Assembly: GCF_900094565.1 (NCBI RefSeq)
Contig: NZ_FMAF01000003.1
Location: 124,001-188,000 of the forward strand
DNA length: 64,000 nt
Source of the DNA: Martinezella lusitana
GTDB lineage: Bacteria > Pseudomonadota > Alphaproteobacteria > Rhizobiales > Rhizobiaceae
Direction of reading: 5' to 3'
Positions 1 to 64,000 of the stretch are shown piece by piece (the stretch's first letter is position 1; every line of letters begins with the position of its first letter). The position numbers and the translations under genes are program-made. Below the pieces are notes generated by a model. The model had not been told where the DNA came from and ran no database searches. It worked only from the letters and a program-made list of their open reading frames with translations.

Positions 1-172
1 CGAACGCCGTAACCGCGCAAGCCGGTCTTTGTAACACTCCTGTCGCAACTTTCCGGGTAAGAGCATCGCATATAGGCGTCACCGGCGATCCTGTGTATAA
101 GCGCAGGCAAACGCCAATGCCGGGATCGCGTTCACTCGCTGAACCCGGCGCCAGCAAAAGGATTGAAATTTC
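1..172. other. Leader region upstream of ugd
   Basis: No gene is supported here. A 116-codon open frame on the minus strand runs from inside ugd into this stretch, but its composition is that of a shadow of ugd. The stretch presumably carries the promoter of the ugd/lpsL pair, but I see no convincing -35/-10 pair and no strong Shine-Dalgarno sequence before the ATG at 173. Confidence 0.4.
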
Positions 173-1495
173 ATGCGCATCACCATGATCGGCTCAGGGT
201 ATGTGGGGCTCGTGTCCGGCGTTTGCTTCGCCGATTTCGGCCATGATGTCATTTGTGTCGACAAGGACGTGAGCAAGATCGAAGCACTGCAGCGGGGCGA
301 GATACCGATCTTCGAACCCGGTCTTGAGCAGCTTGTCGCGGACAATGTCCGCGCCGGCCGCCTCTCCTTCACGACAGAGGTCGAGGCGAGCGTCGCAGCC
401 AGCGATGTGGTCTTCATCGCCGTCGGCACGCCTTCAAGGCGCGGCGACGGCCATGCCGATCTTTCCTATGTTTATGCCGCCGCCCGTGAGATCGCGCAGC
501 ATGTCGACGGTTTCACCGTCATCGTCACCAAGTCGACCGTACCGGTCGGCACCGGCGACGAGGTCGAGCGCATCATTCGCGAAACCAATCCACAGGCCGA
601 TGTCGCCGTGGTCTCCAATCCCGAATTCCTGCGTGAAGGCGCTGCTATCGAGGACTTCAAGCGGCCGGATCGCATCGTCATCGGCCTCAACGACGACCGC
701 GCCCGCGGTGTCATGACGGAAGTCTACCGGCCGCTCTACCTCAACCAGGCGCCGCTGCTCTTCACTGCCCGCCGCACCTCGGAGCTGATCAAATACGCCG
801 CCAACGCCTTCCTCGCCATGAAGATCACCTTCATCAACGAGATGGCAGATCTCTGCGAGAAGGTCGGCGCCAATGTGCAGGAAGTGTCGCGCGGCATCGG
901 CCTTGACGGCCGCATCGGCTCTAAATTCCTGCATGCCGGCCCTGGCTATGGCGGCTCCTGCTTCCCGAAGGACACGTTGGCGTTGGCCAAGACAGCGCAG
1001 GACTTCGACACACCCGTACGCCTCATCGAAACCACCATCTCCATCAACGATAATCGCAAGCGCGCCATGGGCCGCAAGGTGATCGCCGCGATGGGCGGCG
1101 ATATCAGGGGCAAGGCGATTGCCGTCCTCGGCCTGACCTTCAAGCCGAATACCGACGACATGCGCGACAGCCCGGCGATCTCTGTCATCCAGACGCTGCA
1201 GGACGCCGGCGCCACGGTAACGGGCTACGACCCCGAAGGCATGGACAATGCCCGCCTGGTGATCGACAACATCACCTATGCCGACGACGCCTATGGCGCC
1301 GCGCGCGGCGCCGATGCGCTCGTCATCGTCACCGAATGGAACCAGTTCCGCGCGCTGGATTTCGCGCGGCTCAAATCCATCATGAAATCGCCCGTCCTTG
1401 TCGACCTCAGAAATATCTATCGCCATGAGGAGGTCACAAAACACGGCTTTGCCTATACCAGTATCGGCAGACCGATGAACGGCGCCGAACTGTAA
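173..1495 (+). CDS. ugd: UDP-glucose 6-dehydrogenase
   Basis: This enzyme oxidises UDP-glucose to UDP-glucuronate with two NAD+, supplying acidic sugars for exopolysaccharide, capsule and LPS in the cytoplasm. The 440-residue length is normal for the family. The Rossmann motif GSGYVG is at residues 7-12, the NAD-binding STVPVGT stretch at about 121-127, and the catalytic cysteine lies in GGSCFPKD (C263). The next gene starts 14 bases downstream and encodes the epimerase that uses its product, so the two are probably one transcript. In Sinorhizobium meliloti the equivalent gene is rkpK, next to lpsL. The start is the ATG at 173. Confidence 0.95.
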
Positions 1496-1509
1496 GCAAA
1501 GGCCGACCA

Positions 1510-2514
1510 ATGCGTTATCTCATCACCGGAACCGCCGGGTTCATCGGCTTCCATCTTGCAAAGCGCCTGCTCGACGAAGGCCACTTCGTCGTCGGTTTCG
1601 ACGGCATGACGCCTTATTACGACGTCAAGCTCAAGGAGAAGCGCACGGCCATCCTGGCACGCTCCAACGGCTTCAAAGCCGTCACCGGCATGCTGGAAGA
1701 CAAGGCCGCGCTGGATCACGCCGCAGAGCTGGCGGAACCTGACGTCATCGTCCACCTCGCGGCCCAGGCCGGCGTTCGCTACAGCCTCGAAAATCCGCGC
1801 TCTTACGTCGATTCCAACGTCACCGGCTCGTTCAACGTCCTGGAACTGGCGAGAAACCTGCAGCCGAAACACCTGCTGCTCGCCTCCACCTCCTCCGTCT
1901 ACGGCGCCAACGAGAAGATTCCCTTCGCCGAAAGCGACAAGGCCGACGAGCAGATGACGATCTACGCGGCGACCAAGAAGAGCATGGAGCTGATGGCGCA
2001 TAGCTACGCCCATCTCTTTCACGTGCCCACGACCGCCTTCCGTTTCTTCACCGTCTACGGCCCCTGGGGTCGCCCGGACATGGCGCTGTTCAAGTTCGTC
2101 GACGCTATCAGGAACGACAGGCCGATCGAGATCTACGGCGAAGGCAAGATGAGCCGCGATTTCACCTATATCGACGATCTCGTCGAAGGTATCATCAGGC
2201 TGATCGGCGTCATTCCATCGGAAGAAAACCGGGTCGTATCGGATACGATCACCGATACGCTCTCGAAGAACGCACCCTTCCGCATCGTCAATATCGGCGG
2301 CGGCCAGCCCGTAGGGTTGATGACGTTCGTCGAGACCATCGAGACCATGCTCGGCAAGAAGGCGATCCGCCAGATGCTGCCGATGCAGCCCGGCGACGTG
2401 CACAATACCTATGCCGTTCCGGACTTGCTGGTGGCGTTGACCGGCTTCAAGCCGCAGATCGAAGTCGACGAGGGCGTGCGCCGCTTCGTCGAGTGGTATC
2501 AGGAAAATTATTGA
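1510..2514 (+). CDS. lpsL: UDP-glucuronate 4-epimerase (NAD-dependent SDR epimerase)
   Basis: It is predicted to interconvert UDP-glucuronate and UDP-galacturonate, the precursor of galacturonate in rhizobial LPS core, lipid A and K antigens. The 334-residue protein has the extended-SDR glycine motif GTAGFIG at residues 7-13, the [12 protein letters not shown] stretch typical of UDP-glucuronate epimerases at about 36-47, a serine-rich ASTSSVYG segment, and the catalytic YAATKK (Tyr and Lys). It follows ugd by 14 bases, and the pairing of dehydrogenase and epimerase supports the substrate. The lpsL symbol is by analogy to S. meliloti; another UDP-sugar epimerase is possible but less likely. 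Confidence 0.85.
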
Positions 2515-2523
2515 GGAAAACGA

Positions 2524-3054
2524 CTATCCGGCCGGGTGATAGGCCCGGTCGAAATAGATAAGTCCCTGCCCGCCGTCACGCAGGCGGATAGCATCGACTT
2601 CGCACATCAGAATGTCGTGCGTTCCGCCATCGGCCTGGCGCACGATGCGGCAGTCGAACGAGACGAGCGCATCCTCCAGTACGGGCGCACCGGTGGCCAA
2701 TTCTGACCATGCAGCGGCCGCAAAGCGCTCCTCGACCGGCGTTTTGCCGCCGAAAAGGCGCGAAAGATCCTGATGTGCCTCGGATAGGACGTTGACGCAG
2801 AGCACGCCATTCTCAGTCACCGCCGGATGCACCGAAGCACCACGATTGAGGCAGACGAGCAAGGTCGGCGGGCTGTCGGTGACGCTGCAGACGGCGGTCG
2901 CGGCAAAACCAGCCAGTCCGGCAGGGCCGTTGGTCGTGACGATGTTAACGGCTGCGGCCATTCGCGCCATGGCGTTGCGAAATTCGGCTCGCACAGCATC
3001 GGGATCGGCAACAGGCACCGCATTCTCGATCGCCACGGACGTTTTCATGTTCAT
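2524..3054 (-). CDS. Flavin reductase family protein (FMN-binding split barrel)
   Basis: This looks like the small NAD(P)H:flavin reductase partner of a two-component monooxygenase, of the HpaC/RutF type. The family hallmarks are visible: an N-terminal [17 protein letters not shown] segment, the [23 protein letters not shown] stretch split here as GFAATAVC and [10 protein letters not shown], and a C-terminal [12 protein letters not shown]. The protein is 176 residues from the ATG at 3054; an ATG at 3048 and a TTG at 3090 are alternatives. It converges on lpsL with a 9-base gap and has no monooxygenase partner beside it; the nearest catabolic genes are the creatininase-family cluster starting at 3387. 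Confidence 0.8.
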
Positions 3055-3386
3055 TCCCACTATCCCCACAACTCGCGCCGGATGATCCAACGTATCGGGT
3101 CGAGGCGCTTATCTCAAGCAACGGCGTTTCACGGAAGCGGCATCCAATAAGCAATTAGTTTTCTATAAAATCTATCAACAATAGGAAAAGCAATCCCTCC
3201 CGCTGACATCCAGGGTATTTCCGCCTGTTACATGCAAGCGGAATGCCAAAACTTGCGGCTTGCGATGGCCGTGCATTGCAAGTGCACGCAAAAAGGCAGC
3301 GGCACGCCCGCAAATTGATGCTTTCCACCGCCATCATCCTTACCGTATCCGTTTAGCCACAAGATGCAGACGAGAGGATATGGCAA

Positions 3387-4184
3387 ATGGCAAAGCCCTT
3401 TTATTGGAACGAACTCAATACCTATGATTTCGCCGGCCTCTCGCCCGATACCACGATCGCCATCCTGCCCATCGCCTCGACTGAACAGCATGGCCCGCAT
3501 CTGCCGATTGCGACTGATGTCGCGATCGCCGAGGGCATGCTGGCGGAATTGAAGGTTCAGCGCCCCGACGATCTGGATTTCCTTGTGCTGCCGACGCAGG
3601 AAATCGGCAAGGCCAACGAACATATCTACGGGCCCGGCACGCTGTCGCTCGGCGCGGAACTGCTGATCCCGGTCTGGACCGCAATTGGCGCGAAAGTCGC
3701 CGAAGCCGGCATTCGCAAGATGGTGATCGTCAACTCCCATGGCGGCAATCTCGATATCATGGGCATTGTCGCGCGCGAGCTGCGCGTGCGCCATCAGATG
3801 GCCGTCGTCGCCACCCAATGGACGCGCTTCGGCACGCCGGACGGCATGATCGACGAGCATGAACAGCGTTTCGGCATCCACGGCGGCGATGTCGAAACCT
3901 CGCTCATGCTGCATTTCCGGCCCGAACTCGTGCGGATGGACAAGGCTGAGAATTTCGCCTCCAAGGCGGAATGGATGAAGGAACATTCCAAATATCTGCA
4001 GCCGTTGCCGCCGCATTCGCTTGCCTGGATCGCGCACGACCTCAACCCGAACGGCGTCGTCGGCAATGCCGCCAACGGCACGGCGGAAAAGGGCGCGCTC
4101 ATCTGCCGGCATCAGATCGCAGGCTTCGTCGAGATGCTGCGCGATCTTCGCGACTATCCGCTCTCCAACCTTTATTCGAAATAA
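3387..4184 (+). CDS. Creatininase family amidohydrolase
   Basis: A 265-residue protein of the creatininase superfamily, whose members hydrolyse cyclic or linear amides (creatinine, formamidopyrimidine deformylation and similar) using two divalent metals. Metal-ligand motifs are clear: STEQHGPHLP (E33, H35), D44 in ATDVA, NSHGGN (H118) and HGGDVETS (E170). The ATG at 3387 has a GAGAGGA ribosome site 9 bases upstream. Its 3' end overlaps the convergent LysR gene by 13 bases. Its place beside an NMT1-like importer and a second amidohydrolase suggests a role in breaking down a nitrogen ring compound; the substrate cannot be read from sequence. Confidence 0.85.
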   Translation: MAKPFYWNELNTYDFAGLSPDTTIAILPIASTEQHGPHLPIATDVAIAEGMLAELKVQRPDDLDFLVLPTQEIGKANEHIYGPGTLSLGAELLIPVWTAIGAKVAEAGIRKMVIVNSHGGNLDIMGIVARELRVRHQMAVVATQWTRFGTPDGMIDEHEQRFGIHGGDVETSLMLHFRPELVRMDKAENFASKAEWMKEHSKYLQPLPPHSLAWIAHDLNPNGVVGNAANGTAEKGALICRHQIAGFVEMLRDLRDYPLSNLYSK

Positions 4185-5140
4185 GCATCCCCGCGGCGGC
4201 GTTCCGAGGGCAGGATGATATGCCCCTTCGCCTGCAATTCCTCGACCATTCCGGCCAGTTCGGCGAGCAGATATTCGACGAACAGGCTGGTTGCGGCATC
4301 GAGCGGCGCACGCGTTCGGGCAAAGAGCTTCATGGGCTGAGACCGTGAATGTGGTTCGGCAATCGGCCGGAACACCAGTTCGCCGCGCCGACAATCGGTG
4401 ATGACGTCGAGCGGATTGAGCAGCGTCAGCCCTGCCCCGCACTTGACCAATTGCTTCAGCATTTCCGATGCATTGCTCTCCAGCACCGGCTCGACCTGCA
4501 CGGCGAGACGCGCCAGCGTCAGATTGATAACGTCCCTGAGGCTGGTGCCCGGCTGCGCCAGCAGCAAGCGCTCCTCCACGACATCAGCGAGGTTGATCGG
4601 CCCCGGCCCGATCAGGGGATGGCCGGGCGGCAGCACGACGCCGATCGGAATATCGAAATTGCCGAGCGAGCGGATGCCGGGCGTCGCCGGTATGTTGAAG
4701 CCGAGGCCGATATCGACTTCGCCCGAAAGCACCGGCGCCATTGTCGTCGAGCCGGAATCGTTGCGCAGCTGAATGAAGACGCGCGGATGCTCGGCGAGAA
4801 AGCGCGCGATGATCTCTGGCAACGGCCCTGACGCCAGCCCGACCGTCGCCACGATCCGGACCTTGCCTGCCTGCTGCATCTTGAGGCTGCGGATGCGTCC
4901 CTCCAGCCGCTCGTAGTTCTTCAACACGTCGCGAATGTGCTCGATGCAGAGCTCGCCGGCCGCCGTCAGCCGCAGGCCGCGCGGCAGGCGTTCGAAGAGT
5001 GGAGCGCCCATTTCTTCCTCCAGCGCCAGAATCTGCCGGTTGATCGCCGATGAAGCGACGTTGAGCCGTGCCGCTGCTTTGCGGATCGAGCCGCAGCGGG
5101 CGATTTCGTTGATGTAAAGAAGCCGTCTCGAGTGCAGCAT
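4172..5140 (-). CDS. LysR family transcriptional regulator
   Basis: A standard LysR regulator (322 residues from the ATG at 5140). The N-terminal winged helix-turn-helix reads SIRKAAARLNVASSAINRQI at about residues 16-35, followed by a substrate-binding domain of the PBP2 fold. Start chosen at 5140 because a GGGG ribosome site sits just upstream and the product begins at the usual position before the HTH; in-frame ATGs at 5146 and 5152 and a GTG at 5188 are alternatives. It is divergent from the NMT1-like binding-protein gene at 5325, so it probably controls that operon through the GATGCC dyads at 5202-5239. Confidence 0.88.
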   Translation of the reverse strand: MLHSRRLLYINEIARCGSIRKAAARLNVASSAINRQILALEEEMGAPLFERLPRGLRLTAAGELCIEHIRDVLKNYERLEGRIRSLKMQQAGKVRIVATVGLASGPLPEIIARFLAEHPRVFIQLRNDSGSTTMAPVLSGEVDIGLGFNIPATPGIRSLGNFDIPIGVVLPPGHPLIGPGPINLADVVEERLLLAQPGTSLRDVINLTLARLAVQVEPVLESNASEMLKQLVKCGAGLTLLNPLDVITDCRRGELVFRPIAEPHSRSQPMKLFARTRAPLDAATSLFVEYLLAELAGMVEELQAKGHIILPSERRRGDAYFE

Positions 5141-5201
5141 GCGCATCCCCATTGCATAAATTTTGCCCAGGCCGCACAATTTAGGCACAGACCCAGGGAC
5201 A

Positions 5202-5239
5202 GATGCCTAAAAGGCATCAATGCGCACGAATTTTGATGC
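5202..5239. promoter_or_regulatory. Overlapping GATGCC dyads, candidate LysR operator
   Basis: Two overlapping inverted repeats lie between the divergent LysR and binding-protein genes. The first has perfect 7-base arms GATGCCT and AGGCATC at 5202-5208 and 5212-5218. The second pairs GCATCAA at 5214-5220 with TTGATGC at 5233-5239. The shared half-site and the position make this the best candidate for the LysR binding region. This is inference from symmetry only. Confidence 0.55.
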
Positions 5240-5324
5240 TTTTCAAAGCGCAACGCAACCGCTCAAATGCAGAAAATGGGCGTCACTGGCGGCGTCCCAT
5301 GGCAGATAAGGGGAACAGTCAGCC

Positions 5325-6341
5325 ATGTTTAGGGCATTGAAGACAAAAGCATTTCTCGCCGTCATCGGCCTATCGGCCGCCATCGCCGCTGCAGAGCCCG
5401 CAAATGCTCTCGACAAAGTCACCTACGGCACCAACTGGCTCGCCCAGGCGGAACATGGCGGCTTCTATCAAGCCGTCGCCGACGGGACCTACAAGAAATA
5501 CGGTCTTGACGTGACGATCGTCCAGGGCGGCCCCAATGCCGCCAACTCGGCGCTGCTGATTTCCGGCAAGATCGATTTCTACATGGGCGGACCACAGCAG
5601 GAAATCGACGCGGTGAAGCAGGGCATCCCGGTCGTCGACGTCGCCGCGATCTTCCAGAAGGATCCGCAGGTGCTGATCGCCCATCCGGATGCCGGTGTCG
5701 AGAAGTTCGAGGATCTTGCCAAGCTGCCGAGCCTGTTCATGAGCAAGGACGGCTACATCACCTATTTCGAATGGATGAAGGCGAACTATTCCGGCTTCAA
5801 GGACGAGCAGTTCAAGCCTTACAACTTCAGCCCGGCGCCGTTCCTGGCCGACAAGCAGTCCGCCCAGCAGGGATATCTGACCTCCGAGCCCTATGAGATC
5901 GAAAAGCAGGCCGGCTGGAAGCCGAAAGTCTTCCTGATCGCCGACGCCGGCTATTCGCCCTATTCGACGATGATCACGACCCAGACCTCCCTGGTTCAGA
6001 AAAACCCCGATCTGGTACAGCGCTTCGTCAACGCCTCGATCGAGGGCTGGTACAACTATCTCTACGGTGACAACAAGGCGGCCAACGATCTGATCAAGAA
6101 GGACAATCCCGACATGACGGACGGCCAGATCGCCTATTCCATCGCCAAGATGAAGGAATACGGCATTGTCGAGTCCGGTGAAGCGCTCGACAAGGGCATC
6201 GGCTGCATTACCGATGCGCACTACAAGAAGTTTTTCGACGAGATGGTGCAGATCAAGATCTTCGATGCCGACATCGACTACAAGAAGGCGTTCGATCCGC
6301 AATTCGTCTGCAAGGGATTTGGAATGGCCCTGAAGAAGTAA
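5325..6341 (+). CDS. ABC transporter substrate-binding protein, NMT1/THI5-like
   Basis: Periplasmic ligand-binding component of a nitrate/sulfonate/thiamine-precursor type ABC importer. A Sec signal peptide covers about residues 1-28 (hydrophobic FLAVIGLSAAIAAA, then PANA before the mature LDKVTYG). The mature part has the NMT1 pattern: NWLAQAEHGGFYQA, GLDVTIVQGG, then FYMGGPQQ. At 338 residues it is of normal size. An AAGGGGAA ribosome site precedes the ATG. The ATPase and permease follow in the same direction after a palindromic spacer at 6344-6470. Relatives bind aromatic sulfonates, pyrimidines or thiamine precursors; the amidohydrolase downstream points to a nitrogen heterocycle. Confidence 0.88.
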   Translation: MFRALKTKAFLAVIGLSAAIAAAEPANALDKVTYGTNWLAQAEHGGFYQAVADGTYKKYGLDVTIVQGGPNAANSALLISGKIDFYMGGPQQEIDAVKQGIPVVDVAAIFQKDPQVLIAHPDAGVEKFEDLAKLPSLFMSKDGYITYFEWMKANYSGFKDEQFKPYNFSPAPFLADKQSAQQGYLTSEPYEIEKQAGWKPKVFLIADAGYSPYSTMITTQTSLVQKNPDLVQRFVNASIEGWYNYLYGDNKAANDLIKKDNPDMTDGQIAYSIAKMKEYGIVESGEALDKGIGCITDAHYKKFFDEMVQIKIFDADIDYKKAFDPQFVCKGFGMALKK

Positions 6342-6343
6342 GT

Positions 6344-6470
6344 TTTAGCACCTCCCCCTTGAGGGGGGAGGTCGCCGCAAAGCGGCGGGTGGGCGCGACG
6401 CTCCGAGATTCCGAAGGATCACCCCACCCCCGGAGCCTTGCTCCGACACTCCCCACAAGGGGAGGGTGGA
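6344..6470. repeat. Rhizobial palindromic intergenic element (RIME-like)
   Basis: The spacer between the binding-protein and ATPase genes is filled by a GC-rich mosaic: a hairpin CCTCCCCC-TTGA-GGGGGGAGG near 6352-6372, a second dyad GCCGC-AAA-GCGGC, and an end copy CTCCCC-ACAA-GGGGAG near 6449-6464. This is the form of rhizobial RIME-type elements as I know them; exact family membership needs a database comparison. Inside an operon it may fold in the mRNA and favour binding-protein over ATPase expression. Confidence 0.65.
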
Positions 6471-6488
6471 TCAACAAAGAGCCGAACC

Positions 6489-7313
6489 ATGACCCTGTCT
6501 GAAGCCACTACGATTACCAAACCAGAGACCCGCAAGCGGCCGCTTGTTGTCATGGAGCAGGTCTCCAAAGTCTTCTCCAACGGCACGCTGGCGCTTTCCG
6601 GCATGTCGATCAACGTGGAGAGCGGCGAGTTCATCAGCCTGCTCGGCCCCTCCGGTTGCGGCAAGTCGACGGCGTTGCGCATTATCGCCGGCCTCGGCGG
6701 CGCCTCAGGCGGCAGGATCGACTGGCCGAGTTCGCGCATCAACGCCAAGGGTCTTCCGGATGGCGATATCAGCTTCGTTTTCCAGGAACCGACGCTTCTC
6801 CCCTGGAAAACGGTCTTCGGCAATGTCCATCTGCCCTTGAAGCTGCGGGGGGTTTCAAAGGCAGCGGCGTATGAGCAGATCATGGAGACTTTGGCGACGG
6901 TCGGCCTTCAGGATTTCGCCGAGGCCTATCCGCGCGAATTATCCGGCGGCATGAAAATGCGTGTCTCGATCGCCCGCGCTCTGATCACCAAGCCGAAGCT
7001 GCTGCTGATGGACGAACCCTTTGCTGCGCTCGACGAAATCACCCGCCAGAAGCTCAATGATGACGTCCTGCGCCTCTGGCAGACAACGGGTATCACCGTC
7101 ATCTTCGTCACCCACTCCGTTTATGAATCCGCCTATCTCTCCAACCGCATCGTCGTCATGAAGGCCCGTCCCGGCCGTGTCCACACGGATTTCCCACTGG
7201 TGACCAGCGGCGAGCGCGACCCTCTCTACAGGTCATCGGAAGAGTACCGGCAGGTTTGCGAGAAAGTCTCCCTCTCCCTGATCGAGGCCATCGGCTGGCC
7301 GGAGGCCCATTGA
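6489..7313 (+). CDS. ABC transporter ATP-binding protein (nitrate/sulfonate/taurine type)
   Basis: Cytoplasmic ATPase that powers the NMT1-like importer. Walker A GPSGCGKST is at about residues 53-61, the Q-loop FQEPTLLPW follows, the signature is LSGGMKMRVSIARA, and Walker B is LLLMDEPFAALDE. The start is taken as the ATG at 6489 because the longer in-frame possibility starts inside the palindromic element at 6438. It encodes 274 residues. Its stop codon overlaps the start of the permease gene (TGATG at 7311-7315), indicating translational coupling. Confidence 0.92.
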   Translation: MTLSEATTITKPETRKRPLVVMEQVSKVFSNGTLALSGMSINVESGEFISLLGPSGCGKSTALRIIAGLGGASGGRIDWPSSRINAKGLPDGDISFVFQEPTLLPWKTVFGNVHLPLKLRGVSKAAAYEQIMETLATVGLQDFAEAYPRELSGGMKMRVSIARALITKPKLLLMDEPFAALDEITRQKLNDDVLRLWQTTGITVIFVTHSVYESAYLSNRIVVMKARPGRVHTDFPLVTSGERDPLYRSSEEYRQVCEKVSLSLIEAIGWPEAH

Positions 7314-8179
7314 TGAGCGACAGCACCAGCCTGCCCGCCGATCTTTCCACCAACGCCTCCGAGGCACCGCCTGCGCCGGCAATCAGGAAAAGGAACGCTG
7401 AGCGCCTCCTCGGCGTCACCGTGCCGGTGCTGACCGTCGTCGTCCTGGTCGCCCTCTGGCAGCTCCTCGTCGTCGGCGCCGACATCCCGCAATATATCCT
7501 GCCGAGCCCGATCGCCGTCGCCAAGGCGCTCGTCTCCGACTGGGGCATCCTGTGGCCGGCATTGTGGGTGACCACCCAGATCACCTTCATATCGCTGGTG
7601 CTGGCGCTCATCGGCGGCGTCGGCTTTGCCATCTTCCTCGTGCAGTCGCGCTGGATCGAGCTCGCCTTCTATCCGCTGGCGGTCATCCTGCAGGTCACGC
7701 CGATCGTGGCGATCGCGCCGCTGATCCTGATCTACGCGCCGACCCGCGAGTCGGCGCTGCTGATCTGCGGTTTCCTCGTCGCCTTCTTCCCGATCCTGTC
7801 CAACATGGTGCAAGGGCTGAAGAGCGTCGATCACAATCTGCTCAATCTCTTCGATCTCTATGGGGCCTCGCGCTGGCAGGCCTTGCTGCATCTGAAGCTG
7901 CCGGCCGCCCAGCCCTATTTCATGACGGGACTCCGGATCGGTGGCGGCCTGTCGCTCATCGCATCCGTCGTCGCGGAATTTGCCGCCGGCTCCGGCGGTC
8001 CCAATTCCGGCCTGGCTTTTCGCCTGCTCGAAGCGCAATACCGCCAGAACATGCCGCGCCTCTTTGCAGCCTTGCTGCTGTTGTCGGCGCTCGGCGTCGC
8101 CATCTTCGCCTTCACCTCCTTCATCTCATGGGTGAGCCTGCATCGCTGGCATGAGAGCAGCCTCAAGCGGGAGAACTGA
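7313..8179 (+). CDS. ABC transporter permease (SsuC/TauC type)
   Basis: Inner-membrane permease of the same importer, 288 residues with about six hydrophobic helices. The first spans roughly residues 35-55 (VTVPVLTVVVLVALWQLL), and the BPD_transp_1 coupling loop includes the stretch LYGASRWQALLHLKLPAA. Start and stop both overlap neighbours: TGATG with the ATPase gene and TGATG (8177-8181) with the amidohydrolase gene. The tight coupling with the amidohydrolase is strong evidence that import and hydrolysis act on the same compound. Confidence 0.9.
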   Translation: MSDSTSLPADLSTNASEAPPAPAIRKRNAERLLGVTVPVLTVVVLVALWQLLVVGADIPQYILPSPIAVAKALVSDWGILWPALWVTTQITFISLVLALIGGVGFAIFLVQSRWIELAFYPLAVILQVTPIVAIAPLILIYAPTRESALLICGFLVAFFPILSNMVQGLKSVDHNLLNLFDLYGASRWQALLHLKLPAAQPYFMTGLRIGGGLSLIASVVAEFAAGSGGPNSGLAFRLLEAQYRQNMPRLFAALLLLSALGVAIFAFTSFISWVSLHRWHESSLKREN

Positions 8180-9492
8180 TGTCCCACGCCTTCATGTCTC
8201 CGCCGAATGCCGCCCGCTTCGTGCTGAGCAACGCCACCGTTCCCGCCGTGACGCTGTCCGGCTTTCGCGCACCCGCCAGCGAAGGGCTCGTCAGGGCCGA
8301 TATCGTCGTCGCGGACGGCCTGATCAAGGATATCCTGCCGGCCGGCACCGCGCCGGCTGAATATGCCAAGGTCGACATGAAGGAAGGCATGATCTGGCCG
8401 ACCTTCGTCGACATGCACACCCATCTCGACAAGGGCCATATATGGGAGCGACGCTCCAATCCGGACGGCAGCTTCATGGGCGCGCTCGATGCCGTGCGCT
8501 CCGACCGGGAAGCCAACTGGTCGGCCGACGATGTGCGCAAGCGCATGGAATTCTCGCTACGCTCAGCCTACGCCCACGGTACCGGCCTGATCCGCACCCA
8601 CCTGGATTCGCTGGCGCCGCAGCACCGCATTTCCTTCGAGGTCTTCACGTCGGTCCGCGAGGCCTGGAAAGACAGGATCGCGCTGCAGGCCGTCGCCCTC
8701 TTCCCGCTCGACAGCATGGTGGACGATGCCTTCTTCGCGGATCTGCTCGGCGTCGTGCGCGATGCGGGCGGCCTGATGGGCGGCGTCACGCAGATGAACC
8801 CGGACATCGATGCGCAGCTCGACAAGTTGATCCGCGCCTCTGCCGACAACGGCCTCGACATCGATCTGCATGTCGACGAGACCGAGGACAGAGAGGTGCT
8901 GACGCTGAAGGCGATTGCCGAAGCCGTGCTCCGCAATGGCTTCACCGGCAAGGTCACCGCCGGGCATTGCTGCTCGCTCGCCCGCCAGGACGAGGATGTG
9001 GCCCGCGCCACAATCGATCTCGTCGCCAAGGCCGGGATTTCCATCGTCTCCCTGCCGATGTGCAACATGTATCTCCAGGACCGCCATGTGGGTCGCACAC
9101 CGCGCTGGCGTGGCGTCACCCTGCTGCACGAGCTTGCCGCGGCCGGCGTACCCACGGCCGTCTCCTCCGACAATACCCGCGATCCCTTCTATGCCTATGG
9201 CGATCTCGATCCCGTCGAAGTCTTCCGCGAGGCCGTGCGCATCCTGCATCTCGACCATCCGCTGGATACGGCCGCGCGCGTCGTCACCACCTCTCCCGCC
9301 AGCATCCTTGGTCGCCCGGACATCGGCCGCATCGCCGTCGGCGGCCCGGCCGATCTCGTCCTCTTCAGCGCCCGGCGCTGGAGCGAATTCCTTTCCCGCC
9401 CACAGTCCGACCGCGTCGTCCTTCGCAAGGGCAAGGTGATCGACCGGAGCCTGCCGGACTATCGTGAACTCGACAGCGTCATTGGAGCGTAA
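8179..9492 (+). CDS. Amidohydrolase family protein, cytosine deaminase-like
   Basis: A metal-dependent TIM-barrel hydrolase of the cytosine deaminase/CodA branch, 437 residues. Visible ligands: HTHLDKGH (H80, H82), DLHVDETED (H231, E234), AGHCC (H263) and SSDNTRDPFY (D331); the last motif with its following YGDLDP is typical of CodA-like deaminases. It likely deaminates or hydrolyses an imine or amide in a ring substrate delivered by the importer encoded just upstream. The gene overlaps the permease stop and runs to 9492, one base before the ATG of the FAD oxidase at 9494. True cytosine deaminase activity is possible but not shown. Confidence 0.87.
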   Translation: MSHAFMSPPNAARFVLSNATVPAVTLSGFRAPASEGLVRADIVVADGLIKDILPAGTAPAEYAKVDMKEGMIWPTFVDMHTHLDKGHIWERRSNPDGSFMGALDAVRSDREANWSADDVRKRMEFSLRSAYAHGTGLIRTHLDSLAPQHRISFEVFTSVREAWKDRIALQAVALFPLDSMVDDAFFADLLGVVRDAGGLMGGVTQMNPDIDAQLDKLIRASADNGLDIDLHVDETEDREVLTLKAIAEAVLRNGFTGKVTAGHCCSLARQDEDVARATIDLVAKAGISIVSLPMCNMYLQDRHVGRTPRWRGVTLLHELAAAGVPTAVSSDNTRDPFYAYGDLDPVEVFREAVRILHLDHPLDTAARVVTTSPASILGRPDIGRIAVGGPADLVLFSARRWSEFLSRPQSDRVVLRKGKVIDRSLPDYRELDSVIGA

Positions 9493-9493
9493 A

Positions 9494-10903
9494 ATGCCGG
9501 ATTATCAGCGCATCAAGAAAGAACTCGAAGGCATCGCCGTCGAAGACAATCCGGCGCTCGTGCGCCAGAAGAGCCGCGACTTCTATTGGTATTCGCCGAT
9601 CCTGAAAGCGCAGCTCGACAATGTCACCGCCGACCTCGTCGTCACGCCGAAGACCGAGGAAGAGGTGATCCGCACGCTGAAGGTCGCCTATGCGCATGAC
9701 GTGCCCGTAACGCCGCGCGGCGCCGGCACCGGCAATTACGGCCAGGCCATGCCGCTCTCCGGCGGCATCGTGCTTAACCTTGCGGCCATGAACAAGGTCA
9801 AGGAGATCCATCCCGGCCGCGTCATCTGCGAACCCGGCATCGTCATTGCCGAACTCGATCGCCAGACCAAGGCCCATTCCGGCCAGGAGCTGCGCTTCCA
9901 CCCCTCAACCGCACAGACGGCGACGATCGGCGGCTTCATCGCCGGCGGCTCCGGCGGCGTCGGCTCCATCACCTGGGGCGGGCTGCGCGATCTCGGCAAT
10001 ATCCTGCGCCTGCGCGTCGTCACCATGGAAGCAGAACCGCGCGTTCTCGACCTGACCGGTTGGGATTTGACCAAGGTCAGCCATGCCTATGGCACCAACG
10101 GCATCATCACCGAGATCGAAATGCCGCTGGCACCCGCCTATGACTGGGTGGACGTGCTGGTCGGCTATGACGACTTCATGTCTGCCGTGCGCTTCTCCGA
10201 TGCTCTCGCCAAGTGCAACGGCATACTGGTCAAGGAAATCGCACCGATCGCAGCACCCATCCCGCACGAATACTTCACCCGCCACAAGCCCTATATCCGC
10301 GAGGGACAGTCGGTCGTGGCGTTGATGATCGCGCCGCATTCGATGGATCCCTTCGTCGCCTTCGCCAGCCAGCAGAAGGGTGAGATCACCTTCCGCTCCG
10401 ACAAGGTGGAGAGCATGAAGGGCATCCCGCACGCCTATGAACTCGCCTGGAACCATACGACGCTACGCGCCATCAAGGTCGATCCGTCGATCACCTACCT
10501 GCAGGTGCAGTATCCGGGACCGGACCATGTCGCCAAGGTGCAGAAGATGGTGGAAATCTTCGGTGACGAGGTGCCCGGCCATCTCGAATTCATCAAGTTC
10601 GACGGCCAGATCCAGTGCTCCGGCCTGCCGCTGGTGCGCTACACCTCCGAAGCCCGGCTCGAGGAGATCATCAAGATCCATCAGGATCACGGCTGCCCGA
10701 TCTTCAATCCGCATCGCTATACGCTGGAGGAAGGCGGCATGAAGCAGACGGACGCCGTCCAGCTCGCCTTCAAGCGGGAAACCGACCCGAAAGGCCTGCT
10801 CAACCCCGGCAAGATGATCGCCTGGGATGATCCGAATTTCGACTTCAAGTCAGGCAAGAACTACCTCTTCCCCGGCCTTGCGGCGCTGATGGAGGCCTCA
10901 TGA
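9494..10903 (+). CDS. FAD-binding oxidase/dehydrogenase (GlcD/PCMH family)
   Basis: A flavoprotein of the D-lactate dehydrogenase/glycolate oxidase GlcD and berberine-bridge-related group, 469 residues. The N-terminal FAD-binding PCMH domain contains RGAGTGNYGQAMPLSGG and GGFIAGGSGGVGSITWG. The C-terminal substrate domain ends with the family signature in which a conserved KGLLNPGK occurs. Start at the ATG 9494, one base after the amidohydrolase stop. It may oxidise a hydroxy-acid or an N-heterocyclic intermediate. Its stop overlaps the next gene's start (ATGA at 10900-10903), so it belongs to the same operon. Confidence 0.85.
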   Translation: MPDYQRIKKELEGIAVEDNPALVRQKSRDFYWYSPILKAQLDNVTADLVVTPKTEEEVIRTLKVAYAHDVPVTPRGAGTGNYGQAMPLSGGIVLNLAAMNKVKEIHPGRVICEPGIVIAELDRQTKAHSGQELRFHPSTAQTATIGGFIAGGSGGVGSITWGGLRDLGNILRLRVVTMEAEPRVLDLTGWDLTKVSHAYGTNGIITEIEMPLAPAYDWVDVLVGYDDFMSAVRFSDALAKCNGILVKEIAPIAAPIPHEYFTRHKPYIREGQSVVALMIAPHSMDPFVAFASQQKGEITFRSDKVESMKGIPHAYELAWNHTTLRAIKVDPSITYLQVQYPGPDHVAKVQKMVEIFGDEVPGHLEFIKFDGQIQCSGLPLVRYTSEARLEEIIKIHQDHGCPIFNPHRYTLEEGGMKQTDAVQLAFKRETDPKGLLNPGKMIAWDDPNFDFKSGKNYLFPGLAALMEAS

Positions 10904-11481
10904 AGGTTCTCGTCCTTCATTCGCATCCGGTGGAGGAAAGCTTCGGTGCGGCGCTGCACCGGCAAACCATCGAGAGCCTGAAGACCGCCGGCCACGACGT
11001 CGATGACTGCAACCTCTATGCCGAGGGCTTCGATCCCGTGCTGTCTCGCCGCGATCGCATGATCTATCACGACTATCCCGACAATACCGAGGTGATGAAG
11101 CCCTACGTCGAACGGCTGGAGCGCGCAGAAGCGCTTGTCATCGTCACGCCGGTCTGGAACTTCGGCTTTCCGGCCATTCTGAAAGGCTATTTCGACCGCG
11201 TCTGGCTCCCCGGCGTCTCCTTCGAGCTCGTCGACGGCAAGGTGCGCTCCAAGCTGCAGCATATCCGCAAGCTCGGCGCGGTGCTCACCTATGGCGCCGA
11301 TCCCTTCCGCGCCTTCATCGCCGGCAATCCGCCGAAGAAGATCGTCAAGCGTGTCCTGCGGGCACAGATCAAGCCCTTTGCCCCGGTCGTCTTCCTCGCC
11401 CACTACGACATGAACCGCTCGACCGACGAGACGAGAGGGCGGTTCCTTGAAAAGGTGAAGCAGGAAATGGGGCGGTTCTGA
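10900..11481 (+). CDS. NAD(P)H dehydrogenase (quinone), flavodoxin-like fold
   Basis: A 193-residue member of the NQO1/modulator of drug activity B family. It begins with VLVLHSHP, the phosphate-binding start of the flavodoxin-like fold, and contains the FMN/FAD loop TPVWNFGFPAILKGYFDRV near residues 86-104. It probably reduces a quinone or provides reduced flavin using NAD(P)H. It is the last gene of the operon beginning at 5325 and overlaps its predecessor by 4 bases. A convergent methyltransferase gene ends 10 bases further on. Confidence 0.85.
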   Translation: MKVLVLHSHPVEESFGAALHRQTIESLKTAGHDVDDCNLYAEGFDPVLSRRDRMIYHDYPDNTEVMKPYVERLERAEALVIVTPVWNFGFPAILKGYFDRVWLPGVSFELVDGKVRSKLQHIRKLGAVLTYGADPFRAFIAGNPPKKIVKRVLRAQIKPFAPVVFLAHYDMNRSTDETRGRFLEKVKQEMGRF

Positions 11482-11491
11482 CGCTCCAGCC

Positions 11492-12220
11492 TCAGGTCCG
11501 GGTCGAGATCAGCAGGAACATCGGCCGCTCGCGCTCGATCGCCCACTCCGGATGCAAGGCAAGTTCCGCATCGCTCGGCGACCACTCCTCGACATGCGCA
11601 ATAGTGAAGCCCGACTTTATCAGCAGGTTGAGCGTCGTGCCCATGGTGCGATGCTGCTTGACAACGCCTTCGGCGAGCCAGTTCGTCACCCTCGGCCCCT
11701 CGATCTGATAGGCATTCAGCGGCCAGACCTTGCCGCCATCCGCGCCGACCAGCCATTCCGGCTGCCGCGGTGCCATGTAGATCGGATGTTCGATGGAAAA
11801 GATCAGCCGCCCGCCCGGCTTCAACGCCTGGCGAATATTGATCAGAAGCCCGGCGAAATCCTTGATATAGTGGAAGGCGAGCGAGCTGTAGACGAGATCG
11901 AAGCCGCCGGCCGGAAGCTGCAGCCTTTCCAGATCCGCCTTGTCGTAGCGAATGCAGGCGTCCGTCGTCTCGGCGCGGGCACGCGCAAGCATGTTGTCCG
12001 ACACATCGAGCCCTAGCACGCCGGCGGCGCCGTGCTCGGCCGCCCATCGGCAGAACCATCCGAAGCCGCAACCGAGATCGACGACATCGAGGCCATGCAG
12101 ATCCGGCAGCAAGGCGCGAATAGCCGGCCACTCCGCAGCTCCAGCCAGCCCGTCGACCGAACGCTGAAGGCGGCTATAACCTTCGAAAAAGCCTGGATCG
12201 TCGTAGATATTCTGGGTCAC
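11492..12220 (-). CDS. Class I SAM-dependent methyltransferase
   Basis: A UbiE/BioC-like methyltransferase of 242 residues. Motif I reads VVDLGCGFGWF at about residues 46-56, with an acidic LGLDVSDNM motif II and a Met11-type core (FDLVYSSLAFHYI). It uses S-adenosylmethionine; the acceptor is unknown. The start is a GTG at 12220 with AGGAG 7 bases upstream, and no better ATG is available. A further 66 bases upstream is the Rid gene in the same direction. Confidence 0.85.
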   Translation of the reverse strand: MTQNIYDDPGFFEGYSRLQRSVDGLAGAAEWPAIRALLPDLHGLDVVDLGCGFGWFCRWAAEHGAAGVLGLDVSDNMLARARAETTDACIRYDKADLERLQLPAGGFDLVYSSLAFHYIKDFAGLLINIRQALKPGGRLIFSIEHPIYMAPRQPEWLVGADGGKVWPLNAYQIEGPRVTNWLAEGVVKQHRTMGTTLNLLIKSGFTIAHVEEWSPSDAELALHPEWAIERERPMFLLISTRT

Positions 12221-12286
12221 GCCAGTCTCCTGAAGATCGGCAGGTTCGATCCGACAGCGCCAACACCGGAGCCGGAAGCGCTGAGG

Positions 12287-12676
12287 TTACATCACCTTCG
12301 CTGCCGTGACCTCGACCTCTACCAGAAACTCCGATCGGGTAAACCCGCCGACGATCAGCAGCGTCGAAACCGGCTTCGGATCCAGCGTATAGCGGTCACG
12401 CACGGCCATATAGGCGGGGAAATCCTCGCGTGTGGTGACGAAACCGGCGATGCGGATGACGTCGGCGAAGCTCATGCCTGCATCGTCGAGAATGGCCTTG
12501 ATTGCCTGGAAACACATCTCGGCCTGAGAGGTAACGTCATGCGGGATTCGGTCATCGAGGCCGATGCCGAGCTGGCCGGATGTGACAAGAAGACTGGCGC
12601 CAGGCGGCACCAGCAGGCCGTGATTGTAATTACCGAAGGGGCGTCGGACAGACGGTGGGTTGAATACCTTCTTCAT
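12287..12676 (-). CDS. RidA/YjgF family protein lacking the canonical arginine
   Basis: A 129-residue Rid-superfamily protein with the characteristic VTSGQLGI, QAEMCFQAIKAILDDAGMSFADV and C-terminal VEVEVTA segments. RidA proper hydrolyses reactive enamine/imine intermediates and needs an arginine in a PxR motif; here the aligned segment is PVST (residues 102-105), with serine in place of the arginine. It is therefore more likely one of the divergent Rid subfamilies than a true imine deaminase. It lies between an EamA transporter and a methyltransferase, all on the minus strand. Confidence 0.85.
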   Translation of the reverse strand: MKKVFNPPSVRRPFGNYNHGLLVPPGASLLVTSGQLGIGLDDRIPHDVTSQAEMCFQAIKAILDDAGMSFADVIRIAGFVTTREDFPAYMAVRDRYTLDPKPVSTLLIVGGFTRSEFLVEVEVTAAKVM

Positions 12677-12737
12677 CGATAGCGATTCCTCGTGATCGGA
12701 CCGATTTCAGCATTTTGAGGCCAAGCCGACAAGCCGT

Positions 12738-13637
12738 TCAATGCGCTTGTGCTGAAGTAACCACCCGATTTCGACGGACCTCCAACAGGATATGACCGAA
12801 GAGTGCAGCCAGCACGATCGGTCCGCCGATCAACGTCGCCGTCGACGGGCGCTCGGCAAAGGCCATCCAGACCCAGAGCGGCGTCAGCGGCACTTCGAGC
12901 GCCGTCAGCAGGGCGGCATCCGAGGCCGGAACCAGCCGCGAGCCGAATGTGTAAAGGCTGAGGCCCATTGCATTCTGAATGATGCCGAAAGCGATGATCA
13001 GGCCGAGATCCTGTCCCGACAGCGCAAGCGGCGAAGCGAACCAGAAGGTAATGAAGGAGCACAGCCAGGCCGACAAAGCCATGGCCGGCAGCATCGGCAC
13101 ATTGCGATGCTGACGCATGACAACGGCGAGACCGGCGACCGTCAGTGTCATGACGCCGGCGAGAACCTTGCCGAGCCAGCTGCCCCCGTCGCTCGCATGT
13201 CCCGAAAGCATGACGAGGACGCCGATGAAGGCGATGCCGCTGGCAACCAGCGTCCGCATGTTCGGACGCTCGCCGATGAAGAGAAAGGCAACGCCCGCGG
13301 TAACAAAGGGCACGGTCGCGTAGATGACCATGGCATCGGCAACCGAGGTATAATAGATCGAGCCGATACCGCTTATCATGGACGCAGTGGAAAAGATCGT
13401 CGCCGCCAGCGAAGGCCCGCGCATAGAGTGCAGGATGCGCCAGGCGTTGCGGCGTTCGATGTAGAAAAACAGCGTGAATACGCCCAGGCCGGAGACTATT
13501 CCACGACAGAAGAGGATGGTCATGAAGTCCGCATGGATCGCCCGCACGAAGAGACCGGAGGTCGACCAGGCCAGCGCCGAAAGCGCCACATAGGTCACGC
13601 CCAGCCTGTATTGCTGCTGTTCCGCCAGCGTCACCAT
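12738..13637 (-). CDS. EamA/DMT family transporter
   Basis: An inner-membrane drug/metabolite transporter with about ten hydrophobic helices arranged as two EamA repeats in 299 residues. The N-terminal repeat opens with TYVALSALAWSTSGLFVRA and the second repeat has FGIIQNAMGLSLYTFGSRL followed by the typical EVPLTPLWVW. The ATG at 13637 is used; a TTG directly before it is possible. Substrate unknown; such proteins usually export amino acids, purines or other metabolites. It is the first gene of the minus-strand run that continues with the Rid gene. Confidence 0.87.
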   Translation of the reverse strand: MVTLAEQQQYRLGVTYVALSALAWSTSGLFVRAIHADFMTILFCRGIVSGLGVFTLFFYIERRNAWRILHSMRGPSLAATIFSTASMISGIGSIYYTSVADAMVIYATVPFVTAGVAFLFIGERPNMRTLVASGIAFIGVLVMLSGHASDGGSWLGKVLAGVMTLTVAGLAVVMRQHRNVPMLPAMALSAWLCSFITFWFASPLALSGQDLGLIIAFGIIQNAMGLSLYTFGSRLVPASDAALLTALEVPLTPLWVWMAFAERPSTATLIGGPIVLAALFGHILLEVRRNRVVTSAQAH

Positions 13638-13881
13638 CAACTCCCCCGTCCCTTAGCGGCAGATCATTAGCGAGCGGCGATGATACCCACAAGCAAAGCT
13701 TGCGCCGCTCCTTGTCGCGGATGCCGGAAGATTGTGAGGGTTGCAGGAAGGCCACGCCAGATCCCGTCAGTTGAGTGGCGGATGGTCGATGTCGTCTTGA
13801 ACGCGGACCGGATCACATTCATCTTGCAGATATTCTCTGCCGCTTTACGGTCCGCATGGGTTTCGGTTCAGGGAGAATCAA

Positions 13882-14307
13882 TTGCGCTTGCTGTCAGCCA
13901 CCTTGTTCGCATGCGGCTGCGTCAGCCTGGCCGATGGTCCTCTTTGGCCGCCGGCGCAGACCTATGTCGATACGACGGTGCAATGCAGCCAGAGCAGCAA
14001 TCCGGCCCGTTGCCAATACACGCGCGATACGTGGAAGGCCAAATATGACGAGGCCATTGCGGGCGGATATCGTGCGCAGAAACATGTCGCATTGTGCCTG
14101 AGTACCGGCTGCGATGAGGCGATTCAGCCCGACAAGATGCTCGGCTGCGCATGGCGCATCGTCATTGCCGATGCGAGACATGCTGAGGCCGACAGCACCG
14201 ATGCGATGAATCTCGACCGTTTCTGCGGAACCGATTATATCGACGAGAAAGGAAAACTTGCGGCCGCATCCCAGGCGAAGGCAATGCTGCGCCTGATCGG
14301 AAAATAG
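13882..14307 (+). CDS. Small secreted cysteine-rich hypothetical protein, possible lipoprotein
   Basis: I do not recognise a family. The 141-residue product starts with a short hydrophobic segment containing LFACGC (residues 8-13), which could be a lipobox, and the rest has several cysteines (TTVQCSQSSNPARCQYT, CLSTGCDEAI, GCAWRI, RFCGT) that could pair in the periplasm. The putative start is a TTG at 13882 with GGGAGAA upstream; this start is uncertain and a longer form is possible. It stands alone between a divergent transporter and a convergent hydrolase, with a GC-rich hairpin right after its stop. Confidence 0.6.
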   Translation: MRLLSATLFACGCVSLADGPLWPPAQTYVDTTVQCSQSSNPARCQYTRDTWKAKYDEAIAGGYRAQKHVALCLSTGCDEAIQPDKMLGCAWRIVIADARHAEADSTDAMNLDRFCGTDYIDEKGKLAAASQAKAMLRLIGK

Positions 14308-14326
14308 CCGGCCGCGGAGCGGCCGG
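14308..14326. terminator. GC-rich hairpin between convergent genes
   Basis: A perfect 8-base stem CCGGCCGC/GCGGCCGG with a GGA loop sits directly after the stop of the small secreted protein gene and 15 bases before the stop of the convergent hydrolase gene. There is no strong U-tract (CTATTTTCC on the minus-strand side), so it is a possible rather than a certain bidirectional terminator. Confidence 0.5.
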
Positions 14327-14340
14327 GGTCTCATTCAAAC

Positions 14341-14952
14341 TCACGCGTAAGGCGTGAGGAAGGCGCGGATCGCCTCGATCTCGTTCGGCCTGATGTCGTG
14401 GCCGCCGGGATGCCATTCGAGCGTCGTCTCAGCCTCCTGCCGCGCGAAATAATCGGCCAGAGCCTTGGTCACGGGCGCAGGCGAGATCGGATCCCGCTCG
14501 CCTGCGGTGATCAGCACACGCCTGCCCTCCAGCCGGGCATTATCCTTCGGCTGGAACGGGATCAGCGGATGCATGAGCACGGCCGCGTCGAAAAGATCGC
14601 CATGCTCGATGAGCACGTTGGCGAGGATATTGGCCCCGTTGGAGAAACCGAGACCAAGCACCTGCGACGCGCCGTATTCGGCCGCAAGGCCCGAGACATA
14701 GGCCGCCATCTTGTCCGTTGCCCGAGCAAGGTCCGCCATATCGTAGACACCCTCGCCCGTCCGGCGGAAGAAGCGCGCCGCACCATGTTCCGAGACATCG
14801 CCCCGCGGCGACACGATGGTCGCCTCGGGCAGCAAGCGGGCACCGAAATCGAAGAACTGGTTCTCGTCACCGCCAGTGCCGTGAAAGGTGAAAAGAATGG
14901 GTTTTCCGGGTGCACCGGCCTTCAGCCGGTGCACATAGGTCGTATCCGTCAT
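14341..14952 (-). CDS. Alpha/beta hydrolase, phospholipase/carboxylesterase family (MhqD-like)
   Basis: A 203-residue carboxylesterase with an intact catalytic triad: nucleophile elbow GFSNGA, aspartate in GERDP, histidine in GGHDI. The oxyanion segment is FHGTGGDEN. It lies 13 bases after a ring-cleaving VOC dioxygenase gene in the same direction. The same pair, mhqO and mhqD, occurs in Bacillus subtilis, where it serves resistance to hydroquinones and azo compounds, so a role in cleaving or de-esterifying quinone-derived products is likely here. Confidence 0.85.
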   Translation of the reverse strand: MTDTTYVHRLKAGAPGKPILFTFHGTGGDENQFFDFGARLLPEATIVSPRGDVSEHGAARFFRRTGEGVYDMADLARATDKMAAYVSGLAAEYGASQVLGLGFSNGANILANVLIEHGDLFDAAVLMHPLIPFQPKDNARLEGRRVLITAGERDPISPAPVTKALADYFARQEAETTLEWHPGGHDIRPNEIEAIRAFLTPYA

Positions 14953-14965
14953 GATCCTCTCCCAG

Positions 14966-15898
14966 TTAGCCTTCCAGCGGTTCGAGGTGCTGCTCGATCA
15001 AGGCGCGCAGATGCGCATGCTGCTCAGGCAGTTTCAGTGCCTCGCCGAGATGGGCCGTATCCTCGTCACGGTTGAAGCCGGGTTCGTTGGTGGCGACTTC
15101 GAACAGCACGCCGCCCGGCGTGCGGAAATAGATCGCCCAGAAGTAGTCGCGGTCGATAACAGGCGTGACCTGGTACCCCGTATCCATCAGCGCCTTGCGC
15201 ACCTCAAGCTGCTTTGCGCGGTTCTCGACGGCAAAGGCGACATGGTGGACGGAACCCGCGCCCGGAAGCGCACGGTTGATATTCGGCATGGTTTCAAGGT
15301 CGACATAGTCGGCACCGTTGCCGCCAGGCATGGCGAGGCGCTTGACGCCCTCATGCGTATCGACGACCTCGTAACCCATATATTTCAACAGTTCGGCCGT
15401 GGCGCCCTCGTCCCGCAGCCGCATGGCGACGGAATGGAAACCCCTGATGGCATGCTCGGCATCGACCCCGCCATGGGTCCAGGGCTGACGGCTGTCATCC
15501 TTGACTTCGACGAGAGCGAAGCCATCGCCATCCGGGCCGGCGAAATGCAGGCGCTTCTGACCGAAGGATTCGTCGGCTTTCAAGCCTTCGACACCCTGCT
15601 TGCCCAGCCGGTCGGTCCAATAGCCGATCGCGCCTTCCGGAACGGAGAAGACGGTGTTGCCGACTTCGCCGGTGCCCGGGCGACCCTGTGCCATCTTCGG
15701 GAACGGAAAGTAGGTCATGATCGTGCCGGGCGCGCCGGTCTCGTCACCATAGTAGAGGTGATAGACATCGGGCGCATCGAAATTGACCGTTTTCTTGACG
15801 CGGCGCAGGCCGAGCGTATCGGTGAAGAACTTGTTGTTGGTCCGGGCGTCTCCAGCCATCGAAGTAACGTGGTGAAGACCTTTGATCTGATTGAGCAT
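14966..15898 (-). CDS. Ring-cleaving dioxygenase, VOC superfamily (MhqO-like)
   Basis: A 310-residue protein of two vicinal-oxygen-chelate (glyoxalase fold) modules. Each module opens with a metal-ligand histidine, GLHHVTS at residues 6-12 and GFHSVAM near 155, and glutamates occur near each module end (ALVEV and LFEVAT). Such Fe(II) extradiol-type enzymes open hydroquinone or catechol rings. The ATG at 15898 is chosen because it begins the fold directly; a start at 15940 would add 14 arginine-rich residues. It is followed by the MhqD-like hydrolase. Confidence 0.87.
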   Translation of the reverse strand: MLNQIKGLHHVTSMAGDARTNNKFFTDTLGLRRVKKTVNFDAPDVYHLYYGDETGAPGTIMTYFPFPKMAQGRPGTGEVGNTVFSVPEGAIGYWTDRLGKQGVEGLKADESFGQKRLHFAGPDGDGFALVEVKDDSRQPWTHGGVDAEHAIRGFHSVAMRLRDEGATAELLKYMGYEVVDTHEGVKRLAMPGGNGADYVDLETMPNINRALPGAGSVHHVAFAVENRAKQLEVRKALMDTGYQVTPVIDRDYFWAIYFRTPGGVLFEVATNEPGFNRDEDTAHLGEALKLPEQHAHLRALIEQHLEPLEG

Positions 15899-16041
15899 CT
15901 CTAACCCCTTGTCTCGCCTGCGACGGCAGGCGTTTCTCATGGGCAGAAGATGGTCCGGGAAGCCCTGTTTCGATAGCCCCCAAGTGCCAAACGGATTGTC
16001 TTCAATTGTTGAACGACGGATAGAGGTCGTTCAATATGAGC

Positions 16042-16743
16042 TTAGCTATTGCCCGGATTGCTCGGCAGCGCCCAATCGATCGGCTCTCGACCATTCTCAG
16101 CCAGATAGGCATTGGCCTTGGAAAAATGCCGGCAGCCGAGGAAACCGTTATGGGCAGACAGCGGCGATGGGTGGGCTGCCTTCAGCACCAGATGGCGTTC
16201 GGTATCGACAAAGGCCGCCTTCTTCTGCGCATAGGAGCCCCAGAGCATGAAGACGACGCCATCGCATTCGTCGTTGACCTTGCGGATCACCGCATCGGTA
16301 AAGCGCTCCCAGCCCTTGCCCTGATGTGAGGCGGCCTGCGATTCCTCGACCGTCAGCACGCTGTTGAGCAGCAGCACGCCCTGCTTCGCCCAGCTTTCCA
16401 GAAAGCCGTGGCGCGCTGGCGGAATGCCGAGATCGGTCTCGAGCTCCTTGTAGATGTTGACAAGCGACGGCGGAATGCGCACGCCGGGGCGAACGCTGAA
16501 GCAGAGCCCATGCGCCTGACCGCTGCCGTGATAGGGGTCCTGCCCGAGAATGACGACCTGCACCTCATCGAGCGGCGTCAGATCCAGCGCCCGGAAATAC
16601 TCGCTGCCGCGCGGAAAGATCACCTTGCCACGCTGCTTCTCCTCGACAAGAAAGGATTTGAGCTGCTGCATGTAGGGGCTTTCGAATTCCGGAGACAGCG
16701 CCTCTTTCCAGCTTTCCTCCAGCTTGATACCCGCTTCCGCCAT
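16042..16743 (-). CDS. ung: Uracil-DNA glycosylase
   Basis: Family 1 uracil-DNA glycosylase that removes uracil from DNA in base-excision repair. The water-activating motif [14 protein letters not shown] and the minor-groove [11 protein letters not shown] loop are both intact in 233 residues. Start is the ATG at 16743 with a GGAGG ribosome site upstream. The promoter/RBS/ATG stretch is duplicated at 18080-18181, see the repeat entries. Expression is probably constitutive from a TTGACA-like -35 at 16799-16804 on the minus strand. Confidence 0.96.
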
Positions 16744-16842
16744 CGTCTCTCGCCTCCGTCTGTTGTCAGCATGCCGATTGAGGATGAAAGCGAGGGCGTG
16801 TCAAGAAAATGGCGGATGCTGCGATGGGGAGATCACAGTTTT
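16741..16842. repeat. 102-bp direct repeat, copy 1 (ung start and promoter)
   Basis: This stretch includes the ung start codon, ribosome site and upstream region. It recurs at 18080-18181 in the same orientation with the same internal spacing, about 8 mismatches and no gaps by eye. Similarity stops abruptly at the ung start codon side and after GATCACAGTTTT at the other. Confidence 0.85.
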
Positions 16843-16974
16843 TGAAGAGTGGCGAGGCTCGGTTCCAAGCTTATCTGGTAAATGGCACCGATGGCAGGAA
16901 CTAGGGTCCTAATCGTTGACAATCGTGTTCCCTTCAGCCAATGGAGGCCATCCCAACCTCCCGACCGGTGCCCC

Positions 16975-17514
16975 ATGCTTCCCTTGCATTCCCTTGGCGA
17001 GCGCATCGTCGTCGTCGGCCCTTCCAATGCCGGCAAGTCAACCCTTGCGGTCGCCCTTTCCAAAAAGCTCGGCTTTCCAGCCGTGCATCTCGATCAGCTT
17101 CACCACCTGCCCCATACAGATTGGCAGCAGCGCCCTGAAGCAGAGTTCGCCGCACTCCATGATGCGGCAATCCTTGAAGAACGGTGGATTATGGAGGGCA
17201 ACTATTCGCGCCTGATGCCGCAGCGCTTCGCCCGGGCCACCGGTGCTATCCTCATAACCTCAAACCATTGGCTACGCTTTTCCCGCTATCTCAAGCGCAC
17301 GCTCATCAACCGCTCGGACCGAGCGGGACATCTCGAAGGCGCGAAGGACAGCATCAAATGGGACTTGATTCGGTGGATTCTTGTGAAGACTCGCAACAGC
17401 GGCGTCAAATACGCAAAAATCCTCCAGGAATCCGGCTTGCCGCTCATAGAATGCCATACGGCGGAGGCGCTCAATAGCCTCTATAATATTTGGGATTTGC
17501 CGGACCGGCGATAG
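16975..17514 (+). CDS. P-loop NTPase, adenylate kinase/FlaR-like
   Basis: A 179-residue nucleotide-binding protein. The Walker A motif GPSNAGKST is near residues 14-22, followed by VHLDQLHHLPHTDW and EERWIMEGNYS, a pattern shared with small kinase-like proteins annotated as adenylate kinase or topology modulation (FlaR-like). The cellular role is unknown. The ATG at 16975 is used because it begins just before the first beta strand; an in-frame start at 16882 would add a tail without family features. The gene and its neighbour sit between the two copies of a 102-bp repeat and look less GC-rich than flanking genes. Confidence 0.75.
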   Translation: MLPLHSLGERIVVVGPSNAGKSTLAVALSKKLGFPAVHLDQLHHLPHTDWQQRPEAEFAALHDAAILEERWIMEGNYSRLMPQRFARATGAILITSNHWLRFSRYLKRTLINRSDRAGHLEGAKDSIKWDLIRWILVKTRNSGVKYAKILQESGLPLIECHTAEALNSLYNIWDLPDRR

Positions 17515-17746
17515 CGTTTTGTGGGAATGGCGTTTGAGCCCAAATGAGACACAACCTCATGGCATTCACTTGCCTCTAAATCATCAGGCATTCACGCGGG
17601 AGATACGCGCAGCAAGCTTCGACCGGAACCAGCGATCAGTCTGGCGGCTCAGCCGCGGAGGAAACCCAACCGAGGCCATTGCTAGAGGCGAGAAAAGTCC
17701 TAAGGTGTGCGAACTATTTATTCAAAATGTCGAGGGAGTAGCAGAA

Positions 17747-18067
17747 ATGGGCCAGCATATTGGTGATTTGGTTGTGACCAAGATTGTCATTGCAAGCAAC
17801 ACCGTCACCGGAGTTACCCGTGTTAAACCAGGCGGGAAGCTGGTGTCATCAGGAAAACTGCTCGGCGGATTGGTCATTGAAGCCGGGGGAAATGCCGTAG
17901 TTTCCGGCAAGATAGATCGAAATGTCGTGAATGACGGAAATTTCGTTTTGAACGGCCAGGTCGCGGGCCGAATTGTCGGTCAGGGCATAGTCGTCATGGG
18001 TCCTGGCGCTGATGTTTCCGGCAATGATCTGCCGATTGAACCCGGCGCGGAAAACTCTGCCGCTTAA
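17747..18067 (+). CDS. Small bactofilin-like beta-helical protein
   Basis: A 106-residue protein composed of short glycine/valine repeats such as GGKLVSSGKLLGGLVIEAGG, IDRNVVNDGNFVLNGQVAG and IVGQGIVVMGPGADVSG, each resembling a rung of a right-handed beta helix as in bactofilins or polymer-forming cytoskeletal proteins. No signal peptide or membrane segment is visible. The ATG at 17747 has GGGAG upstream; the open frame extends up to 17519 but that extension looks non-coding. Function unknown; homology to bactofilins is by pattern only. Confidence 0.6.
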   Translation: MGQHIGDLVVTKIVIASNTVTGVTRVKPGGKLVSSGKLLGGLVIEAGGNAVVSGKIDRNVVNDGNFVLNGQVAGRIVGQGIVVMGPGADVSGNDLPIEPGAENSAA

Positions 18068-18079
18068 AGTCCGCATACC

Positions 18080-18181
18080 CATCGTCTCTCGCCTCCGTCT
18101 GTTGTTAGCATGCCGATTGAGGATGAAAGTGGCGGCGTATCAAGAAAATGGCGGATGTCGCGACGGGGAGATCACAGTTTT
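18080..18181. repeat. 102-bp direct repeat, copy 2 (duplicated ung leader)
   Basis: Second copy of the ung leader, 1339 bases downstream of copy 1 and in the same orientation. It retains the ribosome site and an ATG equivalent on the minus strand, which would open a 77-codon frame (18082 to 17849) antisense to the bactofilin-like gene. The copy directly follows that gene and precedes the end of the LysR gene at 18205. Confidence 0.85.
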
Positions 18182-18204
18182 CAGGGCGCATGCACGGAAG
18201 CCTT

Positions 18205-19080
18205 TCATTCGAGGTTCCGCATTTCGGTATCCATCCAGCCGCAGAATTGCCGGACTGCTCTCGATTCCGAGCGGCGCTGGTAACGATATGTTCCGGTCTC
18301 CACTGGCTCATATCCGGGTAGCGTCACCAACGCGCCCGACTTCGTTTCCCTGCCTGTCAGAATTGTCGGTGCGAGTAACATCCCAAGACCGGCAACACAG
18401 GCATGAAGAGCAGCGTCGTCCGTGTCGAATGCATGGGCGAGAGAAAGGTCTGCTGGCGAAATATCAAACGTCTCGCACCAGAGCTTCCAGTCCCAGTTTC
18501 CCACACAGCATTGAAGAGCCGGTATGTCCGGAACGGCAATCTCCTGACTGGCATCCCTTGCCAGCAGGCTCGGAGAAACAACCGGGCGGCGCAGGTCGCG
18601 AGCAAGGAATTCCCATCCCTCGGCCGCCTCCCCTATCCGGAAATGACGGATGCTGACGTCAGAGTCCGGGACGGTTGGAAAACCTCGCGCAGAACTCGTT
18701 TCCACCCGAACGCGGACCTGTGGGCAGAGGGCGCGAAAACGATCCAGTGACGGGATGAGCCAACGCAGCGCAAGCGACGTCGTCGCGTGGACGCTGATTT
18801 CATTTTCGTCGCGATAAAGGGCATCGGCCGAACGCTCGATGAGTCCGATCGCCGGCGCGACCTCCTCATAGAACCGCCGTCCCACGTCGGTCAGCGAAAT
18901 GGTGTTATTTCCTCGGCGGAAGAAGCCCACCCCAAGCTCGTCTTCGAGTTTTTTGAGTTGGTGGCTTACCGCGCCGGAGGTAACACCGAGTTCAGCGCCC
19001 GCGGCCGTCAGACTTCCGGTGCGCGCCACGATTGCAAATACCCTGATGGCGTTGAGAGAGACGCGATGCTTTTCCTGCAT
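18205..19080 (-). CDS. LysR family transcriptional regulator (GcvA-like)
   Basis: A 291-residue LysR protein. The HTH reads SLTAAGAELGVTSGAVSHQL at about residues 18-37, the form typical of the GcvA/AmpR branch, followed by a substrate domain with SLDRFRALCPQVRVRVET. It is divergent from the MFS gene at 19338 with a 257-base spacer, so control of that transporter is likely. The ATG at 19078-19080 has only weak upstream purine pairing. Confidence 0.88.
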   Translation of the reverse strand: MQEKHRVSLNAIRVFAIVARTGSLTAAGAELGVTSGAVSHQLKKLEDELGVGFFRRGNNTISLTDVGRRFYEEVAPAIGLIERSADALYRDENEISVHATTSLALRWLIPSLDRFRALCPQVRVRVETSSARGFPTVPDSDVSIRHFRIGEAAEGWEFLARDLRRPVVSPSLLARDASQEIAVPDIPALQCCVGNWDWKLWCETFDISPADLSLAHAFDTDDAALHACVAGLGMLLAPTILTGRETKSGALVTLPGYEPVETGTYRYQRRSESRAVRQFCGWMDTEMRNLE

Positions 19081-19337
19081 GAATTTTCCTCAGGCTCCCC
19101 TCAAATTCCTCGTTTGAGCATCACGCGAAAATCTAGCACAAGCGAAGGCGAAAAGGCTCCCAAGAAAATGAGATGTGCTCACGCCGATCACACAGATACC
19201 AAAGCCGTCGCATGGGTGGTCGCTTGGGCAGCATTATTTTCTTTAGGCCTCACATCGACAAAGTCTGCTGACGGAAGCACCGGTCCTTCGTCGTTTCCTT
19301 GACAGAAACAAAAGCTACTCGCACTCAGAGGTCTTTA

Positions 19338-20594
19338 ATGACTCCCCTTCGACATCACGGCCGCGATTTGATCGCGCTTTCCGCGCCAGTTGCAGGGATG
19401 CCGTTCCGCTCGCCCACAGCCCGGGCTGTTGCCGCCCTGTCGCTGACCCAGCTCATTGGCTGGGGCGCCACGTTCTGGTTGCCCGCTGTCACAGGACCTG
19501 CCATGGCCGGCGAACTGGGCATGGCCCTGCCCATGGTCATGGCAGGACCGACAGTGATGCTTGTCGTGATGGCCATGGTGTCCTGGCCGCTGAGCGCCAT
19601 CTTAGAGCGGCACGGCGCCCGCCCGATTATGGTTTGGGGGTCGCTTCTGGGCGCAGCCGGTCTGCTGGTCATGGGCATGGCCAATGGTCCGGCACCCTAT
19701 CTCCTGTCGTGGATCATTCTCGGGCTCGCCGGTGCCAGCATGTTAACGACACCGGCGCAGATCGCGGTGACCGAGATCGCCGGCGAGAAAGCGCGCCAGG
19801 CGCTCGGCGTGCTGATCCTTGCGGGTGGGCTGACATCAACCATCGTCTGGCCGCTGACAGGCCTTCTGCAAGCTCAATGGGGATGGCGCACGACGACGCT
19901 GGTCTATGCCGCCCTCATGCTCCTTGTCTGCATGCCACTGCATTGGACCATGCTTGCGCACCAGCCCACGGAAAAATCGGCTGCAAAGGCGACGACCGAG
20001 CCTGCTTCCATCGACAGGCCGAGGTTCGTCCTGCTGGCCGCAAGCTTTGCCGCCAACGGCTTCGTAACCTGGGGATTTGCCCTCACCATCATCATTCTGT
20101 TCGAGGCTGCGGGGCTCGATCACGCCAGTGCGCTGGCGGCCGCAGCCTTCATCGGTATTGCTCGATGGGCGGGGCGCATGATCGACGTCCTCGGCGGCCG
20201 GCGATGGTCAGGCTTCGTCACCGGTGTTGCCGCCTCTGCCCTGTTTCCGCTGAGCTTCATCGTTCTTCTCCTAACCAACAATTTCATCGGCGCCATGCTT
20301 TTCGCCACGCTTTACGGAATTGCCAGTGGTATCACCGCCGTCACCCGCGCGACGCTGCCGCTCCAGATTTTCCCCGCCGGCGCCTATGCTCGCGCATCGG
20401 CACAGCTGGCCGTGCCGCTCAATCTCTCCTTTGCCGTCGCTCCACCCGCGTTCACCGCTATCATGACGTCTGCCGGTCCTCATGCCGCCCTATGGCTGGC
20501 CTTTGCGATCTCAATCTTTGCCTTCTGCACGCTTCTTGGCCTTCTGCTGCTACATCGCCGAATGGACCACACAACACAAAGGGCTGAAACCTGA
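19338..20594 (+). CDS. MFS transporter
   Basis: A major facilitator superfamily transporter of 418 residues with about twelve hydrophobic helices. Family features include a cytoplasmic loop after helix 2 (SAILERHGARPIMVWG) and a long helix with LIGWGATFWLPAVTGPAM near the N-terminus. The ATG at 19338 follows an AGAGG ribosome site; a TTG at 19299 is less likely. Divergent from a LysR gene. Substrate unknown. Confidence 0.87.
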   Translation: MTPLRHHGRDLIALSAPVAGMPFRSPTARAVAALSLTQLIGWGATFWLPAVTGPAMAGELGMALPMVMAGPTVMLVVMAMVSWPLSAILERHGARPIMVWGSLLGAAGLLVMGMANGPAPYLLSWIILGLAGASMLTTPAQIAVTEIAGEKARQALGVLILAGGLTSTIVWPLTGLLQAQWGWRTTTLVYAALMLLVCMPLHWTMLAHQPTEKSAAKATTEPASIDRPRFVLLAASFAANGFVTWGFALTIIILFEAAGLDHASALAAAAFIGIARWAGRMIDVLGGRRWSGFVTGVAASALFPLSFIVLLLTNNFIGAMLFATLYGIASGITAVTRATLPLQIFPAGAYARASAQLAVPLNLSFAVAPPAFTAIMTSAGPHAALWLAFAISIFAFCTLLGLLLLHRRMDHTTQRAET

Positions 20595-20675
20595 TGTCAT
20601 AGTCTCGGAGCAGGCTGACAGTGCTTACGACACAGTTCCCTTGGATCCTGTCTCACAACCGCCTCCCCTCCGCAA

Positions 20676-23123
20676 TCAGCCCTTGATCCTCACCATCTGC
20701 GGATCATAAAGCGGTTTCAGCGACACCTGGCATGGCACGCGCTGCTGCGCGACATCCAGCTCATAGCGGCCGGAAAGCACGAAATCCTCCGTCACCCCGC
20801 CGGGGTTACGGACATAGCCATAGCCGATGGCCTTGCCGATCGTGTAGCCATAGCCACCGCTCGACAGCCAGCCGACGCGCTGGCCGTCGCGGTAGATCGT
20901 CTCTCGGCCGAGCAGCACGGTCTGCGGATCGTCGGGCACGAAGCAGGCAAGCATCTTCTTCACGCCTGATGCCAGTTGCCGCTCGATCGCCTCTCGGCCG
21001 CGGAATGCGACATCCTTCTTCGTCTTCACAGCCCAGGCAAGCCCTGCCTCGATTGGCGTATGATCCGGCCCGATATCGGAACCCCAGGCACGATAGCCCT
21101 TTTCCAGCCGGCAGCTTTCGATGGCGCGATAGCCGGCATTGATGAGGCCATGCTCGCGGCCGGCCGCCATCAGCACGTCATAGACAGTGCCGGCATATTC
21201 CACCGGCACATGCAGCTCATAGCCGAGTTCGCCGACATAGGTGATGCGTAACGCCCGCACCGGGCAGCCGGCAATACCGATCGTCTTCACCCTGCCAAAG
21301 GGGAAAGTGGCGTTCGAAACATCATCCGATGTGACAGTCTGCAATATCTCGCGCGATTTCGGCCCCATCAGCGACAACACGGAATAGGCGGAGGTCACAT
21401 CCACCAGTTCGGCATGCAGGTCGGCTGGAATATTTCGGGCAATCCAGTCGAAATCATGCGTGGCGAAGCCGGTGCCCGTCGTGATGTAGAACTCGTTCTC
21501 GGCAATACGGCCAATGGTGACATCGCACTCGATGCCGCCCCGATCGTTCAGCATCTGCGTATAGGTCAGCGCGCCCGCAGGCTTGGCGACGTCGTTGGAG
21601 GCGATCCACGAGATCGCCGCCTCAGCATCCCGGCCTTTCAACACGAACTTGGCAAAAGACGTCTGGTCGAAGATGACGGCGGCCTCGCGAACCGCCTTAT
21701 GCTCACGACCGACGGCATCGAACCAGTTCTGACGGCCATAGGTGTAGACGTCCTTCGGCTCCTCGCCCGTAAAGAGATCGGCAAACCAGTTCGGCCGCTC
21801 CCAGCCGAGCTTTTCGCCGAAACAGGCGCCCTGCGCCTTCAGGCGATCATAGAGCGGCGACTTGCGGCAGGGTCGGCCGCTGGAATGCTCCTCGAAGGGC
21901 CAGGCCATGGTGTAGTGCTTGCCATAGGCTTCCAGCGTGCGCGTGCGTACCCAGTCTGTGTCGAAATGCGGACGGCCGAAGCGGCGGATATCGACCGGCC
22001 AGAGATCGTAGGGCGGCTCGCCCTTTACCACCCATTCGGCGAGCGCCATGCCCGCGCCGCCGGCAGAGGCGATGCCAAAGGCGTTGAAGCCGGCGCCGAC
22101 GAAGAAGTTCTTCAGCTCCGGCGCCTCGCCGAGGATGAAGTTGCCATCGGGCGTAAAGCTCTCGGGGCCACAGAGCAGCTGCTTGACGCCGGCCGTCTGC
22201 AGGGCCGGCACGCGCACCAGCGCCTGCTCCATGATCTGCTCGAAATGATCGAAATTGCTGTCGAGCAGCGTGTAGTGGAAATCTTTGGGAATACCATCAA
22301 GCGCCCAGGGGATCGGGTCGGGCTCATAGCCACCCATGACCAGCCCGCCGACCTCTTCCTTGTAGTAGGTCAGCCTGTCCGGGTCGCGCAGTGTCGGCAG
22401 GTTGGAGGGCACGCCGAAGGACTCGGTGATCAGATATTGATGCTCGACGGAGACGAGCGGCACATTGACGCCGAAGCGACCGGCAAACGTCCGCGTCCAC
22501 TGCCCGGCGCAAACGACGACGCGCTCGCATTCGATCCGCCCCCTGTCGGTAATGACGGCGCGGATCCGGCCCTTGTCGATCTCCAGATCGAGAACCTCGG
22601 TATCCTCGAAGATCGAGACGCCGCTCATGCGGGCGCCTTTCGCCAGCGCCTGGGTGATATCGGAAGGATTGGCCTGACCGTCGGTCGGCAGGAAGGCGGC
22701 GCCGACGAGATCGTCGATATCCATCAACGGCCAGAGATCGAAAGCCTCCTTGGGCGTCAGCAGATGCATCTGCAGGCCGAAGGATTGCGCCGTCGTCGCC
22801 TGCCGCTTGACCTCTGTCCAGCGCTCCTCGTTGCAGGCGAGACGCAACCCGCCATTCATCTTCCAGCCGGTGGCAAGCCCGGTCTCGGCCTCAAGCTTCT
22901 TATAGAGATCGACGGAGTAGCCAAGCATCTGGGTGATATTGGCGCTGGTGCGCAACTGGCCGACAAGGCCGGCGGCGTGAAACGTGGTGCCTGACGTCAG
23001 CTTCTTGCGCTCCAGCAGCACGGTATCGGTGAAGCCGAGCTTGCCGAGATGATAGGCCGTCGAGCAGCCGATGATGCCGCCGCCGATGACGACGGTCTTT
23101 GCAGTGTTCGGCAGTTCCTTCAT
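20676..23123 (-). CDS. Dimethylglycine/sarcosine dehydrogenase-like flavoprotein with GcvT domain
   Basis: An 815-residue two-part protein. The N-terminal half is a DAO-type FAD oxidoreductase: dinucleotide motif VIGGGIIGCSTAYHLG at residues 12-27, then SGTTFHAAGLVGQL, in which H49 matches the histidine that carries covalent FAD in dimethylglycine dehydrogenase. The C-terminal half is a GcvT/aminomethyltransferase fold (GELGYELHVP, GYRAIESCRLEKGYRAWG) that would pass the released one-carbon unit to tetrahydrofolate. It follows the kinase-like gene by 9 bases. N-methylated amino-acid demethylation is likely; the exact substrate is not determined. Confidence 0.9.
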   Translation of the reverse strand: MKELPNTAKTVVIGGGIIGCSTAYHLGKLGFTDTVLLERKKLTSGTTFHAAGLVGQLRTSANITQMLGYSVDLYKKLEAETGLATGWKMNGGLRLACNEERWTEVKRQATTAQSFGLQMHLLTPKEAFDLWPLMDIDDLVGAAFLPTDGQANPSDITQALAKGARMSGVSIFEDTEVLDLEIDKGRIRAVITDRGRIECERVVVCAGQWTRTFAGRFGVNVPLVSVEHQYLITESFGVPSNLPTLRDPDRLTYYKEEVGGLVMGGYEPDPIPWALDGIPKDFHYTLLDSNFDHFEQIMEQALVRVPALQTAGVKQLLCGPESFTPDGNFILGEAPELKNFFVGAGFNAFGIASAGGAGMALAEWVVKGEPPYDLWPVDIRRFGRPHFDTDWVRTRTLEAYGKHYTMAWPFEEHSSGRPCRKSPLYDRLKAQGACFGEKLGWERPNWFADLFTGEEPKDVYTYGRQNWFDAVGREHKAVREAAVIFDQTSFAKFVLKGRDAEAAISWIASNDVAKPAGALTYTQMLNDRGGIECDVTIGRIAENEFYITTGTGFATHDFDWIARNIPADLHAELVDVTSAYSVLSLMGPKSREILQTVTSDDVSNATFPFGRVKTIGIAGCPVRALRITYVGELGYELHVPVEYAGTVYDVLMAAGREHGLINAGYRAIESCRLEKGYRAWGSDIGPDHTPIEAGLAWAVKTKKDVAFRGREAIERQLASGVKKMLACFVPDDPQTVLLGRETIYRDGQRVGWLSSGGYGYTIGKAIGYGYVRNPGGVTEDFVLSGRYELDVAQQRVPCQVSLKPLYDPQMVRIKG

Positions 23124-23132
23124 TGCTTCACC

Positions 23133-24011
23133 TCAAGAATTCCGAAAACTCTGCCAGGCGCTCTCGAACCGCCGCAGATTTTCGTTTGTGTAGGAAGAAT
23201 AGTCGAAATCGATATCGGAATGGATTTCCGAAACCATGCTCCACATCGTCTCGCGCAGGAGCGAAGCGCATTTCATCGCCTGGTAGCGCCGACGCAGATC
23301 GTCATTTATCGGCGCTTCGAAATAGGTTTCCAGCATGACGCTCTCCTGCGCTTCGGAGAATTCGTTGTTGGAGGCTAGGCCGCCAAGATCGAAGAGCGGC
23401 GTGTTGAAGCCGGCATAGTCCCAGTCGATCAGCCAAAGCCGCTTGCCATCATCGAGAAAATTCGCGGCCAGCAGGTCGTTATGGCCGAAGGCGATGTCGA
23501 AAGGGCCAGCCGCCTGTTCGAGCCGTTGCGCTATATCGAGAAAGGACGGCAGCAACGGCTTGTGCCGGCTACCGCCGGCATCGAGTGCGGCCGCATAATC
23601 CCTGACCACATGAAAGACCCAGAAGATCGCGGGCGGCCCGCGAAAATGCCCGGCGACATCGCGATGGCAGGAACGGACGAGGCGCACGACGCGCGCCAAC
23701 ATCGCGGGATCGCGGACACCGTCGGCAGAGAGCGGCTTTGCATCGATATAATCCAGCACCAATATGCCGGGCTCATGGTGGATGACGGCCGGCGAAAGAC
23801 CGGCCGCATGCGCTGCCCGGCTCGCAGCCACCTCGTGGACGCGGCTGATATGGTGAATGGGAATATCGGAGCCAAGCCTGACGACGAAGCGCCGGCCGCT
23901 GTCGCTGACCAGATAATTGCGATTGGTGATGCCGCCGACGAGCGGGGCGATATCGATCGGCCCGTGCCAAATGCCAAGAGACTGTATCTTGTCTTCAGCC
24001 GTTGCGATCAT
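23133..24011 (-). CDS. Choline/ethanolamine kinase-like phosphotransferase
   Basis: A 292-residue aminoglycoside phosphotransferase/choline kinase fold protein. The catalytic loop reads GHNDLLAANFL (Brenner motif HxDxxxxN) and is followed by IDWDYAGFNTPLFDLG, the metal-binding IDxExxxxN-like element of choline kinases. It probably phosphorylates an amino alcohol or related amine. It is the first gene of a two-gene unit with the dimethylglycine-dehydrogenase-like flavoprotein, 9 bases apart, which suggests that both work on an N-methylated amine such as choline or a derivative. Confidence 0.85.
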   Translation of the reverse strand: MIATAEDKIQSLGIWHGPIDIAPLVGGITNRNYLVSDSGRRFVVRLGSDIPIHHISRVHEVAASRAAHAAGLSPAVIHHEPGILVLDYIDAKPLSADGVRDPAMLARVVRLVRSCHRDVAGHFRGPPAIFWVFHVVRDYAAALDAGGSRHKPLLPSFLDIAQRLEQAAGPFDIAFGHNDLLAANFLDDGKRLWLIDWDYAGFNTPLFDLGGLASNNEFSEAQESVMLETYFEAPINDDLRRRYQAMKCASLLRETMWSMVSEIHSDIDFDYSSYTNENLRRFESAWQSFRNS

Positions 24012-24325
24012 CCCCCCTCCGACGTTGCGACCGTGTATCCTCGATAATGGAAGGGTTCCTCACCAACGGAGGCTTGTCAAGCATCATCCCACAAAAGGAA
24101 ACGAATATTTGGCTTTTTGTTGGTTTGACGAAAAGGAACGCCATCGCATGAGCTATGGATATCGCAACAGAGCGCTTCACCGTAAGTGAGATTTGACTTA
24201 AAAACTCACACGCGAGGCAAATGGATCGAGCTTGCGTCTTTACGCCACTTTCCGGCGTCGCATGACTGCCCGATCCGCAAGCCGCTCGCACATTTTGGGA
24301 TCATACCCCTAATAGGATCAGGACC
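24012..24325. other. Divergent intergenic region with DeoR-type dyad
   Basis: This 314-base AT-richer stretch separates the kinase-like gene from the DeoR gene. It should hold the promoters of both units. The main feature is the dyad at 24186-24209, entered separately; no gene is supported here. Confidence 0.5.
24186..24209. promoter_or_regulatory. Candidate DeoR operator
   Basis: Nine-base arms GTGAGATTT and AAAACTCAC with one mismatch and a 6-base spacer (GACTTA). The dyad lies 117 bases before the DeoR ATG at 24326 and 175 bases before the start of the divergent kinase-like gene. Binding is inferred. Confidence 0.45.
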
Positions 24326-25135
24326 ATGCCGGGCACCTCCCAACCGCCGCTTCATTCCAATCATCGCGAACGGGAGATCCTGGAGGAGCTGCGGCTGGCC
24401 GGCGGCGCCAGCCGCATTCAATTCCTCGCCGAACGGCTCGGCGTCTCGGAAGAAACCATTCGCCGCAACATCCGCAGTCTGGAGGCCAATGGCCTCGTGA
24501 CCAAGGTGCATGGCGGCGTCCATATCAAGGACGCCATGATCGAGCCGCCGCTGCACCTGCGGATGAACGAGAATGCCGAAGCAAAGCGGATGATAGCCGC
24601 GTCCGTCGCGGCGATGATCAAGGACGGCGACACCCTCTTCCTTGATGTCGGCTCCACCACGGCTTTCATCGCCGTTGCGCTGCAAAAGCACCAGAACCTC
24701 TTCGTCGTCACCAACGCCGTGTCTGTGGCACATGCGCTCGCCACCCGCAATGGCAACCGCGTCTTCTTCGCCGGCGGCGAGCTGCGTGGTCACGATGGCG
24801 GCACTTTCGGCATGGAAGCGGCCAATTTTCTGCGGCGCTTCAATGTGCGTCATGCCGTGCTGTCCGTCGGCGCCGTCAATGCCACGTCCGGCTTCATGCT
24901 GCACGATCTCGAGGAAGCGGAATACTCTCGAGAAGCCGCAAGCCGCGCCGAAAACCGCATCATCGTTGCCGACAGCGCCAAGTTCGGCCGCACCGCGCCG
25001 GTCGTTCTCAACGAACCGGCAACCTATGACGTGCTGGTCACCGACGACATGCCGCCGCCGGACATCCGGGCCATGCTGGAGCGCAACGAGATCGAACTGG
25101 TGATCGCCAACCGGCAGCGGATGGAGCGGCGGTAA
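24326..25135 (+). CDS. DeoR/GlpR family transcriptional regulator
   Basis: A 269-residue repressor. The N-terminal DeoR HTH contains REREILEELRLAGGASRIQF and the recognition segment ERLGVSEETIRRNIRSLEANG, and the C-terminal sugar-phosphate-binding domain begins about residue 75 with LFLDVGSTTAFIA, typical of DeoRC. Such regulators usually sense a phosphorylated metabolite, which fits the divergent kinase-like gene. It converges with the LysR gene that ends 5 bases away at 25140. Confidence 0.88.
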   Translation: MPGTSQPPLHSNHREREILEELRLAGGASRIQFLAERLGVSEETIRRNIRSLEANGLVTKVHGGVHIKDAMIEPPLHLRMNENAEAKRMIAASVAAMIKDGDTLFLDVGSTTAFIAVALQKHQNLFVVTNAVSVAHALATRNGNRVFFAGGELRGHDGGTFGMEAANFLRRFNVRHAVLSVGAVNATSGFMLHDLEEAEYSREAASRAENRIIVADSAKFGRTAPVVLNEPATYDVLVTDDMPPPDIRAMLERNEIELVIANRQRMERR

Positions 25136-25139
25136 GCGG

Positions 25140-26021
25140 CTAACCCTTGCACATGGCTTCCAGCGTCAGCGCCGCCTTGCTGGCGTGGCGCTCCTTATGA
25201 CGCAGCAATCGGAAGCTGCGGACGGGCATATCGAAGCGGGCCTGAACCAGCAGACCCTGCCCGAGATAGGCCCTGGCCGCCGCGCTGGAAATAGCGGCCG
25301 CGCTTTGTCCCGCGCAGGCGGCTGATAGCACGGCCTCGTTCGAGGGCAGGACGAGCGCCACCTTGAGATCACCCGGCGAAGCGCCAAGCTTGGCAACCGC
25401 GTTTTCGAATTCCGATCGGGTGCCGGAACCCTCTTCGCGCATCACCCAGGATGTGTCGCTGGCAAGATCGGCCGCGGCCAGCTGCCGTCCATCCGCCCAG
25501 GGATGGTGTGGCGGCACGACAATGACCAGCGCATCCTGCGCAACGATCGTCATCGACAGGGCCGGCGCATCCACCTCACCTTCGATGAAACCGAGCTCGG
25601 CCGCGCCATTGATGACGGCTTCGGTGACGGTGCGCGTATTGCCGATCGTCAGGTCCAGTTCGATGCCGGGATAGTCACGATGAAACCGCATCAGCAACGG
25701 CGGCAGCCAGTAGCTGGCGATGGTCTGACTGGCATAGAGGCTGAGCTGACCGCGCTGCAGGCCGCCCAGCTCGGACAGCATCAGTTCGGCCGAGCGCACG
25801 CGGGCCAGCGTCGCCTTGGCTTCGCCGAGGAAGGAGCGGCCCGTCTCCGTGAGCTCGATCCGCCTGCCGACGCGGTGAAACAGCTCCACGCCATAATAGG
25901 CTTCAAGGTTCTTGATCGCCGAACTGACAGCCGAGGGTGTCAGATGAATGGCTTCCGCGGCATGCGTCAGATGTTCCCGCTCGGCGACGGCGACGAAAAT
26001 GGCGAGTTGCTCGAAGGTCAT
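25140..26021 (-). CDS. LysR family transcriptional regulator (YeiE/CysB-like)
   Basis: A 293-residue LysR regulator with the HTH HLTHAAEAIHLTPSAVSSAI near residues 18-37 and a C-terminal effector domain. The gene is divergent from a YeiH-family transporter at 26137, the same arrangement as yeiE/yeiH in enterobacteria, so control of that gene is likely. A TTATC-N13-GATAA dyad in the spacer (26038-26060) may be part of the operator. Confidence 0.88.
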   Translation of the reverse strand: MTFEQLAIFVAVAEREHLTHAAEAIHLTPSAVSSAIKNLEAYYGVELFHRVGRRIELTETGRSFLGEAKATLARVRSAELMLSELGGLQRGQLSLYASQTIASYWLPPLLMRFHRDYPGIELDLTIGNTRTVTEAVINGAAELGFIEGEVDAPALSMTIVAQDALVIVVPPHHPWADGRQLAAADLASDTSWVMREEGSGTRSEFENAVAKLGASPGDLKVALVLPSNEAVLSAACAGQSAAAISSAAARAYLGQGLLVQARFDMPVRSFRLLRHKERHASKAALTLEAMCKG

Positions 26022-26136
26022 GGGAAATCATTCTAATTTATCGAACGAAACGTAGGATAATATTCGATGGATGTCCACATCGGGAGATGAGACTTTCCAG
26101 CCGTCACTCAATCGGAATAACGAACGGCAGTACGAC

Positions 26137-27159
26137 ATGTCCCATGCTCAGCGCGCAAACCAGATACTTCCCGGCCTTGCACTCACTTGCGTCGTTGCGC
26201 TTCTTGCCTATGCCGGCGAGCACATTGAGGAGGGCATTTTCGGTGGCAGGTGGATCGAAAGCCTGGTGCTTGCCATCGCGCTCGGCATCGTCGTCTGCAC
26301 CATCAAACCGCTGAAGCCGGCCATGCGGCCAGGTATCGATTTCAGCGCCAAGATCCTGCTGGAAATCGCCATCGTCCTTCTGGGCGCATCCATCAGCCTT
26401 TCGGCGATCCGGGGCGCGGGCGTCTGGCTGATTGCCGGCATCGCCATCGTCGTCGTCCTTTCGATCGCGGCCACCTATCTCATCGGGCGGCTGCTCGGCC
26501 TGCCGCCGAAGCTGGCGACGCTGATCGCCTGCGGCAACTCGATATGTGGCAATTCGGCCATCGTCGCCGTTGCCCCCGTGATCGAGGCGGACTCGCAGGA
26601 AATCGCCGCAGCCCTGGCATTCACCGCCGTACTCGGCATTGCGGCTGTATTCCTCTTGCCGCTTCTCTATTTTCATCTTGGCATGAGCGTACCGCAATAT
26701 GGCACATTGGCCGGGCTCACCGTCTACGCCGTACCCCAGGTGCTTGCCGCCACGGCCCCGGTCGGCCTTCTCGCCGTCCAGACCGGCACACTCGTCAAGC
26801 TCGTGCGTGTCCTGATGCTGGGACCGGTCATCTTCCTGCTCGGCATCCTCACCAAGGTCGAAACGACAGACACGAAAGGACGCAGCGGCCATCATCACTC
26901 GCTGGTTCCGTGGTTCATCTGCGGTTTCCTTGGGCTGATGGCACTGCGCTCCTTCGGCCTCATTCCGGACGCGCTGATCGCCCCGATGGAATCGGTTTCA
27001 GGCATCCTGACTGTTATCGCGATGGCGGCACTCGGGCTGTCGGTGAATATCCGCTCGGTTGCCCATGCCGGCGGCCGCGTGATCGTAGCGGCCACATTGT
27101 CGCTGCTGATGCTGGGCGCCATCAGCTACGCTCTGATCGTCGCCTTGCAGATCCAGTAG
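26137..27159 (+). CDS. yeiH: YeiH/UPF0324 family membrane protein (putative sulfate exporter family)
   Basis: An integral membrane protein of 340 residues with about ten helices. The conserved core LIACGNSICGNSAIVAVAPV and the PQVLAATAPVG segment identify the UPF0324/YeiH family. Its role is poorly known; some members are annotated as sulfate exporters and others linked to taurine or sulfur metabolism. The ATG at 26137 is preferred over an upstream in-frame start at 26071. Its 3' end overlaps the convergent GGDEF-EAL gene by 38 bases. Confidence 0.85.
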   Translation: MSHAQRANQILPGLALTCVVALLAYAGEHIEEGIFGGRWIESLVLAIALGIVVCTIKPLKPAMRPGIDFSAKILLEIAIVLLGASISLSAIRGAGVWLIAGIAIVVVLSIAATYLIGRLLGLPPKLATLIACGNSICGNSAIVAVAPVIEADSQEIAAALAFTAVLGIAAVFLLPLLYFHLGMSVPQYGTLAGLTVYAVPQVLAATAPVGLLAVQTGTLVKLVRVLMLGPVIFLLGILTKVETTDTKGRSGHHHSLVPWFICGFLGLMALRSFGLIPDALIAPMESVSGILTVIAMAALGLSVNIRSVAHAGGRVIVAATLSLLMLGAISYALIVALQIQ

Positions 27160-28954
27160 TCCGCCCACCGCCACCAGCCGAGGATCGGTTCTTGCCCGAT
27201 GTGCGGGCCGATTTCAGCAAAGCGGCGGTATCGCTCTCCGAAGAAGGATAGCCGATGGCGTAACCCTGAAGTTCATCGCAGCCGACCTCTGCCAGAATGC
27301 ACGCATGCTCTTCGGTCTCGACACCCTCGGCGATAACCTCGACATTCAATGTTCGGGCGATTTCGACGATCGAGCCGACGAGCCGGCGTTGCTCGTCTGA
27401 CACGGTTATCGCCGTCACCAGCTGCCGGTCGATCTTCAGCCGCTTCGGCTTCAGCTTGACCAGACCGATCAGCGAAGCATGACCCGATCCGAAATCGTCG
27501 ATTTCAATATCGATCCCCATCTCCTTGATCGCATCGATATTGGCCAGCACCCTGTCATCGGGATCGTCGAGGAAAATGGTTTCCACCAGTTCGAAGGCGA
27601 TGGCCTGGCGCGGTATCTCGAGCGCCTGCAACCCCTCGATCAAATTGGGGTCGGCAAGCCGGCGTCCGGAAATGTTGACGGCAATGCGCGGCGGCGTGAT
27701 ACCTTGCGAAACCCAGGCGGCGCGATCGGCAAGCGCGCGCTTCAACACAGCGGCATCGATCTCCGCCGTCAGCCCATATTCGTCTGCAACCTTGAGGAAC
27801 GCTGCCGGGTTCAACAGTCCCTTTTCCGGATGCCGCCAGCGTGCCAGCGCCTCCAGCCCAACGATGTGGCGGCTGCGCGCATCCACCTGGATCTGATAGA
27901 AAGGCTCGATCTGACGCAGCACAGGCGCCAACCGCAACTCGTCGGCCAGCTGACGTTCCGTGTGCAGATCGGACTGGAGCTGCGGCGTGAAGAATTCGAC
28001 CCGATTGCGCCCGAGCTTCTTGGCCTGGAAAAGCGCCACGTCGGATTCTGCCAGCAGATTGCCCGCGCGGTCAGCCCGGCTTGAGGCCACGCCAACGGAT
28101 GCGCCGATCCGCAGCATTTCATTGCCGAAGCGCACTTCGCGCCGCAATCGCGAGAGAATATCGTCCGCAATGGCTTCCAGCTTTTCGGCACTGCCGACAT
28201 TGGCCAAAACAGCGACGAATTCGTCGCCGCCGACACGGGCCACAATGTCGTTGGCGGTGATCGCGCCGGAGATACGCGCGGCCGCGCTCTGCAGGGTCGC
28301 ATCCCCGGCCGCATGGCCCCATTTGTCGTTGATCTCCTTGAAGCCGTCGAGATCGATATGGAGCACGGCCAATGTCTGCCCGGCATTATCCTTGCGCAAT
28401 TCGGCCAGCCGCCGGTCGAAATAGCGTCGATTGGGAAGGCCGGTCAGATAATCGTGATCGGCGGCATGCTCGATACGCGCGCGGCTTTGCTCGAGCGCCA
28501 CCGCGCGCGCTTCGGCGATGGCCTTCTGGCTGCTGAGCTCGCGATTGAGCAGGACGTCGGCGGTGACATCCCATTCCGCACCGATGAAGGACGGCGCACC
28601 ATCGGGACCTTCATAGAAATGAGCGCGTGAGCGCAGATGCCGCACCTCTCCGCCCGGCAGGACGACGCGAAACTGCGAGTTATAGAAACCCCTTTCGCCA
28701 AGGGCGGCCTGAAAGTCGCTAAGCGCCTCTTCAACGTCTTCGGGGTGCAGGGCTTTCAGCCAGACATCGGACGATACCTTGCGATCCTGGCGACCGGTCC
28801 CGTAGAGCTTGTGCATCTGGGGATCCCAGAGCAGTTCCTCATCCTTGATATTGTGCTGCCAGACACCGATTTGAGACGCCTCCAGCGCAAGCTCCAGCCT
28901 TCTCAAAAGGTCCTGGAACTCTTCCTCTGTTCGCCCTGACGCCGCCTCTGCCAA
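27122..28954 (-). CDS. PAS-GGDEF-EAL protein, cyclic-di-GMP synthesis/turnover
   Basis: A 610-residue signalling protein. A PAS/PAC sensor covers about residues 15-135, followed by a diguanylate cyclase domain with intact GGDEF at 242-246 and a phosphodiesterase domain with EAL at 368-370, NISG near 427 and DDFGSGHASL near 486. The inhibitory I-site position reads TAND, not RxxD. No transmembrane segment is seen, so it should be cytosolic. The start is a TTG at 28954 with AAGGGGG upstream. Its last 38 bases overlap the 3' end of the yeiH-family gene. Confidence 0.9.
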   Translation of the reverse strand: MAEAASGRTEEEFQDLLRRLELALEASQIGVWQHNIKDEELLWDPQMHKLYGTGRQDRKVSSDVWLKALHPEDVEEALSDFQAALGERGFYNSQFRVVLPGGEVRHLRSRAHFYEGPDGAPSFIGAEWDVTADVLLNRELSSQKAIAEARAVALEQSRARIEHAADHDYLTGLPNRRYFDRRLAELRKDNAGQTLAVLHIDLDGFKEINDKWGHAAGDATLQSAAARISGAITANDIVARVGGDEFVAVLANVGSAEKLEAIADDILSRLRREVRFGNEMLRIGASVGVASSRADRAGNLLAESDVALFQAKKLGRNRVEFFTPQLQSDLHTERQLADELRLAPVLRQIEPFYQIQVDARSRHIVGLEALARWRHPEKGLLNPAAFLKVADEYGLTAEIDAAVLKRALADRAAWVSQGITPPRIAVNISGRRLADPNLIEGLQALEIPRQAIAFELVETIFLDDPDDRVLANIDAIKEMGIDIEIDDFGSGHASLIGLVKLKPKRLKIDRQLVTAITVSDEQRRLVGSIVEIARTLNVEVIAEGVETEEHACILAEVGCDELQGYAIGYPSSESDTAALLKSARTSGKNRSSAGGGGRTTGSARRRSERS

Positions 28955-29088
28955 CCGGCTTCACCCCCTTGGGACACATTGAGAGATTACGCACATGCAA
29001 CTGATATATTTGCACTACTCCCTTACACGAACTTTAATGCCCGCGCGCGTGTCGTGACCTAGTCTGCGATTTCCCTCGATATCCTTAG

Positions 29089-30873
29089 CTAATGATTGTG
29101 CCGCGGCGGATTGGCCGCGATGTTGCGGAAATCGGCCGAGCCCTCGAGCACGGCACCATCGGACAGCTGCGTCACGGAGCGGCGATAGATGCGCTGCCAT
29201 GGCGTTGCGTCGGGCGGGACGGCCGGGATGCCATCGCCCTTTCGACGCTCGATTTCCGTTTCGTCCACCAGCATGTCGCAGCGCCCGTGATTGAAATCGA
29301 TACGAATGATATCGCCGGTGCGCAACCAGGCAAGCCCTCCACCCGCCGCACTCTCCGGCGAAGCGTTGAGGATCGAGGGGCTGTCGGCCGTGCCCGACTG
29401 ACGCCCATCGCCAATTGTGGGCAGGCTACGGATGCCGCGCTTCAGAAGCGCGTCCGGCGGCTGCATGTTGACCACTTCGGCCGATCCCGGCCAGCCGATC
29501 GGCCCGGCACCGCGGATGACGAGGATGGTTCTCTCGTCGATGCCGAGATCGGCGTCGTTGATGCGCCTGTGATAGTCCTCGGATCCGTCGAAGACCACCG
29601 CCCTGCCCTCGAACACGCCTTCTTGGCCCGGCTCCTGCAGATAACGAAGGCGGAAGTCTTCCGATATGACGCTCATCTTCATGATGGCGAAATCGAAGAG
29701 ATTGCCCTTCAGCACGAGGAAGCCGGCCCGCTCTTTCAACGGCGCCGCGAAGGGGCGGATAACCTCTCGATCCGTCGCTTCGCGCCCCTTCAGATTCTCT
29801 GTCATCGTCCTGCCGGTCACCGTCGGACAGTCGCCATCGAGCTTGCCGGCCTGCAGCAGCTCCCACATCACGGCGGGTACGCCGCCGGCACGGTGGAAGC
29901 GTTCGCCGAGATAGGCACCCGCAGGCTGCACATTGGCCAGAAGCGGAATGTCGAAACCATGCACCTGCCAGTCGTCGGGATAGAGCTCGACGCCGGCATG
30001 CTTGGCCATCGCGGCCAAATGCGGCTGCGCATTGGTCGATCCGCCGATGGCGGAATTGACCCGGATGGCATTCAGGAAGGCCTGCCGCGTCAGCACGTCG
30101 GACGGCTTGATGTCCTCAAGTACCAGTTCGACGGCGCGCCGCCCGGTGCGATAGGCCATCTGACCGCGCTCGCGATAGGCGCCGGGAATGGCCGCGCAGC
30201 CGGTAAGCGACATGCCGAGCGCCTCGGCCATCGCATTCATGGTCGAGGCCGTTCCCATCGTATTGCAGTGACCCACCGAAGGAGCAGAGGCGAGTGACGC
30301 CTCCATGAATTCCTCTTCGTCGATCTCTCCGGCCGCCAGCTTGCGGCGCGAACGCCAGATCACCGTGCCGGACCCGGCAAGCTCGCCATCGTGCCAGCCA
30401 TCCAGCATCGGCCCGCCTGACAGCACGATCGCCGGAATATTCACGGTGGAGGCCGCCATCAGCGCCGACGGCGTGGTCTTGTCACAGCCGGTCGTCAGCA
30501 CAACCCCGTCGAGCGGATAGCCGTAGAGCACCTCGACGAGGCCGAGATAGGCGAGATTGCGGTCGAGCGCGGCCGTTGGGCGCTTGCAGTTCTCGAAGAT
30601 CGGATGGGTCGGAAATTCGATCGGAATGCCGCCCGCGTCGCGAATGCCGTCGCGCACGCGCTTGGCAAGATCGAGATGATGGCGGTTGCAGGGCGTGAGA
30701 TCGCTGCCGCTCTGGGCGATGCCGATGATCGGCTTGCCCGAACGCAGCTCTTCCGGCGTGATGCCGTAATTCATGAAGCGCTCCAGATAGAGCGCGGTCA
30801 TATCGATGTGATCCGGATTGTCGAACCAATCCTGGGAACGCAGGCGACGCCTGGATGCAGCCTTATCGCTCAT
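29089..30873 (-). CDS. IlvD/Edd family sugar-acid dehydratase (L-arabinonate dehydratase-like)
   Basis: A 594-residue iron-sulfur dehydratase. The three cluster cysteines are visible in [20 protein letters not shown] and [10 protein letters not shown], as in [2Fe-2S] sugar-acid dehydratases of rhizobia (L-arabinonate and D-xylonate types) rather than the biosynthetic IlvD. The product would be a 2-keto-3-deoxy sugar acid. The ATG at 30873 is used because the longer frame extends into the preceding dehydrogenase gene. It follows that gene by 7 bases. D-xylonate, gluconate or another aldonate remains possible. Confidence 0.87.
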
Positions 30874-30880
30874 CTTTTCC

Positions 30881-31765
30881 TCAAGCCTTTCCTCGGGCAT
30901 TCTTGTCTTCCAAATGCTGCAGCAAACCGCTGTGATCCTGTTCGCCGCCGCCATTTTCAACGAATTCGGCAAATTCGGTCCTGACGATTTCAGTCAGCGG
31001 CAGGTGAAGCGACAGGCTTTGCGCGGCAGCAAGAACCGTATCGAGATCCTTCAGCTGGTTGCGGGCCGTTCCGCCCGGCTCGAAATTACGCTCGATCATG
31101 CGCTGGCCGTGCAGGTCCAGGATTCTGCTTTCAGCAAAACCACCGCGAATGGCGGCACGGAACGCCTCGCGCGATCCACCACCGGCTTCGACCAGCAACA
31201 TCGCTTCCGCGACGGCACCGATCGTCACCGCGACGATCTGCTGATTGCCGAGCTTGGCAAGCTGGCCGGTGCCGCTCGGCCCGACGCGAGTCACGCGACC
31301 GAGCGGTGCCATCACATCGCGAACGCTGTCTATGATATCGGCATCGCCACCGGCCATGATGGCCAAAGTTCCGGCCATAGCGCCGGCCACACCGCCGGAG
31401 ACCGGCGCATCGATATGCCGAATGCCGCGTTCGGCAAGCTTGAATGCGTGTTCACGCGCGACCGCCGGCGATATCGAGCTGTTGTCGATGACAACGGCAC
31501 CTGGCTCCAGCGCGTCGGCCACCCCGCTGCCGAACAGGACTTCGCTGACGGCGCCGCCATTGGTCAGCATGGTAAAGAGCACCGATGCACCCCGCGCCGC
31601 CTCGGCGGCAGTGGCGGCCAGGGTCGCGCCATCATCCGCCAAGGGATCGGCCTTGCTACGGTCGCGATTCCAGACGGTGACCGGAAAGCCGGCGGCCAGC
31701 AGCCGCCGCGCCATCGGCGCTCCCATCAGACCCGTTCCGAGAAAGGCGATCTTTCTGCCGCTCAT
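30881..31765 (-). CDS. NAD(P)-dependent oxidoreductase, 3-hydroxyisobutyrate dehydrogenase family
   Basis: A 294-residue beta-hydroxyacid dehydrogenase. The Rossmann motif [15 protein letters not shown] is at residues 8-22, the substrate-binding [11 protein letters not shown] near 117-127, and the catalytic lysine in KLGNQQ near 170. The family includes tartronate semialdehyde reductase and 3-hydroxyisobutyrate dehydrogenase. It is the first gene of a two-gene unit with the sugar-acid dehydratase 7 bases downstream, suggesting that it handles a hydroxy- or oxo-acid in the same sugar-acid route. Confidence 0.88.
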
Positions 31766-31823
31766 GGCAAGCGTCCTCCGACATAAATTTGTGCCGGCCC
31801 CGCCATCGCGCGGCCACTGATTA

Positions 31824-31840
31824 TGCCGATCGATTCGGCA
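31824..31840. promoter_or_regulatory. Dyad upstream of the dehydrogenase/dehydratase unit
   Basis: Arms TGCCGA and TCGGCA with spacer TCGAT, lying 59 bases upstream of the dehydrogenase start codon. Possible repressor site; the regulator is not in this window. Confidence 0.35.
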
Positions 31841-32034
31841 AGGACGTCATGCACGCAATCCTCCTCGAGCCTCGAGCGTCAAGAGCAACTCCTCTTGCCC
31901 GACGCACGTCAATCAACTCGTCCAAGAGCTTGATAAACCTATGGTGCCAGCATGCAAAAGAAATCGGCGCGCATACGGCAAATTCTTCAAAAAATCAGAT
32001 GATCGAAGCGGCAGGAGTGAAAAAGTGGCCGCAT

Positions 32035-32069
32035 AAAAACAAAAAGGGCGGGACCTTGCGGTCCCGCCC
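32035..32069 (-). terminator. Rho-independent terminator of the RND operon
   Basis: On the minus strand a perfect 10-base stem GGGCGGGACC/GGTCCCGCCC with a 4-base loop is followed by TTTTTGTTTTT. It starts 30 bases after the stop of the RND permease gene and is the clearest intrinsic terminator in the window. Confidence 0.92.
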
Positions 32070-32098
32070 GTGAACGTATCCGGCACCGGAGTACCACT

Positions 32099-35000
32099 CT
32101 ATTCGGCGGCGATCGGAAGCACCTCGGCCGAATGGTCGTTGTCGTTGTGATGGTGCTGCTTCAGCGGACGGTTGCCCGTCAGATTGCGGATCAGCACGTA
32201 GAATACCGGCGTCATGAAGATGCCGAAGAAGGTCACGCCGATCATGCCGGCGAACACCGCCACGCCCATGGCCGCACGCATCTCGGCACCGGCACCGGTG
32301 GAGGTAACGAGCGGGACGACGCCCATGATAAAGGCCATGGAGGTCATCAGGATCGGGCGCAGACGCAGGCGGCTGGCCTCGATAGCGGCCTGTACCGGCT
32401 TGCGGCCTTCCAACTCCAGCTCGCGGGCGAATTCCACGATCAGGATCGCATTCTTCGCCGAGAGGCCCACCAACACCATCAAGCCGATCTGCGTGAAGAT
32501 GTTGTTGTCGCCACCCGTCAACCAGACGCCCGTCAAGGCAGCCAGCACGCCCATCGGCACGATCATGACGATCGCAAGCGGCAGCGTGACGCTCTCATAC
32601 TGGGCAGCCAGCACGAGGTAAACGAGCAGCAGGGCCAAAGGGAAGATGATGATACCCGAGCTGCCGGCCAGGATCTGCTGGTAGGTCAGATCCGTCCATT
32701 CGAAACTGATGCCCTTGGGCAAGGTTTCGTTGGCGATACGCTCCACGGCCGCCTGTGCCTGACCGGACGAAAAGCCCGGAGCCGGACCGCCGTTGATATC
32801 GGCGGCGAGGAAGCCGTTGTAACGCGTCGTCCGCTCGGGACCGGTGCTGGCCTCGACCTTCAAGAGCGCCGACAGCGGGATCATCTGACCCGATGCCGAA
32901 CGGACTTTCAACTGGCCGATGTCGCTTGCATGAGCACGGAACTGGGCGTCTGCCTGCACACGCACACTGTAGGTACGACCAAAGGCGTTGAAGTCGTTGA
33001 CATAGAGCGAACCCAGGTAGATCTGCAGCGTATCGAAGACATCCGTCACCGAGACGCCGAGCTGCTCGGCCTTGGCGCGATCAAGGTCCGCATAAAGCTG
33101 CGGCACGTTGATCTGGTAGCTCGAGAACAGGCCGGTAAGCTCCGGCGCCTGATAGGCTTTGGCGAGGAATGCCTTGTTGGCCTGGTCAAGCGCCAGGTAG
33201 CCGAGGCCGGCGCGATCCTCGATCTGCATCTTGAAGCCGCCCGTCGTGCCGAGACCCTGAACGGGCGGCGGCGGGAACATGGCGATAAAGGCGTCCTGGA
33301 TGCCGGCGAACTTCTGGTTCAACTGCATGGCGATGGCACCGCCCGACAGATTCGGCGTCGTGCGCTCCTCGAACGCCTTCAGGGTCACGAAGACGATGCC
33401 GGCGTTGGACGAGTTGGTGAAGCCGTTGATCGACAGGCCCGGGAAGGCGATGGCATGCTCGACGCCCGGCTGCTGCATGGCGATGTCGCTCATGCGGTGG
33501 ATGACGTCATCCGTCCGGTCGAGGGTCGCGCCATCAGGCAATTGCGCGAAGCCGATCAGATACTGCTTGTCCTGCTGCGGCACGAAGCCGCCCGGAACGG
33601 TCTGGAACAGGAAGTAGGTTGCGCCGATCAGAGCGATATAGATGACCATGACCAGGCTCTTCAGCGACAGGATGCCGCCGACGCCCTTGCCGTAGGCATT
33701 CGAACCACGGTTGAACACCCTGTTGAAGCCGCGGAAGAACCAGCCGAATGTCACGTCCATCACCCGCGTCAGCATGTCCTTCGGCGCGTGGTGGTCCTTC
33801 AGGAGAAGAGCCGCCAGAGCCGGAGACAAGGTCAGCGAGTTGAACGCGGAAATCACCGTCGAGATGGCGATCGTCAAGGCGAACTGACGATAGAACTGGC
33901 CCGACAGACCGGAGATGAACGCAAGCGGTACGAAGACGGCGACCAGCACGAGAGCGATCGCGATGATCGGACCCGAGACTTCCTTCATGGCGCGATAGGT
34001 TGCGTCACGCGGACTGAGGCCGTTCTCGATATTGCGCTCGACGTTCTCCACGACCACGATGGCGTCGTCCACGACGATACCGATCGCCAGCACCAGGCCG
34101 AAGAGGCTGAGCGCGTTGATCGAGAAGCCGAAGACATACATCACCGCAAAAGTACCGATGATCGAGACAGGAACGGCGATCAGCGGAATGATCGAGGCAC
34201 GCCAGGTCTGCAGGAACAGAATGACGACGACGACGACCAGCGCGATGGCTTCGAGCAGGGTATGGACGACCTTGTCGATCGAGGCACGCACGAACTGAGT
34301 GGTATCGTAGACGATCTCATACTTGACGCCATCGGGCATCGCCGTCTGCAGCTCGTTCATGGTCTTGATGACATTGTCCGAGATGGTGATCGCGTTCGAT
34401 CCCGGGGCCTGGAAGACGGGAACGGCGACCGCCGGCTTGCCGTCGAGCAGCGAGCGCAGCGAATAGTCCGACGCGCCGAGTTCGACGCGGGCGACATCGC
34501 GCAGACGCGTGATCTGACCGTTTGCGCCACTTTTGACGATGATGTTGCCGAACTCTTCCGGCGTCGTCAGACGGCCCTGGGCGTTGACGGAAAGCTGGAC
34601 GTCGAGACCGGGAACGCTGGGGGACGCGCCGATGATACCGGCGGCGGCCTGGACGTTCTGTTGACGGACGGCGTTTGCGATATCGCTGGCGGCAAGACCG
34701 CGCTCGGCGGCCTTCTGCGGATCGACCCAGACGCGCATCGAGTAATCGCCCGAACCGAACACCTGAACCTGGCCGACGCCCTCGATGCGGGCCAGACGAT
34801 CCTTGATGTTCAGCGTCGCATAGTTGCGCAGATAGGTGATGTCGTAGCGATTGTCGGGCGAGATGAGGTTGACCACCATCATCAGGTCAGGCGAGCTCTT
34901 CACCGTGGTGATGCCGAGGTCGCGGACGTTCTGCGGCAATCGCGGTTCTGCCTGCGAGACACGGTTCTGCACCAGCTGCTGCGCCTTGTCCGGATCAGTG

Positions 35001-35296
35001 CCGAGCTTGAAGGTGACCGTCAACGTCAACAGACCATCCGAGGTCGCCTGGCTGTTCATGTAGAGCATGCCGTCGACGCCGTTGATCTGCTCTTCCAGCG
35101 GCGTCGCCACTGTTTCGGCAATGACTTTCGGATTAGCGCCCGGATACTGCGCCGTGACGACGATCGAGGGCGGCACGACCTCCGGATATTCGGAGATCGG
35201 CAGCAGCCGCATGCCGATCAGGCCGGCGACCAGGATGAGGACCGATAGCACTCCGGCAAACACCGGACGGTCGACGAAAAATCTTGAGATGTTCAT
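32099..35296 (-). CDS. RND family efflux pump inner-membrane permease (HAE1 type)
   Basis: A 1065-residue proton-driven multidrug efflux permease. Hallmarks are the first transmembrane helix after MNISRFFVDRPVFAGVL, the large periplasmic loops, and in helix 4 the charged pair of the proton relay within IVVDDAIVVVENVER. The C-terminal half repeats the N-terminal fold. The ATG at 35296 matches the universally conserved RND start; the in-frame extension to 35377 does not. It is co-transcribed with the adaptor gene upstream. Length and motifs match the MexF/BepE subgroup; substrate unknown. Confidence 0.95.
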   Translation of the reverse strand: MNISRFFVDRPVFAGVLSVLILVAGLIGMRLLPISEYPEVVPPSIVVTAQYPGANPKVIAETVATPLEEQINGVDGMLYMNSQATSDGLLTLTVTFKLGTDPDKAQQLVQNRVSQAEPRLPQNVRDLGITTVKSSPDLMMVVNLISPDNRYDITYLRNYATLNIKDRLARIEGVGQVQVFGSGDYSMRVWVDPQKAAERGLAASDIANAVRQQNVQAAAGIIGASPSVPGLDVQLSVNAQGRLTTPEEFGNIIVKSGANGQITRLRDVARVELGASDYSLRSLLDGKPAVAVPVFQAPGSNAITISDNVIKTMNELQTAMPDGVKYEIVYDTTQFVRASIDKVVHTLLEAIALVVVVVILFLQTWRASIIPLIAVPVSIIGTFAVMYVFGFSINALSLFGLVLAIGIVVDDAIVVVENVERNIENGLSPRDATYRAMKEVSGPIIAIALVLVAVFVPLAFISGLSGQFYRQFALTIAISTVISAFNSLTLSPALAALLLKDHHAPKDMLTRVMDVTFGWFFRGFNRVFNRGSNAYGKGVGGILSLKSLVMVIYIALIGATYFLFQTVPGGFVPQQDKQYLIGFAQLPDGATLDRTDDVIHRMSDIAMQQPGVEHAIAFPGLSINGFTNSSNAGIVFVTLKAFEERTTPNLSGGAIAMQLNQKFAGIQDAFIAMFPPPPVQGLGTTGGFKMQIEDRAGLGYLALDQANKAFLAKAYQAPELTGLFSSYQINVPQLYADLDRAKAEQLGVSVTDVFDTLQIYLGSLYVNDFNAFGRTYSVRVQADAQFRAHASDIGQLKVRSASGQMIPLSALLKVEASTGPERTTRYNGFLAADINGGPAPGFSSGQAQAAVERIANETLPKGISFEWTDLTYQQILAGSSGIIIFPLALLLVYLVLAAQYESVTLPLAIVMIVPMGVLAALTGVWLTGGDNNIFTQIGLMVLVGLSAKNAILIVEFARELELEGRKPVQAAIEASRLRLRPILMTSMAFIMGVVPLVTSTGAGAEMRAAMGVAVFAGMIGVTFFGIFMTPVFYVLIRNLTGNRPLKQHHHNDNDHSAEVLPIAAE

Positions 35297-35394
35297 GGCA
35301 GAACCCTCTCCAGGGGGTGAATCAAGAGGACACGAGGCCCGTGCCCGCGGCCCACCGAGGCGCCACGAGCATTGCAAATCGAAACATTGGAATA

Positions 35395-35423
35395 GCGGCC
35401 GGAAGATTTCGCCTTCCGGCCGC
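35395..35423. other. Hairpin between RND adaptor and permease genes
   Basis: Perfect 11-base arms GCGGCCGGAAG and CTTCCGGCCGC with a 7-base loop sit in the 132-base spacer between the two RND genes, only 6 bases past the adaptor stop. No U-tract follows on either side, so it is more likely an mRNA-stabilising or attenuating stem than a terminator. Confidence 0.6.
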
Positions 35424-35428
35424 GCAGA

Positions 35429-36616
35429 TTACTTCGCGGCGACCTTCTCTTCCGGCTTCGGATCGACCACGGCACCGGGGCGAACCCGCTGCAGGCCGTT
35501 GATAATGACCCGGTCGCCGGCATTCAGGCCGGAATTGACGATGCGCATGCCGTCGGAGGTATCGCCGAGACTGATCGGCCGATACTCAACCTTGTTATCG
35601 GCCCCAACAACGAAGACGAACTTCTTGTCCTGGTCGGTGCCGATCGCGCGCTCGCTGATGAGGAGCTTGCTCTCGGCCTTTGGCTGGCCCATGCGCACCC
35701 TCACGAACTGGCCCGGGATAAGACGGCCGCCCGGATTGTCGAAGACGGCGCGAACGGCGATGGTGCCGCTTGCAGTATCGACTTCATTGTCGATCAGCTG
35801 CAGCTTGCCGTTGACCGGTGTGCCGTTGTCGTTCGCTGTACCGATCTGCACGGGGATCTGCTCGACCGGTGGCGCCGCGCCATTGGTGACCGGAAGTTCG
35901 GCCAGCGCCTGGGTGACCGTCTGTTCGCTCGCATTGAAGCTCGCGTAGACCGGATCGACCGAAACAAGCGTCGTCAGCGCCGGCGAGGACGAACCGGCAG
36001 CAACCAGATTGCCGACGGTAACCGCAATCTTGCCGACGCGGCCGGAAATCGGAGCGCGAACCTGCGTGTAGTCGAGGTTCAATTGCGCCGTCTGCAAGGT
36101 TGCTTGCGCCGCCTTCACATTGGCATCCGCTTCGGCGTAATTGCTGGCGCGCGTATCCATGTCGCTCTGCGAGATCGTCTTGTTCTCGAAGAGCTTTTGA
36201 CCACGGTCGACTTCGACCTTGGTCAGGTTAAGCCTGGCCTTTGCCGCTCCGACCTGGGCCTGAGCCTGGGCGACGGCCGCCTGGTAGGTTGCCGGATCGA
36301 TCGTCACCAGCAGGTCGCCCTGCTTGACCAGGGCACCTTCGCGGAATTGCACCGACTGAATTGCGCCGGCCACGCGCGGCCGGACTTCAACCCGGTCAAT
36401 GGCTTCGAGCCGCCCCGAAAACTCCTGCCATGAGGTGATGTCACGCGGCTCTACCGCAGCAACGGTGACGGGGACGGGCGGCATTGCCGCCGGGCCAGCC
36501 GCCTCGGTTGCTTGAGCGCCGCGTGGCAGCTCAAGATAGAAAGCTGCGCCTGCAACAGCCGCAGCGACACCCATGCCGGCGCCCCACAGGGCCCAGCGCT
36601 TACCGTTGGACTTCAT
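35429..36616 (-). CDS. RND efflux periplasmic adaptor (membrane fusion protein)
   Basis: A 395-residue HlyD/AcrA-type adaptor. After an N-terminal signal/anchor helix (WALWGAGMGVAAAVAGAAFY, about 8-27) come the lipoyl half-motifs VEVRPRVAGAIQSV and LVTIDPATY, an alpha-hairpin rich in AQAQAQVGAAKARLNL, and the beta-barrel domain with VRAVFDNPGGRLIPGQFVRV. It links the RND permease to an outer-membrane channel; no outer-membrane gene lies in the operon, so a shared TolC-type channel is likely. The ATG at 36616 is the natural start before the signal. Confidence 0.92.
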   Translation of the reverse strand: MKSNGKRWALWGAGMGVAAAVAGAAFYLELPRGAQATEAAGPAAMPPVPVTVAAVEPRDITSWQEFSGRLEAIDRVEVRPRVAGAIQSVQFREGALVKQGDLLVTIDPATYQAAVAQAQAQVGAAKARLNLTKVEVDRGQKLFENKTISQSDMDTRASNYAEADANVKAAQATLQTAQLNLDYTQVRAPISGRVGKIAVTVGNLVAAGSSSPALTTLVSVDPVYASFNASEQTVTQALAELPVTNGAAPPVEQIPVQIGTANDNGTPVNGKLQLIDNEVDTASGTIAVRAVFDNPGGRLIPGQFVRVRMGQPKAESKLLISERAIGTDQDKKFVFVVGADNKVEYRPISLGDTSDGMRIVNSGLNAGDRVIINGLQRVRPGAVVDPKPEEKVAAK

Positions 36617-36788
36617 GTTATTCTCTCCTTTGGCACCGCCTTGGGAAACGGGACCGAAAATTCCTAATATCTCAATACAGTCTGGGGTCCGAAGCACTGC
36701 GCATCCGCGCGAAGATCACTCCGGCTTTCTGCCTCCAACATCCCGTCCAATTCCGCGATTTCCCTCGCGATCGGGATGCTGTAGTCGA

Positions 36789-37601
36789 TCAAGCCTGCAC
36801 TTCTTCGACAAAGCCCTTGAAACAACAGCAAACATCTTGCTGCCACGAGGGCCTGTCCTTCGACTGCCCGCCGTAGAGGGTGGGCCAGCCTGTCCCGGCG
36901 GGAAGGACTTGCTGGCGAACACGGACGCCAGCCGCTTTCAGCCGGCTGCCGTATTCCATGCTCTCGTCGCGGAGCGGGTCGTCCTCGGCCGTGAGCACCA
37001 ATGCCGGCGCGAGGCCCGAAAGCCGCGAACAGTATCGAGGCGCCGCATAGGGGTGGCAGACACCGCCCAGGAAACCCAGGTATCGGTTCCAACCCTCCGT
37101 CCAGCGCTCGCGCATGCCGCTTTCCTCCGCCTGGAGGAAAGATTTCGATCCCATGAAGGGGTCGAGCAAAGGCGATATCAACACCTGTCCATCCAATGAA
37201 CCCGGCATCTGATCGCGTGCCTTTAAAGCGACACCTGCTGCTACATTGCCACCCGATTCCTCTCCGGCGACAAACAGCAATGATTTTTTCGCTCCACCCA
37301 GCGCAAGCATGTTTCGCTTGTTGCCGAGATAGGCCAGAATCCCGTAGGCGCATTCGAGCACCTGCGGAAAAGCATTCTGATTGCCGCTGGTATAGTCCGC
37401 GGCAACCACGATCGCGCCGGCTTCCGCGAGGCTTACGGCCACCGGCCGGTCGATTGCGTGATTGGTGTCCAGAAAAGCGCCGCCGTGCAAATAGAGCACG
37501 AGAGGTGCCGCCTTCTTCAAACCTTCGCCGTTATAGATCCGAGCTGCCACCGGCCCCGTAGGCACGTTTTCCAGCACAACATCTTTCCACGGCGCACTCA
37601 T
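36789..37601 (-). CDS. Alpha/beta hydrolase (HSL/Aes-like) with degenerate catalytic motifs
   Basis: A 270-residue protein of the alpha/beta hydrolase-3 type. The oxyanion motif HGGAF is at 39-43 and the acidic element AEDDPLRDE contains D208. The nucleophile region, normally GDSAGGN, reads GEESGGN (113-119), so either the serine is displaced by one residue or replaced by glutamate, and the C-terminal histidine region reads GTGWP (236-240) rather than the usual HGF. It may be non-hydrolytic, for example ligand binding. It precedes the RND operon by 172 bases in the same direction and is divergent from a LysR gene. Confidence 0.75.
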   Translation of the reverse strand: MSAPWKDVVLENVPTGPVAARIYNGEGLKKAAPLVLYLHGGAFLDTNHAIDRPVAVSLAEAGAIVVAADYTSGNQNAFPQVLECAYGILAYLGNKRNMLALGGAKKSLLFVAGEESGGNVAAGVALKARDQMPGSLDGQVLISPLLDPFMGSKSFLQAEESGMRERWTEGWNRYLGFLGGVCHPYAAPRYCSRLSGLAPALVLTAEDDPLRDESMEYGSRLKAAGVRVRQQVLPAGTGWPTLYGGQSKDRPSWQQDVCCCFKGFVEEVQA

Positions 37602-37736
37602 CGACCCAAATCCTATCTGCTCGAGTGAATATGATCACTTTCAGAGGCTTTTATCATGCCCTGTGACCATGTTCCCGATAATGCGGTCTTTAGCGCCCCC
37701 ATGCCGCATTGCAACAATTACACAGACAACATATTG

Positions 37737-37756
37737 TTATTCCGTTCCGAGAATAA
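37737..37756. promoter_or_regulatory. LysR-type dyad between hydrolase and LysR genes
   Basis: Arms TTATTC and GAATAA with an 8-base spacer, a LysR-box-like arrangement, lie 78 bases before the LysR start codon and 136 bases before the divergent hydrolase start. Predicted binding site of the adjacent regulator. Confidence 0.45.
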
Positions 37757-37833
37757 GTAGCCTATATTCGATCAGACTATTCACAATCACAAACAATCGA
37801 CCCCTTTTCGTTGTGGTCGAGGGGCATCATGGA

Positions 37834-38745
37834 ATGGACCAGTTGTCAGCAATGCGGGCATTCGCGCGTGTGGTGGAAACGGGTAATTTTACCCGCGCCG
37901 CCGCGGCCCTCTCCATGCCGAAAGCGACGGTGACGACACTCATCCAGTCGCTTGAGGCGCATCTGCACGCCAAGCTTCTGAACCGGACGACCCGGCGCGT
38001 CATGGTGACGACCGACGGCGCGCTTTATTACGAGCGCGCCATTCAAATCCTCTCGGAAATCGAGGAACTGGACGGCAGCATCAGCAATTCGCAGAGCCTG
38101 CCGAGCGGCCGCCTGCGCGTCGAAATGGCCGGCGCCTTCGCCGAGAGGATCGTGATGCCGGCGCTCTGTGATTTCCACCAGCGCTATCCCGATATTCATA
38201 TCGACCTCGGTGTCGGTGACCGACTGGTGGACTATCTGGCCGAGAATGTCGACTGCGCCTTGCGCGCCGGCATGCCGAGCGACCAGTCGCTGATCGCCCG
38301 CCGCGTCGGCGAGATCCACTTCGTTACCTGCGCCGCGCCGCTTTATATTGAAAAGCACGGCATCCCGGAGCGCCCGGAAGAGCTGGAGACGGCTCACTAT
38401 GCGGTCAGCTATTTCCGCGCGCAAACGGGCCGTACTATCCCTTTCATCTTCGAACACGGCAACGAGTCGCTGGAAATCACCCCGCGCTACATCCTTTCGG
38501 TGAATGACAGCCGCAGCTACATCCAAGCGGCACTGACCGGGCTAGGCATCGCACAGGTTCCCAGCTTCATGGCCCGCGAGGCGCTTGCCAAGGGCGATCT
38601 GGTGCCCATCTTCACCGGCTGGACCCGGCCTGCGCTGCCCATGCACATCGTCTATCCGCCCAACCGGCACCTGAGCAACAAGGTGCGCGTTTTCGTCGAT
38701 TGGCTGGCGAAATTGCTGATCACCTCGCGGGTGGGAGAAGCCTGA
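37834..38745 (+). CDS. LysR family transcriptional regulator
   Basis: A 303-residue LysR regulator. The HTH contains NFTRAAAALSMPKATVTTLI (residues 20-39), a variant common in the CrgA/AaeR-like branch, followed by an effector domain (GRLRVEMAGAFAERIVMPAL). The ATG at 37834 follows GAGGGG; the longer frame to 37663 has no family features. It is divergent from the hydrolase and RND pump genes, so it may control efflux expression. Confidence 0.87.
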   Translation: MDQLSAMRAFARVVETGNFTRAAAALSMPKATVTTLIQSLEAHLHAKLLNRTTRRVMVTTDGALYYERAIQILSEIEELDGSISNSQSLPSGRLRVEMAGAFAERIVMPALCDFHQRYPDIHIDLGVGDRLVDYLAENVDCALRAGMPSDQSLIARRVGEIHFVTCAAPLYIEKHGIPERPEELETAHYAVSYFRAQTGRTIPFIFEHGNESLEITPRYILSVNDSRSYIQAALTGLGIAQVPSFMAREALAKGDLVPIFTGWTRPALPMHIVYPPNRHLSNKVRVFVDWLAKLLITSRVGEA

Positions 38746-38790
38746 GATAGCAAACTGCCTTCCCCTATTTGAGCAGGCAACCGTAAGCAC

Positions 38791-38810
38791 CTTCTCCCCG
38801 AGGGGAGAAG
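38791..38810. repeat. Short palindromic repeat
   Basis: CTTCTCCCC-GA-GGGGAGAAG in the spacer of two convergent genes. It matches the core of the hairpins at 60324-60476, so it appears to be a dispersed rhizobial palindrome; it could also assist transcription termination from either side. Confidence 0.6.
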
Positions 38811-38888
38811 AGTTGTGCGGCAACGATCCCACCTCATATACGATTGCTCTGCCTATCTGAGGGGAGAAGGCCAGGTTCTCGCGACCGC

Positions 38889-39347
38889 TCAGTTCCAGGA
38901 GGCTCCCGCCTGCTGGCGAACCGTTGCGTTCAACCGGTTCCAGACATTGTCGATCGCGATCGCAACGATCAGGGCGGACAGCGCCTTCTCGTCATAGTGT
39001 CGGGCAGCCTCGTTCCAGACCTCGTCGCTGACGGCATCCGGCCGGTCGGCAAGCCGGGTGACTGCCTCGCCGAGCGCAAGGGCCGCACGCTCGGCGTCCG
39101 AGAAATAGGGCATTTCTCGCCAGGCGGAGACCCCGACGATGCGCTCCATCGTTTCGCCCGCTTTCTGCAGCTTGCGAAAGCCCATGTCGGTGCAGACGCT
39201 GCAGCCGTTGATTTGGCTGATGCGCAGATGCACGAGGTCGATTGTGTTTTCAGAAAGGCCGCGATCCCTAATGGAAGCGCTGACGGCCAAAAGGGCCTGC
39301 AGTGTTTCCGGCAGGATGACGGCGGGGTTCTGCATACGAGCTTGCAT
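38889..39347 (-). CDS. Carboxymuconolactone decarboxylase/AhpD-like protein
   Basis: A 152-residue AhpD-fold protein with the redox pair CSVC (C49, C52), followed by the QKAGETM helix seen in alkylhydroperoxidase-like proteins. It is probably a peroxide- or thiol-linked enzyme rather than an aromatic-ring decarboxylase. The gene is divergent from an ECF41-type sigma factor, a pairing reported for this sigma group, and it has an ECF41-like promoter at 39453-39479 in its own direction. Confidence 0.88.
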   Translation of the reverse strand: MQARMQNPAVILPETLQALLAVSASIRDRGLSENTIDLVHLRISQINGCSVCTDMGFRKLQKAGETMERIVGVSAWREMPYFSDAERAALALGEAVTRLADRPDAVSDEVWNEAARHYDEKALSALIVAIAIDNVWNRLNATVRQQAGASWN

Positions 39348-39417
39348 GTTTTGTCCTCTGATTGTTCGGGCGCCACGATGGCCTCGATCTTGACGATGAA
39401 TTTTCCTGTCGATCTTG

Positions 39418-39444
39418 TGTCACACCGGCCGGACTGCATTCGTC
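39418..39444 (+). promoter_or_regulatory. ECF41-type promoter of the sigma factor gene
   Basis: TGTCACA at 39418-39424 and CGTC at 39441-39444 with a 16-base spacer, matching the ECF41 promoter consensus as I recall it from the literature. The -10 element lies 36 bases before the sigma gene ATG, so the gene is likely self-activating. Confidence 0.75.
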
Positions 39445-39452
39445 ATGGGTTT

Positions 39453-39479
39453 GACGGAACACGATGAGGAAATGTGACC
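39453..39479 (-). promoter_or_regulatory. ECF41-like promoter of the AhpD-like gene
   Basis: On the minus strand GGTCACA (39479-39473) and CGTC (39456-39453) are separated by 16 bases, one mismatch from the same consensus. It would give a leader of roughly 100 bases before the AhpD-like gene. It lies back to back with the plus-strand promoter and its -35 ends one base before the sigma ATG. Confidence 0.6.
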
Positions 39480-39480
39480 G

Positions 39481-40347
39481 ATGGACGGAAAAAACTGGCA
39501 GGCTGAAAAATTCGAGGCGAACCGGCCGCATCTGCGCGCCGTCGCCTACCGCATGCTCGGCTCGCGGACGGAGGCGGAAGATGCCGTGCAGGAAGCATGG
39601 CTCCGTCTCCTCAAGGCCGATAGGTCCGAAATCGAAAACCTCGGCGGCTGGCTGACGACGGTCACCGCACGCATCTGTCTCGATTTGCTGCGCGCCCGCA
39701 AATCGCGTCGCGAGGAGCCGTTGACGGTCCTCATCCCCGAGCCGGCAGTGCCCCACGAGGCCGAGCAGGATGCGCTGCTGGCCGATTCCGTCGGCCTTGC
39801 TTTATTGGTCGTTCTGGAGAAGCTCAACCCGGCAGAGCGACTTGCCTTCGTTCTGCATGACATGTTCGACGTGTCTTTTGATGACATCGCCCCGATCGTC
39901 GGGCGGACCACGGTTGCGACACGCCAGCTTGCAAGCCGCGCCCGCCATCGCGTGCAGGAAACGTCCGTCTCGATGGAAGCCGACCTCGCCCGCCAGCGGC
40001 ATGTCGTAGACGCTTTCTTCGCCGCCTCGCGCGGAGGCGACATGCACGCGCTGCTCGCCGTTCTCGATCCAGAGGCAGTCTTCCGCCCGGATGCCGTCGC
40101 GGCGCGTATGGGATCAGTCGGGGAAATCCGCGGGCGTGTCGACGTCGCCAAAACCTTCAACGGCCGCGCGCAGGCAGCCCGGCTCGCCGTCATCGATGGC
40201 GCGGTCGGCGCCATCGTGGTTATCGGTGGGCAGTTGCGTATCGCCCTACATTTCACCGTCAACGAAGACGGCATGGTCACGACCATCGATGCGATGGCCG
40301 ATCCGCAACAGCTGCGCAGGCTCGATATCGTGTTGATCGAGCCATGA
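39481..40347 (+). CDS. ECF RNA polymerase sigma factor, ECF41/SigJ-like
   Basis: A 288-residue sigma factor. Region 2 spans about residues 8-74 (AYRMLGSRTEAEDAVQEAWL), region 4 about 110-160 (FDDIAPIVGRTTVATRQLAS), and an extra SnoaL-like C-terminal domain runs from about 170 to 285. This layout is that of ECF41-type sigma factors, which lack a separate anti-sigma and are controlled by their own C-terminal domain. The expected DGGG motif is not evident (DAVAARMG at that place), so assignment to ECF41 versus a sister group is provisional. GAGGA precedes the ATG. Confidence 0.87.
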   Translation: MDGKNWQAEKFEANRPHLRAVAYRMLGSRTEAEDAVQEAWLRLLKADRSEIENLGGWLTTVTARICLDLLRARKSRREEPLTVLIPEPAVPHEAEQDALLADSVGLALLVVLEKLNPAERLAFVLHDMFDVSFDDIAPIVGRTTVATRQLASRARHRVQETSVSMEADLARQRHVVDAFFAASRGGDMHALLAVLDPEAVFRPDAVAARMGSVGEIRGRVDVAKTFNGRAQAARLAVIDGAVGAIVVIGGQLRIALHFTVNEDGMVTTIDAMADPQQLRRLDIVLIEP

Positions 40348-40350
40348 AAC

Positions 40351-41112
40351 CTATCGCATCTGTGTCGGGCTCGTGCCCGTCAGCCGGCGAAACATGGCGA
40401 TGAAGGCGGAGGCATTGCTGTAGCCCAGCTGCGATGCAATCCGATACACCGGCTCGCCGGCTTCGATCAGCGCCAGGGCTGCGACCAGCTTCAACCGCTG
40501 GCGCCATTCGTTGAAGGAAAGGCCGAGATCATCCTGGCATCGACGCGACAGCGTACGCTCGGTCGTCCCCATCCTGCGCGCCCATTCCGCCAGGGAGCGC
40601 CGATCGCCCGGATCGGCCTGCAACGCGCTGAGCACCGGGCCGAGCAATGGGTCGTCGGAAAGCGGCAGATAGCTTTCACAGCGTGGCGCCAGGCGGATCT
40701 GATCGACCAGAACCTGTGCGAGCCGCAAGTCCTCGGACGTTTCAGGCAAAGTGATATCCCGTGCCGCGAAATCCGCCAGGATCGCCTTCAGCAGCGGGCT
40801 GATGCTCAGCGTCGAAGGTTCGCCCGGCAGATCGGCGCAGAGGGCGCGCTCGACATAGACGGTCACATAGCGCAGGTCATGCCGGTTATGCGCCCCATGC
40901 ATCGTATCCGGCGGCAGCCAGATGGCGTAATGCGGCGGCGACAGATAGGGCACGCCCTGAATATCGAACTCACAAACGCCGACCAGCGCATAGTTGAGCT
41001 CACCCCACGGCTGGCTTTTCCTCGGAAAAACCGTGCCCGCTCTATAGTTCTCCGTCCGAAAGGAAACGGGGCGCGGCGGATCGCCCTCAATGCGTGGAAG
41101 CCTGTCCGGCAT
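40351..41112 (-). CDS. AraC family transcriptional regulator
   Basis: A 253-residue AraC/XylS regulator with an N-terminal cupin-type ligand domain (PHYAIWLPPDTMHGAH) and a C-terminal double HTH (LAEWARRMGTTERTLSRRCQ and IASQLGYSNASAFIAMFRRL). It ends 4 bases past the convergent sigma gene. It is divergent from the EamA transporter gene at 41253, which it probably regulates, much as NimR regulates its neighbouring exporter in E. coli. Confidence 0.88.
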   Translation of the reverse strand: MPDRLPRIEGDPPRPVSFRTENYRAGTVFPRKSQPWGELNYALVGVCEFDIQGVPYLSPPHYAIWLPPDTMHGAHNRHDLRYVTVYVERALCADLPGEPSTLSISPLLKAILADFAARDITLPETSEDLRLAQVLVDQIRLAPRCESYLPLSDDPLLGPVLSALQADPGDRRSLAEWARRMGTTERTLSRRCQDDLGLSFNEWRQRLKLVAALALIEAGEPVYRIASQLGYSNASAFIAMFRRLTGTSPTQMR

Positions 41113-41252
41113 GTCCTCATTTCGCTACCGATTGTCCTAATCTCGTTATATACCAAAATTCGGACAAAGAGTAGAAGGATATCCCAGTGGTGAACGAAGT
41201 CCGCCATGCCTCGTTTAGTACAGAAGCCAGAATGACGTCGGGAGACCATTCC

Positions 41253-42212
41253 ATGAGCACCCAGCCGCACTCATCCGCATCCGTCGTCAGCGTGGCCGGA
41301 CTTGCGCCGCTGCTCACCGTGCTGATCTGGTCCGGCAATACCGTCGTCACCAAGGCATCCGCCGGCCTGATTTCGCCCGGCTCCATCTCCTTCTATCGCT
41401 GGCTGCTCGCCTTCGTCGTGCTCCTGCCCTTTGTCGGCCGAGCGGCATGGCGCAACCGCGCGCTAGTACGCGAGCATTGGTTGAAGCTCGCCATCCTCGG
41501 AGCCCTCGGCATGGTGATCTACCAGAGCCTTGCCTATGAGGCGGCCAAGACCACCTCGGCCGTCAACATGGGCGTCATGCTCGCCTTGATGCCATTGCTG
41601 TCGACGTTTTTCGCTAGTCTGCTCGCCGGAGAAAGACTGAGCGCTTCCAGCCTCGCAGGCGGCGCCATCTCGCTGATTGGGCTCATCTATCTGACGTCTC
41701 AGGGAGACCCGACAAGATTAATAAATGGCGGCTTCCATATCGGCGACGGCTTGATGATCATCGCCGTGCTGTCGAACGCGCTCTATGGCGTGATGTTGAA
41801 ACGCTGGGCAATGCCGATCCCGATCTGGCAGCAGCTTTTCTGGCAGATCGGCTTTTCGACGCTGCTGCTGATCCCGGTTTTCCTGATGGGTGACATTTCG
41901 CCGGTCACGACGGCCAATCTGCCGCTGATCCTCTATGCGGCGATCCCGACGTCGCTTGTCGCCCCGCTCTGCTGGATGATCGGCATCCAGAAACTCGGCG
42001 CCAGTCGCACCTCGCTGCTGATCAATCTTCTGCCGATCGTGGTCGCGGCACTTGCCTGGGCGCTTCTCGGAGAGCAGTTGCATTCCTATCATGCCATCGG
42101 CGGCGCGCTCGCCCTAATCGGCGTCGGCCTTGGTCTGCGAAAGTCGCCGACGGCGAGCGATCAAGCGGCACCCGCAGCCGATGAAGCAGACTGGGAAGCG
42201 GAGGAAGCCTGA
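41253..42212 (+). CDS. EamA/DMT family transporter
   Basis: A 319-residue transporter with ten hydrophobic helices in two EamA repeats; the first contains LIWSGNTVVTKASAGLISPG and the second ends with a helix followed by a charged tail. The ATG at 41253 with GGGAG upstream is used; in-frame starts at 41232 and 41187 are possible. It is divergent from the AraC gene and followed after 47 bases by the GntR gene of the next cluster, so it may belong to either unit. Confidence 0.86.
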   Translation: MSTQPHSSASVVSVAGLAPLLTVLIWSGNTVVTKASAGLISPGSISFYRWLLAFVVLLPFVGRAAWRNRALVREHWLKLAILGALGMVIYQSLAYEAAKTTSAVNMGVMLALMPLLSTFFASLLAGERLSASSLAGGAISLIGLIYLTSQGDPTRLINGGFHIGDGLMIIAVLSNALYGVMLKRWAMPIPIWQQLFWQIGFSTLLLIPVFLMGDISPVTTANLPLILYAAIPTSLVAPLCWMIGIQKLGASRTSLLINLLPIVVAALAWALLGEQLHSYHAIGGALALIGVGLGLRKSPTASDQAAPAADEADWEAEEA

Positions 42213-42259
42213 GCACTTCTCCGCGAAACGCTTTCCATTCGCCTGTCCTTCGTTCTACC

Positions 42260-43021
42260 ATGAATGAGTCCCCAAGCGAAAAGGAAACGAGCGTGCGCAT
42301 AGCCCTGGAACCGGTGTCCTCCAGAACGACGATCCAGGAGGGCGTCTACCAGCAGCTCAGAAACGCGCTGATGGCCGGTAATTTCGATCCCGGCCAGACG
42401 CTCACCATCGCCTCGCTCGCCGAGACTTTCGGCACAAGCAACATGCCCGTCCGCGAAGCCCTGCGCAGGCTGGCCGCCGAAAATGCGCTCGAAGTCGCCG
42501 CCAACGGCTCGGCCCGCATTCCGATGGTCACACTTGCCCGACTGGATGATCTCTGCCGCGCCCGCATCGCCGTGGAAGGGCTGGCCGCTGAGCTCGGCAT
42601 ACCCAATCTCACCCCGACCGACATCGCCGCGCTCGAGCGCATCGCCGTCGATCAACACGCAATCGGCCTTGGCAGCAATGTCTACGATCTGATGGCGAAG
42701 AACCAGCAGTTCCATTTCACAATCTATCGCGCCTCCGGCTCGGAAGTGCTGCTGCAGCTCATCGAAACATTATGGCTGCGGTTCGGCCCCTATATGCGCA
42801 TGCTATCCGCCTCGGTCGAGCCCCTGATGCGCAGCGGGGAGCTTGATCCCGCCGGCCAGCATGTTCCGATTGTCGAGGCCCTGAAGGCCGGCGATTTTGC
42901 CGCTGCCCGCGACGGGGTCGTCGCCGACATTCGCCGCACACACGAAATTCTGCGCGATTATTGCCCGGTCACGCAGGACGAGCCACGAAGCAAGGGATCC
43001 GGCTCGGCATCCCGCCGCTAA
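42260..43021 (+). CDS. GntR family transcriptional regulator (FCD domain)
   Basis: A 253-residue regulator of the FadR branch. The winged HTH contains TIASLAETFGTSNMPVREAL near residues 49-68, and the C-terminal FCD ligand domain has the DLMAKNQQFHFTIYRASGSE helix with its metal-binding aspartate and histidine. It opens the plus-strand cluster of aminotransferases, aldolase and amino-acid importer, with a large dyad at 43084-43111 just downstream, so it is the likely repressor. Confidence 0.88.
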   Translation: MNESPSEKETSVRIALEPVSSRTTIQEGVYQQLRNALMAGNFDPGQTLTIASLAETFGTSNMPVREALRRLAAENALEVAANGSARIPMVTLARLDDLCRARIAVEGLAAELGIPNLTPTDIAALERIAVDQHAIGLGSNVYDLMAKNQQFHFTIYRASGSEVLLQLIETLWLRFGPYMRMLSASVEPLMRSGELDPAGQHVPIVEALKAGDFAAARDGVVADIRRTHEILRDYCPVTQDEPRSKGSGSASRR

Positions 43022-43083
43022 CCTGCGAACCGTCGACAATTAACTTGCGGCCGGCGTCAGGCGAAATTTGGTTGAACCTTAAA

Positions 43084-43111
43084 GTATTTTGTGATCAAAT
43101 GATCAAAATAC
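43084..43111. promoter_or_regulatory. Large dyad, candidate GntR operator
   Basis: Perfect 8-base arms GTATTTTG and CAAAATAC with a 12-base spacer that itself contains TGATCA, giving an AT-rich 28-base dyad 34 bases before the ATG of the class V aminotransferase gene. It is the only strong symmetric element between the regulator and the cluster. Binding by the adjacent GntR is inferred. Confidence 0.6.
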
Positions 43112-43145
43112 AGATTTCAATCCCATCGTTCAGAGCGAGATCCCC

Positions 43146-44426
43146 ATGAGTTCCGCCCCTTCCACGTCGCAATTTGCCGGTCATAACAGCTTTCCGGTCG
43201 ATGAGATCCGCGCCCTGTTTCCGGCTATCCAGAAGGCCGGCGACTTCGTCTTTCTCGATAATGCAGGCGGGTCGCAGGTCCCCCAGACGGTGGTCGATGC
43301 GGTCGCCAACCATCTGATCGATTTCAACGTCCAGCGCATGGCGAAATACCAGCACAGCCAGGGCGTCGACCGCAATCTCGATGAAGCACGCGAAAGCGTC
43401 GCCATGCTGGTCAATGCTTACAGACCGGAAGAAATCTCCTTCGGCCAGAACGCCACCTCCTTCATCCGCCTGGTGAGCCTCGGCATCGCCAAGCTTCTCG
43501 GCGAGCGCAACGAGATTGTCATCACCGACATGGATCACGATGCCAACATCGCCACTTGGCTCGCCCTGGAAGCAGACGGCGCCAAGATCGTATGGTGGCG
43601 CATGCGTGAGGACGGCACGCTGCATCCCGAGGATCTGAAGCCGCTCCTGAACGATAAGACCCGCCTCGTTGCCTGCACCGTGACAGCGCATTCCATCGGC
43701 ACGATCGTCGATGTCGCCGCCGTCTGCAAACTGGCGCATGCGGCCGGCGCCGAGACCTTTCTCGATTGCGTTCACTACGGTCCGCATGGCCTGATTGATG
43801 TTCAGGCCTGGGGCTGCGATTATCTCGTCTGCTCCGGCTACAAGAACTTCTCGCCGCACATGGGCTTCCTCTGGGGCCGCTACGACGCGCTGGTCAAGCT
43901 TCCCACATTCAAGGAAGACTTCATTCCTGACGTGCCGCCCTATAAGATCGAGGTCGGCACCTTCACCTACGAGAATGTTGCCGGCATGAACGCCGCGGTC
44001 AAATATCTGGAAGGCCTCGGCCGGCGTTTCCTCCCGACCGGCGACCATAGCCGTCGGGAAGCCCTAGCTGCGGCCATGGGCGCGATCCGCCAGTATGAGC
44101 TGATGCTCTCTCGGGAGATGATAGCGGTCCTGAAGCGCCACGGCGCCGTCATATATGGCATTTCGGATGAGGCCCGCCTCGAGCGGCGCGTTCCCACAAT
44201 CTGCTTCAACATGCCTGGCATCACGCCGCAGGAATTCGCCACAGAGATGGGCGAAGCCGGCATCGGCCTGCGCGACGGCCATATGTTCGCACCACGTCTG
44301 ATGAAACGCCTCGGTCTTTCCATGGAAACAGGCGCCATCCGCGTGTCGTTGGTGCATTATAACAAGGTCGAAGAGATCGCCCGCTTCGACTCCGTCCTGA
44401 CTGAGATCATGGCGCGACGCAGATAA
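43146..44426 (+). CDS. Class V aminotransferase (cysteine desulfurase-like)
   Basis: A 426-residue PLP enzyme. The PLP-binding lysine is K233 in [10 protein letters not shown] and the pyridine-nitrogen aspartate is D207 in [19 protein letters not shown] near residue 99 forms the phosphate loop. The sequence resembles the cysteine-desulfurase-like subgroup, but no desulfurase cysteine loop can be assigned, so it may act as an aminotransferase or lyase. It follows the GntR gene and its operator, and the HpaI aldolase gene follows after 180 bases. Confidence 0.84.
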
Positions 44427-44606
44427 GCCGCGCCCATGAGCGATGGCGGCGCCCGAACAACTCCGCCACCGCAATGCCTCCGTGCCGTCGACCCCAACCG
44501 GCAACGGCACGGAACGCTGCCTGAGTTGAGAGCAGATTGCCGCTTCGCAGCTAGGTTTTTTCGGTCTATCCCTCATTGAGATGACCGCTGAAATGTGAGG
44601 AAAAGG

Positions 44607-45389
44607 ATGAGCGATTTCCGCCGGAACTGTATCGAGCGCGAGCTGCTGATCGGCACGTTTGCGGCCATCCCGCATCCGGTCGCCATCGAAGTCATCGCCG
44701 CTTCCGGCGTCGATTTCCTCTGCATCGACTGGGAACATTCGCAAATCAGCCGCGAGCGCATCGAGGATCTGATCCGCGCCGCCGACGTCCATCGCGTTCC
44801 CGCCATGGTCCGTGTGCCGGGCCACGCGGCGGAAGACATCGCCGCCGTGCTGGATGCAGGAGCAGCCGGCGTTCTGGTGCCGCGGATTTCGACGGCGGAG
44901 CAAGCTCGGTCTGCCGTTCGGGCCATGCGCTATCCGCCGCTCGGTGCGCGCGGCGTCGGTCCGGGCCGTGCGGCCGCATACGGCTATCGCATCCCGGATT
45001 ATCTCGCCAAGGCCAATGCCGAGCTGGTACTGGCCATTCAGGTCGAGACGGCTGAAGGGCTGGCGAATATCGTCGATATTGCCGCAGTCGACGGCGTCGA
45101 TCTCATTTTCATCGGCCCCGGCGATCTCTCGGTCTCGATCGATGCCATGGGTCCGGCAGGCAAGGACAAGCTCGATGCGGCCATCCGGACCATTGTGAAA
45201 ACAGCCCTGTCCGCCGGCCGCGCGGTCGGCATTTTCCGCCCGACACCGGACGACGTCGGCACGTGGTCGGCGGCAGGGATAAGCTTCTTCCTGCTGGCCA
45301 GCGACACGATGTATCTCGGCGCCGGCCTGACCGCCGGTGTCATCGAGGCGAAGAAGCACAAGAGTAGTTTGGGAGTCGCGGAAAAATGA
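44607..45389 (+). CDS. HpcH/HpaI family aldolase
   Basis: A 260-residue class II aldolase of the 4-hydroxy-2-oxo-acid type. The catalytic base is in DWEHSQ (H44), metal ligands are E in VQVETAEG and D in GPGDLS, and GARGVGPGRAAAYG forms the substrate loop. These enzymes cleave 4-hydroxy-2-oxo acids to pyruvate or another oxo acid and an aldehyde. With two PLP enzymes around it, a retro-aldol step after transamination of a hydroxy-amino acid is plausible. The ATG at 44607 follows AGGAAAAGG. Confidence 0.88.
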   Translation: MSDFRRNCIERELLIGTFAAIPHPVAIEVIAASGVDFLCIDWEHSQISRERIEDLIRAADVHRVPAMVRVPGHAAEDIAAVLDAGAAGVLVPRISTAEQARSAVRAMRYPPLGARGVGPGRAAAYGYRIPDYLAKANAELVLAIQVETAEGLANIVDIAAVDGVDLIFIGPGDLSVSIDAMGPAGKDKLDAAIRTIVKTALSAGRAVGIFRPTPDDVGTWSAAGISFFLLASDTMYLGAGLTAGVIEAKKHKSSLGVAEK

Positions 45390-45578
45390 ACAATTCCTTA
45401 GCTTTAAGATGTGCGCCACCCATAGATGAACCGGATGAAGGGGCGGACTTTTTAAGCTTAAACTTTATCCTTGAAATGCACTCGTTTTTGGATAACCATT
45501 CGAAAATGAAGGGCAATCCGAGCGCAGGCCTCTGCAATCGCATCGTCCCTTCGACACCGAATTCCGAGGGGAAGTTCC

Positions 45579-46787
45579 TTGTCTCTTCTGCCGCAGCATA
45601 ACCTGCCGAACGCGCTCGGCGGCCGCGATGCCCTCGAAGGCATCCGCGCTCAGATCCGCGACATGCGCACCGACAATATTGCCGTGCTCGCCAAGCGTGC
45701 CCGCGAACTCGGCGGCGTCATCCCGCTATGGTTCGGCGAAGGCGACATCGTGACGCCGGCCTTCATCCGCGACGCCGCAAAGAAGACGCTGGACGATGGT
45801 GCGACCTTCTACGTTCCGAACATGCGCGGCCTCCAGACGCTGAACGAGGCGCTGTCCGAATATCAGACCCACTGGCATGGACGCCCCATCCCGATCGAGC
45901 GCACCACGGTCGCTCCCGGCGGCATGCAGGCGCTCTACATGGCGCTGGAACTGCTCGTCGATGTCGGCACCAATGTCGTCTACGTGGCGCCGCAATGGCC
46001 AAACATTCATAACGCCATCCATTTGATCGGTGGTGAGCCCCGGTCTGTATCGCTCGATTTCGACACCGATTGGCGCCTCGACCTCGACAAGCTCTTTGCC
46101 CGCTGCGATGCCCGTACCCGCGCGATCTTCCTGTCGACCCCCTCCAATCCGACCGGCTGGACGGCATCCCGCGAGGAGATGCAGGCCCTGCTGGATTTCA
46201 GCCGTCGTACCGGCATCTGGATCATCTCCGACGAGGTCTATGCCCGCCTCTATTTCGAGGGCGAAATCGCGCCCTCGATCCTGCAGGTCGCCGAAGACGG
46301 CGATCGTGTGATTGCCATCAACAGCTTTTCGAAGGCATGGGCGATGACCGGCTGGCGCGTCGGCTGGCTGACGCATCCGTCGGCGATCGCCGACCAGCTC
46401 GGTGCGATGACGCAATATGTCAACAGCGGCACATCGGCCATGGTCCAGGCGGGAGCAGCGGCGGCACTGCGCGAAGGCGAGCCGCTGGTTGCCGAGATCC
46501 GCGGCAGGATCAAGGCCGGCCTCGACCTTGCCTATGAAAAGCTGCCGCAGATACCGGGCATCATCCTGCCGGAAAAGCCACGTGGCGGCATGTACGCCTT
46601 CTTCGCGCTGCAGGGAGAAGCCGATGCGACCGTACTTTGCGAGCGCATTCTGGAGACGGCGCGCGTCGGCCTGGCGCCCGGATACCATTTCGGTGAATCG
46701 TCCCGCGCCTTCCTGCGCATGTGCACCTTCCGCGAAACAGAACAGATGCGTATCGCCCTCGACCGCATGGTCGATGCGATGACATGA
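45579..46787 (+). CDS. Class I/II pyridoxal-phosphate aminotransferase
   Basis: A 402-residue fold-type I aminotransferase of the aspartate/aromatic branch. PLP lysine K252 lies in NSFSKAWAMTGWRVGW, with D218 and Y221 in ISDEVYARL. The start is a TTG at 45579 with GAGGGG 7 bases upstream, since no ATG fits. It probably converts an amino acid carried by the following importer to its 2-oxo acid, which the aldolase upstream could then cleave. Confidence 0.88.
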   Translation: MSLLPQHNLPNALGGRDALEGIRAQIRDMRTDNIAVLAKRARELGGVIPLWFGEGDIVTPAFIRDAAKKTLDDGATFYVPNMRGLQTLNEALSEYQTHWHGRPIPIERTTVAPGGMQALYMALELLVDVGTNVVYVAPQWPNIHNAIHLIGGEPRSVSLDFDTDWRLDLDKLFARCDARTRAIFLSTPSNPTGWTASREEMQALLDFSRRTGIWIISDEVYARLYFEGEIAPSILQVAEDGDRVIAINSFSKAWAMTGWRVGWLTHPSAIADQLGAMTQYVNSGTSAMVQAGAAAALREGEPLVAEIRGRIKAGLDLAYEKLPQIPGIILPEKPRGGMYAFFALQGEADATVLCERILETARVGLAPGYHFGESSRAFLRMCTFRETEQMRIALDRMVDAMT

Positions 46788-46868
46788 CACGGCCGCCCAG
46801 GCGGGCGGGCGGGAATACCCGCGGGTAAGAGGAATGCCCGCAGCCATAACCAGAGGGAGACTAAGAAA

Positions 46869-47666
46869 ATGCATATTACTCGTCGCAGTCTGCTGGTCCT
46901 TGCGACCGCCGTTGGCCTCGCCGGCGGAAGCCACTTCGCCTATGCCGCCGATGTGCTGAATGTCGGCTCCTATCCGAACAATCCGCCATTCGAATACAAG
47001 ACCGCCGAGGGCGGTTTCGAGGGCTTCGAGGTCGACATCGTCACTGAAGCGGCCAAGCGCGCCGGCATGACGACCAATATTGCCGACTACGGCTTCCAGG
47101 CCCTGTTCGCGGCAACGAGCTCCAAGCGCATCGACGTGGCGATCTCGTCCATAACAATCACGCCGGAACGCCTCAAGTCGCAATCCTTTACGCAGCCCTA
47201 TTACGATTCCGACATGGGGGTCGCCGCCAAGGAAAGCAGCGCGATCAAAAACCTTGCCGATCTCAAGGGCAAGGCCGTCGGCGTGCTGTCCGGCTCGACG
47301 GGCGAAAAATGGGTCAACGACAACAAGGCCGCCCAGGGCTTCGCCGACGTCAAGGGCTACAACTCCCAGCAGGACATGTTCCTCGATCTCGGTGCCGGCC
47401 GCATTGACGCCGTCGTCAGCGATATCCCAGGCATGCAGTATCTCTTCGTCAAGACGAAGGGCTTTGCCATCAAGGATCGCATCAAGACCGGCGAACAATA
47501 CGGCCTGATGATGACCAAGGACTCCCCGCTCGTCGCCAAGATCAACGACGCCATCACCGCGATGAAGAAGGACGGCACGCTGGAAAAGATCCACGAGAAG
47601 TGGTTCGGCAGCAAGGCGCCCGCCGGCTCCTCCACCGTCACCGAACTGCCTATCCCCAAGGCGTGA
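46869..47666 (+). CDS. Amino-acid ABC transporter substrate-binding protein
   Basis: A 265-residue periplasmic family 3 binding protein. The signal peptide covers about residues 1-27 with a twin-arginine-like TRRSLLVLA at its start and AYAA at the cleavage region. The mature part has YPNNPPFEYK and GFEVDIVTEAAKRAGM, typical of polar amino-acid receptors. It precedes a permease gene but no ATPase. A strong stem-loop lies after it. Confidence 0.9.
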   Translation: MHITRRSLLVLATAVGLAGGSHFAYAADVLNVGSYPNNPPFEYKTAEGGFEGFEVDIVTEAAKRAGMTTNIADYGFQALFAATSSKRIDVAISSITITPERLKSQSFTQPYYDSDMGVAAKESSAIKNLADLKGKAVGVLSGSTGEKWVNDNKAAQGFADVKGYNSQQDMFLDLGAGRIDAVVSDIPGMQYLFVKTKGFAIKDRIKTGEQYGLMMTKDSPLVAKINDAITAMKKDGTLEKIHEKWFGSKAPAGSSTVTELPIPKA

Positions 47667-47692
47667 TCAAAAGATCATCTACGAAATAGCGC

Positions 47693-47719
47693 TTACGCCG
47701 GCCATTGCGGCCGGCGTAA
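47693..47719. promoter_or_regulatory. Stem-loop between binding-protein and permease genes
   Basis: Perfect 11-base arms TTACGCCGGCC and GGCCGGCGTAA with loop ATTGC, 26 bases after the binding-protein stop. No U-tract follows on the plus strand. This is the usual place for a stem that protects binding-protein mRNA and lowers permease expression. Confidence 0.7.
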
Positions 47720-47761
47720 ATGTAAGGAAATCCTATCTTCGTCTCGTACACGGGAGTGCCA

Positions 47762-48436
47762 ATGTCTTTCGTCGATACCTTCTTCAATTCCGACGTCATG
47801 ATCTCGGCTTTCCCTCAACTGCTGCGCGGGCTTTGGATGACCATCGCGCTTGGCGTGGTCAGCATCGTCATCGGCGTCTCCGCCGGCCTCATCGTCAGCC
47901 TGATCCGCCTCTATGCACCGAAGCCGCTCCAAATGCTGATGATTGCCTACATCGACATCATGCGCGCCATGCCGATGCTGGTCGTGCTGATCTTGATCTA
48001 TTACGCGCTGCCCTTCGTCGGCATCAGCTTTTCGGCCTGGTGGTCGGCGATCCTCGGCTTTTCCATCGTGCTGGCTGCCTACTCGGCTGAGGTCTTCCGC
48101 TCAGGCATCGAAAGCGTGCCGCGCGGCCAGTTCGAGGCGGCCGCCGCCCTCGGCATCCCGTTCCTGATCACGCTCTACAAGGTCGTGCTGCCGCAGGCGG
48201 TGCGGATCGTCATTCCGCCGACGACCAGCAACTGCGTCTCCATGTTCAAGGACACGTCGCTTGCCTCGACCGTCGCGCTGCCGGAACTTCTGAAAGAGGG
48301 GCAGAACGCTCAGGGCTTCTACGCCAATCCCTCGCCGCTGATTATGGCCGCGCTGATCTACATCATCCTGCTCTGGCCGATGGTGCGTCTCGTCAGCGTG
48401 CTCGAAAAGAGGTTCAAAAGCGAGCGGGCCCGATAG
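47762..48436 (+). CDS. Amino-acid ABC transporter permease
   Basis: A 224-residue HisM/GlnP-type inner-membrane permease with about five helices and the BPD coupling loop RGQFEAAAALGIPFLITLYKVV. It pairs with the upstream binding protein. No second permease or ATPase follows; instead a convergent MarR gene ends 9 bases further on. It must work as a homodimer with an ATPase encoded elsewhere. The ATG at 47762 is used; a GTG two codons earlier is possible. Confidence 0.88.
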   Translation: MSFVDTFFNSDVMISAFPQLLRGLWMTIALGVVSIVIGVSAGLIVSLIRLYAPKPLQMLMIAYIDIMRAMPMLVVLILIYYALPFVGISFSAWWSAILGFSIVLAAYSAEVFRSGIESVPRGQFEAAAALGIPFLITLYKVVLPQAVRIVIPPTTSNCVSMFKDTSLASTVALPELLKEGQNAQGFYANPSPLIMAALIYIILLWPMVRLVSVLEKRFKSERAR

Positions 48437-48445
48437 AGCCGGCCA

Positions 48446-48961
48446 TCAATCGAAGTCACCGCCTGAAAGGTGGTTGCTCACCGACGACTTCACCGCGCCG
48501 ATATCCTGCCAGAGCTCGCTGACGATGGCGGGATCGACATCCGCCATCATATCGCGCAGCCAACCTTCATGGGCGACAGCCATGGCGCCGAAGATCGTCT
48601 CGCCCTTCGCGGTCAGCTTCGCGACCGTCACGCGCCGGTCGCCGTCAGGCGTGACGCGCAAGACCAGCCCGTCCGTTTCCAGCCGCTCGACCAGGCCTGT
48701 GACATTGCCGTTGGTGACCATGGTGCGCTTGGAAAGCTCGCCGAGGCGCAGGCCGTCGCGTTCGCGATAGAGCTGCGCCATCAGGTCGAATTGCGGCAGG
48801 GTCGCGCCGAACTCGTTGCGCAGCCGGCGACGAATTTCCTGCGAGACCAGCTTGGTGGTCGACAGCATGCGCAGCCAGAGTCGCAGCTCCTGCTTTTTGC
48901 CTTCCTGCGCTCCCTGAACAATGATTTCCAGGTCGACGGCTGCACTCTCAGGCTCTGTCAT
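48446..48961 (-). CDS. MarR family transcriptional regulator
   Basis: A 171-residue winged-helix MarR regulator with the recognition helix in KRTMVTNGNVTGLVERLETDGL and a wing DGDRRVTVAKLT. It probably represses genes nearby and its own gene through the GACATTT palindrome upstream. ATG at 48961 chosen; a GTG at 48979 adds six residues. It ends 9 bases from the permease stop and is followed upstream by the FAD oxidoreductase gene in the same direction. Confidence 0.88.
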   Translation of the reverse strand: MTEPESAAVDLEIIVQGAQEGKKQELRLWLRMLSTTKLVSQEIRRRLRNEFGATLPQFDLMAQLYRERDGLRLGELSKRTMVTNGNVTGLVERLETDGLVLRVTPDGDRRVTVAKLTAKGETIFGAMAVAHEGWLRDMMADVDPAIVSELWQDIGAVKSSVSNHLSGGDFD

Positions 48962-49014
48962 CACGTCAGCTAAACCCACCGCTTTGCATTGCTTATATGA
49001 ACGATCTAGGGGCC

Positions 49015-49029
49015 GACATTTGAAATGTC
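49015..49029. promoter_or_regulatory. MarR-like palindrome upstream of marR-type gene
   Basis: A perfect 15-base palindrome GACATTT-G-AAATGTC, 53 bases before the MarR start codon and 29 bases past the stop of the preceding FAD oxidoreductase gene. Its size and position suit autoregulation by a MarR protein. Confidence 0.55.
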
Positions 49030-49058
49030 AAAGGTTTACGCGTCAAGTCCGTTGGTCG

Positions 49059-50627
49059 TCACTTGGCCAGCATTTTCCCCAGCATGAAACCGGAACCGGC
49101 GCCGGTGCCCGCGCCGGGCCAGGTGGAGGCCCCACACATGAACAGCGACCCCACAGGCGTCCTGTAGCGCGAGTAGCCCGCGACGGGTCGGAACAGGAAG
49201 TTTTGGTCGAGGTGATGGCTGCCGGAGAGATTGTCGCCGCCGATGAGATTCGGGTTCTCCCGTTCGAGATCGAGGGGCGAAAACACGGATCGTCCCAGTA
49301 TCTTGCCGCGCAGGCCGGGCGCGTAGCGCTCGACGATATGGAGAACGCGTTCTGCGTAGACATCCTTGATCTCGTCCCAGTTCGCACCGCTGATTTCCCC
49401 CGCCGCATCGCCGCGGAATTCCGCCGGCAGGACACGCACCTGGATCCAGAGCACATGCTGCCCGGTCGGAGCGCGCGACGGGTCGATGGCCGTCGGCTGT
49501 CCGACCACAAGGGCCGGCTCGGCGGGTAACAAGCCGCCCACCGCCTCGGCATAGACGCGCGACATCATCTCGAGATCTGGCGCTATATGGACATAGGCGA
49601 AATTCTGGAGCGCCTTGCCCGCCGTCCAGTCCGGAAGCCCCGACAGCGCCAGGTGGATCATCATCGTCCCTGGACCAGCCCGGAAGCGCGAGACTTTGTT
49701 ATCGAATTCCTGGCGCGACGGCTCCCGATCGAGAAGCTTGCCGAACAGGATCTGCGGATGGACATTGGCAATGACGGCGCGCCTGGCTTCATAGCGACGG
49801 CCGTCGGCGAGGATGACGCCGGTCGCCTTCTTACCTGACGTGACGATCTTGTCGACGCGCGTCCCGAGCATAAGCTCGCCGCCCTTGCTTTTCAGCACGG
49901 CCGCCATCGCCTTGACGATCGTATCGGCCCCGCCCTTGCCGATCACCATGCCGAAAGCCTGGTTGGCCATGGATTCGAGATAGGGAAACAGCGCGCCACC
50001 CGCGACATCGGGCGCAAAGTCGAGATGCAGCCCCCAGGCAGCCATCATCGTCTTGAGCTTGGCGTTCTGGAAACGGGCGTCGAGAAAGTCGCGCGGCGAG
50101 GCAAACAGCATGCGCGCCGTGTCGTACAGCCAGCCGCTTCCCTTTTCGCGCCATGCCTTCCAAACGACCCTGGCGGCCGCCATCGAAGGCATCGGCGAAC
50201 CGAGCAGGCCGAAGATATGAGGCGCATCCGCACCGAACTCCGACAGCATGTGCCGCCACGCAGCTGCGTCCTGCGGCGATATGTCGGCAATGGCGCCGGT
50301 GGTCTTTTCGAGATCGGTGCTGACGCCGAGAAAGGTGCCGTCGCGAAAGACGCTGGCAAAGCAATCCGCCGCGGGCACGAAATTGAGACCTTCGGCCGAA
50401 AGCTCGTTCTTGTATTGCGCAAAAAAGGCCGAGCCGGCGAACATGGAGAGGTTCATGGCACAGAGATCGTGGCGGAAGCCCGGAAGCGTCACCTCGCGGG
50501 TTTTCACCGCTCCACCCGGCTCGGCATTGCCCTCGATGACGGCAACCTTCCAGCCCTTCGCCGCCAGATGCACCGCCGCTGCCAGGCCATTGTGGCCCGC
50601 CCCCACTATGATCGCATCATAGCTCAT
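49059..50627 (-). CDS. NAD(P)/FAD-dependent oxidoreductase, phytoene desaturase-like (paralog 1)
   Basis: A 522-residue flavoprotein of the COG1233 group. The N-terminal dinucleotide motif is IIVGAGHNGLAAAVHLAAKG at residues 5-24 with GNAEPGG nearby, and the C-terminal FAD motif includes FMCGASTWPGAGTGAGSG. It is clearly paralogous to the gene at 51887-53476, divergent across 399 bases plus the cyclase gene. Substrate unknown; members oxidise carotenoids, amines or steroids, so assignment as a carotenoid enzyme would be premature. Confidence 0.87.
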   Translation of the reverse strand: MSYDAIIVGAGHNGLAAAVHLAAKGWKVAVIEGNAEPGGAVKTREVTLPGFRHDLCAMNLSMFAGSAFFAQYKNELSAEGLNFVPAADCFASVFRDGTFLGVSTDLEKTTGAIADISPQDAAAWRHMLSEFGADAPHIFGLLGSPMPSMAAARVVWKAWREKGSGWLYDTARMLFASPRDFLDARFQNAKLKTMMAAWGLHLDFAPDVAGGALFPYLESMANQAFGMVIGKGGADTIVKAMAAVLKSKGGELMLGTRVDKIVTSGKKATGVILADGRRYEARRAVIANVHPQILFGKLLDREPSRQEFDNKVSRFRAGPGTMMIHLALSGLPDWTAGKALQNFAYVHIAPDLEMMSRVYAEAVGGLLPAEPALVVGQPTAIDPSRAPTGQHVLWIQVRVLPAEFRGDAAGEISGANWDEIKDVYAERVLHIVERYAPGLRGKILGRSVFSPLDLERENPNLIGGDNLSGSHHLDQNFLFRPVAGYSRYRTPVGSLFMCGASTWPGAGTGAGSGFMLGKMLAK

Positions 50628-51026
50628 CGATTGCCCCTCTTTCGCCGGTGATTATTATTGTCACATGCATACATCTTGAGTTTTAAGCTTCAAGTACCAA
50701 TCAACGCGAATCGTAAAGAAAAGAAACAATCTTGAGTAGTATAATCGCAATCAACCTCAGAGATTCACGTTTAGTTTCAGCGCCTTACAAACACCCGCTA
50801 GCCCGCCGGATATGGGTCGATTTTGGGCCTGGAGACCATGCCGGAATGCTTGCAATATCATATATTGTAACATAGGCTCCCTTCATTCCGCCGCCGCGCG
50901 GACCCGGTGCCTGGAGGAAAGGCACCCCTGCGCATGGCGATGAAGGCTTCAAGCTCGATCCTGGACGGAAGGCCCGCAATGCGGCTCTTCGCATGGGATC
51001 AGGCGACAACAAGGGGAACGCTACTT
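50628..51026. other. Divergent promoter region of the FAD oxidoreductase and cyclase genes
   Basis: A 399-base AT-rich region. It contains the direct repeat ATCTTGAGT at 50673-50681 and 50729-50737, the first being part of an inverted CTTGA/TCAAG pair (50675-50694). These are candidate sites for one of the two MarR regulators. No gene is supported; an in-frame extension of the cyclase to 50907 is considered unlikely. Confidence 0.55.
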
Positions 51027-51809
51027 ATGACCGCCACCACACTTTCCAGCCTGGCCTCGGCCCTGCTTTCAGGCTCCATCAAGGTCGTCGATCTCACAGC
51101 GCCGCTCGGCCCTGAAACACCGGTACTCTACCTGCCACCACAGTTCGGCAAGAACACGCCGTCGGTCAAGGTCCATACGATCTCGGAATATAACGAGGAC
51201 GGCCCCTTCTGGGCCTGGAACTGGCTGGAACTCGGCGAACATACTGGCACGCATTTCGACGCCCCCTGCCACTGGATCACCGGCAAGGACAATCCGAACA
51301 ACACGACCGACACCATACCGACGCAGAATTTCGTCGCACCGGTCAACGTCATCGACCGGTCGAAGGAAGCCGCCGCCAATCCGGACTATCTGCTGACGGT
51401 TGACAGCATCAAGGAATGGGAAGCACAGAATGGCGCGATCGAGGCCGGCAGCTGGGTGCTGCTGCGCACCGACTGGTACAAGCGCAACGGCTCGACGGAA
51501 ACCTTCCTGAACGCCGATGAGAGCGGCCCGCATTCTCCCGGCCCGACCGCCGAGGCGATCGAATATCTTCTGACCAAGGGCATTATCGGCTGGGGCTCGG
51601 AAACCATCGGTACCGACGCCGGTTCCGCCGGCGGAATGAACCCGCCCTTCCCGGCCCATAACCTCATGCACAAGGCCAACCGCTATGGCCTCGCCAGCCT
51701 CTCCAATCTCGATCAGCTCCCCGCCAAGGGCGCCGTGCTGATCGCCGCACCGCTGAAGTTCGTCAAGGGCACGGGTTCACCGGTCCGTGCACTGGCACTT
51801 ATCGCATGA
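51027..51809 (+). CDS. Cyclase family protein (kynurenine formamidase-like)
   Basis: A 260-residue metal-dependent hydrolase of the KynB/cyclase family. The signature HxGTHxDxPxH is present as HTGTHFDAPCHW near residues 70-83, with a later histidine-rich element (GSETIGTDAG). KynB hydrolyses N-formylkynurenine; relatives act on isatin or other cyclic amides. An AAGGGG ribosome site precedes the ATG at 51027. It lies between two paralogous FAD oxidoreductase genes and is followed by the second one after 77 bases in the same direction. Confidence 0.86.
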   Translation: MTATTLSSLASALLSGSIKVVDLTAPLGPETPVLYLPPQFGKNTPSVKVHTISEYNEDGPFWAWNWLELGEHTGTHFDAPCHWITGKDNPNNTTDTIPTQNFVAPVNVIDRSKEAAANPDYLLTVDSIKEWEAQNGAIEAGSWVLLRTDWYKRNGSTETFLNADESGPHSPGPTAEAIEYLLTKGIIGWGSETIGTDAGSAGGMNPPFPAHNLMHKANRYGLASLSNLDQLPAKGAVLIAAPLKFVKGTGSPVRALALIA

Positions 51810-51886
51810 TAGGTTGGGAAGGCTGGACTCCAGGGGCGAATTAAGCTCCTCCTTTCCACACTCCTTGCCTATGAGGGGCAACGGCA

Positions 51887-53476
51887 ATGGGCGATCATGA
51901 CTACATCATCGTCGGCAGCGGCATAAATGCGCTTGTCGCGGCCGCGATGCTCGGCAAGAAGGGCCACAAGGTGCTCCTCCTCGAGCGCAACGACCGCATC
52001 GGCGGCTGTCTGCGCACAGAGGAGATCACCGAGCCCGGCTTCATCCACGACGTCATGGCGACGACCATGGTACTGTTCCTCACCTCGCCGGCCTATGGCG
52101 CCATCGGCAAGGATCTCGAGGCCCGCGGCCTGGAATTTGCCCATGCCGACCTTCCCACAGGCGTGCTGAGGCCGGATGGCTCGCATGTGATCTTTTCCAA
52201 GGACAGGCGACGGAACATCGCCACCTTCGATGAATTGTCGCTCGGCGACGGGCAGACCTTCTCTCGCGAGATGGACGCGCTCGCCGCCGATGCCCCCTTC
52301 CTGTTTTCCCTGCTCGGTGGTGCACTCTGGTCGGGATCGACCCTGAAAAACGTTGCCGGCCAAGGCTGGAATCGCGGCCTGCGCAAGCTTGCGGCCTGGT
52401 TCGGTGAAGCCCTGACACCGGCCCGCGGCTATCTGGAGACCAGCTATCGCTCCGAGGATATTCATGCGCTCTGGGCACCCTGGGTCCTGCATTGCGGCCT
52501 CGGGCCCGAAAGCGCCTATTCCGCCGAAATGCTGAAGGTCATCGGCTTTGCGCTGGAGCTTGGCGGCGCGCCGATCGTCAAGGGCGGTGCGGGAACATTG
52601 CTGACGGCCTTCGAACGGCTGATCAAGGATAATGGCGGCGAGATCCGCATCAGCGCCGACGTCGAAGCCATCATTCCCGGCGCCAATCGCCGCGCCGACG
52701 GCGTGCGCCTTGCAGGGGGCGAAACGCTGAAAGCCAAGGCCGGCGTGATATGTTCGGTAACGCCCAACCAGCTCTACGAACGGCTGATGAAGGACTGGCC
52801 CGACCCGCTGCCGACAGAGATCAAGGCCGGCGTTGCGAGCTATCGCTACGGCAAGGGCGACATGCAGATCCACTATGCCCTCTCCGCGCCGCCGCGCTGG
52901 AAGGCCGATGCCGAGCTCGGCAAGGTGGCGCTGCTGCATCTGACGCCTGGTCTCGACGGTGTCTCCCGCGCCGCCAATGAATGCGAGCGCGGACTGCTGC
53001 CAGCTGAACCCACTGTCTGCGTCGGCCAGCCCGCCTCCCTCGATCCCAGCCGCGCACCGGAGGGTAAATCGATCCTCTGGCTGCAGCTTCCCGAAGCGCC
53101 GCGCCATATCAAGGGAGACGCCGCGGGCGAGATCGCAACGCCGAAGGACGGCTGCTGGACGGAAGAGGTGCGCGAGCGCTATGCCGACCGCGTCGAGGCG
53201 CTGCTCGAAAGCCATATCGAGAATTTCTCCGGTATAAAGCTCGCGCGGCGCGCCTATTCGCCGGGTGATCTGGAAGCCATGAACGTGAACCTTGTCGGCG
53301 GCGATCCCTATGGCGGCTATTGCGGCCTGGACCAGTTTTTCATCTGGCGCCCCTTCAAGTCATCTGTTAACCACCGCACCCACATATCAGGCCTATACCA
53401 TATCGGCGCCTCGGCGCACCCGGGAGCCGGGCTCGGCGGAGGCTCAGGCTTCCTCCTCGCATCATCGCTGAAGTAA
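51887..53476 (+). CDS. NAD(P)/FAD-dependent oxidoreductase, phytoene desaturase-like (paralog 2)
   Basis: A 529-residue flavoprotein paralogous to the one at 49059-50627: same IIVGSGINALVAAAMLGKKG start and C-terminal YHIGASAHPGAGLGGGSG. Conserved GLLPAEPT/VGQPASLDPSRAPEGK motifs also occur in paralog 1 in similar form. It is in the same direction as the cyclase and the MarR gene at 53501, separated from the latter by 24 bases, so all three may be one transcript. Confidence 0.87.
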   Translation: MGDHDYIIVGSGINALVAAAMLGKKGHKVLLLERNDRIGGCLRTEEITEPGFIHDVMATTMVLFLTSPAYGAIGKDLEARGLEFAHADLPTGVLRPDGSHVIFSKDRRRNIATFDELSLGDGQTFSREMDALAADAPFLFSLLGGALWSGSTLKNVAGQGWNRGLRKLAAWFGEALTPARGYLETSYRSEDIHALWAPWVLHCGLGPESAYSAEMLKVIGFALELGGAPIVKGGAGTLLTAFERLIKDNGGEIRISADVEAIIPGANRRADGVRLAGGETLKAKAGVICSVTPNQLYERLMKDWPDPLPTEIKAGVASYRYGKGDMQIHYALSAPPRWKADAELGKVALLHLTPGLDGVSRAANECERGLLPAEPTVCVGQPASLDPSRAPEGKSILWLQLPEAPRHIKGDAAGEIATPKDGCWTEEVRERYADRVEALLESHIENFSGIKLARRAYSPGDLEAMNVNLVGGDPYGGYCGLDQFFIWRPFKSSVNHRTHISGLYHIGASAHPGAGLGGGSGFLLASSLK

Positions 53477-53500
53477 CACGTTTCAGGAGGAGTATCGTCG

Positions 53501-54007
53501 ATGGAGGAGCGATTTTCAGGCACTGTTTTAAGGCGTAGTCGGGAGGAGCCCGTAAAACGTCCGACCATGGGCGAAATAGGCCTCAATCACTTCGCGCCCT
53601 ATCTGATGAACCGGTTGATGGCCCGCTGGAACGCCAACCTGTCGGACGAGCTGCGCGAATACGACATGACGACCGCCAAGATGCGGGCGCTTGCCGTGCT
53701 CAGCGTCTCCTCCAGCGTTACGATCAACGAACTCTCCGTCTTCGCCGTCACCGAGCAATCGACGATGAGCCGCACATTGGACTCGCTCGAGCGGCAGGGC
53801 TTCATCCGCCGCCAGCCACGCGCCGAGGACATGCGCATCCGCGACGTTTCCATCACCGAAGAAGGCCGCGCCGCCTTCGAGAAGGTGTGGCCGACCATGT
53901 ACGACCTGTTCCTGCAGATGTTCGACGGCGTCGAGGAGGCCGAATATCGCGCATTTATTTCGACGCTGCACAAGGTGCTGCATAATATCAGGAAGCATGA
54001 GATTTGA
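53501..54007 (+). CDS. MarR family transcriptional regulator
   Basis: A 168-residue MarR regulator with a winged HTH (TINELSVFAVTEQSTMSRTL recognition region, wing AEDMRIRDVSITEEG). A strong CAGGAGGAG ribosome site precedes the ATG. It ends the plus-strand unit of cyclase and FAD oxidoreductase and probably controls it. It may also act on the indolepyruvate oxidoreductase operon on the other side of the toxin-antitoxin genes. Confidence 0.88.
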   Translation: MEERFSGTVLRRSREEPVKRPTMGEIGLNHFAPYLMNRLMARWNANLSDELREYDMTTAKMRALAVLSVSSSVTINELSVFAVTEQSTMSRTLDSLERQGFIRRQPRAEDMRIRDVSITEEGRAAFEKVWPTMYDLFLQMFDGVEEAEYRAFISTLHKVLHNIRKHEI

Positions 54008-54027
54008 CGAGCAAAGCTGACGGCCAG

Positions 54028-54333
54028 CTACTCAGCCGACCAATCCTTCGGAAACATTTGTCCTCCGTACAGCACACGTAAAATGCGCACGGTGTCTGCT
54101 TCGACAATAAAAGCGATCGATGCACGGTGCTCGAAACCTATGACTCTGACACCCGGGAAAAGGTCATCTCTGACGGTGCCACGCTCAGGAAAAATTGCAA
54201 GTGAGCGACATGATGCTTCCATTCGGTCGATATAAGCACCAGCGACCCTATGATCGGCTTGTTTGGCAATATAACTATAGAGCGCCTTCAAATCGGCTCG
54301 TGCTGCCGGTCTGAAAACAATCTTATAAACCAC
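54028..54333 (-). CDS. parE: ParE/RelE-type toxin of a type II toxin-antitoxin system
   Basis: A 101-residue ParE-fold protein with the typical AARADLKALYSYIAKQ helix, FPERGTV and the C-terminal VRILRVLYGGQMF strand. ParE toxins poison DNA gyrase, RelE toxins cleave mRNA; the loop pattern fits ParE. Start is a GTG at 54333, overlapping the end of the antitoxin gene by 11 bases. Expression should be coupled to the antitoxin. Confidence 0.85.
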   Translation of the reverse strand: MVYKIVFRPAARADLKALYSYIAKQADHRVAGAYIDRMEASCRSLAIFPERGTVRDDLFPGVRVIGFEHRASIAFIVEADTVRILRVLYGGQMFPKDWSAE

Positions 54334-54598
54334 GCTTGTCGGTTCTCACCTGTTCCAGATGATAAGCGCGCAATTCAGCAAAGACATCATCAACCGGAAT
54401 ATCAGGGGCAGGATCCTCCAGTGCTTCACGAATCTTGGCGCGAACGACCGCATTCACTGCAGCCTCCTCACGATCAAGAGCCCGAAGCGCAGCCCTGATA
54501 ACTTCGCTGGCAGATTCATATGCGCCTGTCTCAAGACGCTCATCCAAAAGATGCTGCTGCTTTCCGAGCGTGACAGTAATCGGCTTGCTTGTGCGCAT
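54323..54598 (-). CDS. parD: ParD-type antitoxin (ribbon-helix-helix)
   Basis: A 91-residue CopG/ParD-like antitoxin. The N-terminal ribbon-helix-helix has KPITVTLGKQQHLLDERLET and SASEVIRAALRALDRE, while the C-terminal tail would wrap the toxin. The ATG at 54598 fits the family start; a TTG at 54613 is possible. It overlaps the toxin gene by 11 bases. The pair likely represses its own promoter. Confidence 0.86.
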   Translation of the reverse strand: MRTSKPITVTLGKQQHLLDERLETGAYESASEVIRAALRALDREEAAVNAVVRAKIREALEDPAPDIPVDDVFAELRAYHLEQVRTDKRGL

Positions 54599-54664
54599 GG
54601 CAGATATCCTCAATTCGCCCCATCATAGCACACAATTATTACACTGTAATACACCCTCTGCCCT

Positions 54665-56224
54665 TCACAACGTCTCCACCGTCTTCAGCGCGCCATCCAG
54701 TGCAGCCCCATTCTCGTCCAGCAACGCCGCCTGCCGCAGTCGCTTCATCCAGGCGGCTCCATCCTCCCGATCGCGCAGCATCGGCAGCGCCGACATCACC
54801 CGATCGAATTTCGACAGGCCGCGCGCATGCGTATCGGAATAGCCTTTGACCAGGCGGCGATTGTTCAGCACCTCGACGGCGAGATCGTAATTGACCGTAA
54901 GCAGGTTGGCCGCCGCCACAAGCCAGGCTTCGCGATGCTGGACCTCGCGCATGTGCCGCAGCGTGCCGCGACGGGTGCGGCGCAAGGCCGAGACAATATA
55001 GAGGCTGAGGAACCAGAAGAGCGTTCCTGTCTGCACACGGCGGCCCTTGTTGACCATGCGATCGAGACGGTCGAAGAGCTTCGGCCGGTTTTCGATCCAT
55101 AGGCCGAGACCCTTCGGCATCGTGCCGCAGACTTCCTCCATGCGCGGATGCATGTATTCGGTCATGTAGACGATCTGATCGTCCTTGGCGCCAACCTCCT
55201 TCCGCACACGCTCGAAACGCGATGCGCGCACCTTCAAGTCGGCGACGCGGATGACGTCGTCGTAAGCCATGGCGACGGCCGCATATTTCGCAGCCTGCAC
55301 GGTGAAGGCGAAATCCTTGTCCGCTCCGCCGGCTTTGCGGTCGAGCGCATGGAGAGCCGCCACGCGGCTCAGATATTCATCAGCATAGGCCGGGTCCTGG
55401 TAGTCGGTCAGCCTCTTGGCGCCGGCAAACAGCAGCGGGCGAGCCGCTTCCGGAAATTCGACGCGGATGCGATTGACCAGCCGATCCAGTGCCGGGTGGC
55501 CGGCCGTCTCAGGCAGAACGTCGAAATGCTTCGTCGGCGTTGCGGAAACCGCATCACGCGGTTTGTCCTTGACCCGGTCGAAGGCGGCGTTGAACGCCTT
55601 GAGGCTCGGCTCGATACCCTTGCCGCCGGCCCGGATCATCGCTTCGAAAGCCTGCTTTGCGAAAGGAAGCGCCCCCGAACCAGCCAGAGCGCCGAACATG
55701 GAAGCCGAAATGACGCTGCCGTTCTTGATGGCCAGCGTCTCCATATCGAAGGCGATGGTGCGCTTGGCGGCGAAATCCGTTGCTTCGACCACGATTTCGG
55801 GATTGCCGATGCCGTCGCCCGGCTTTTCCTTCTCGCCGACCGCGAAGGAACGATGCGTCGAAGCGATCAGCACGGTCTTGTCTGGCGTAACCAGACCGCG
55901 CAGGACGGAGCGGCCGGCCTCCATCAACTCCGCCGCCATGACGACATCGACATCGCCAGGCGTCGGCATCAGCGAAAAGATCGGCGCGTGACCGTCCCTC
56001 GCCGGCAGCATCTCGATATAGTAGATCGTCGCGCCCGTTCGCTGCGCCACGCCGGGCACAGACGTCGTCTGCGCCATCCAGCCTTCGGCTTCCGCAAGAC
56101 CGACGATCCAGTCGGCCAGCACGCCGCCGCCCTGCCCGCCCATGGCGAGAATGGCAAGCGACAATGGCTTGTCCGTCGAAAGGCGGCTGGCGCCGAGGTC
56201 ACTCATGCTCACATGCTCGTTCAT
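54665..56224 (-). CDS. iorB: Indolepyruvate:ferredoxin oxidoreductase beta-type subunit
   Basis: A 519-residue protein. The N-terminal about 200 residues form the pyruvate-ferredoxin-oxidoreductase gamma domain (SLAILAMGGQGGGVLADWIV), and the rest is the DUF6537-like extension of aerobic-type IOR proteins. With the alpha subunit it would decarboxylate aryl-pyruvates to aryl-acetyl-CoA using ferredoxin. It follows the alpha gene by 9 bases on the minus strand. The toxin-antitoxin pair lies downstream. Confidence 0.87.
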   Translation of the reverse strand: MNEHVSMSDLGASRLSTDKPLSLAILAMGGQGGGVLADWIVGLAEAEGWMAQTTSVPGVAQRTGATIYYIEMLPARDGHAPIFSLMPTPGDVDVVMAAELMEAGRSVLRGLVTPDKTVLIASTHRSFAVGEKEKPGDGIGNPEIVVEATDFAAKRTIAFDMETLAIKNGSVISASMFGALAGSGALPFAKQAFEAMIRAGGKGIEPSLKAFNAAFDRVKDKPRDAVSATPTKHFDVLPETAGHPALDRLVNRIRVEFPEAARPLLFAGAKRLTDYQDPAYADEYLSRVAALHALDRKAGGADKDFAFTVQAAKYAAVAMAYDDVIRVADLKVRASRFERVRKEVGAKDDQIVYMTEYMHPRMEEVCGTMPKGLGLWIENRPKLFDRLDRMVNKGRRVQTGTLFWFLSLYIVSALRRTRRGTLRHMREVQHREAWLVAAANLLTVNYDLAVEVLNNRRLVKGYSDTHARGLSKFDRVMSALPMLRDREDGAAWMKRLRQAALLDENGAALDGALKTVETL

Positions 56225-56233
56225 ATCGCCCTC

Positions 56234-58387
56234 TCAATCCGAAAAGACGATGCGGCCGGCGCGGCGACGCGCCTGCAGCCAGCCGATCACGGCGGAACGC
56301 AAGCGGGCGGCGAAGCGGTCCCAACCCGTGGGGTTATGAATAATATCGGCGCGATAGAAGGAGGGACAGAGCACCGCAGCCTCCGCGACTTCGCCGCAAT
56401 TGCCGCAGCCGACGCAATTATTGTCGATCGCCGCCACCGGATCATCCTTCAGCGGATCGTCGGTATGCTTGACCGACAGCGACGGACAGCCGGAAAGCCG
56501 GATGCAGGCGTGATCGCCGGTGCAGACATCCTCATCGACGCCGAAACGCTCCTTAACGATGCGCTTGCCGTCCTTGACAGCCTTGGCAAATTGCGGCTTC
56601 ACGCGGCGCTGCTTGTTCAGCATGCATTCCGAGGAAGCGACGATGATCTTCGGCCCCGGCTCCTTCGAGGTCAGCGCCTCGCGCAGCGTGTCACGCATCT
56701 TGGCGACATCATAGGTGCGGTCGATCTGGCGGACCCAGGTCGCGCCGATGCCCTTGACCGCATTGACGATGGAATTATTGGTCTTGCGGCGCGGGTTCAA
56801 CGCACGTGATGACGGGATGTCCTGCCCGCCAGTCGCGGCCGAATAAAAATTGTCGACAACGAGGATGACGCCGTCCTGCTTGTTGAAGACGGCATTGCCG
56901 ACGGAAGTCGCCAAACCATTGTGCCAGAAGCCGCCATCGCCCATGACCGAGATCGCGCGCTTGTCGGCGGCGACATTGAAGGCCGAGGCCGCCGCCGGGC
57001 CGAGACCGTAGCCCATGGTCGTACTGCCCAGGTTGAACGGCGGCAGGATCGAGAACAGGTGGCAGCCGATATCGCCGGAGATGTGGTGCTGGCCGAGTTC
57101 GCCCTCTACCATCTTCATCGCGGCGAAGATCGGCCGCTCGGGACAGCCAATGCAGAAGCCCGGCGGGCGCGGCGGCACGACTTCGGCGAGCGCCTTGATC
57201 TTCGGATCGTTGAGGATCGGCGACGGGTCCGGCAGTGGCGGCTGGTTGCCGAGCAGCACGCGCTGATGTGTCTCCAGGAAATTCTTGATGCCCTTCATCA
57301 GGACAGGCGCGGTATATTCTCCGCCCATCGGCAGGACATCCTTGCCGGAAATCTTCGTCTGGATATCGCGGCGCCGCAGGATGGTGTTGAGCGACTGCTC
57401 GATATATTCGGGCGCACCCTCCTCGACCAGCAGAACCGCTTTCTTATTGGCGCAGAACTCGGCCATCTGATCGTCGATCAGCGGATAGGCGACGTTCAGT
57501 ACGTAGAGCGGCACGGCGGAATTGCCGTAGACATCGGCAAGGCCGAGCTGCTGCAGCGCCCGCATGACGCCGTTATAGGCACCACCGAGCAGGATGATGC
57601 CGACCTCGCCTTCCGACGGACCGAAATACTCGTTGAGCTGGCGCCTCTTAATGAACTCGACGGCAGCCGGCCAGCGTTTCTCCAGCTTTTCCTTCTCATG
57701 CAGGAAAGAGGCAGGCGGCAGCACGATGCGGTTGACGTCACGGATCGGATTTTCCAGCGCCTGCTTCAACGTATAGGCCGGCCGCTTGTTGTCCTTGGCG
57801 ACGAACTGGCCGTGCACATGACAGCTGCGAATGCCGACCTGCAGCATGACGGGCGTATTGGAGGCCTCCGAAAGCTCGAAACCCTCCTCCACCGCCCGCA
57901 CGATCGACGGCAGGTTCGGGCGCGGGTTGAGCAGCCACATCTGCGATTTCATCGCATAGGCATGGCTGCGCTCCTGCATGATCGAGGAGCCCTCACCGTA
58001 GTCTTCGCCGATAATGATCAGCGCACCGCCGGTGACCCCACCCGAGGACAGGTTGGAGAGTGCATCGGAGGCGACATTTGTCCCCGCCGTCGATTTCCAG
58101 GTGACGGCGCCGCGCACCGGATACATCACGGAGGCCGAAAGCATGGCGGCAGCCGCCGCTTCCGATGCCGAGGTCTCGAAATGGACGCCGAGATCCTCCA
58201 TCACATCCTTGGCGTCGGCGAGCACATCCATGAGATGGGAGATCGGCGAGCCCTGATAGCCGCCGACATAGGACACGCCGGATTGCAGGAGTGCCTTGGT
58301 GATCGCGAGAATACCCTCGCCGCGGAAGATATCGCCTTCCCCGAGCTTCAGATCCTCGACCTCGCGCGCAAAAGACCGCTCGGCCAT
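56234..58387 (-). CDS. iorA: Indolepyruvate:ferredoxin oxidoreductase alpha subunit
   Basis: A 717-residue TPP-dependent 2-oxoacid oxidoreductase. The thiamine-binding stretch contains GDGGFWHNGLATSVGNAVF, and near the C-terminus a ferredoxin-like domain holds CVGCGNC and CPSFYR together with CTGDHAC for iron-sulfur clusters. It converts indolepyruvate and other aryl-pyruvates to the acyl-CoA. Both subunits form one operon with a dyad upstream at 58431-58445. In this cluster it could process a transaminated aromatic amino acid. Confidence 0.9.
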   Translation of the reverse strand: MAERSFAREVEDLKLGEGDIFRGEGILAITKALLQSGVSYVGGYQGSPISHLMDVLADAKDVMEDLGVHFETSASEAAAAAMLSASVMYPVRGAVTWKSTAGTNVASDALSNLSSGGVTGGALIIIGEDYGEGSSIMQERSHAYAMKSQMWLLNPRPNLPSIVRAVEEGFELSEASNTPVMLQVGIRSCHVHGQFVAKDNKRPAYTLKQALENPIRDVNRIVLPPASFLHEKEKLEKRWPAAVEFIKRRQLNEYFGPSEGEVGIILLGGAYNGVMRALQQLGLADVYGNSAVPLYVLNVAYPLIDDQMAEFCANKKAVLLVEEGAPEYIEQSLNTILRRRDIQTKISGKDVLPMGGEYTAPVLMKGIKNFLETHQRVLLGNQPPLPDPSPILNDPKIKALAEVVPPRPPGFCIGCPERPIFAAMKMVEGELGQHHISGDIGCHLFSILPPFNLGSTTMGYGLGPAAASAFNVAADKRAISVMGDGGFWHNGLATSVGNAVFNKQDGVILVVDNFYSAATGGQDIPSSRALNPRRKTNNSIVNAVKGIGATWVRQIDRTYDVAKMRDTLREALTSKEPGPKIIVASSECMLNKQRRVKPQFAKAVKDGKRIVKERFGVDEDVCTGDHACIRLSGCPSLSVKHTDDPLKDDPVAAIDNNCVGCGNCGEVAEAAVLCPSFYRADIIHNPTGWDRFAARLRSAVIGWLQARRRAGRIVFSD

Positions 58388-58761
58388 AGACGTTACCCCT
58401 TTGCCCTATGGGCTTCTTTTAAATCATTTGCAAAATCATATTTTGAACTTCCTCGAGCTGTCAACGAACAAATATGAGACTTCGGGGGTTGATTGGCGCT
58501 CAAGCCGCAGAAATGTGCCGTCCGATTCCGAAAACGCCCCGAAGAAATCGTGGGTGAAAGCGCATATATATGCAAATGCATGAAATATGGGCGCATTACG
58601 AGGCGCGCTGAAAAATGAAGGCCTGGATTTTGTGAGACGCTCAGAGAAAGCGCTTGCCGCTCCGAAATACTTATTTTAGGATTAAAACATTCCGACAATA
58701 AATCGCCAGCGGCAGGCGGGCGTCATGCTTTTCTGCCGCTTAACAGGGGAACGGAGTGACC
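58388..58761. other. Divergent promoter region of iorAB and the Dpp-type importer
   Basis: A 374-base AT-rich spacer. It contains the IOR-proximal dyad at 58431-58445 and a patch of overlapping palindromes (GCATATATATGC and ATGCA-AA-TGCAT) around 58562-58580. No gene is supported. The symmetric sites may bind the MarR regulator or the missing regulator of the importer. Confidence 0.5.
58431..58445. promoter_or_regulatory. Dyad upstream of iorA
   Basis: CAAAAT-CAT-ATTTTG, a 6-base-arm dyad 44 bases before the iorA start codon on the minus strand. Candidate repressor site, possibly for a MarR protein of this cluster. Confidence 0.4.
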
Positions 58762-60297
58762 ATGACAACGCTTACTCGGCGCGAGGCCTTGAGCCTCGGC
58801 GCAGCCGCATTCATTACTGGGATTCTCGCGGGCAGGACACATGTGGAAGCCGCCGAAGCCGGCACGCTGACCATCGCTTACAACGTCAACCTACCTTCTT
58901 TCGATCCGACCACAGGACCGTCGGCGGTCAATCCGTCGATCCAGGCGATCTATCGCTCGGTCTTCGACCAGTTCATCGCCCAGGGGCCGGACTTGAAATT
59001 CCAGCCGGGCCTTTTGACCGCCTGGGGCTGGAACGACGACAAGACCAAGGTTTGGATGGACGTTCGCGAGGGCGTTACCTGGCATGACGGCTCCAAGTTT
59101 ACGCCCGACGACATCGTCTGGTCACTGGAGCGCGCCGCCAAGCAGGAAACCGGCAACCCGATCCAGTTCATCTGGTCGACGGCCAATAATTATAAGGTGG
59201 AAGGCAACCGTATCACCGGCGATGTCGTTCGCTTCGAACCCACTTACTTCAAGTGGATGGCTTTCCTCACCGGCTATGTCCTGCCGAAGGACTATTATAC
59301 CAAAGTGGGCGCACAAGGCTTCGAGAAGAAGCCTGTAGGTACCGGCCCCTATATGGTCGACGCCTATGAGGGCAATTCCTATCTGCGCCTGAAGGCGAAC
59401 CCCAACTATTTCGGCGGCAAGCCGGCCTTCGATACGGTCATCTTCAAGTTCGTGCCCGACACCACGAGCCGCGTCGCCGAAATCGAATCCGGCTCGTCGG
59501 ATGTGACGCTGGAAATCCCCTATGAGGATTTCGACCGGCTGAGGAAGAAGTCCGGACTTGCAGGCGTTGCCACGCCGATCTCGGATATCGGCATGATCTT
59601 CATCAGCAACGTCGACCCGATGCTCGACAAGAACGTCCGTCTCGCTGCCAACCTGGCGATCGACAAGGAAGCGATCATCAAGCGTCTGCTGCGCGGCTAC
59701 GGCAAGCCGCTTTCGACGCTGGAAGCGCCGGAATACGAAGCCTACGACGCCTCGATCAAGATCCCCTATGATCCGGAACAGGCGAAGAAGCTATTGGCGG
59801 CCAGCGGCTATTCGCCGGCAAAGCCAGTCAAGTTCGGCATCAAGACGACCCGCGGCTTCAAGCCGAAGGATTACGAGATGATCCAGGCGATCGTCGGCAT
59901 GTGGCGCAAGGTCGGCATCGAAGCAGAAATCGAAGTCTACGAAATCGCCAAGCATTACGAACTGCGCGCCGCCCACCAGCTCGGCCCCGCCGCCTTCTAC
60001 AACTGGGGCAACGCCATCGGCGACCCCACGACCTCGACCGGCTTCGCCATGTTCGGCCCCTCGCCGCACTCGGCCTGGAAGACCAAGGATGTCGACGACA
60101 TGCTGGGTCCGCTCTGGGTGGAAAAGGACGAAGCGAAGCGCATCGCCGGCTGGAAGGCTGCAATCAAGTACATTGCAGAACAGGGCTATGTGATCCCGCT
60201 GCTGCAATATGTTCAGCCGATCGTCTATAAATCGAGCCTGAAGGTGACGCCGAACGTTTCCGGCGCGCTGCAGCCGACGCTGGTGTCGAAGGGGTGA
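58762..60297 (+). CDS. ABC transporter substrate-binding protein, dipeptide/oligopeptide family 5
   Basis: A 511-residue family 5 binding protein. The N-terminus TLTRREALSLGAAAFITG is a twin-arginine signal, followed by ATG-like start at 58762 (a GTG at 58756 also possible). Features of DppA/OppA-like proteins include TWHDGSKFTPDDIVWSLERA. It opens the importer operon with two permeases and two ATPases. Substrates of this group include peptides, glutathione, nickel or plant-derived compounds; not resolved here. Confidence 0.9.
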   Translation: MTTLTRREALSLGAAAFITGILAGRTHVEAAEAGTLTIAYNVNLPSFDPTTGPSAVNPSIQAIYRSVFDQFIAQGPDLKFQPGLLTAWGWNDDKTKVWMDVREGVTWHDGSKFTPDDIVWSLERAAKQETGNPIQFIWSTANNYKVEGNRITGDVVRFEPTYFKWMAFLTGYVLPKDYYTKVGAQGFEKKPVGTGPYMVDAYEGNSYLRLKANPNYFGGKPAFDTVIFKFVPDTTSRVAEIESGSSDVTLEIPYEDFDRLRKKSGLAGVATPISDIGMIFISNVDPMLDKNVRLAANLAIDKEAIIKRLLRGYGKPLSTLEAPEYEAYDASIKIPYDPEQAKKLLAASGYSPAKPVKFGIKTTRGFKPKDYEMIQAIVGMWRKVGIEAEIEVYEIAKHYELRAAHQLGPAAFYNWGNAIGDPTTSTGFAMFGPSPHSAWKTKDVDDMLGPLWVEKDEAKRIAGWKAAIKYIAEQGYVIPLLQYVQPIVYKSSLKVTPNVSGALQPTLVSKG

Positions 60298-60323
60298 TCG
60301 TCCAGCTTTGAACGTGTAGCCCG

Positions 60324-60476
60324 GCCCCTCACCCTAGCCCTCTCCCCGTTTTGACGGGGAGAGGGGACGATCTTTGTATCCTCGCCGGAACATGTCGTTA
60401 GGGGTAGGCTGTAGGTGCGTCTTCCCTTCTCCCCGTCAAAACGGGGAGAAGGTGCCCGACAGGGCGGATGAGGGGC
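60324..60476. repeat. Palindromic intergenic element with two hairpins
   Basis: A 153-base element bounded by perfect 8-base terminal repeats GCCCCTCA and TGAGGGGC. It contains hairpins CCTCTCCCCGT/ACGGGGAGAGG (60339-60364) and CCTTCTCCCCGT/ACGGGGAGAAGG (60425-60452). It is in the operon spacer after the binding-protein gene, as at 6344-6470. This looks like a non-autonomous rhizobial repeat. Confidence 0.75.
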
Positions 60477-60523
60477 TTGGGGCTCTCCATCACCACCAGC
60501 CGTGCGATCGGAATTCATAACGA

Positions 60524-61531
60524 ATGATAGCAGTCTCCATTCTCAACCGCCTGATCATGGCCGCCGCCACGCTCTTCGGCGTGGCGTTGATCGTGTTCGT
60601 GCTCCTGCGGGTCGTGCCGGGCGATCCCATCGCCATGATGATCTCACCGGGCGCTAGCCCCGCCGATATCGCCGCGCTCCGCGCCCATTACGGCCTCGAC
60701 GCAAGCCTGACCACCCAATTCGGCATCTGGCTGAAGTCGGTGCTGGCGGGTGATTTCGGCACCTCGATCTCGCTGAAACGCGATGTGTTATCGCTCTTGG
60801 GAGAGCGCCTGCCGGCGACGCTGGAACTGGCTTTTGCGGCCCTCGTACTCGCGGTCCTTCTCGGCGGCGCTGTCGCCATCATCGGCACACTCGCCCGCCG
60901 CACCATCCTCGAACCGATCCTCGACAGCCTCAACGGCCTCTTCCTTGCCGTGCCGGATTTCGTCTGGGCGCTGGCGCTGGTTCTGGTCCTCGGCGTGCTG
61001 TTTCCGCTCTTCCCGCTTTCCGGCCGCATCGATCCAAGCACGGACGTGCAATTCGCGACCCCCTTCTATCTCATCGAAAGCCTGCTCACCCTCCGCTTCC
61101 GCGTCTTTGCCGATATATCAGCCCATATGGTCATGCCGGTGCTGGCGCTCGGCCTGCCGTTGGCGGCCATCATCGCCCGCGTGCTGAAGGCCGCACTCTC
61201 TGAAGCCATGGTGCAGGACTATATCCTGCTCGCCAAGCTGAAGGGCATGTCCGACCTGCGGCTGGTGCTGCAGGAAGCGTTGCGTAACGCCGTCGGCCCG
61301 ACGATCGCGCTCACCGGCGTACAATTCACTTTCCTGATCGGCGGCACCGTCATCGTCGAGCGCATCTTCGCCTATCCCGGCATCGGAAACATGGCGATCG
61401 ACGCGGTCATCAACCGCGACCTGCCGCTCATCCAGGGGCTCGTCTTGGTCTTCGGCGCTCTCTTCATCCTCGTCAACCTGGCAGTTGACCTGCTGGTCGC
61501 GGCCTTCAATCCGAGGCTCGCCCATGGCTGA
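60524..61531 (+). CDS. ABC transporter permease (DppB/OppB type)
   Basis: A 335-residue inner-membrane permease with about six helices; the first (NRLIMAAATLFGVALIVFVLL) is followed by the family motif VVPGDPI, and the coupling loop is in the KLKGMSDLRLVLQEALRNAV region. No good ribosome site precedes the ATG, so translation may depend on the mRNA structure of the preceding element. Its last 8 bases overlap the next permease gene. Confidence 0.9.
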   Translation: MIAVSILNRLIMAAATLFGVALIVFVLLRVVPGDPIAMMISPGASPADIAALRAHYGLDASLTTQFGIWLKSVLAGDFGTSISLKRDVLSLLGERLPATLELAFAALVLAVLLGGAVAIIGTLARRTILEPILDSLNGLFLAVPDFVWALALVLVLGVLFPLFPLSGRIDPSTDVQFATPFYLIESLLTLRFRVFADISAHMVMPVLALGLPLAAIIARVLKAALSEAMVQDYILLAKLKGMSDLRLVLQEALRNAVGPTIALTGVQFTFLIGGTVIVERIFAYPGIGNMAIDAVINRDLPLIQGLVLVFGALFILVNLAVDLLVAAFNPRLAHG

Positions 61532-62417
61532 CGTCATCTCGCCCGCCATGCCAAGCCCGCCCTCCAGAATGGCGAAACGGGTTCGGGCATTGCTCTCCGA
61601 GCCGAAGGTGATCTTCGGCGGCGGCTTCATCCTCATCCTGATCATTCTCGCTGTTTTCGCGCCCTATCTCGCGCCGAAGGATCCGCTGGAGCAGGATCTC
61701 ATGTCCGGCACCTTGCCGCCGGTCTGGGTCGACGGCTCCGATCCAGGCTTCCTGCTGGGCACGGACGATCTGGGCCGAGACGTCCTGTCCCGCGTCATCT
61801 TCGGCACGCGTATCGCATTGACGGTCGCCTTCGTCGCGGCAGGGCTTGCGGCATTCATCGGCACGTTGCTCGGCCTTCTCGCCGGCTGGTATGGCGGATG
61901 GATCGACAAGGTGATCTCGCGCCTGGTCGATATCTGGATGGCCTTCCCGCCGGTGCTCTTGTCGATCCTGCTGGTCGCTGTCTTCGGCTCGGGCGTGCAT
62001 TCGGTCATCGCCGCCATCGTCATCATCGACTGGACCCGCTTCTGTCGCGTCGTGCGCTCCGAAACCCAGGCGCAGGCGCAGATGGACTACGTGACAGCCG
62101 CCCATACGATCGGCTTTTCGCGGGCGAAGATTCTCTTCAGCGAGATCCTGCCCAATGTCATGCCGGTCCTGATCGCGCTTGTCAGCCTGGAGATGGGCAT
62201 CGCCGTCATCGTCGAGGCCATCCTGTCCTTCGTCGGCCTCTCCGTCTCCTCGGACACGCCGACCTGGGGCGGCATGATCGCCGAGGGCAGGCAGATGATC
62301 TACCAAGGCTGGTGGGTGCTGGTCGTGCCGCTGATCGCCCTCTTCGCGACTGTACTTGCCTTCAATCAACTCGGCGACGGCCTGCGTCGCGCTCTCGATC
62401 CGGTAATGCGCCGATGA
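61524..62417 (+). CDS. ABC transporter permease (DppC/OppC type)
   Basis: A 297-residue second permease with the N-terminal extension typical of DppC, then VFAPYLAPKDPLEQD and LGTDDLGRDVLSRVIFG, both conserved in this subfamily. It overlaps the first permease by 8 bases and the first ATPase by 4 bases, so translation of the set is coupled. Confidence 0.92.
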   Translation: MADVISPAMPSPPSRMAKRVRALLSEPKVIFGGGFILILIILAVFAPYLAPKDPLEQDLMSGTLPPVWVDGSDPGFLLGTDDLGRDVLSRVIFGTRIALTVAFVAAGLAAFIGTLLGLLAGWYGGWIDKVISRLVDIWMAFPPVLLSILLVAVFGSGVHSVIAAIVIIDWTRFCRVVRSETQAQAQMDYVTAAHTIGFSRAKILFSEILPNVMPVLIALVSLEMGIAVIVEAILSFVGLSVSSDTPTWGGMIAEGRQMIYQGWWVLVVPLIALFATVLAFNQLGDGLRRALDPVMRR

Positions 62418-63282
62418 CATCTACGCTTCTCTCCATAATGGGCCTCAGCGCCGTATCCGACCGCGAAGGCGGCGCGCCGATCCTGCGAGATGTCTCCGTC
62501 ACGCTCGAGCGCGGCGAAGTGCGCGGCCTCGTCGGAGAAAGCGGCGCCGGCAAATCGACGATCGCGAAGGCCTTGCTCGGCATCCTGCCGCGCGGCGTTC
62601 GCATCACCGGCGGCTCCATCCTTTTCGAGAATCGCGATCTTCTCACTCTCTCCGCTAGGGAATTGCGCGATATCATGGGCAGCGACATCTCGCTGATCCC
62701 GCAGGACCCGCAGACGGCGCTCAATCCTGGCCGCCGCATCGAGGCACAACTGACCGATGGCCTGCGGCTGAAGCGGGGTATGTCGTCGCGCGATGCGAGG
62801 CTGCGTGCACTGAAATTGCTCGAAGAAGTGCATATCCGCGATCCCGAGCGCGTGCTGCGTGCCTATCCGCACGAATTGTCGGGTGGCATGCGGCAACGCA
62901 TCTTGATTGCCGCCGCCTTTGCGCTGGAGCCGAAGCTGGTTGTCGCCGACGAGCCGACCACGGCGCTTGACGTCACCGTGCAGAAGCAGATCCTGCGGCT
63001 GATCCGCGGCCTGCAGGAGGCGCATGGCACCGCCGTCATCTTCGTCACTCACGATCTCGGCGTCGTCGCCCAGATCTGTGACAGCGTTACCCTGCTCTAT
63101 GCCGGCAAGGTCATCGAGCAGGGCAAAACCGGCGATGTGCTTGCGCGCCCGCAGCACATCTACACGAAATCGCTGCTGTCAGCCGGCCCGCGCTACGACC
63201 GGCCGGATGCCGGGCTGACGCCGGTGCCGCAGGCGGTCTTCGAGCAATTGCGCCGAGAGATCGGCATTCCGGAGGTCGGACG

Positions 63283-63286
<4 letters not shown>
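62414..63286 (+). CDS. ABC transporter ATP-binding protein (DppD/OppD type)
   Basis: A 290-residue ATPase. Walker A GESGAGKST, Walker B LVVADEPTTALDV and signature LSGGMRQRILIAAAF are intact. The start ATG at 62414 overlaps the stop of the permease gene (ATGA). It ends at 63286, overlapping the next ATPase start by 4 bases. It is one of two ATPases for the importer. Confidence 0.92.

Positions 63287-64000
<714 letters not shown>

Follow-up and report, generated by a model that had tools for sequence, protein, structure and literature searches.

Can a single stretch of DNA act as the promoter of two divergent genes when one of them encodes the very sigma factor that would read it? This question is raised by a 62-bp near-palindrome (39418-39479) in the window, that is, the whole 64-kb stretch of DNA analysed here. 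The element lies between the gene for a SigJ/ECF41-like sigma factor and that for a carboxymuconolactone decarboxylase (CMD)/AhpD-like protein, and it reads TGTCACA, 16 bp, CGTC, 8 bp, GACG, 16 bp and TGTGACC. The answer that we favour, and consider likely, is that this element is one mutually exclusive two-way promoter, from which the ECF41-like sigma factor would fire both itself and the CMD enzyme.

The element and the genes on either side

The sigma-directed promoter, on the plus strand, comprises a -35 element TGTCACA (39418-39424), a 16-bp spacer (39425-39440), and a -10 element CGTC (39441-39444). The CMD-directed promoter, on the minus strand, comprises a -35 element GGTCACA (39473-39479, TGTGACC on the plus strand) and a -10 element CGTC (39453-39456, GACG on the plus strand), and an 8-bp centre (39445-39452) separates the two -10 elements. 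An earlier note on this DNA had reported both motifs, each with an N16 spacing and the two interleaved within 62 bases, and its reading of their spacing and positions (39418-39444, 36 bases ahead of the sigma gene, and 39479 down to 39453, ahead of the CMD gene) proved right; the two together form the single near-palindrome. Its description of the layout as back-to-back has to be rejected for the window locus: the promoters are face-to-face, with the -10 elements inside, 8 bp apart, and the -35 elements outside, and they are superimposed although the genes are divergent. A back-to-back layout does exist in a relative from another class (L125, see below).

The ATG of the sigma gene is at 39481, 36 bases beyond the plus-strand CGTC, and is preceded by a Shine-Dalgarno-like GAGGA (39466-39470, plus strand). 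The minus-strand -35 element sits between this GAGGA and the ATG; it had been said to touch the start codon and it nearly does, ending one base short of it. The CMD gene has a Shine-Dalgarno-like AGAGGA (39354-39359, minus strand). Within the sigma leader, 39472-39477 read AUGUGA, a start codon followed by a stop, which is partly made by the minus -35 element and which lies just 5' of the true AUG.

The sigma gene (39481-40347, plus strand) encodes a protein of 288 aa, identified by profile and structure searches as a sigma factor with a fused SnoaL-like C-terminal domain. Regions 2 and 4 are present (Pfam Sigma70_r2, 6.3e-16; Sigma70_r4_2, 1.7e-7), and the C-terminal extension matches SnoaL_2 with an E-value of 0.0023 and 18.9 bits versus a cut-off of 27. 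The structure predicted from 22 input sequences has a mean pLDDT of 76.8, with blocks of 79-95 from residue 171 onward. A Foldseek search with this model, the whole-chain TM of which is low (0.36) so that the placement of the domains is unsure, gave SigJ (5xe7, 1.3e-14) at the top along with SigG1 (7qh5), followed by hits that included ketosteroid isomerases and other NTF2-like folds. According to the model, therefore, the extension of about 100 aa would have the SnoaL-like fold that characterizes ECF41 sigma factors. SnoaL-bearing sigma factors are also listed in groups ECF56, ECF205, ECF294, and ECF295 (PMC8999054). The nearest solved structure is that of M. tuberculosis SigJ (5xe7, 1.5e-38). 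The best named family is NCBIfam SigJ (NF007214), with a score of 244.1 bits versus a cut-off of 271 bits, and the protein is therefore filed as ECF41-like rather than as a strict member of ECF41. The linker motif WLPEP is partly kept (LIPEP in the window's sigma factor), and several palindrome-bearing relatives lack PEP. The ECF41-type assignment of the earlier note thus stands in the looser form of SigJ/ECF41-like. The genome contains one strong SigJ-type gene, the next match scoring 51 bits versus 243.

The CMD gene (38889-39347, minus strand; 152 aa) was identified by profile searches; its product matches carboxymuconolactone decarboxylase/AhpD-like proteins (2.8e-15) and has a CxxC motif (CSVC). 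The window locus therefore possesses two further hallmarks of ECF41 systems, namely, a COE partner gene (a CMD with CxxC) and a TGTCACA-N16+/-1-CGTC promoter, and comparison supports the claim that the promoter motif is of the ECF41 type.

Frequency and conservation of the paired motif

A loose version of the motif (GTCAC, 16-18 bases, CGTC) has three occurrences in the window, two of them on the plus strand (7414 and 39418) and one on the minus strand (39479); the strict version has one plus-strand occurrence. Genome-wide, TGTCACA-N15/17-CGTC is found at 10 places, as compared with about 11 expected by simple arithmetic and one for a reversed-pattern control; a lone motif is therefore weak evidence either way. 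Eight of the 10 places were fetched: one is that of the window, and the other seven are without a match to the sigma factor or to the CMD. A crude scan for open reading frames puts five of these seven within open frames that are 150 aa or longer; the strict motif in L006 lies outside any such frame and has just a 91-aa frame 301 bases further on. In L008 (the window's own genome, contig C45, about 1501-1527), TGTCACA-N16-CGTC stands 36 bases before an open reading frame of 326 aa that matches a Pfam solute-binding protein. This motif could be a second target of the sigma factor or else the site of an unrelated regulator; given L008, it is possible that the sigma factor has at least one target beyond the window locus.

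The pair of motifs was sought with a strict pattern that allows any inner gap from 0 to 30 and that passes over variants such as L038 and L124. In overlapping samples of genomes, this pattern matched in 3 of 385 from the class, 15 of 397 from the order, and 14 of 151 from the family. The matches correspond to 29 distinct places, 24 with a gap of 8 and five with gaps of 0, 15, 17, 22, and 24. All 24 of the gap-8 places lie between a sigma gene and a CMD gene, and none of the four other-gap places that were fetched, out of five, has both genes. Paired elements in this geometry are far beyond chance, and a chance origin is rejected on the strength of these 24 places and of the retention of the geometry in the relatives described next.

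The search for relatives yielded 359 confirmed places, and the following counts concern the best 80 of these 359, the loci being related to one another. The sigma-directed motif, with its GTCAC core rightly spaced from CGTC, is present in 80 of 80, and the whole palindrome is present in 70 of 80, with an inner gap of 8 in 68 and of 9 in two. In all 70 palindromes, an A directly follows CGTC on both strands, which corresponds to the first A and last T of the centre. In 71 of the 80, the start of a divergent CMD gene lies at a distance of 108-172 bp upstream of the sigma match; the palindrome is found in 70 of these 71 and in none of the nine relatives without an adjacent CMD gene. The exception among the 71 is L038, in which the divergent CMD gene is present and the minus -35 element carries one substitution (GTTCACA); the minus -10 element of L124 reads CGTT, and both cases count against a two-way promoter. 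The alignment of the spacer across related loci, which the earlier note had called for, thus shows that both elements are conserved and that each tracks the gene that it faces. In L104 (G661, from the window's genus), the sigma gene matches in two separate frames and may be broken; the palindrome and the CMD gene are present there.

One explanation for such an arrangement would be that the shortness of the intergenic region has by chance brought two independent divergent promoters into overlap, without regulatory meaning. The intergenic space is indeed compact, and the separate back-to-back promoters of L125 show that divergence needs no overlap. However, there is room for the promoters to lie elsewhere: in the 24 gap-8 places, the distance from the palindrome to the CMD start ranges from 37 to 92 bp; the gap is 8 or 9 in 70 of 70 palindromes among the relatives; and the back-to-back arrangement (-35 to -35, 0-30 bp) occurs in 0 of the 151 family genomes. 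Accidental overlap is therefore rather unlikely in our judgment.

Information content was calculated over 70 rows of equal length, comprising the window and 69 loci, with the two gap-9 loci and the nine loci without an adjacent CMD gene set aside. The mean is 1.93 bits for the plus -35 element, 2.00 for the plus -10, 2.00 for the minus -10, and 1.74 for the minus -35, versus 1.20 elsewhere. The relatives yield only 20 rows, the window included, with less than 85% identity over 86 bp, and in these, the corresponding means are 1.89 for the plus -35, 2.00 and 2.00 for the -10 elements, 1.73 for the minus -35, and 1.07 elsewhere. The first base of the minus -35 element (39479) varies, being C in 50% of the 70 rows. 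The plus spacer (CGGCCGGGTTTCGTT in most relatives) is conserved above most other flanking positions, its CGGCCGG..TTCGTT portion unusually so, and this is also the case in L088, which has no minus promoter. Such conservation exceeds what a spacer should show and counts against a two-way promoter. Moreover, the distance from the promoter to the sigma ATG is near-constant among the relatives as well, so the fixed inner gap is not a fully independent constraint.

Separated, co-directional, and other divergent pairs

The best evidence that both arms work, as far as sequence can indicate it, comes from loci where the genes have parted and each appears to have kept the arm facing it. These are eight loci (L067, L070, L072-L074, L082, L084, and L085) forming a Rhizobium clade in which the CMD gene is not adjacent to the sigma gene. 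A quick tree built from 54 chosen rows places this clade within the palindrome-bearing loci, with SH-aLRT values of 99 for the clade and 98 for the fork uniting it with six rows that have the palindrome. In five of the loci, 1.7-1.9 kb separate the CMD gene from the sigma gene, and in the other three, there is no CMD match within the stretch fetched. Next to the sigma gene, the sigma-directed promoter is retained and the GTGAC of the minus -35 element is gone in eight of eight. Next to the separated CMD gene, CGTCACA-N16-CGTC directed toward this gene is retained in the five of five seen, and the sigma-directed promoter is disrupted: there is no TGTCACA-like sequence 16 bp from CGTC, and an apparent remnant of the -35 element, recognized by eye, is just 9-10 bp away from it. 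Of the nine loci without a CMD neighbour, the remaining one, L088 (its record titled a Chloroflexi MAG), possesses just the sigma-directed promoter.

In L067, L070, and L072-L074, two minus-strand open frames separate the CMD and sigma genes and are flanked on both sides by a copy of the promoter region; by eye, these frames resemble a HAD phosphatase and a RibD/DHFR-like protein.

These loci bear on the suggestion that the sigma-directed promoter alone is real, that the minus elements arise incidentally from constraints acting on the sigma leader (its Shine-Dalgarno sequence and start codon), and that the CMD promoter is elsewhere. The position of the minus -35 element between the sigma Shine-Dalgarno sequence and the ATG fits this suggestion, as does the departure of the minus motif from TGTCACA at the variable base 39479. 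Against it, the sigma leader of the separated loci retains its start codon and loses GTGAC all the same, the moved CMD gene takes the minus promoter along with it, and the minus promoter is kept in none of the nine loci without an adjacent CMD gene, which makes this by far too strained an account for us to give it much credence. The related idea that the minus element aids the translation of the sigma gene is rejected on the same loss of GTGAC with retention of the start codon.

Co-directional CMD-sigma pairs form a separate clade in the tree, which does not include RpoE9 itself among its rows. Among the places fetched, there are 14 distinct pairs (L150 repeats L137, and loci without a CMD match, namely L130, L139, L140, L142, and L151-L153, are outside the count); 11 have a CMD-directed motif, and 0 of 14 have an opposing face-to-face element, the one relaxed match in L137 falling outside the geometry. 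In L128, L137, L143, and L144, the sigma gene comes first, with a motif of its own, and the CMD gene follows downstream.

Another question concerns the partner -10 element, which outlasts the partner -35 element in the separated loci: TGACG is in place in six of the eight sigma copies, displaced in L072, and lost in L073, and CGTCA is retained in five of five separated CMD copies. This decay is slower than a two-way promoter needs, and the centre might have another role. It could be that a dimeric regulator controls both genes with the inner dyad, TTCGTCA-N6-TGACGGAA, as its operator, the resemblance to ECF41 promoters being secondary. The persistence of most of these -10 relics is in keeping with such an operator, as is the CGTCA/TGACG symmetry found in 70 of 70 palindromes. 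However, the outer GTCAC elements, which keep a spacing of exactly N16, almost equal the dyad in conservation; the co-directional relatives have the identical -35/-10 pair without an opposing half; and in S. meliloti, the motif of RpoE9 stands 9 nt before a mapped start (PMC3616915). An operator is therefore improbable, and a two-way promoter remains the reading that we prefer.

Divergent pairs further afield have other layouts. L125, which belongs to a different class within the phylum, has two separated back-to-back promoters; among the matches listed for 229 genomes of its class, no sigma factor other than its own exceeded 38% identity over at least 200 residues. The Actinobacteria were sampled through three Streptomyces plasmids only. 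In L146 (NZ_CP108782.1, a Streptomyces plasmid), a sigma relative with 64% identity over 198 aa adjoins a divergent CMD gene, and there is a CMD-directed promoter alone, with its -35 element one base from the sigma GTG. L145 has a divergent gene for an NAD(P)H-binding protein with one relaxed motif (-10 TGTC) directed toward this gene, L147 has a single relaxed motif directed toward the sigma gene, and neither has a face-to-face pair. Since L125 and L146 are divergent and lack the palindrome, divergence neither requires the palindrome nor automatically yields it.

Predicted start sites and comparison with known systems

The distance of 9 nt from CGTC to the start in S. meliloti is matched in the table of PMC6180224, where the sequence ends 9 nt beyond CGTC. 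If it applies to the window, the sigma mRNA would start at 39453 (G, plus strand), which is also the first base of the minus -10 element as read on the plus strand, and would have a 28-nt leader; the CMD mRNA would start at 39444 (the G opposite C39444, minus strand) and would have a 97-nt leader. With a gap of 8, each predicted +1 G therefore belongs to the base pair in which the partner's CGTC has its final C. The bubble of an open complex extends from about -11 to +2. Bubbles computed from the predicted starts cover 39442-39454 and 39443-39455, which are nearly identical stretches of DNA.

The following mechanism may be proposed. Holoenzyme with the ECF41-like sigma factor would bind the near-palindrome in either orientation; polymerase facing right would transcribe the sigma gene, giving positive autoregulation, and polymerase facing left would transcribe the gene for the CMD/AhpD-like enzyme. 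Since each open complex would melt nearly the same 12-13 bp, with one bubble in common, the two orientations would exclude each other. With 62 bp between the outer edges of the -35 elements, the geometry, as read from the DNA, implies steric interference, and two polymerases would not be expected on the element at once. The output of regulator and enzyme would rise together in a ratio set by the strengths of the two promoters, and the positive feedback would be capped as sigma- and enzyme-directed firing compete for a single site. For a holoenzyme level S and dissociation constants K1 and K2, the arithmetic of competition for one site gives an output ratio of K2/K1 at any S, whereas that of two independent promoters gives a drift toward equal occupancy at saturation; control of the ratio and self-limiting feedback would thus be expected on arithmetic grounds. 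Around the gene pair (38700-40500), no sigma-70-like promoter for the basal synthesis of the sigma factor was found.

A more specific, and more tentative, proposal is that the element is a ratio-locking device, with one melting site entered from either side, in which the gap of 8 has been selected because each -10 element supplies the +1 G of its partner; we lean somewhat against it. If it were true, the ratio of regulator to enzyme would be constant at all levels of activation, the positive feedback would limit itself, and the separated Rhizobium loci, with opposite arms silenced, would amount to a natural experiment in which the device has been undone.

How does the window locus compare with known systems? 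Wecke et al. 2012 (PMC3426412) described ECF41 sigma factors with COE partners and listed 55 divergent pairs in their Table 4; a motif precedes the ECF gene in 36 of them and the COE gene in 41. The window locus resembles these systems in having sigma2-sigma4, a large C-terminal extension, a CMD partner with CxxC, and the TGTCACA-N16+/-1-CGTC motif; unlike the window, both of the ECF41 loci tested in that paper have the promoter before the COE gene. No overlap of the divergent motifs was found described in its main text, where the one overlap mentioned concerns coding genes. The window locus suggests that a part of the divergent pairs in that table could each have one two-way promoter. S. meliloti RpoE9 (ECF41)/SMb20029 shares the promoter motif and the CMD target (PMC6180224, PMC3616915) but has its genes in a co-directional operon behind a single promoter.

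It is established that sigma-70 can use bidirectional promoters (Warman et al. 2026, PMC12825309), and the likeness extends to pseudo-symmetric DNA, two orientations of polymerase, and the exclusion of one by the binding of the other, which here is predicted. Spacings of 18, 10, and 23 bp between start sites are common in that study, and the 9-bp spacing predicted for the window is close to the 10-bp class. The promoters of PMC12825309 use the E. coli housekeeping sigma factor and share a -10 element; the window has a strict two-part promoter for an alternative sigma factor, with two complete -35/-10 pairs whose -10 elements are separate and a fixed 8 bp apart, and one of its arms points to the gene of the regulator itself. 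The predicted bubbles coincide, and the -10 motif itself is not shared. The bidirectional promoters tested in E. coli were too weak at the basal level to compete and did compete once one direction was strongly activated (PMC12825309); by analogy, an activated pair of ECF promoters is plausibly a case with competition under strong activation. In P. syringae, holoenzyme with the ECF sigma factor HrpL, bound at the divergent target promoter of hrpL/hrpJ, occludes its own gene (PMC5263251). The window would resemble this in that an ECF holoenzyme at a divergent target promoter is predicted to affect the transcription of its own gene; it differs in that hrpL uses sigma-54, which makes for negative feedback on another type of promoter, and the accessible text of PMC5263251 describes no ECF palindrome.

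A superimposed, palindromic two-way ECF promoter with a fixed gap was not found described in the literature searched, subscription papers and supplements lying outside the search. In 24 genomes sampled from the window's order and in 70 of the 80 relatives, the symmetric site is retained nearly base for base, and it offers a clean system in which to study how mutual exclusion shapes positive feedback, with the separated Rhizobium loci as a ready natural control. Promoters that work in both directions are known, as are divergent pairs with ECF41 motifs; what the searched literature was not found to describe is the fixed face-to-face geometry of the ECF elements.
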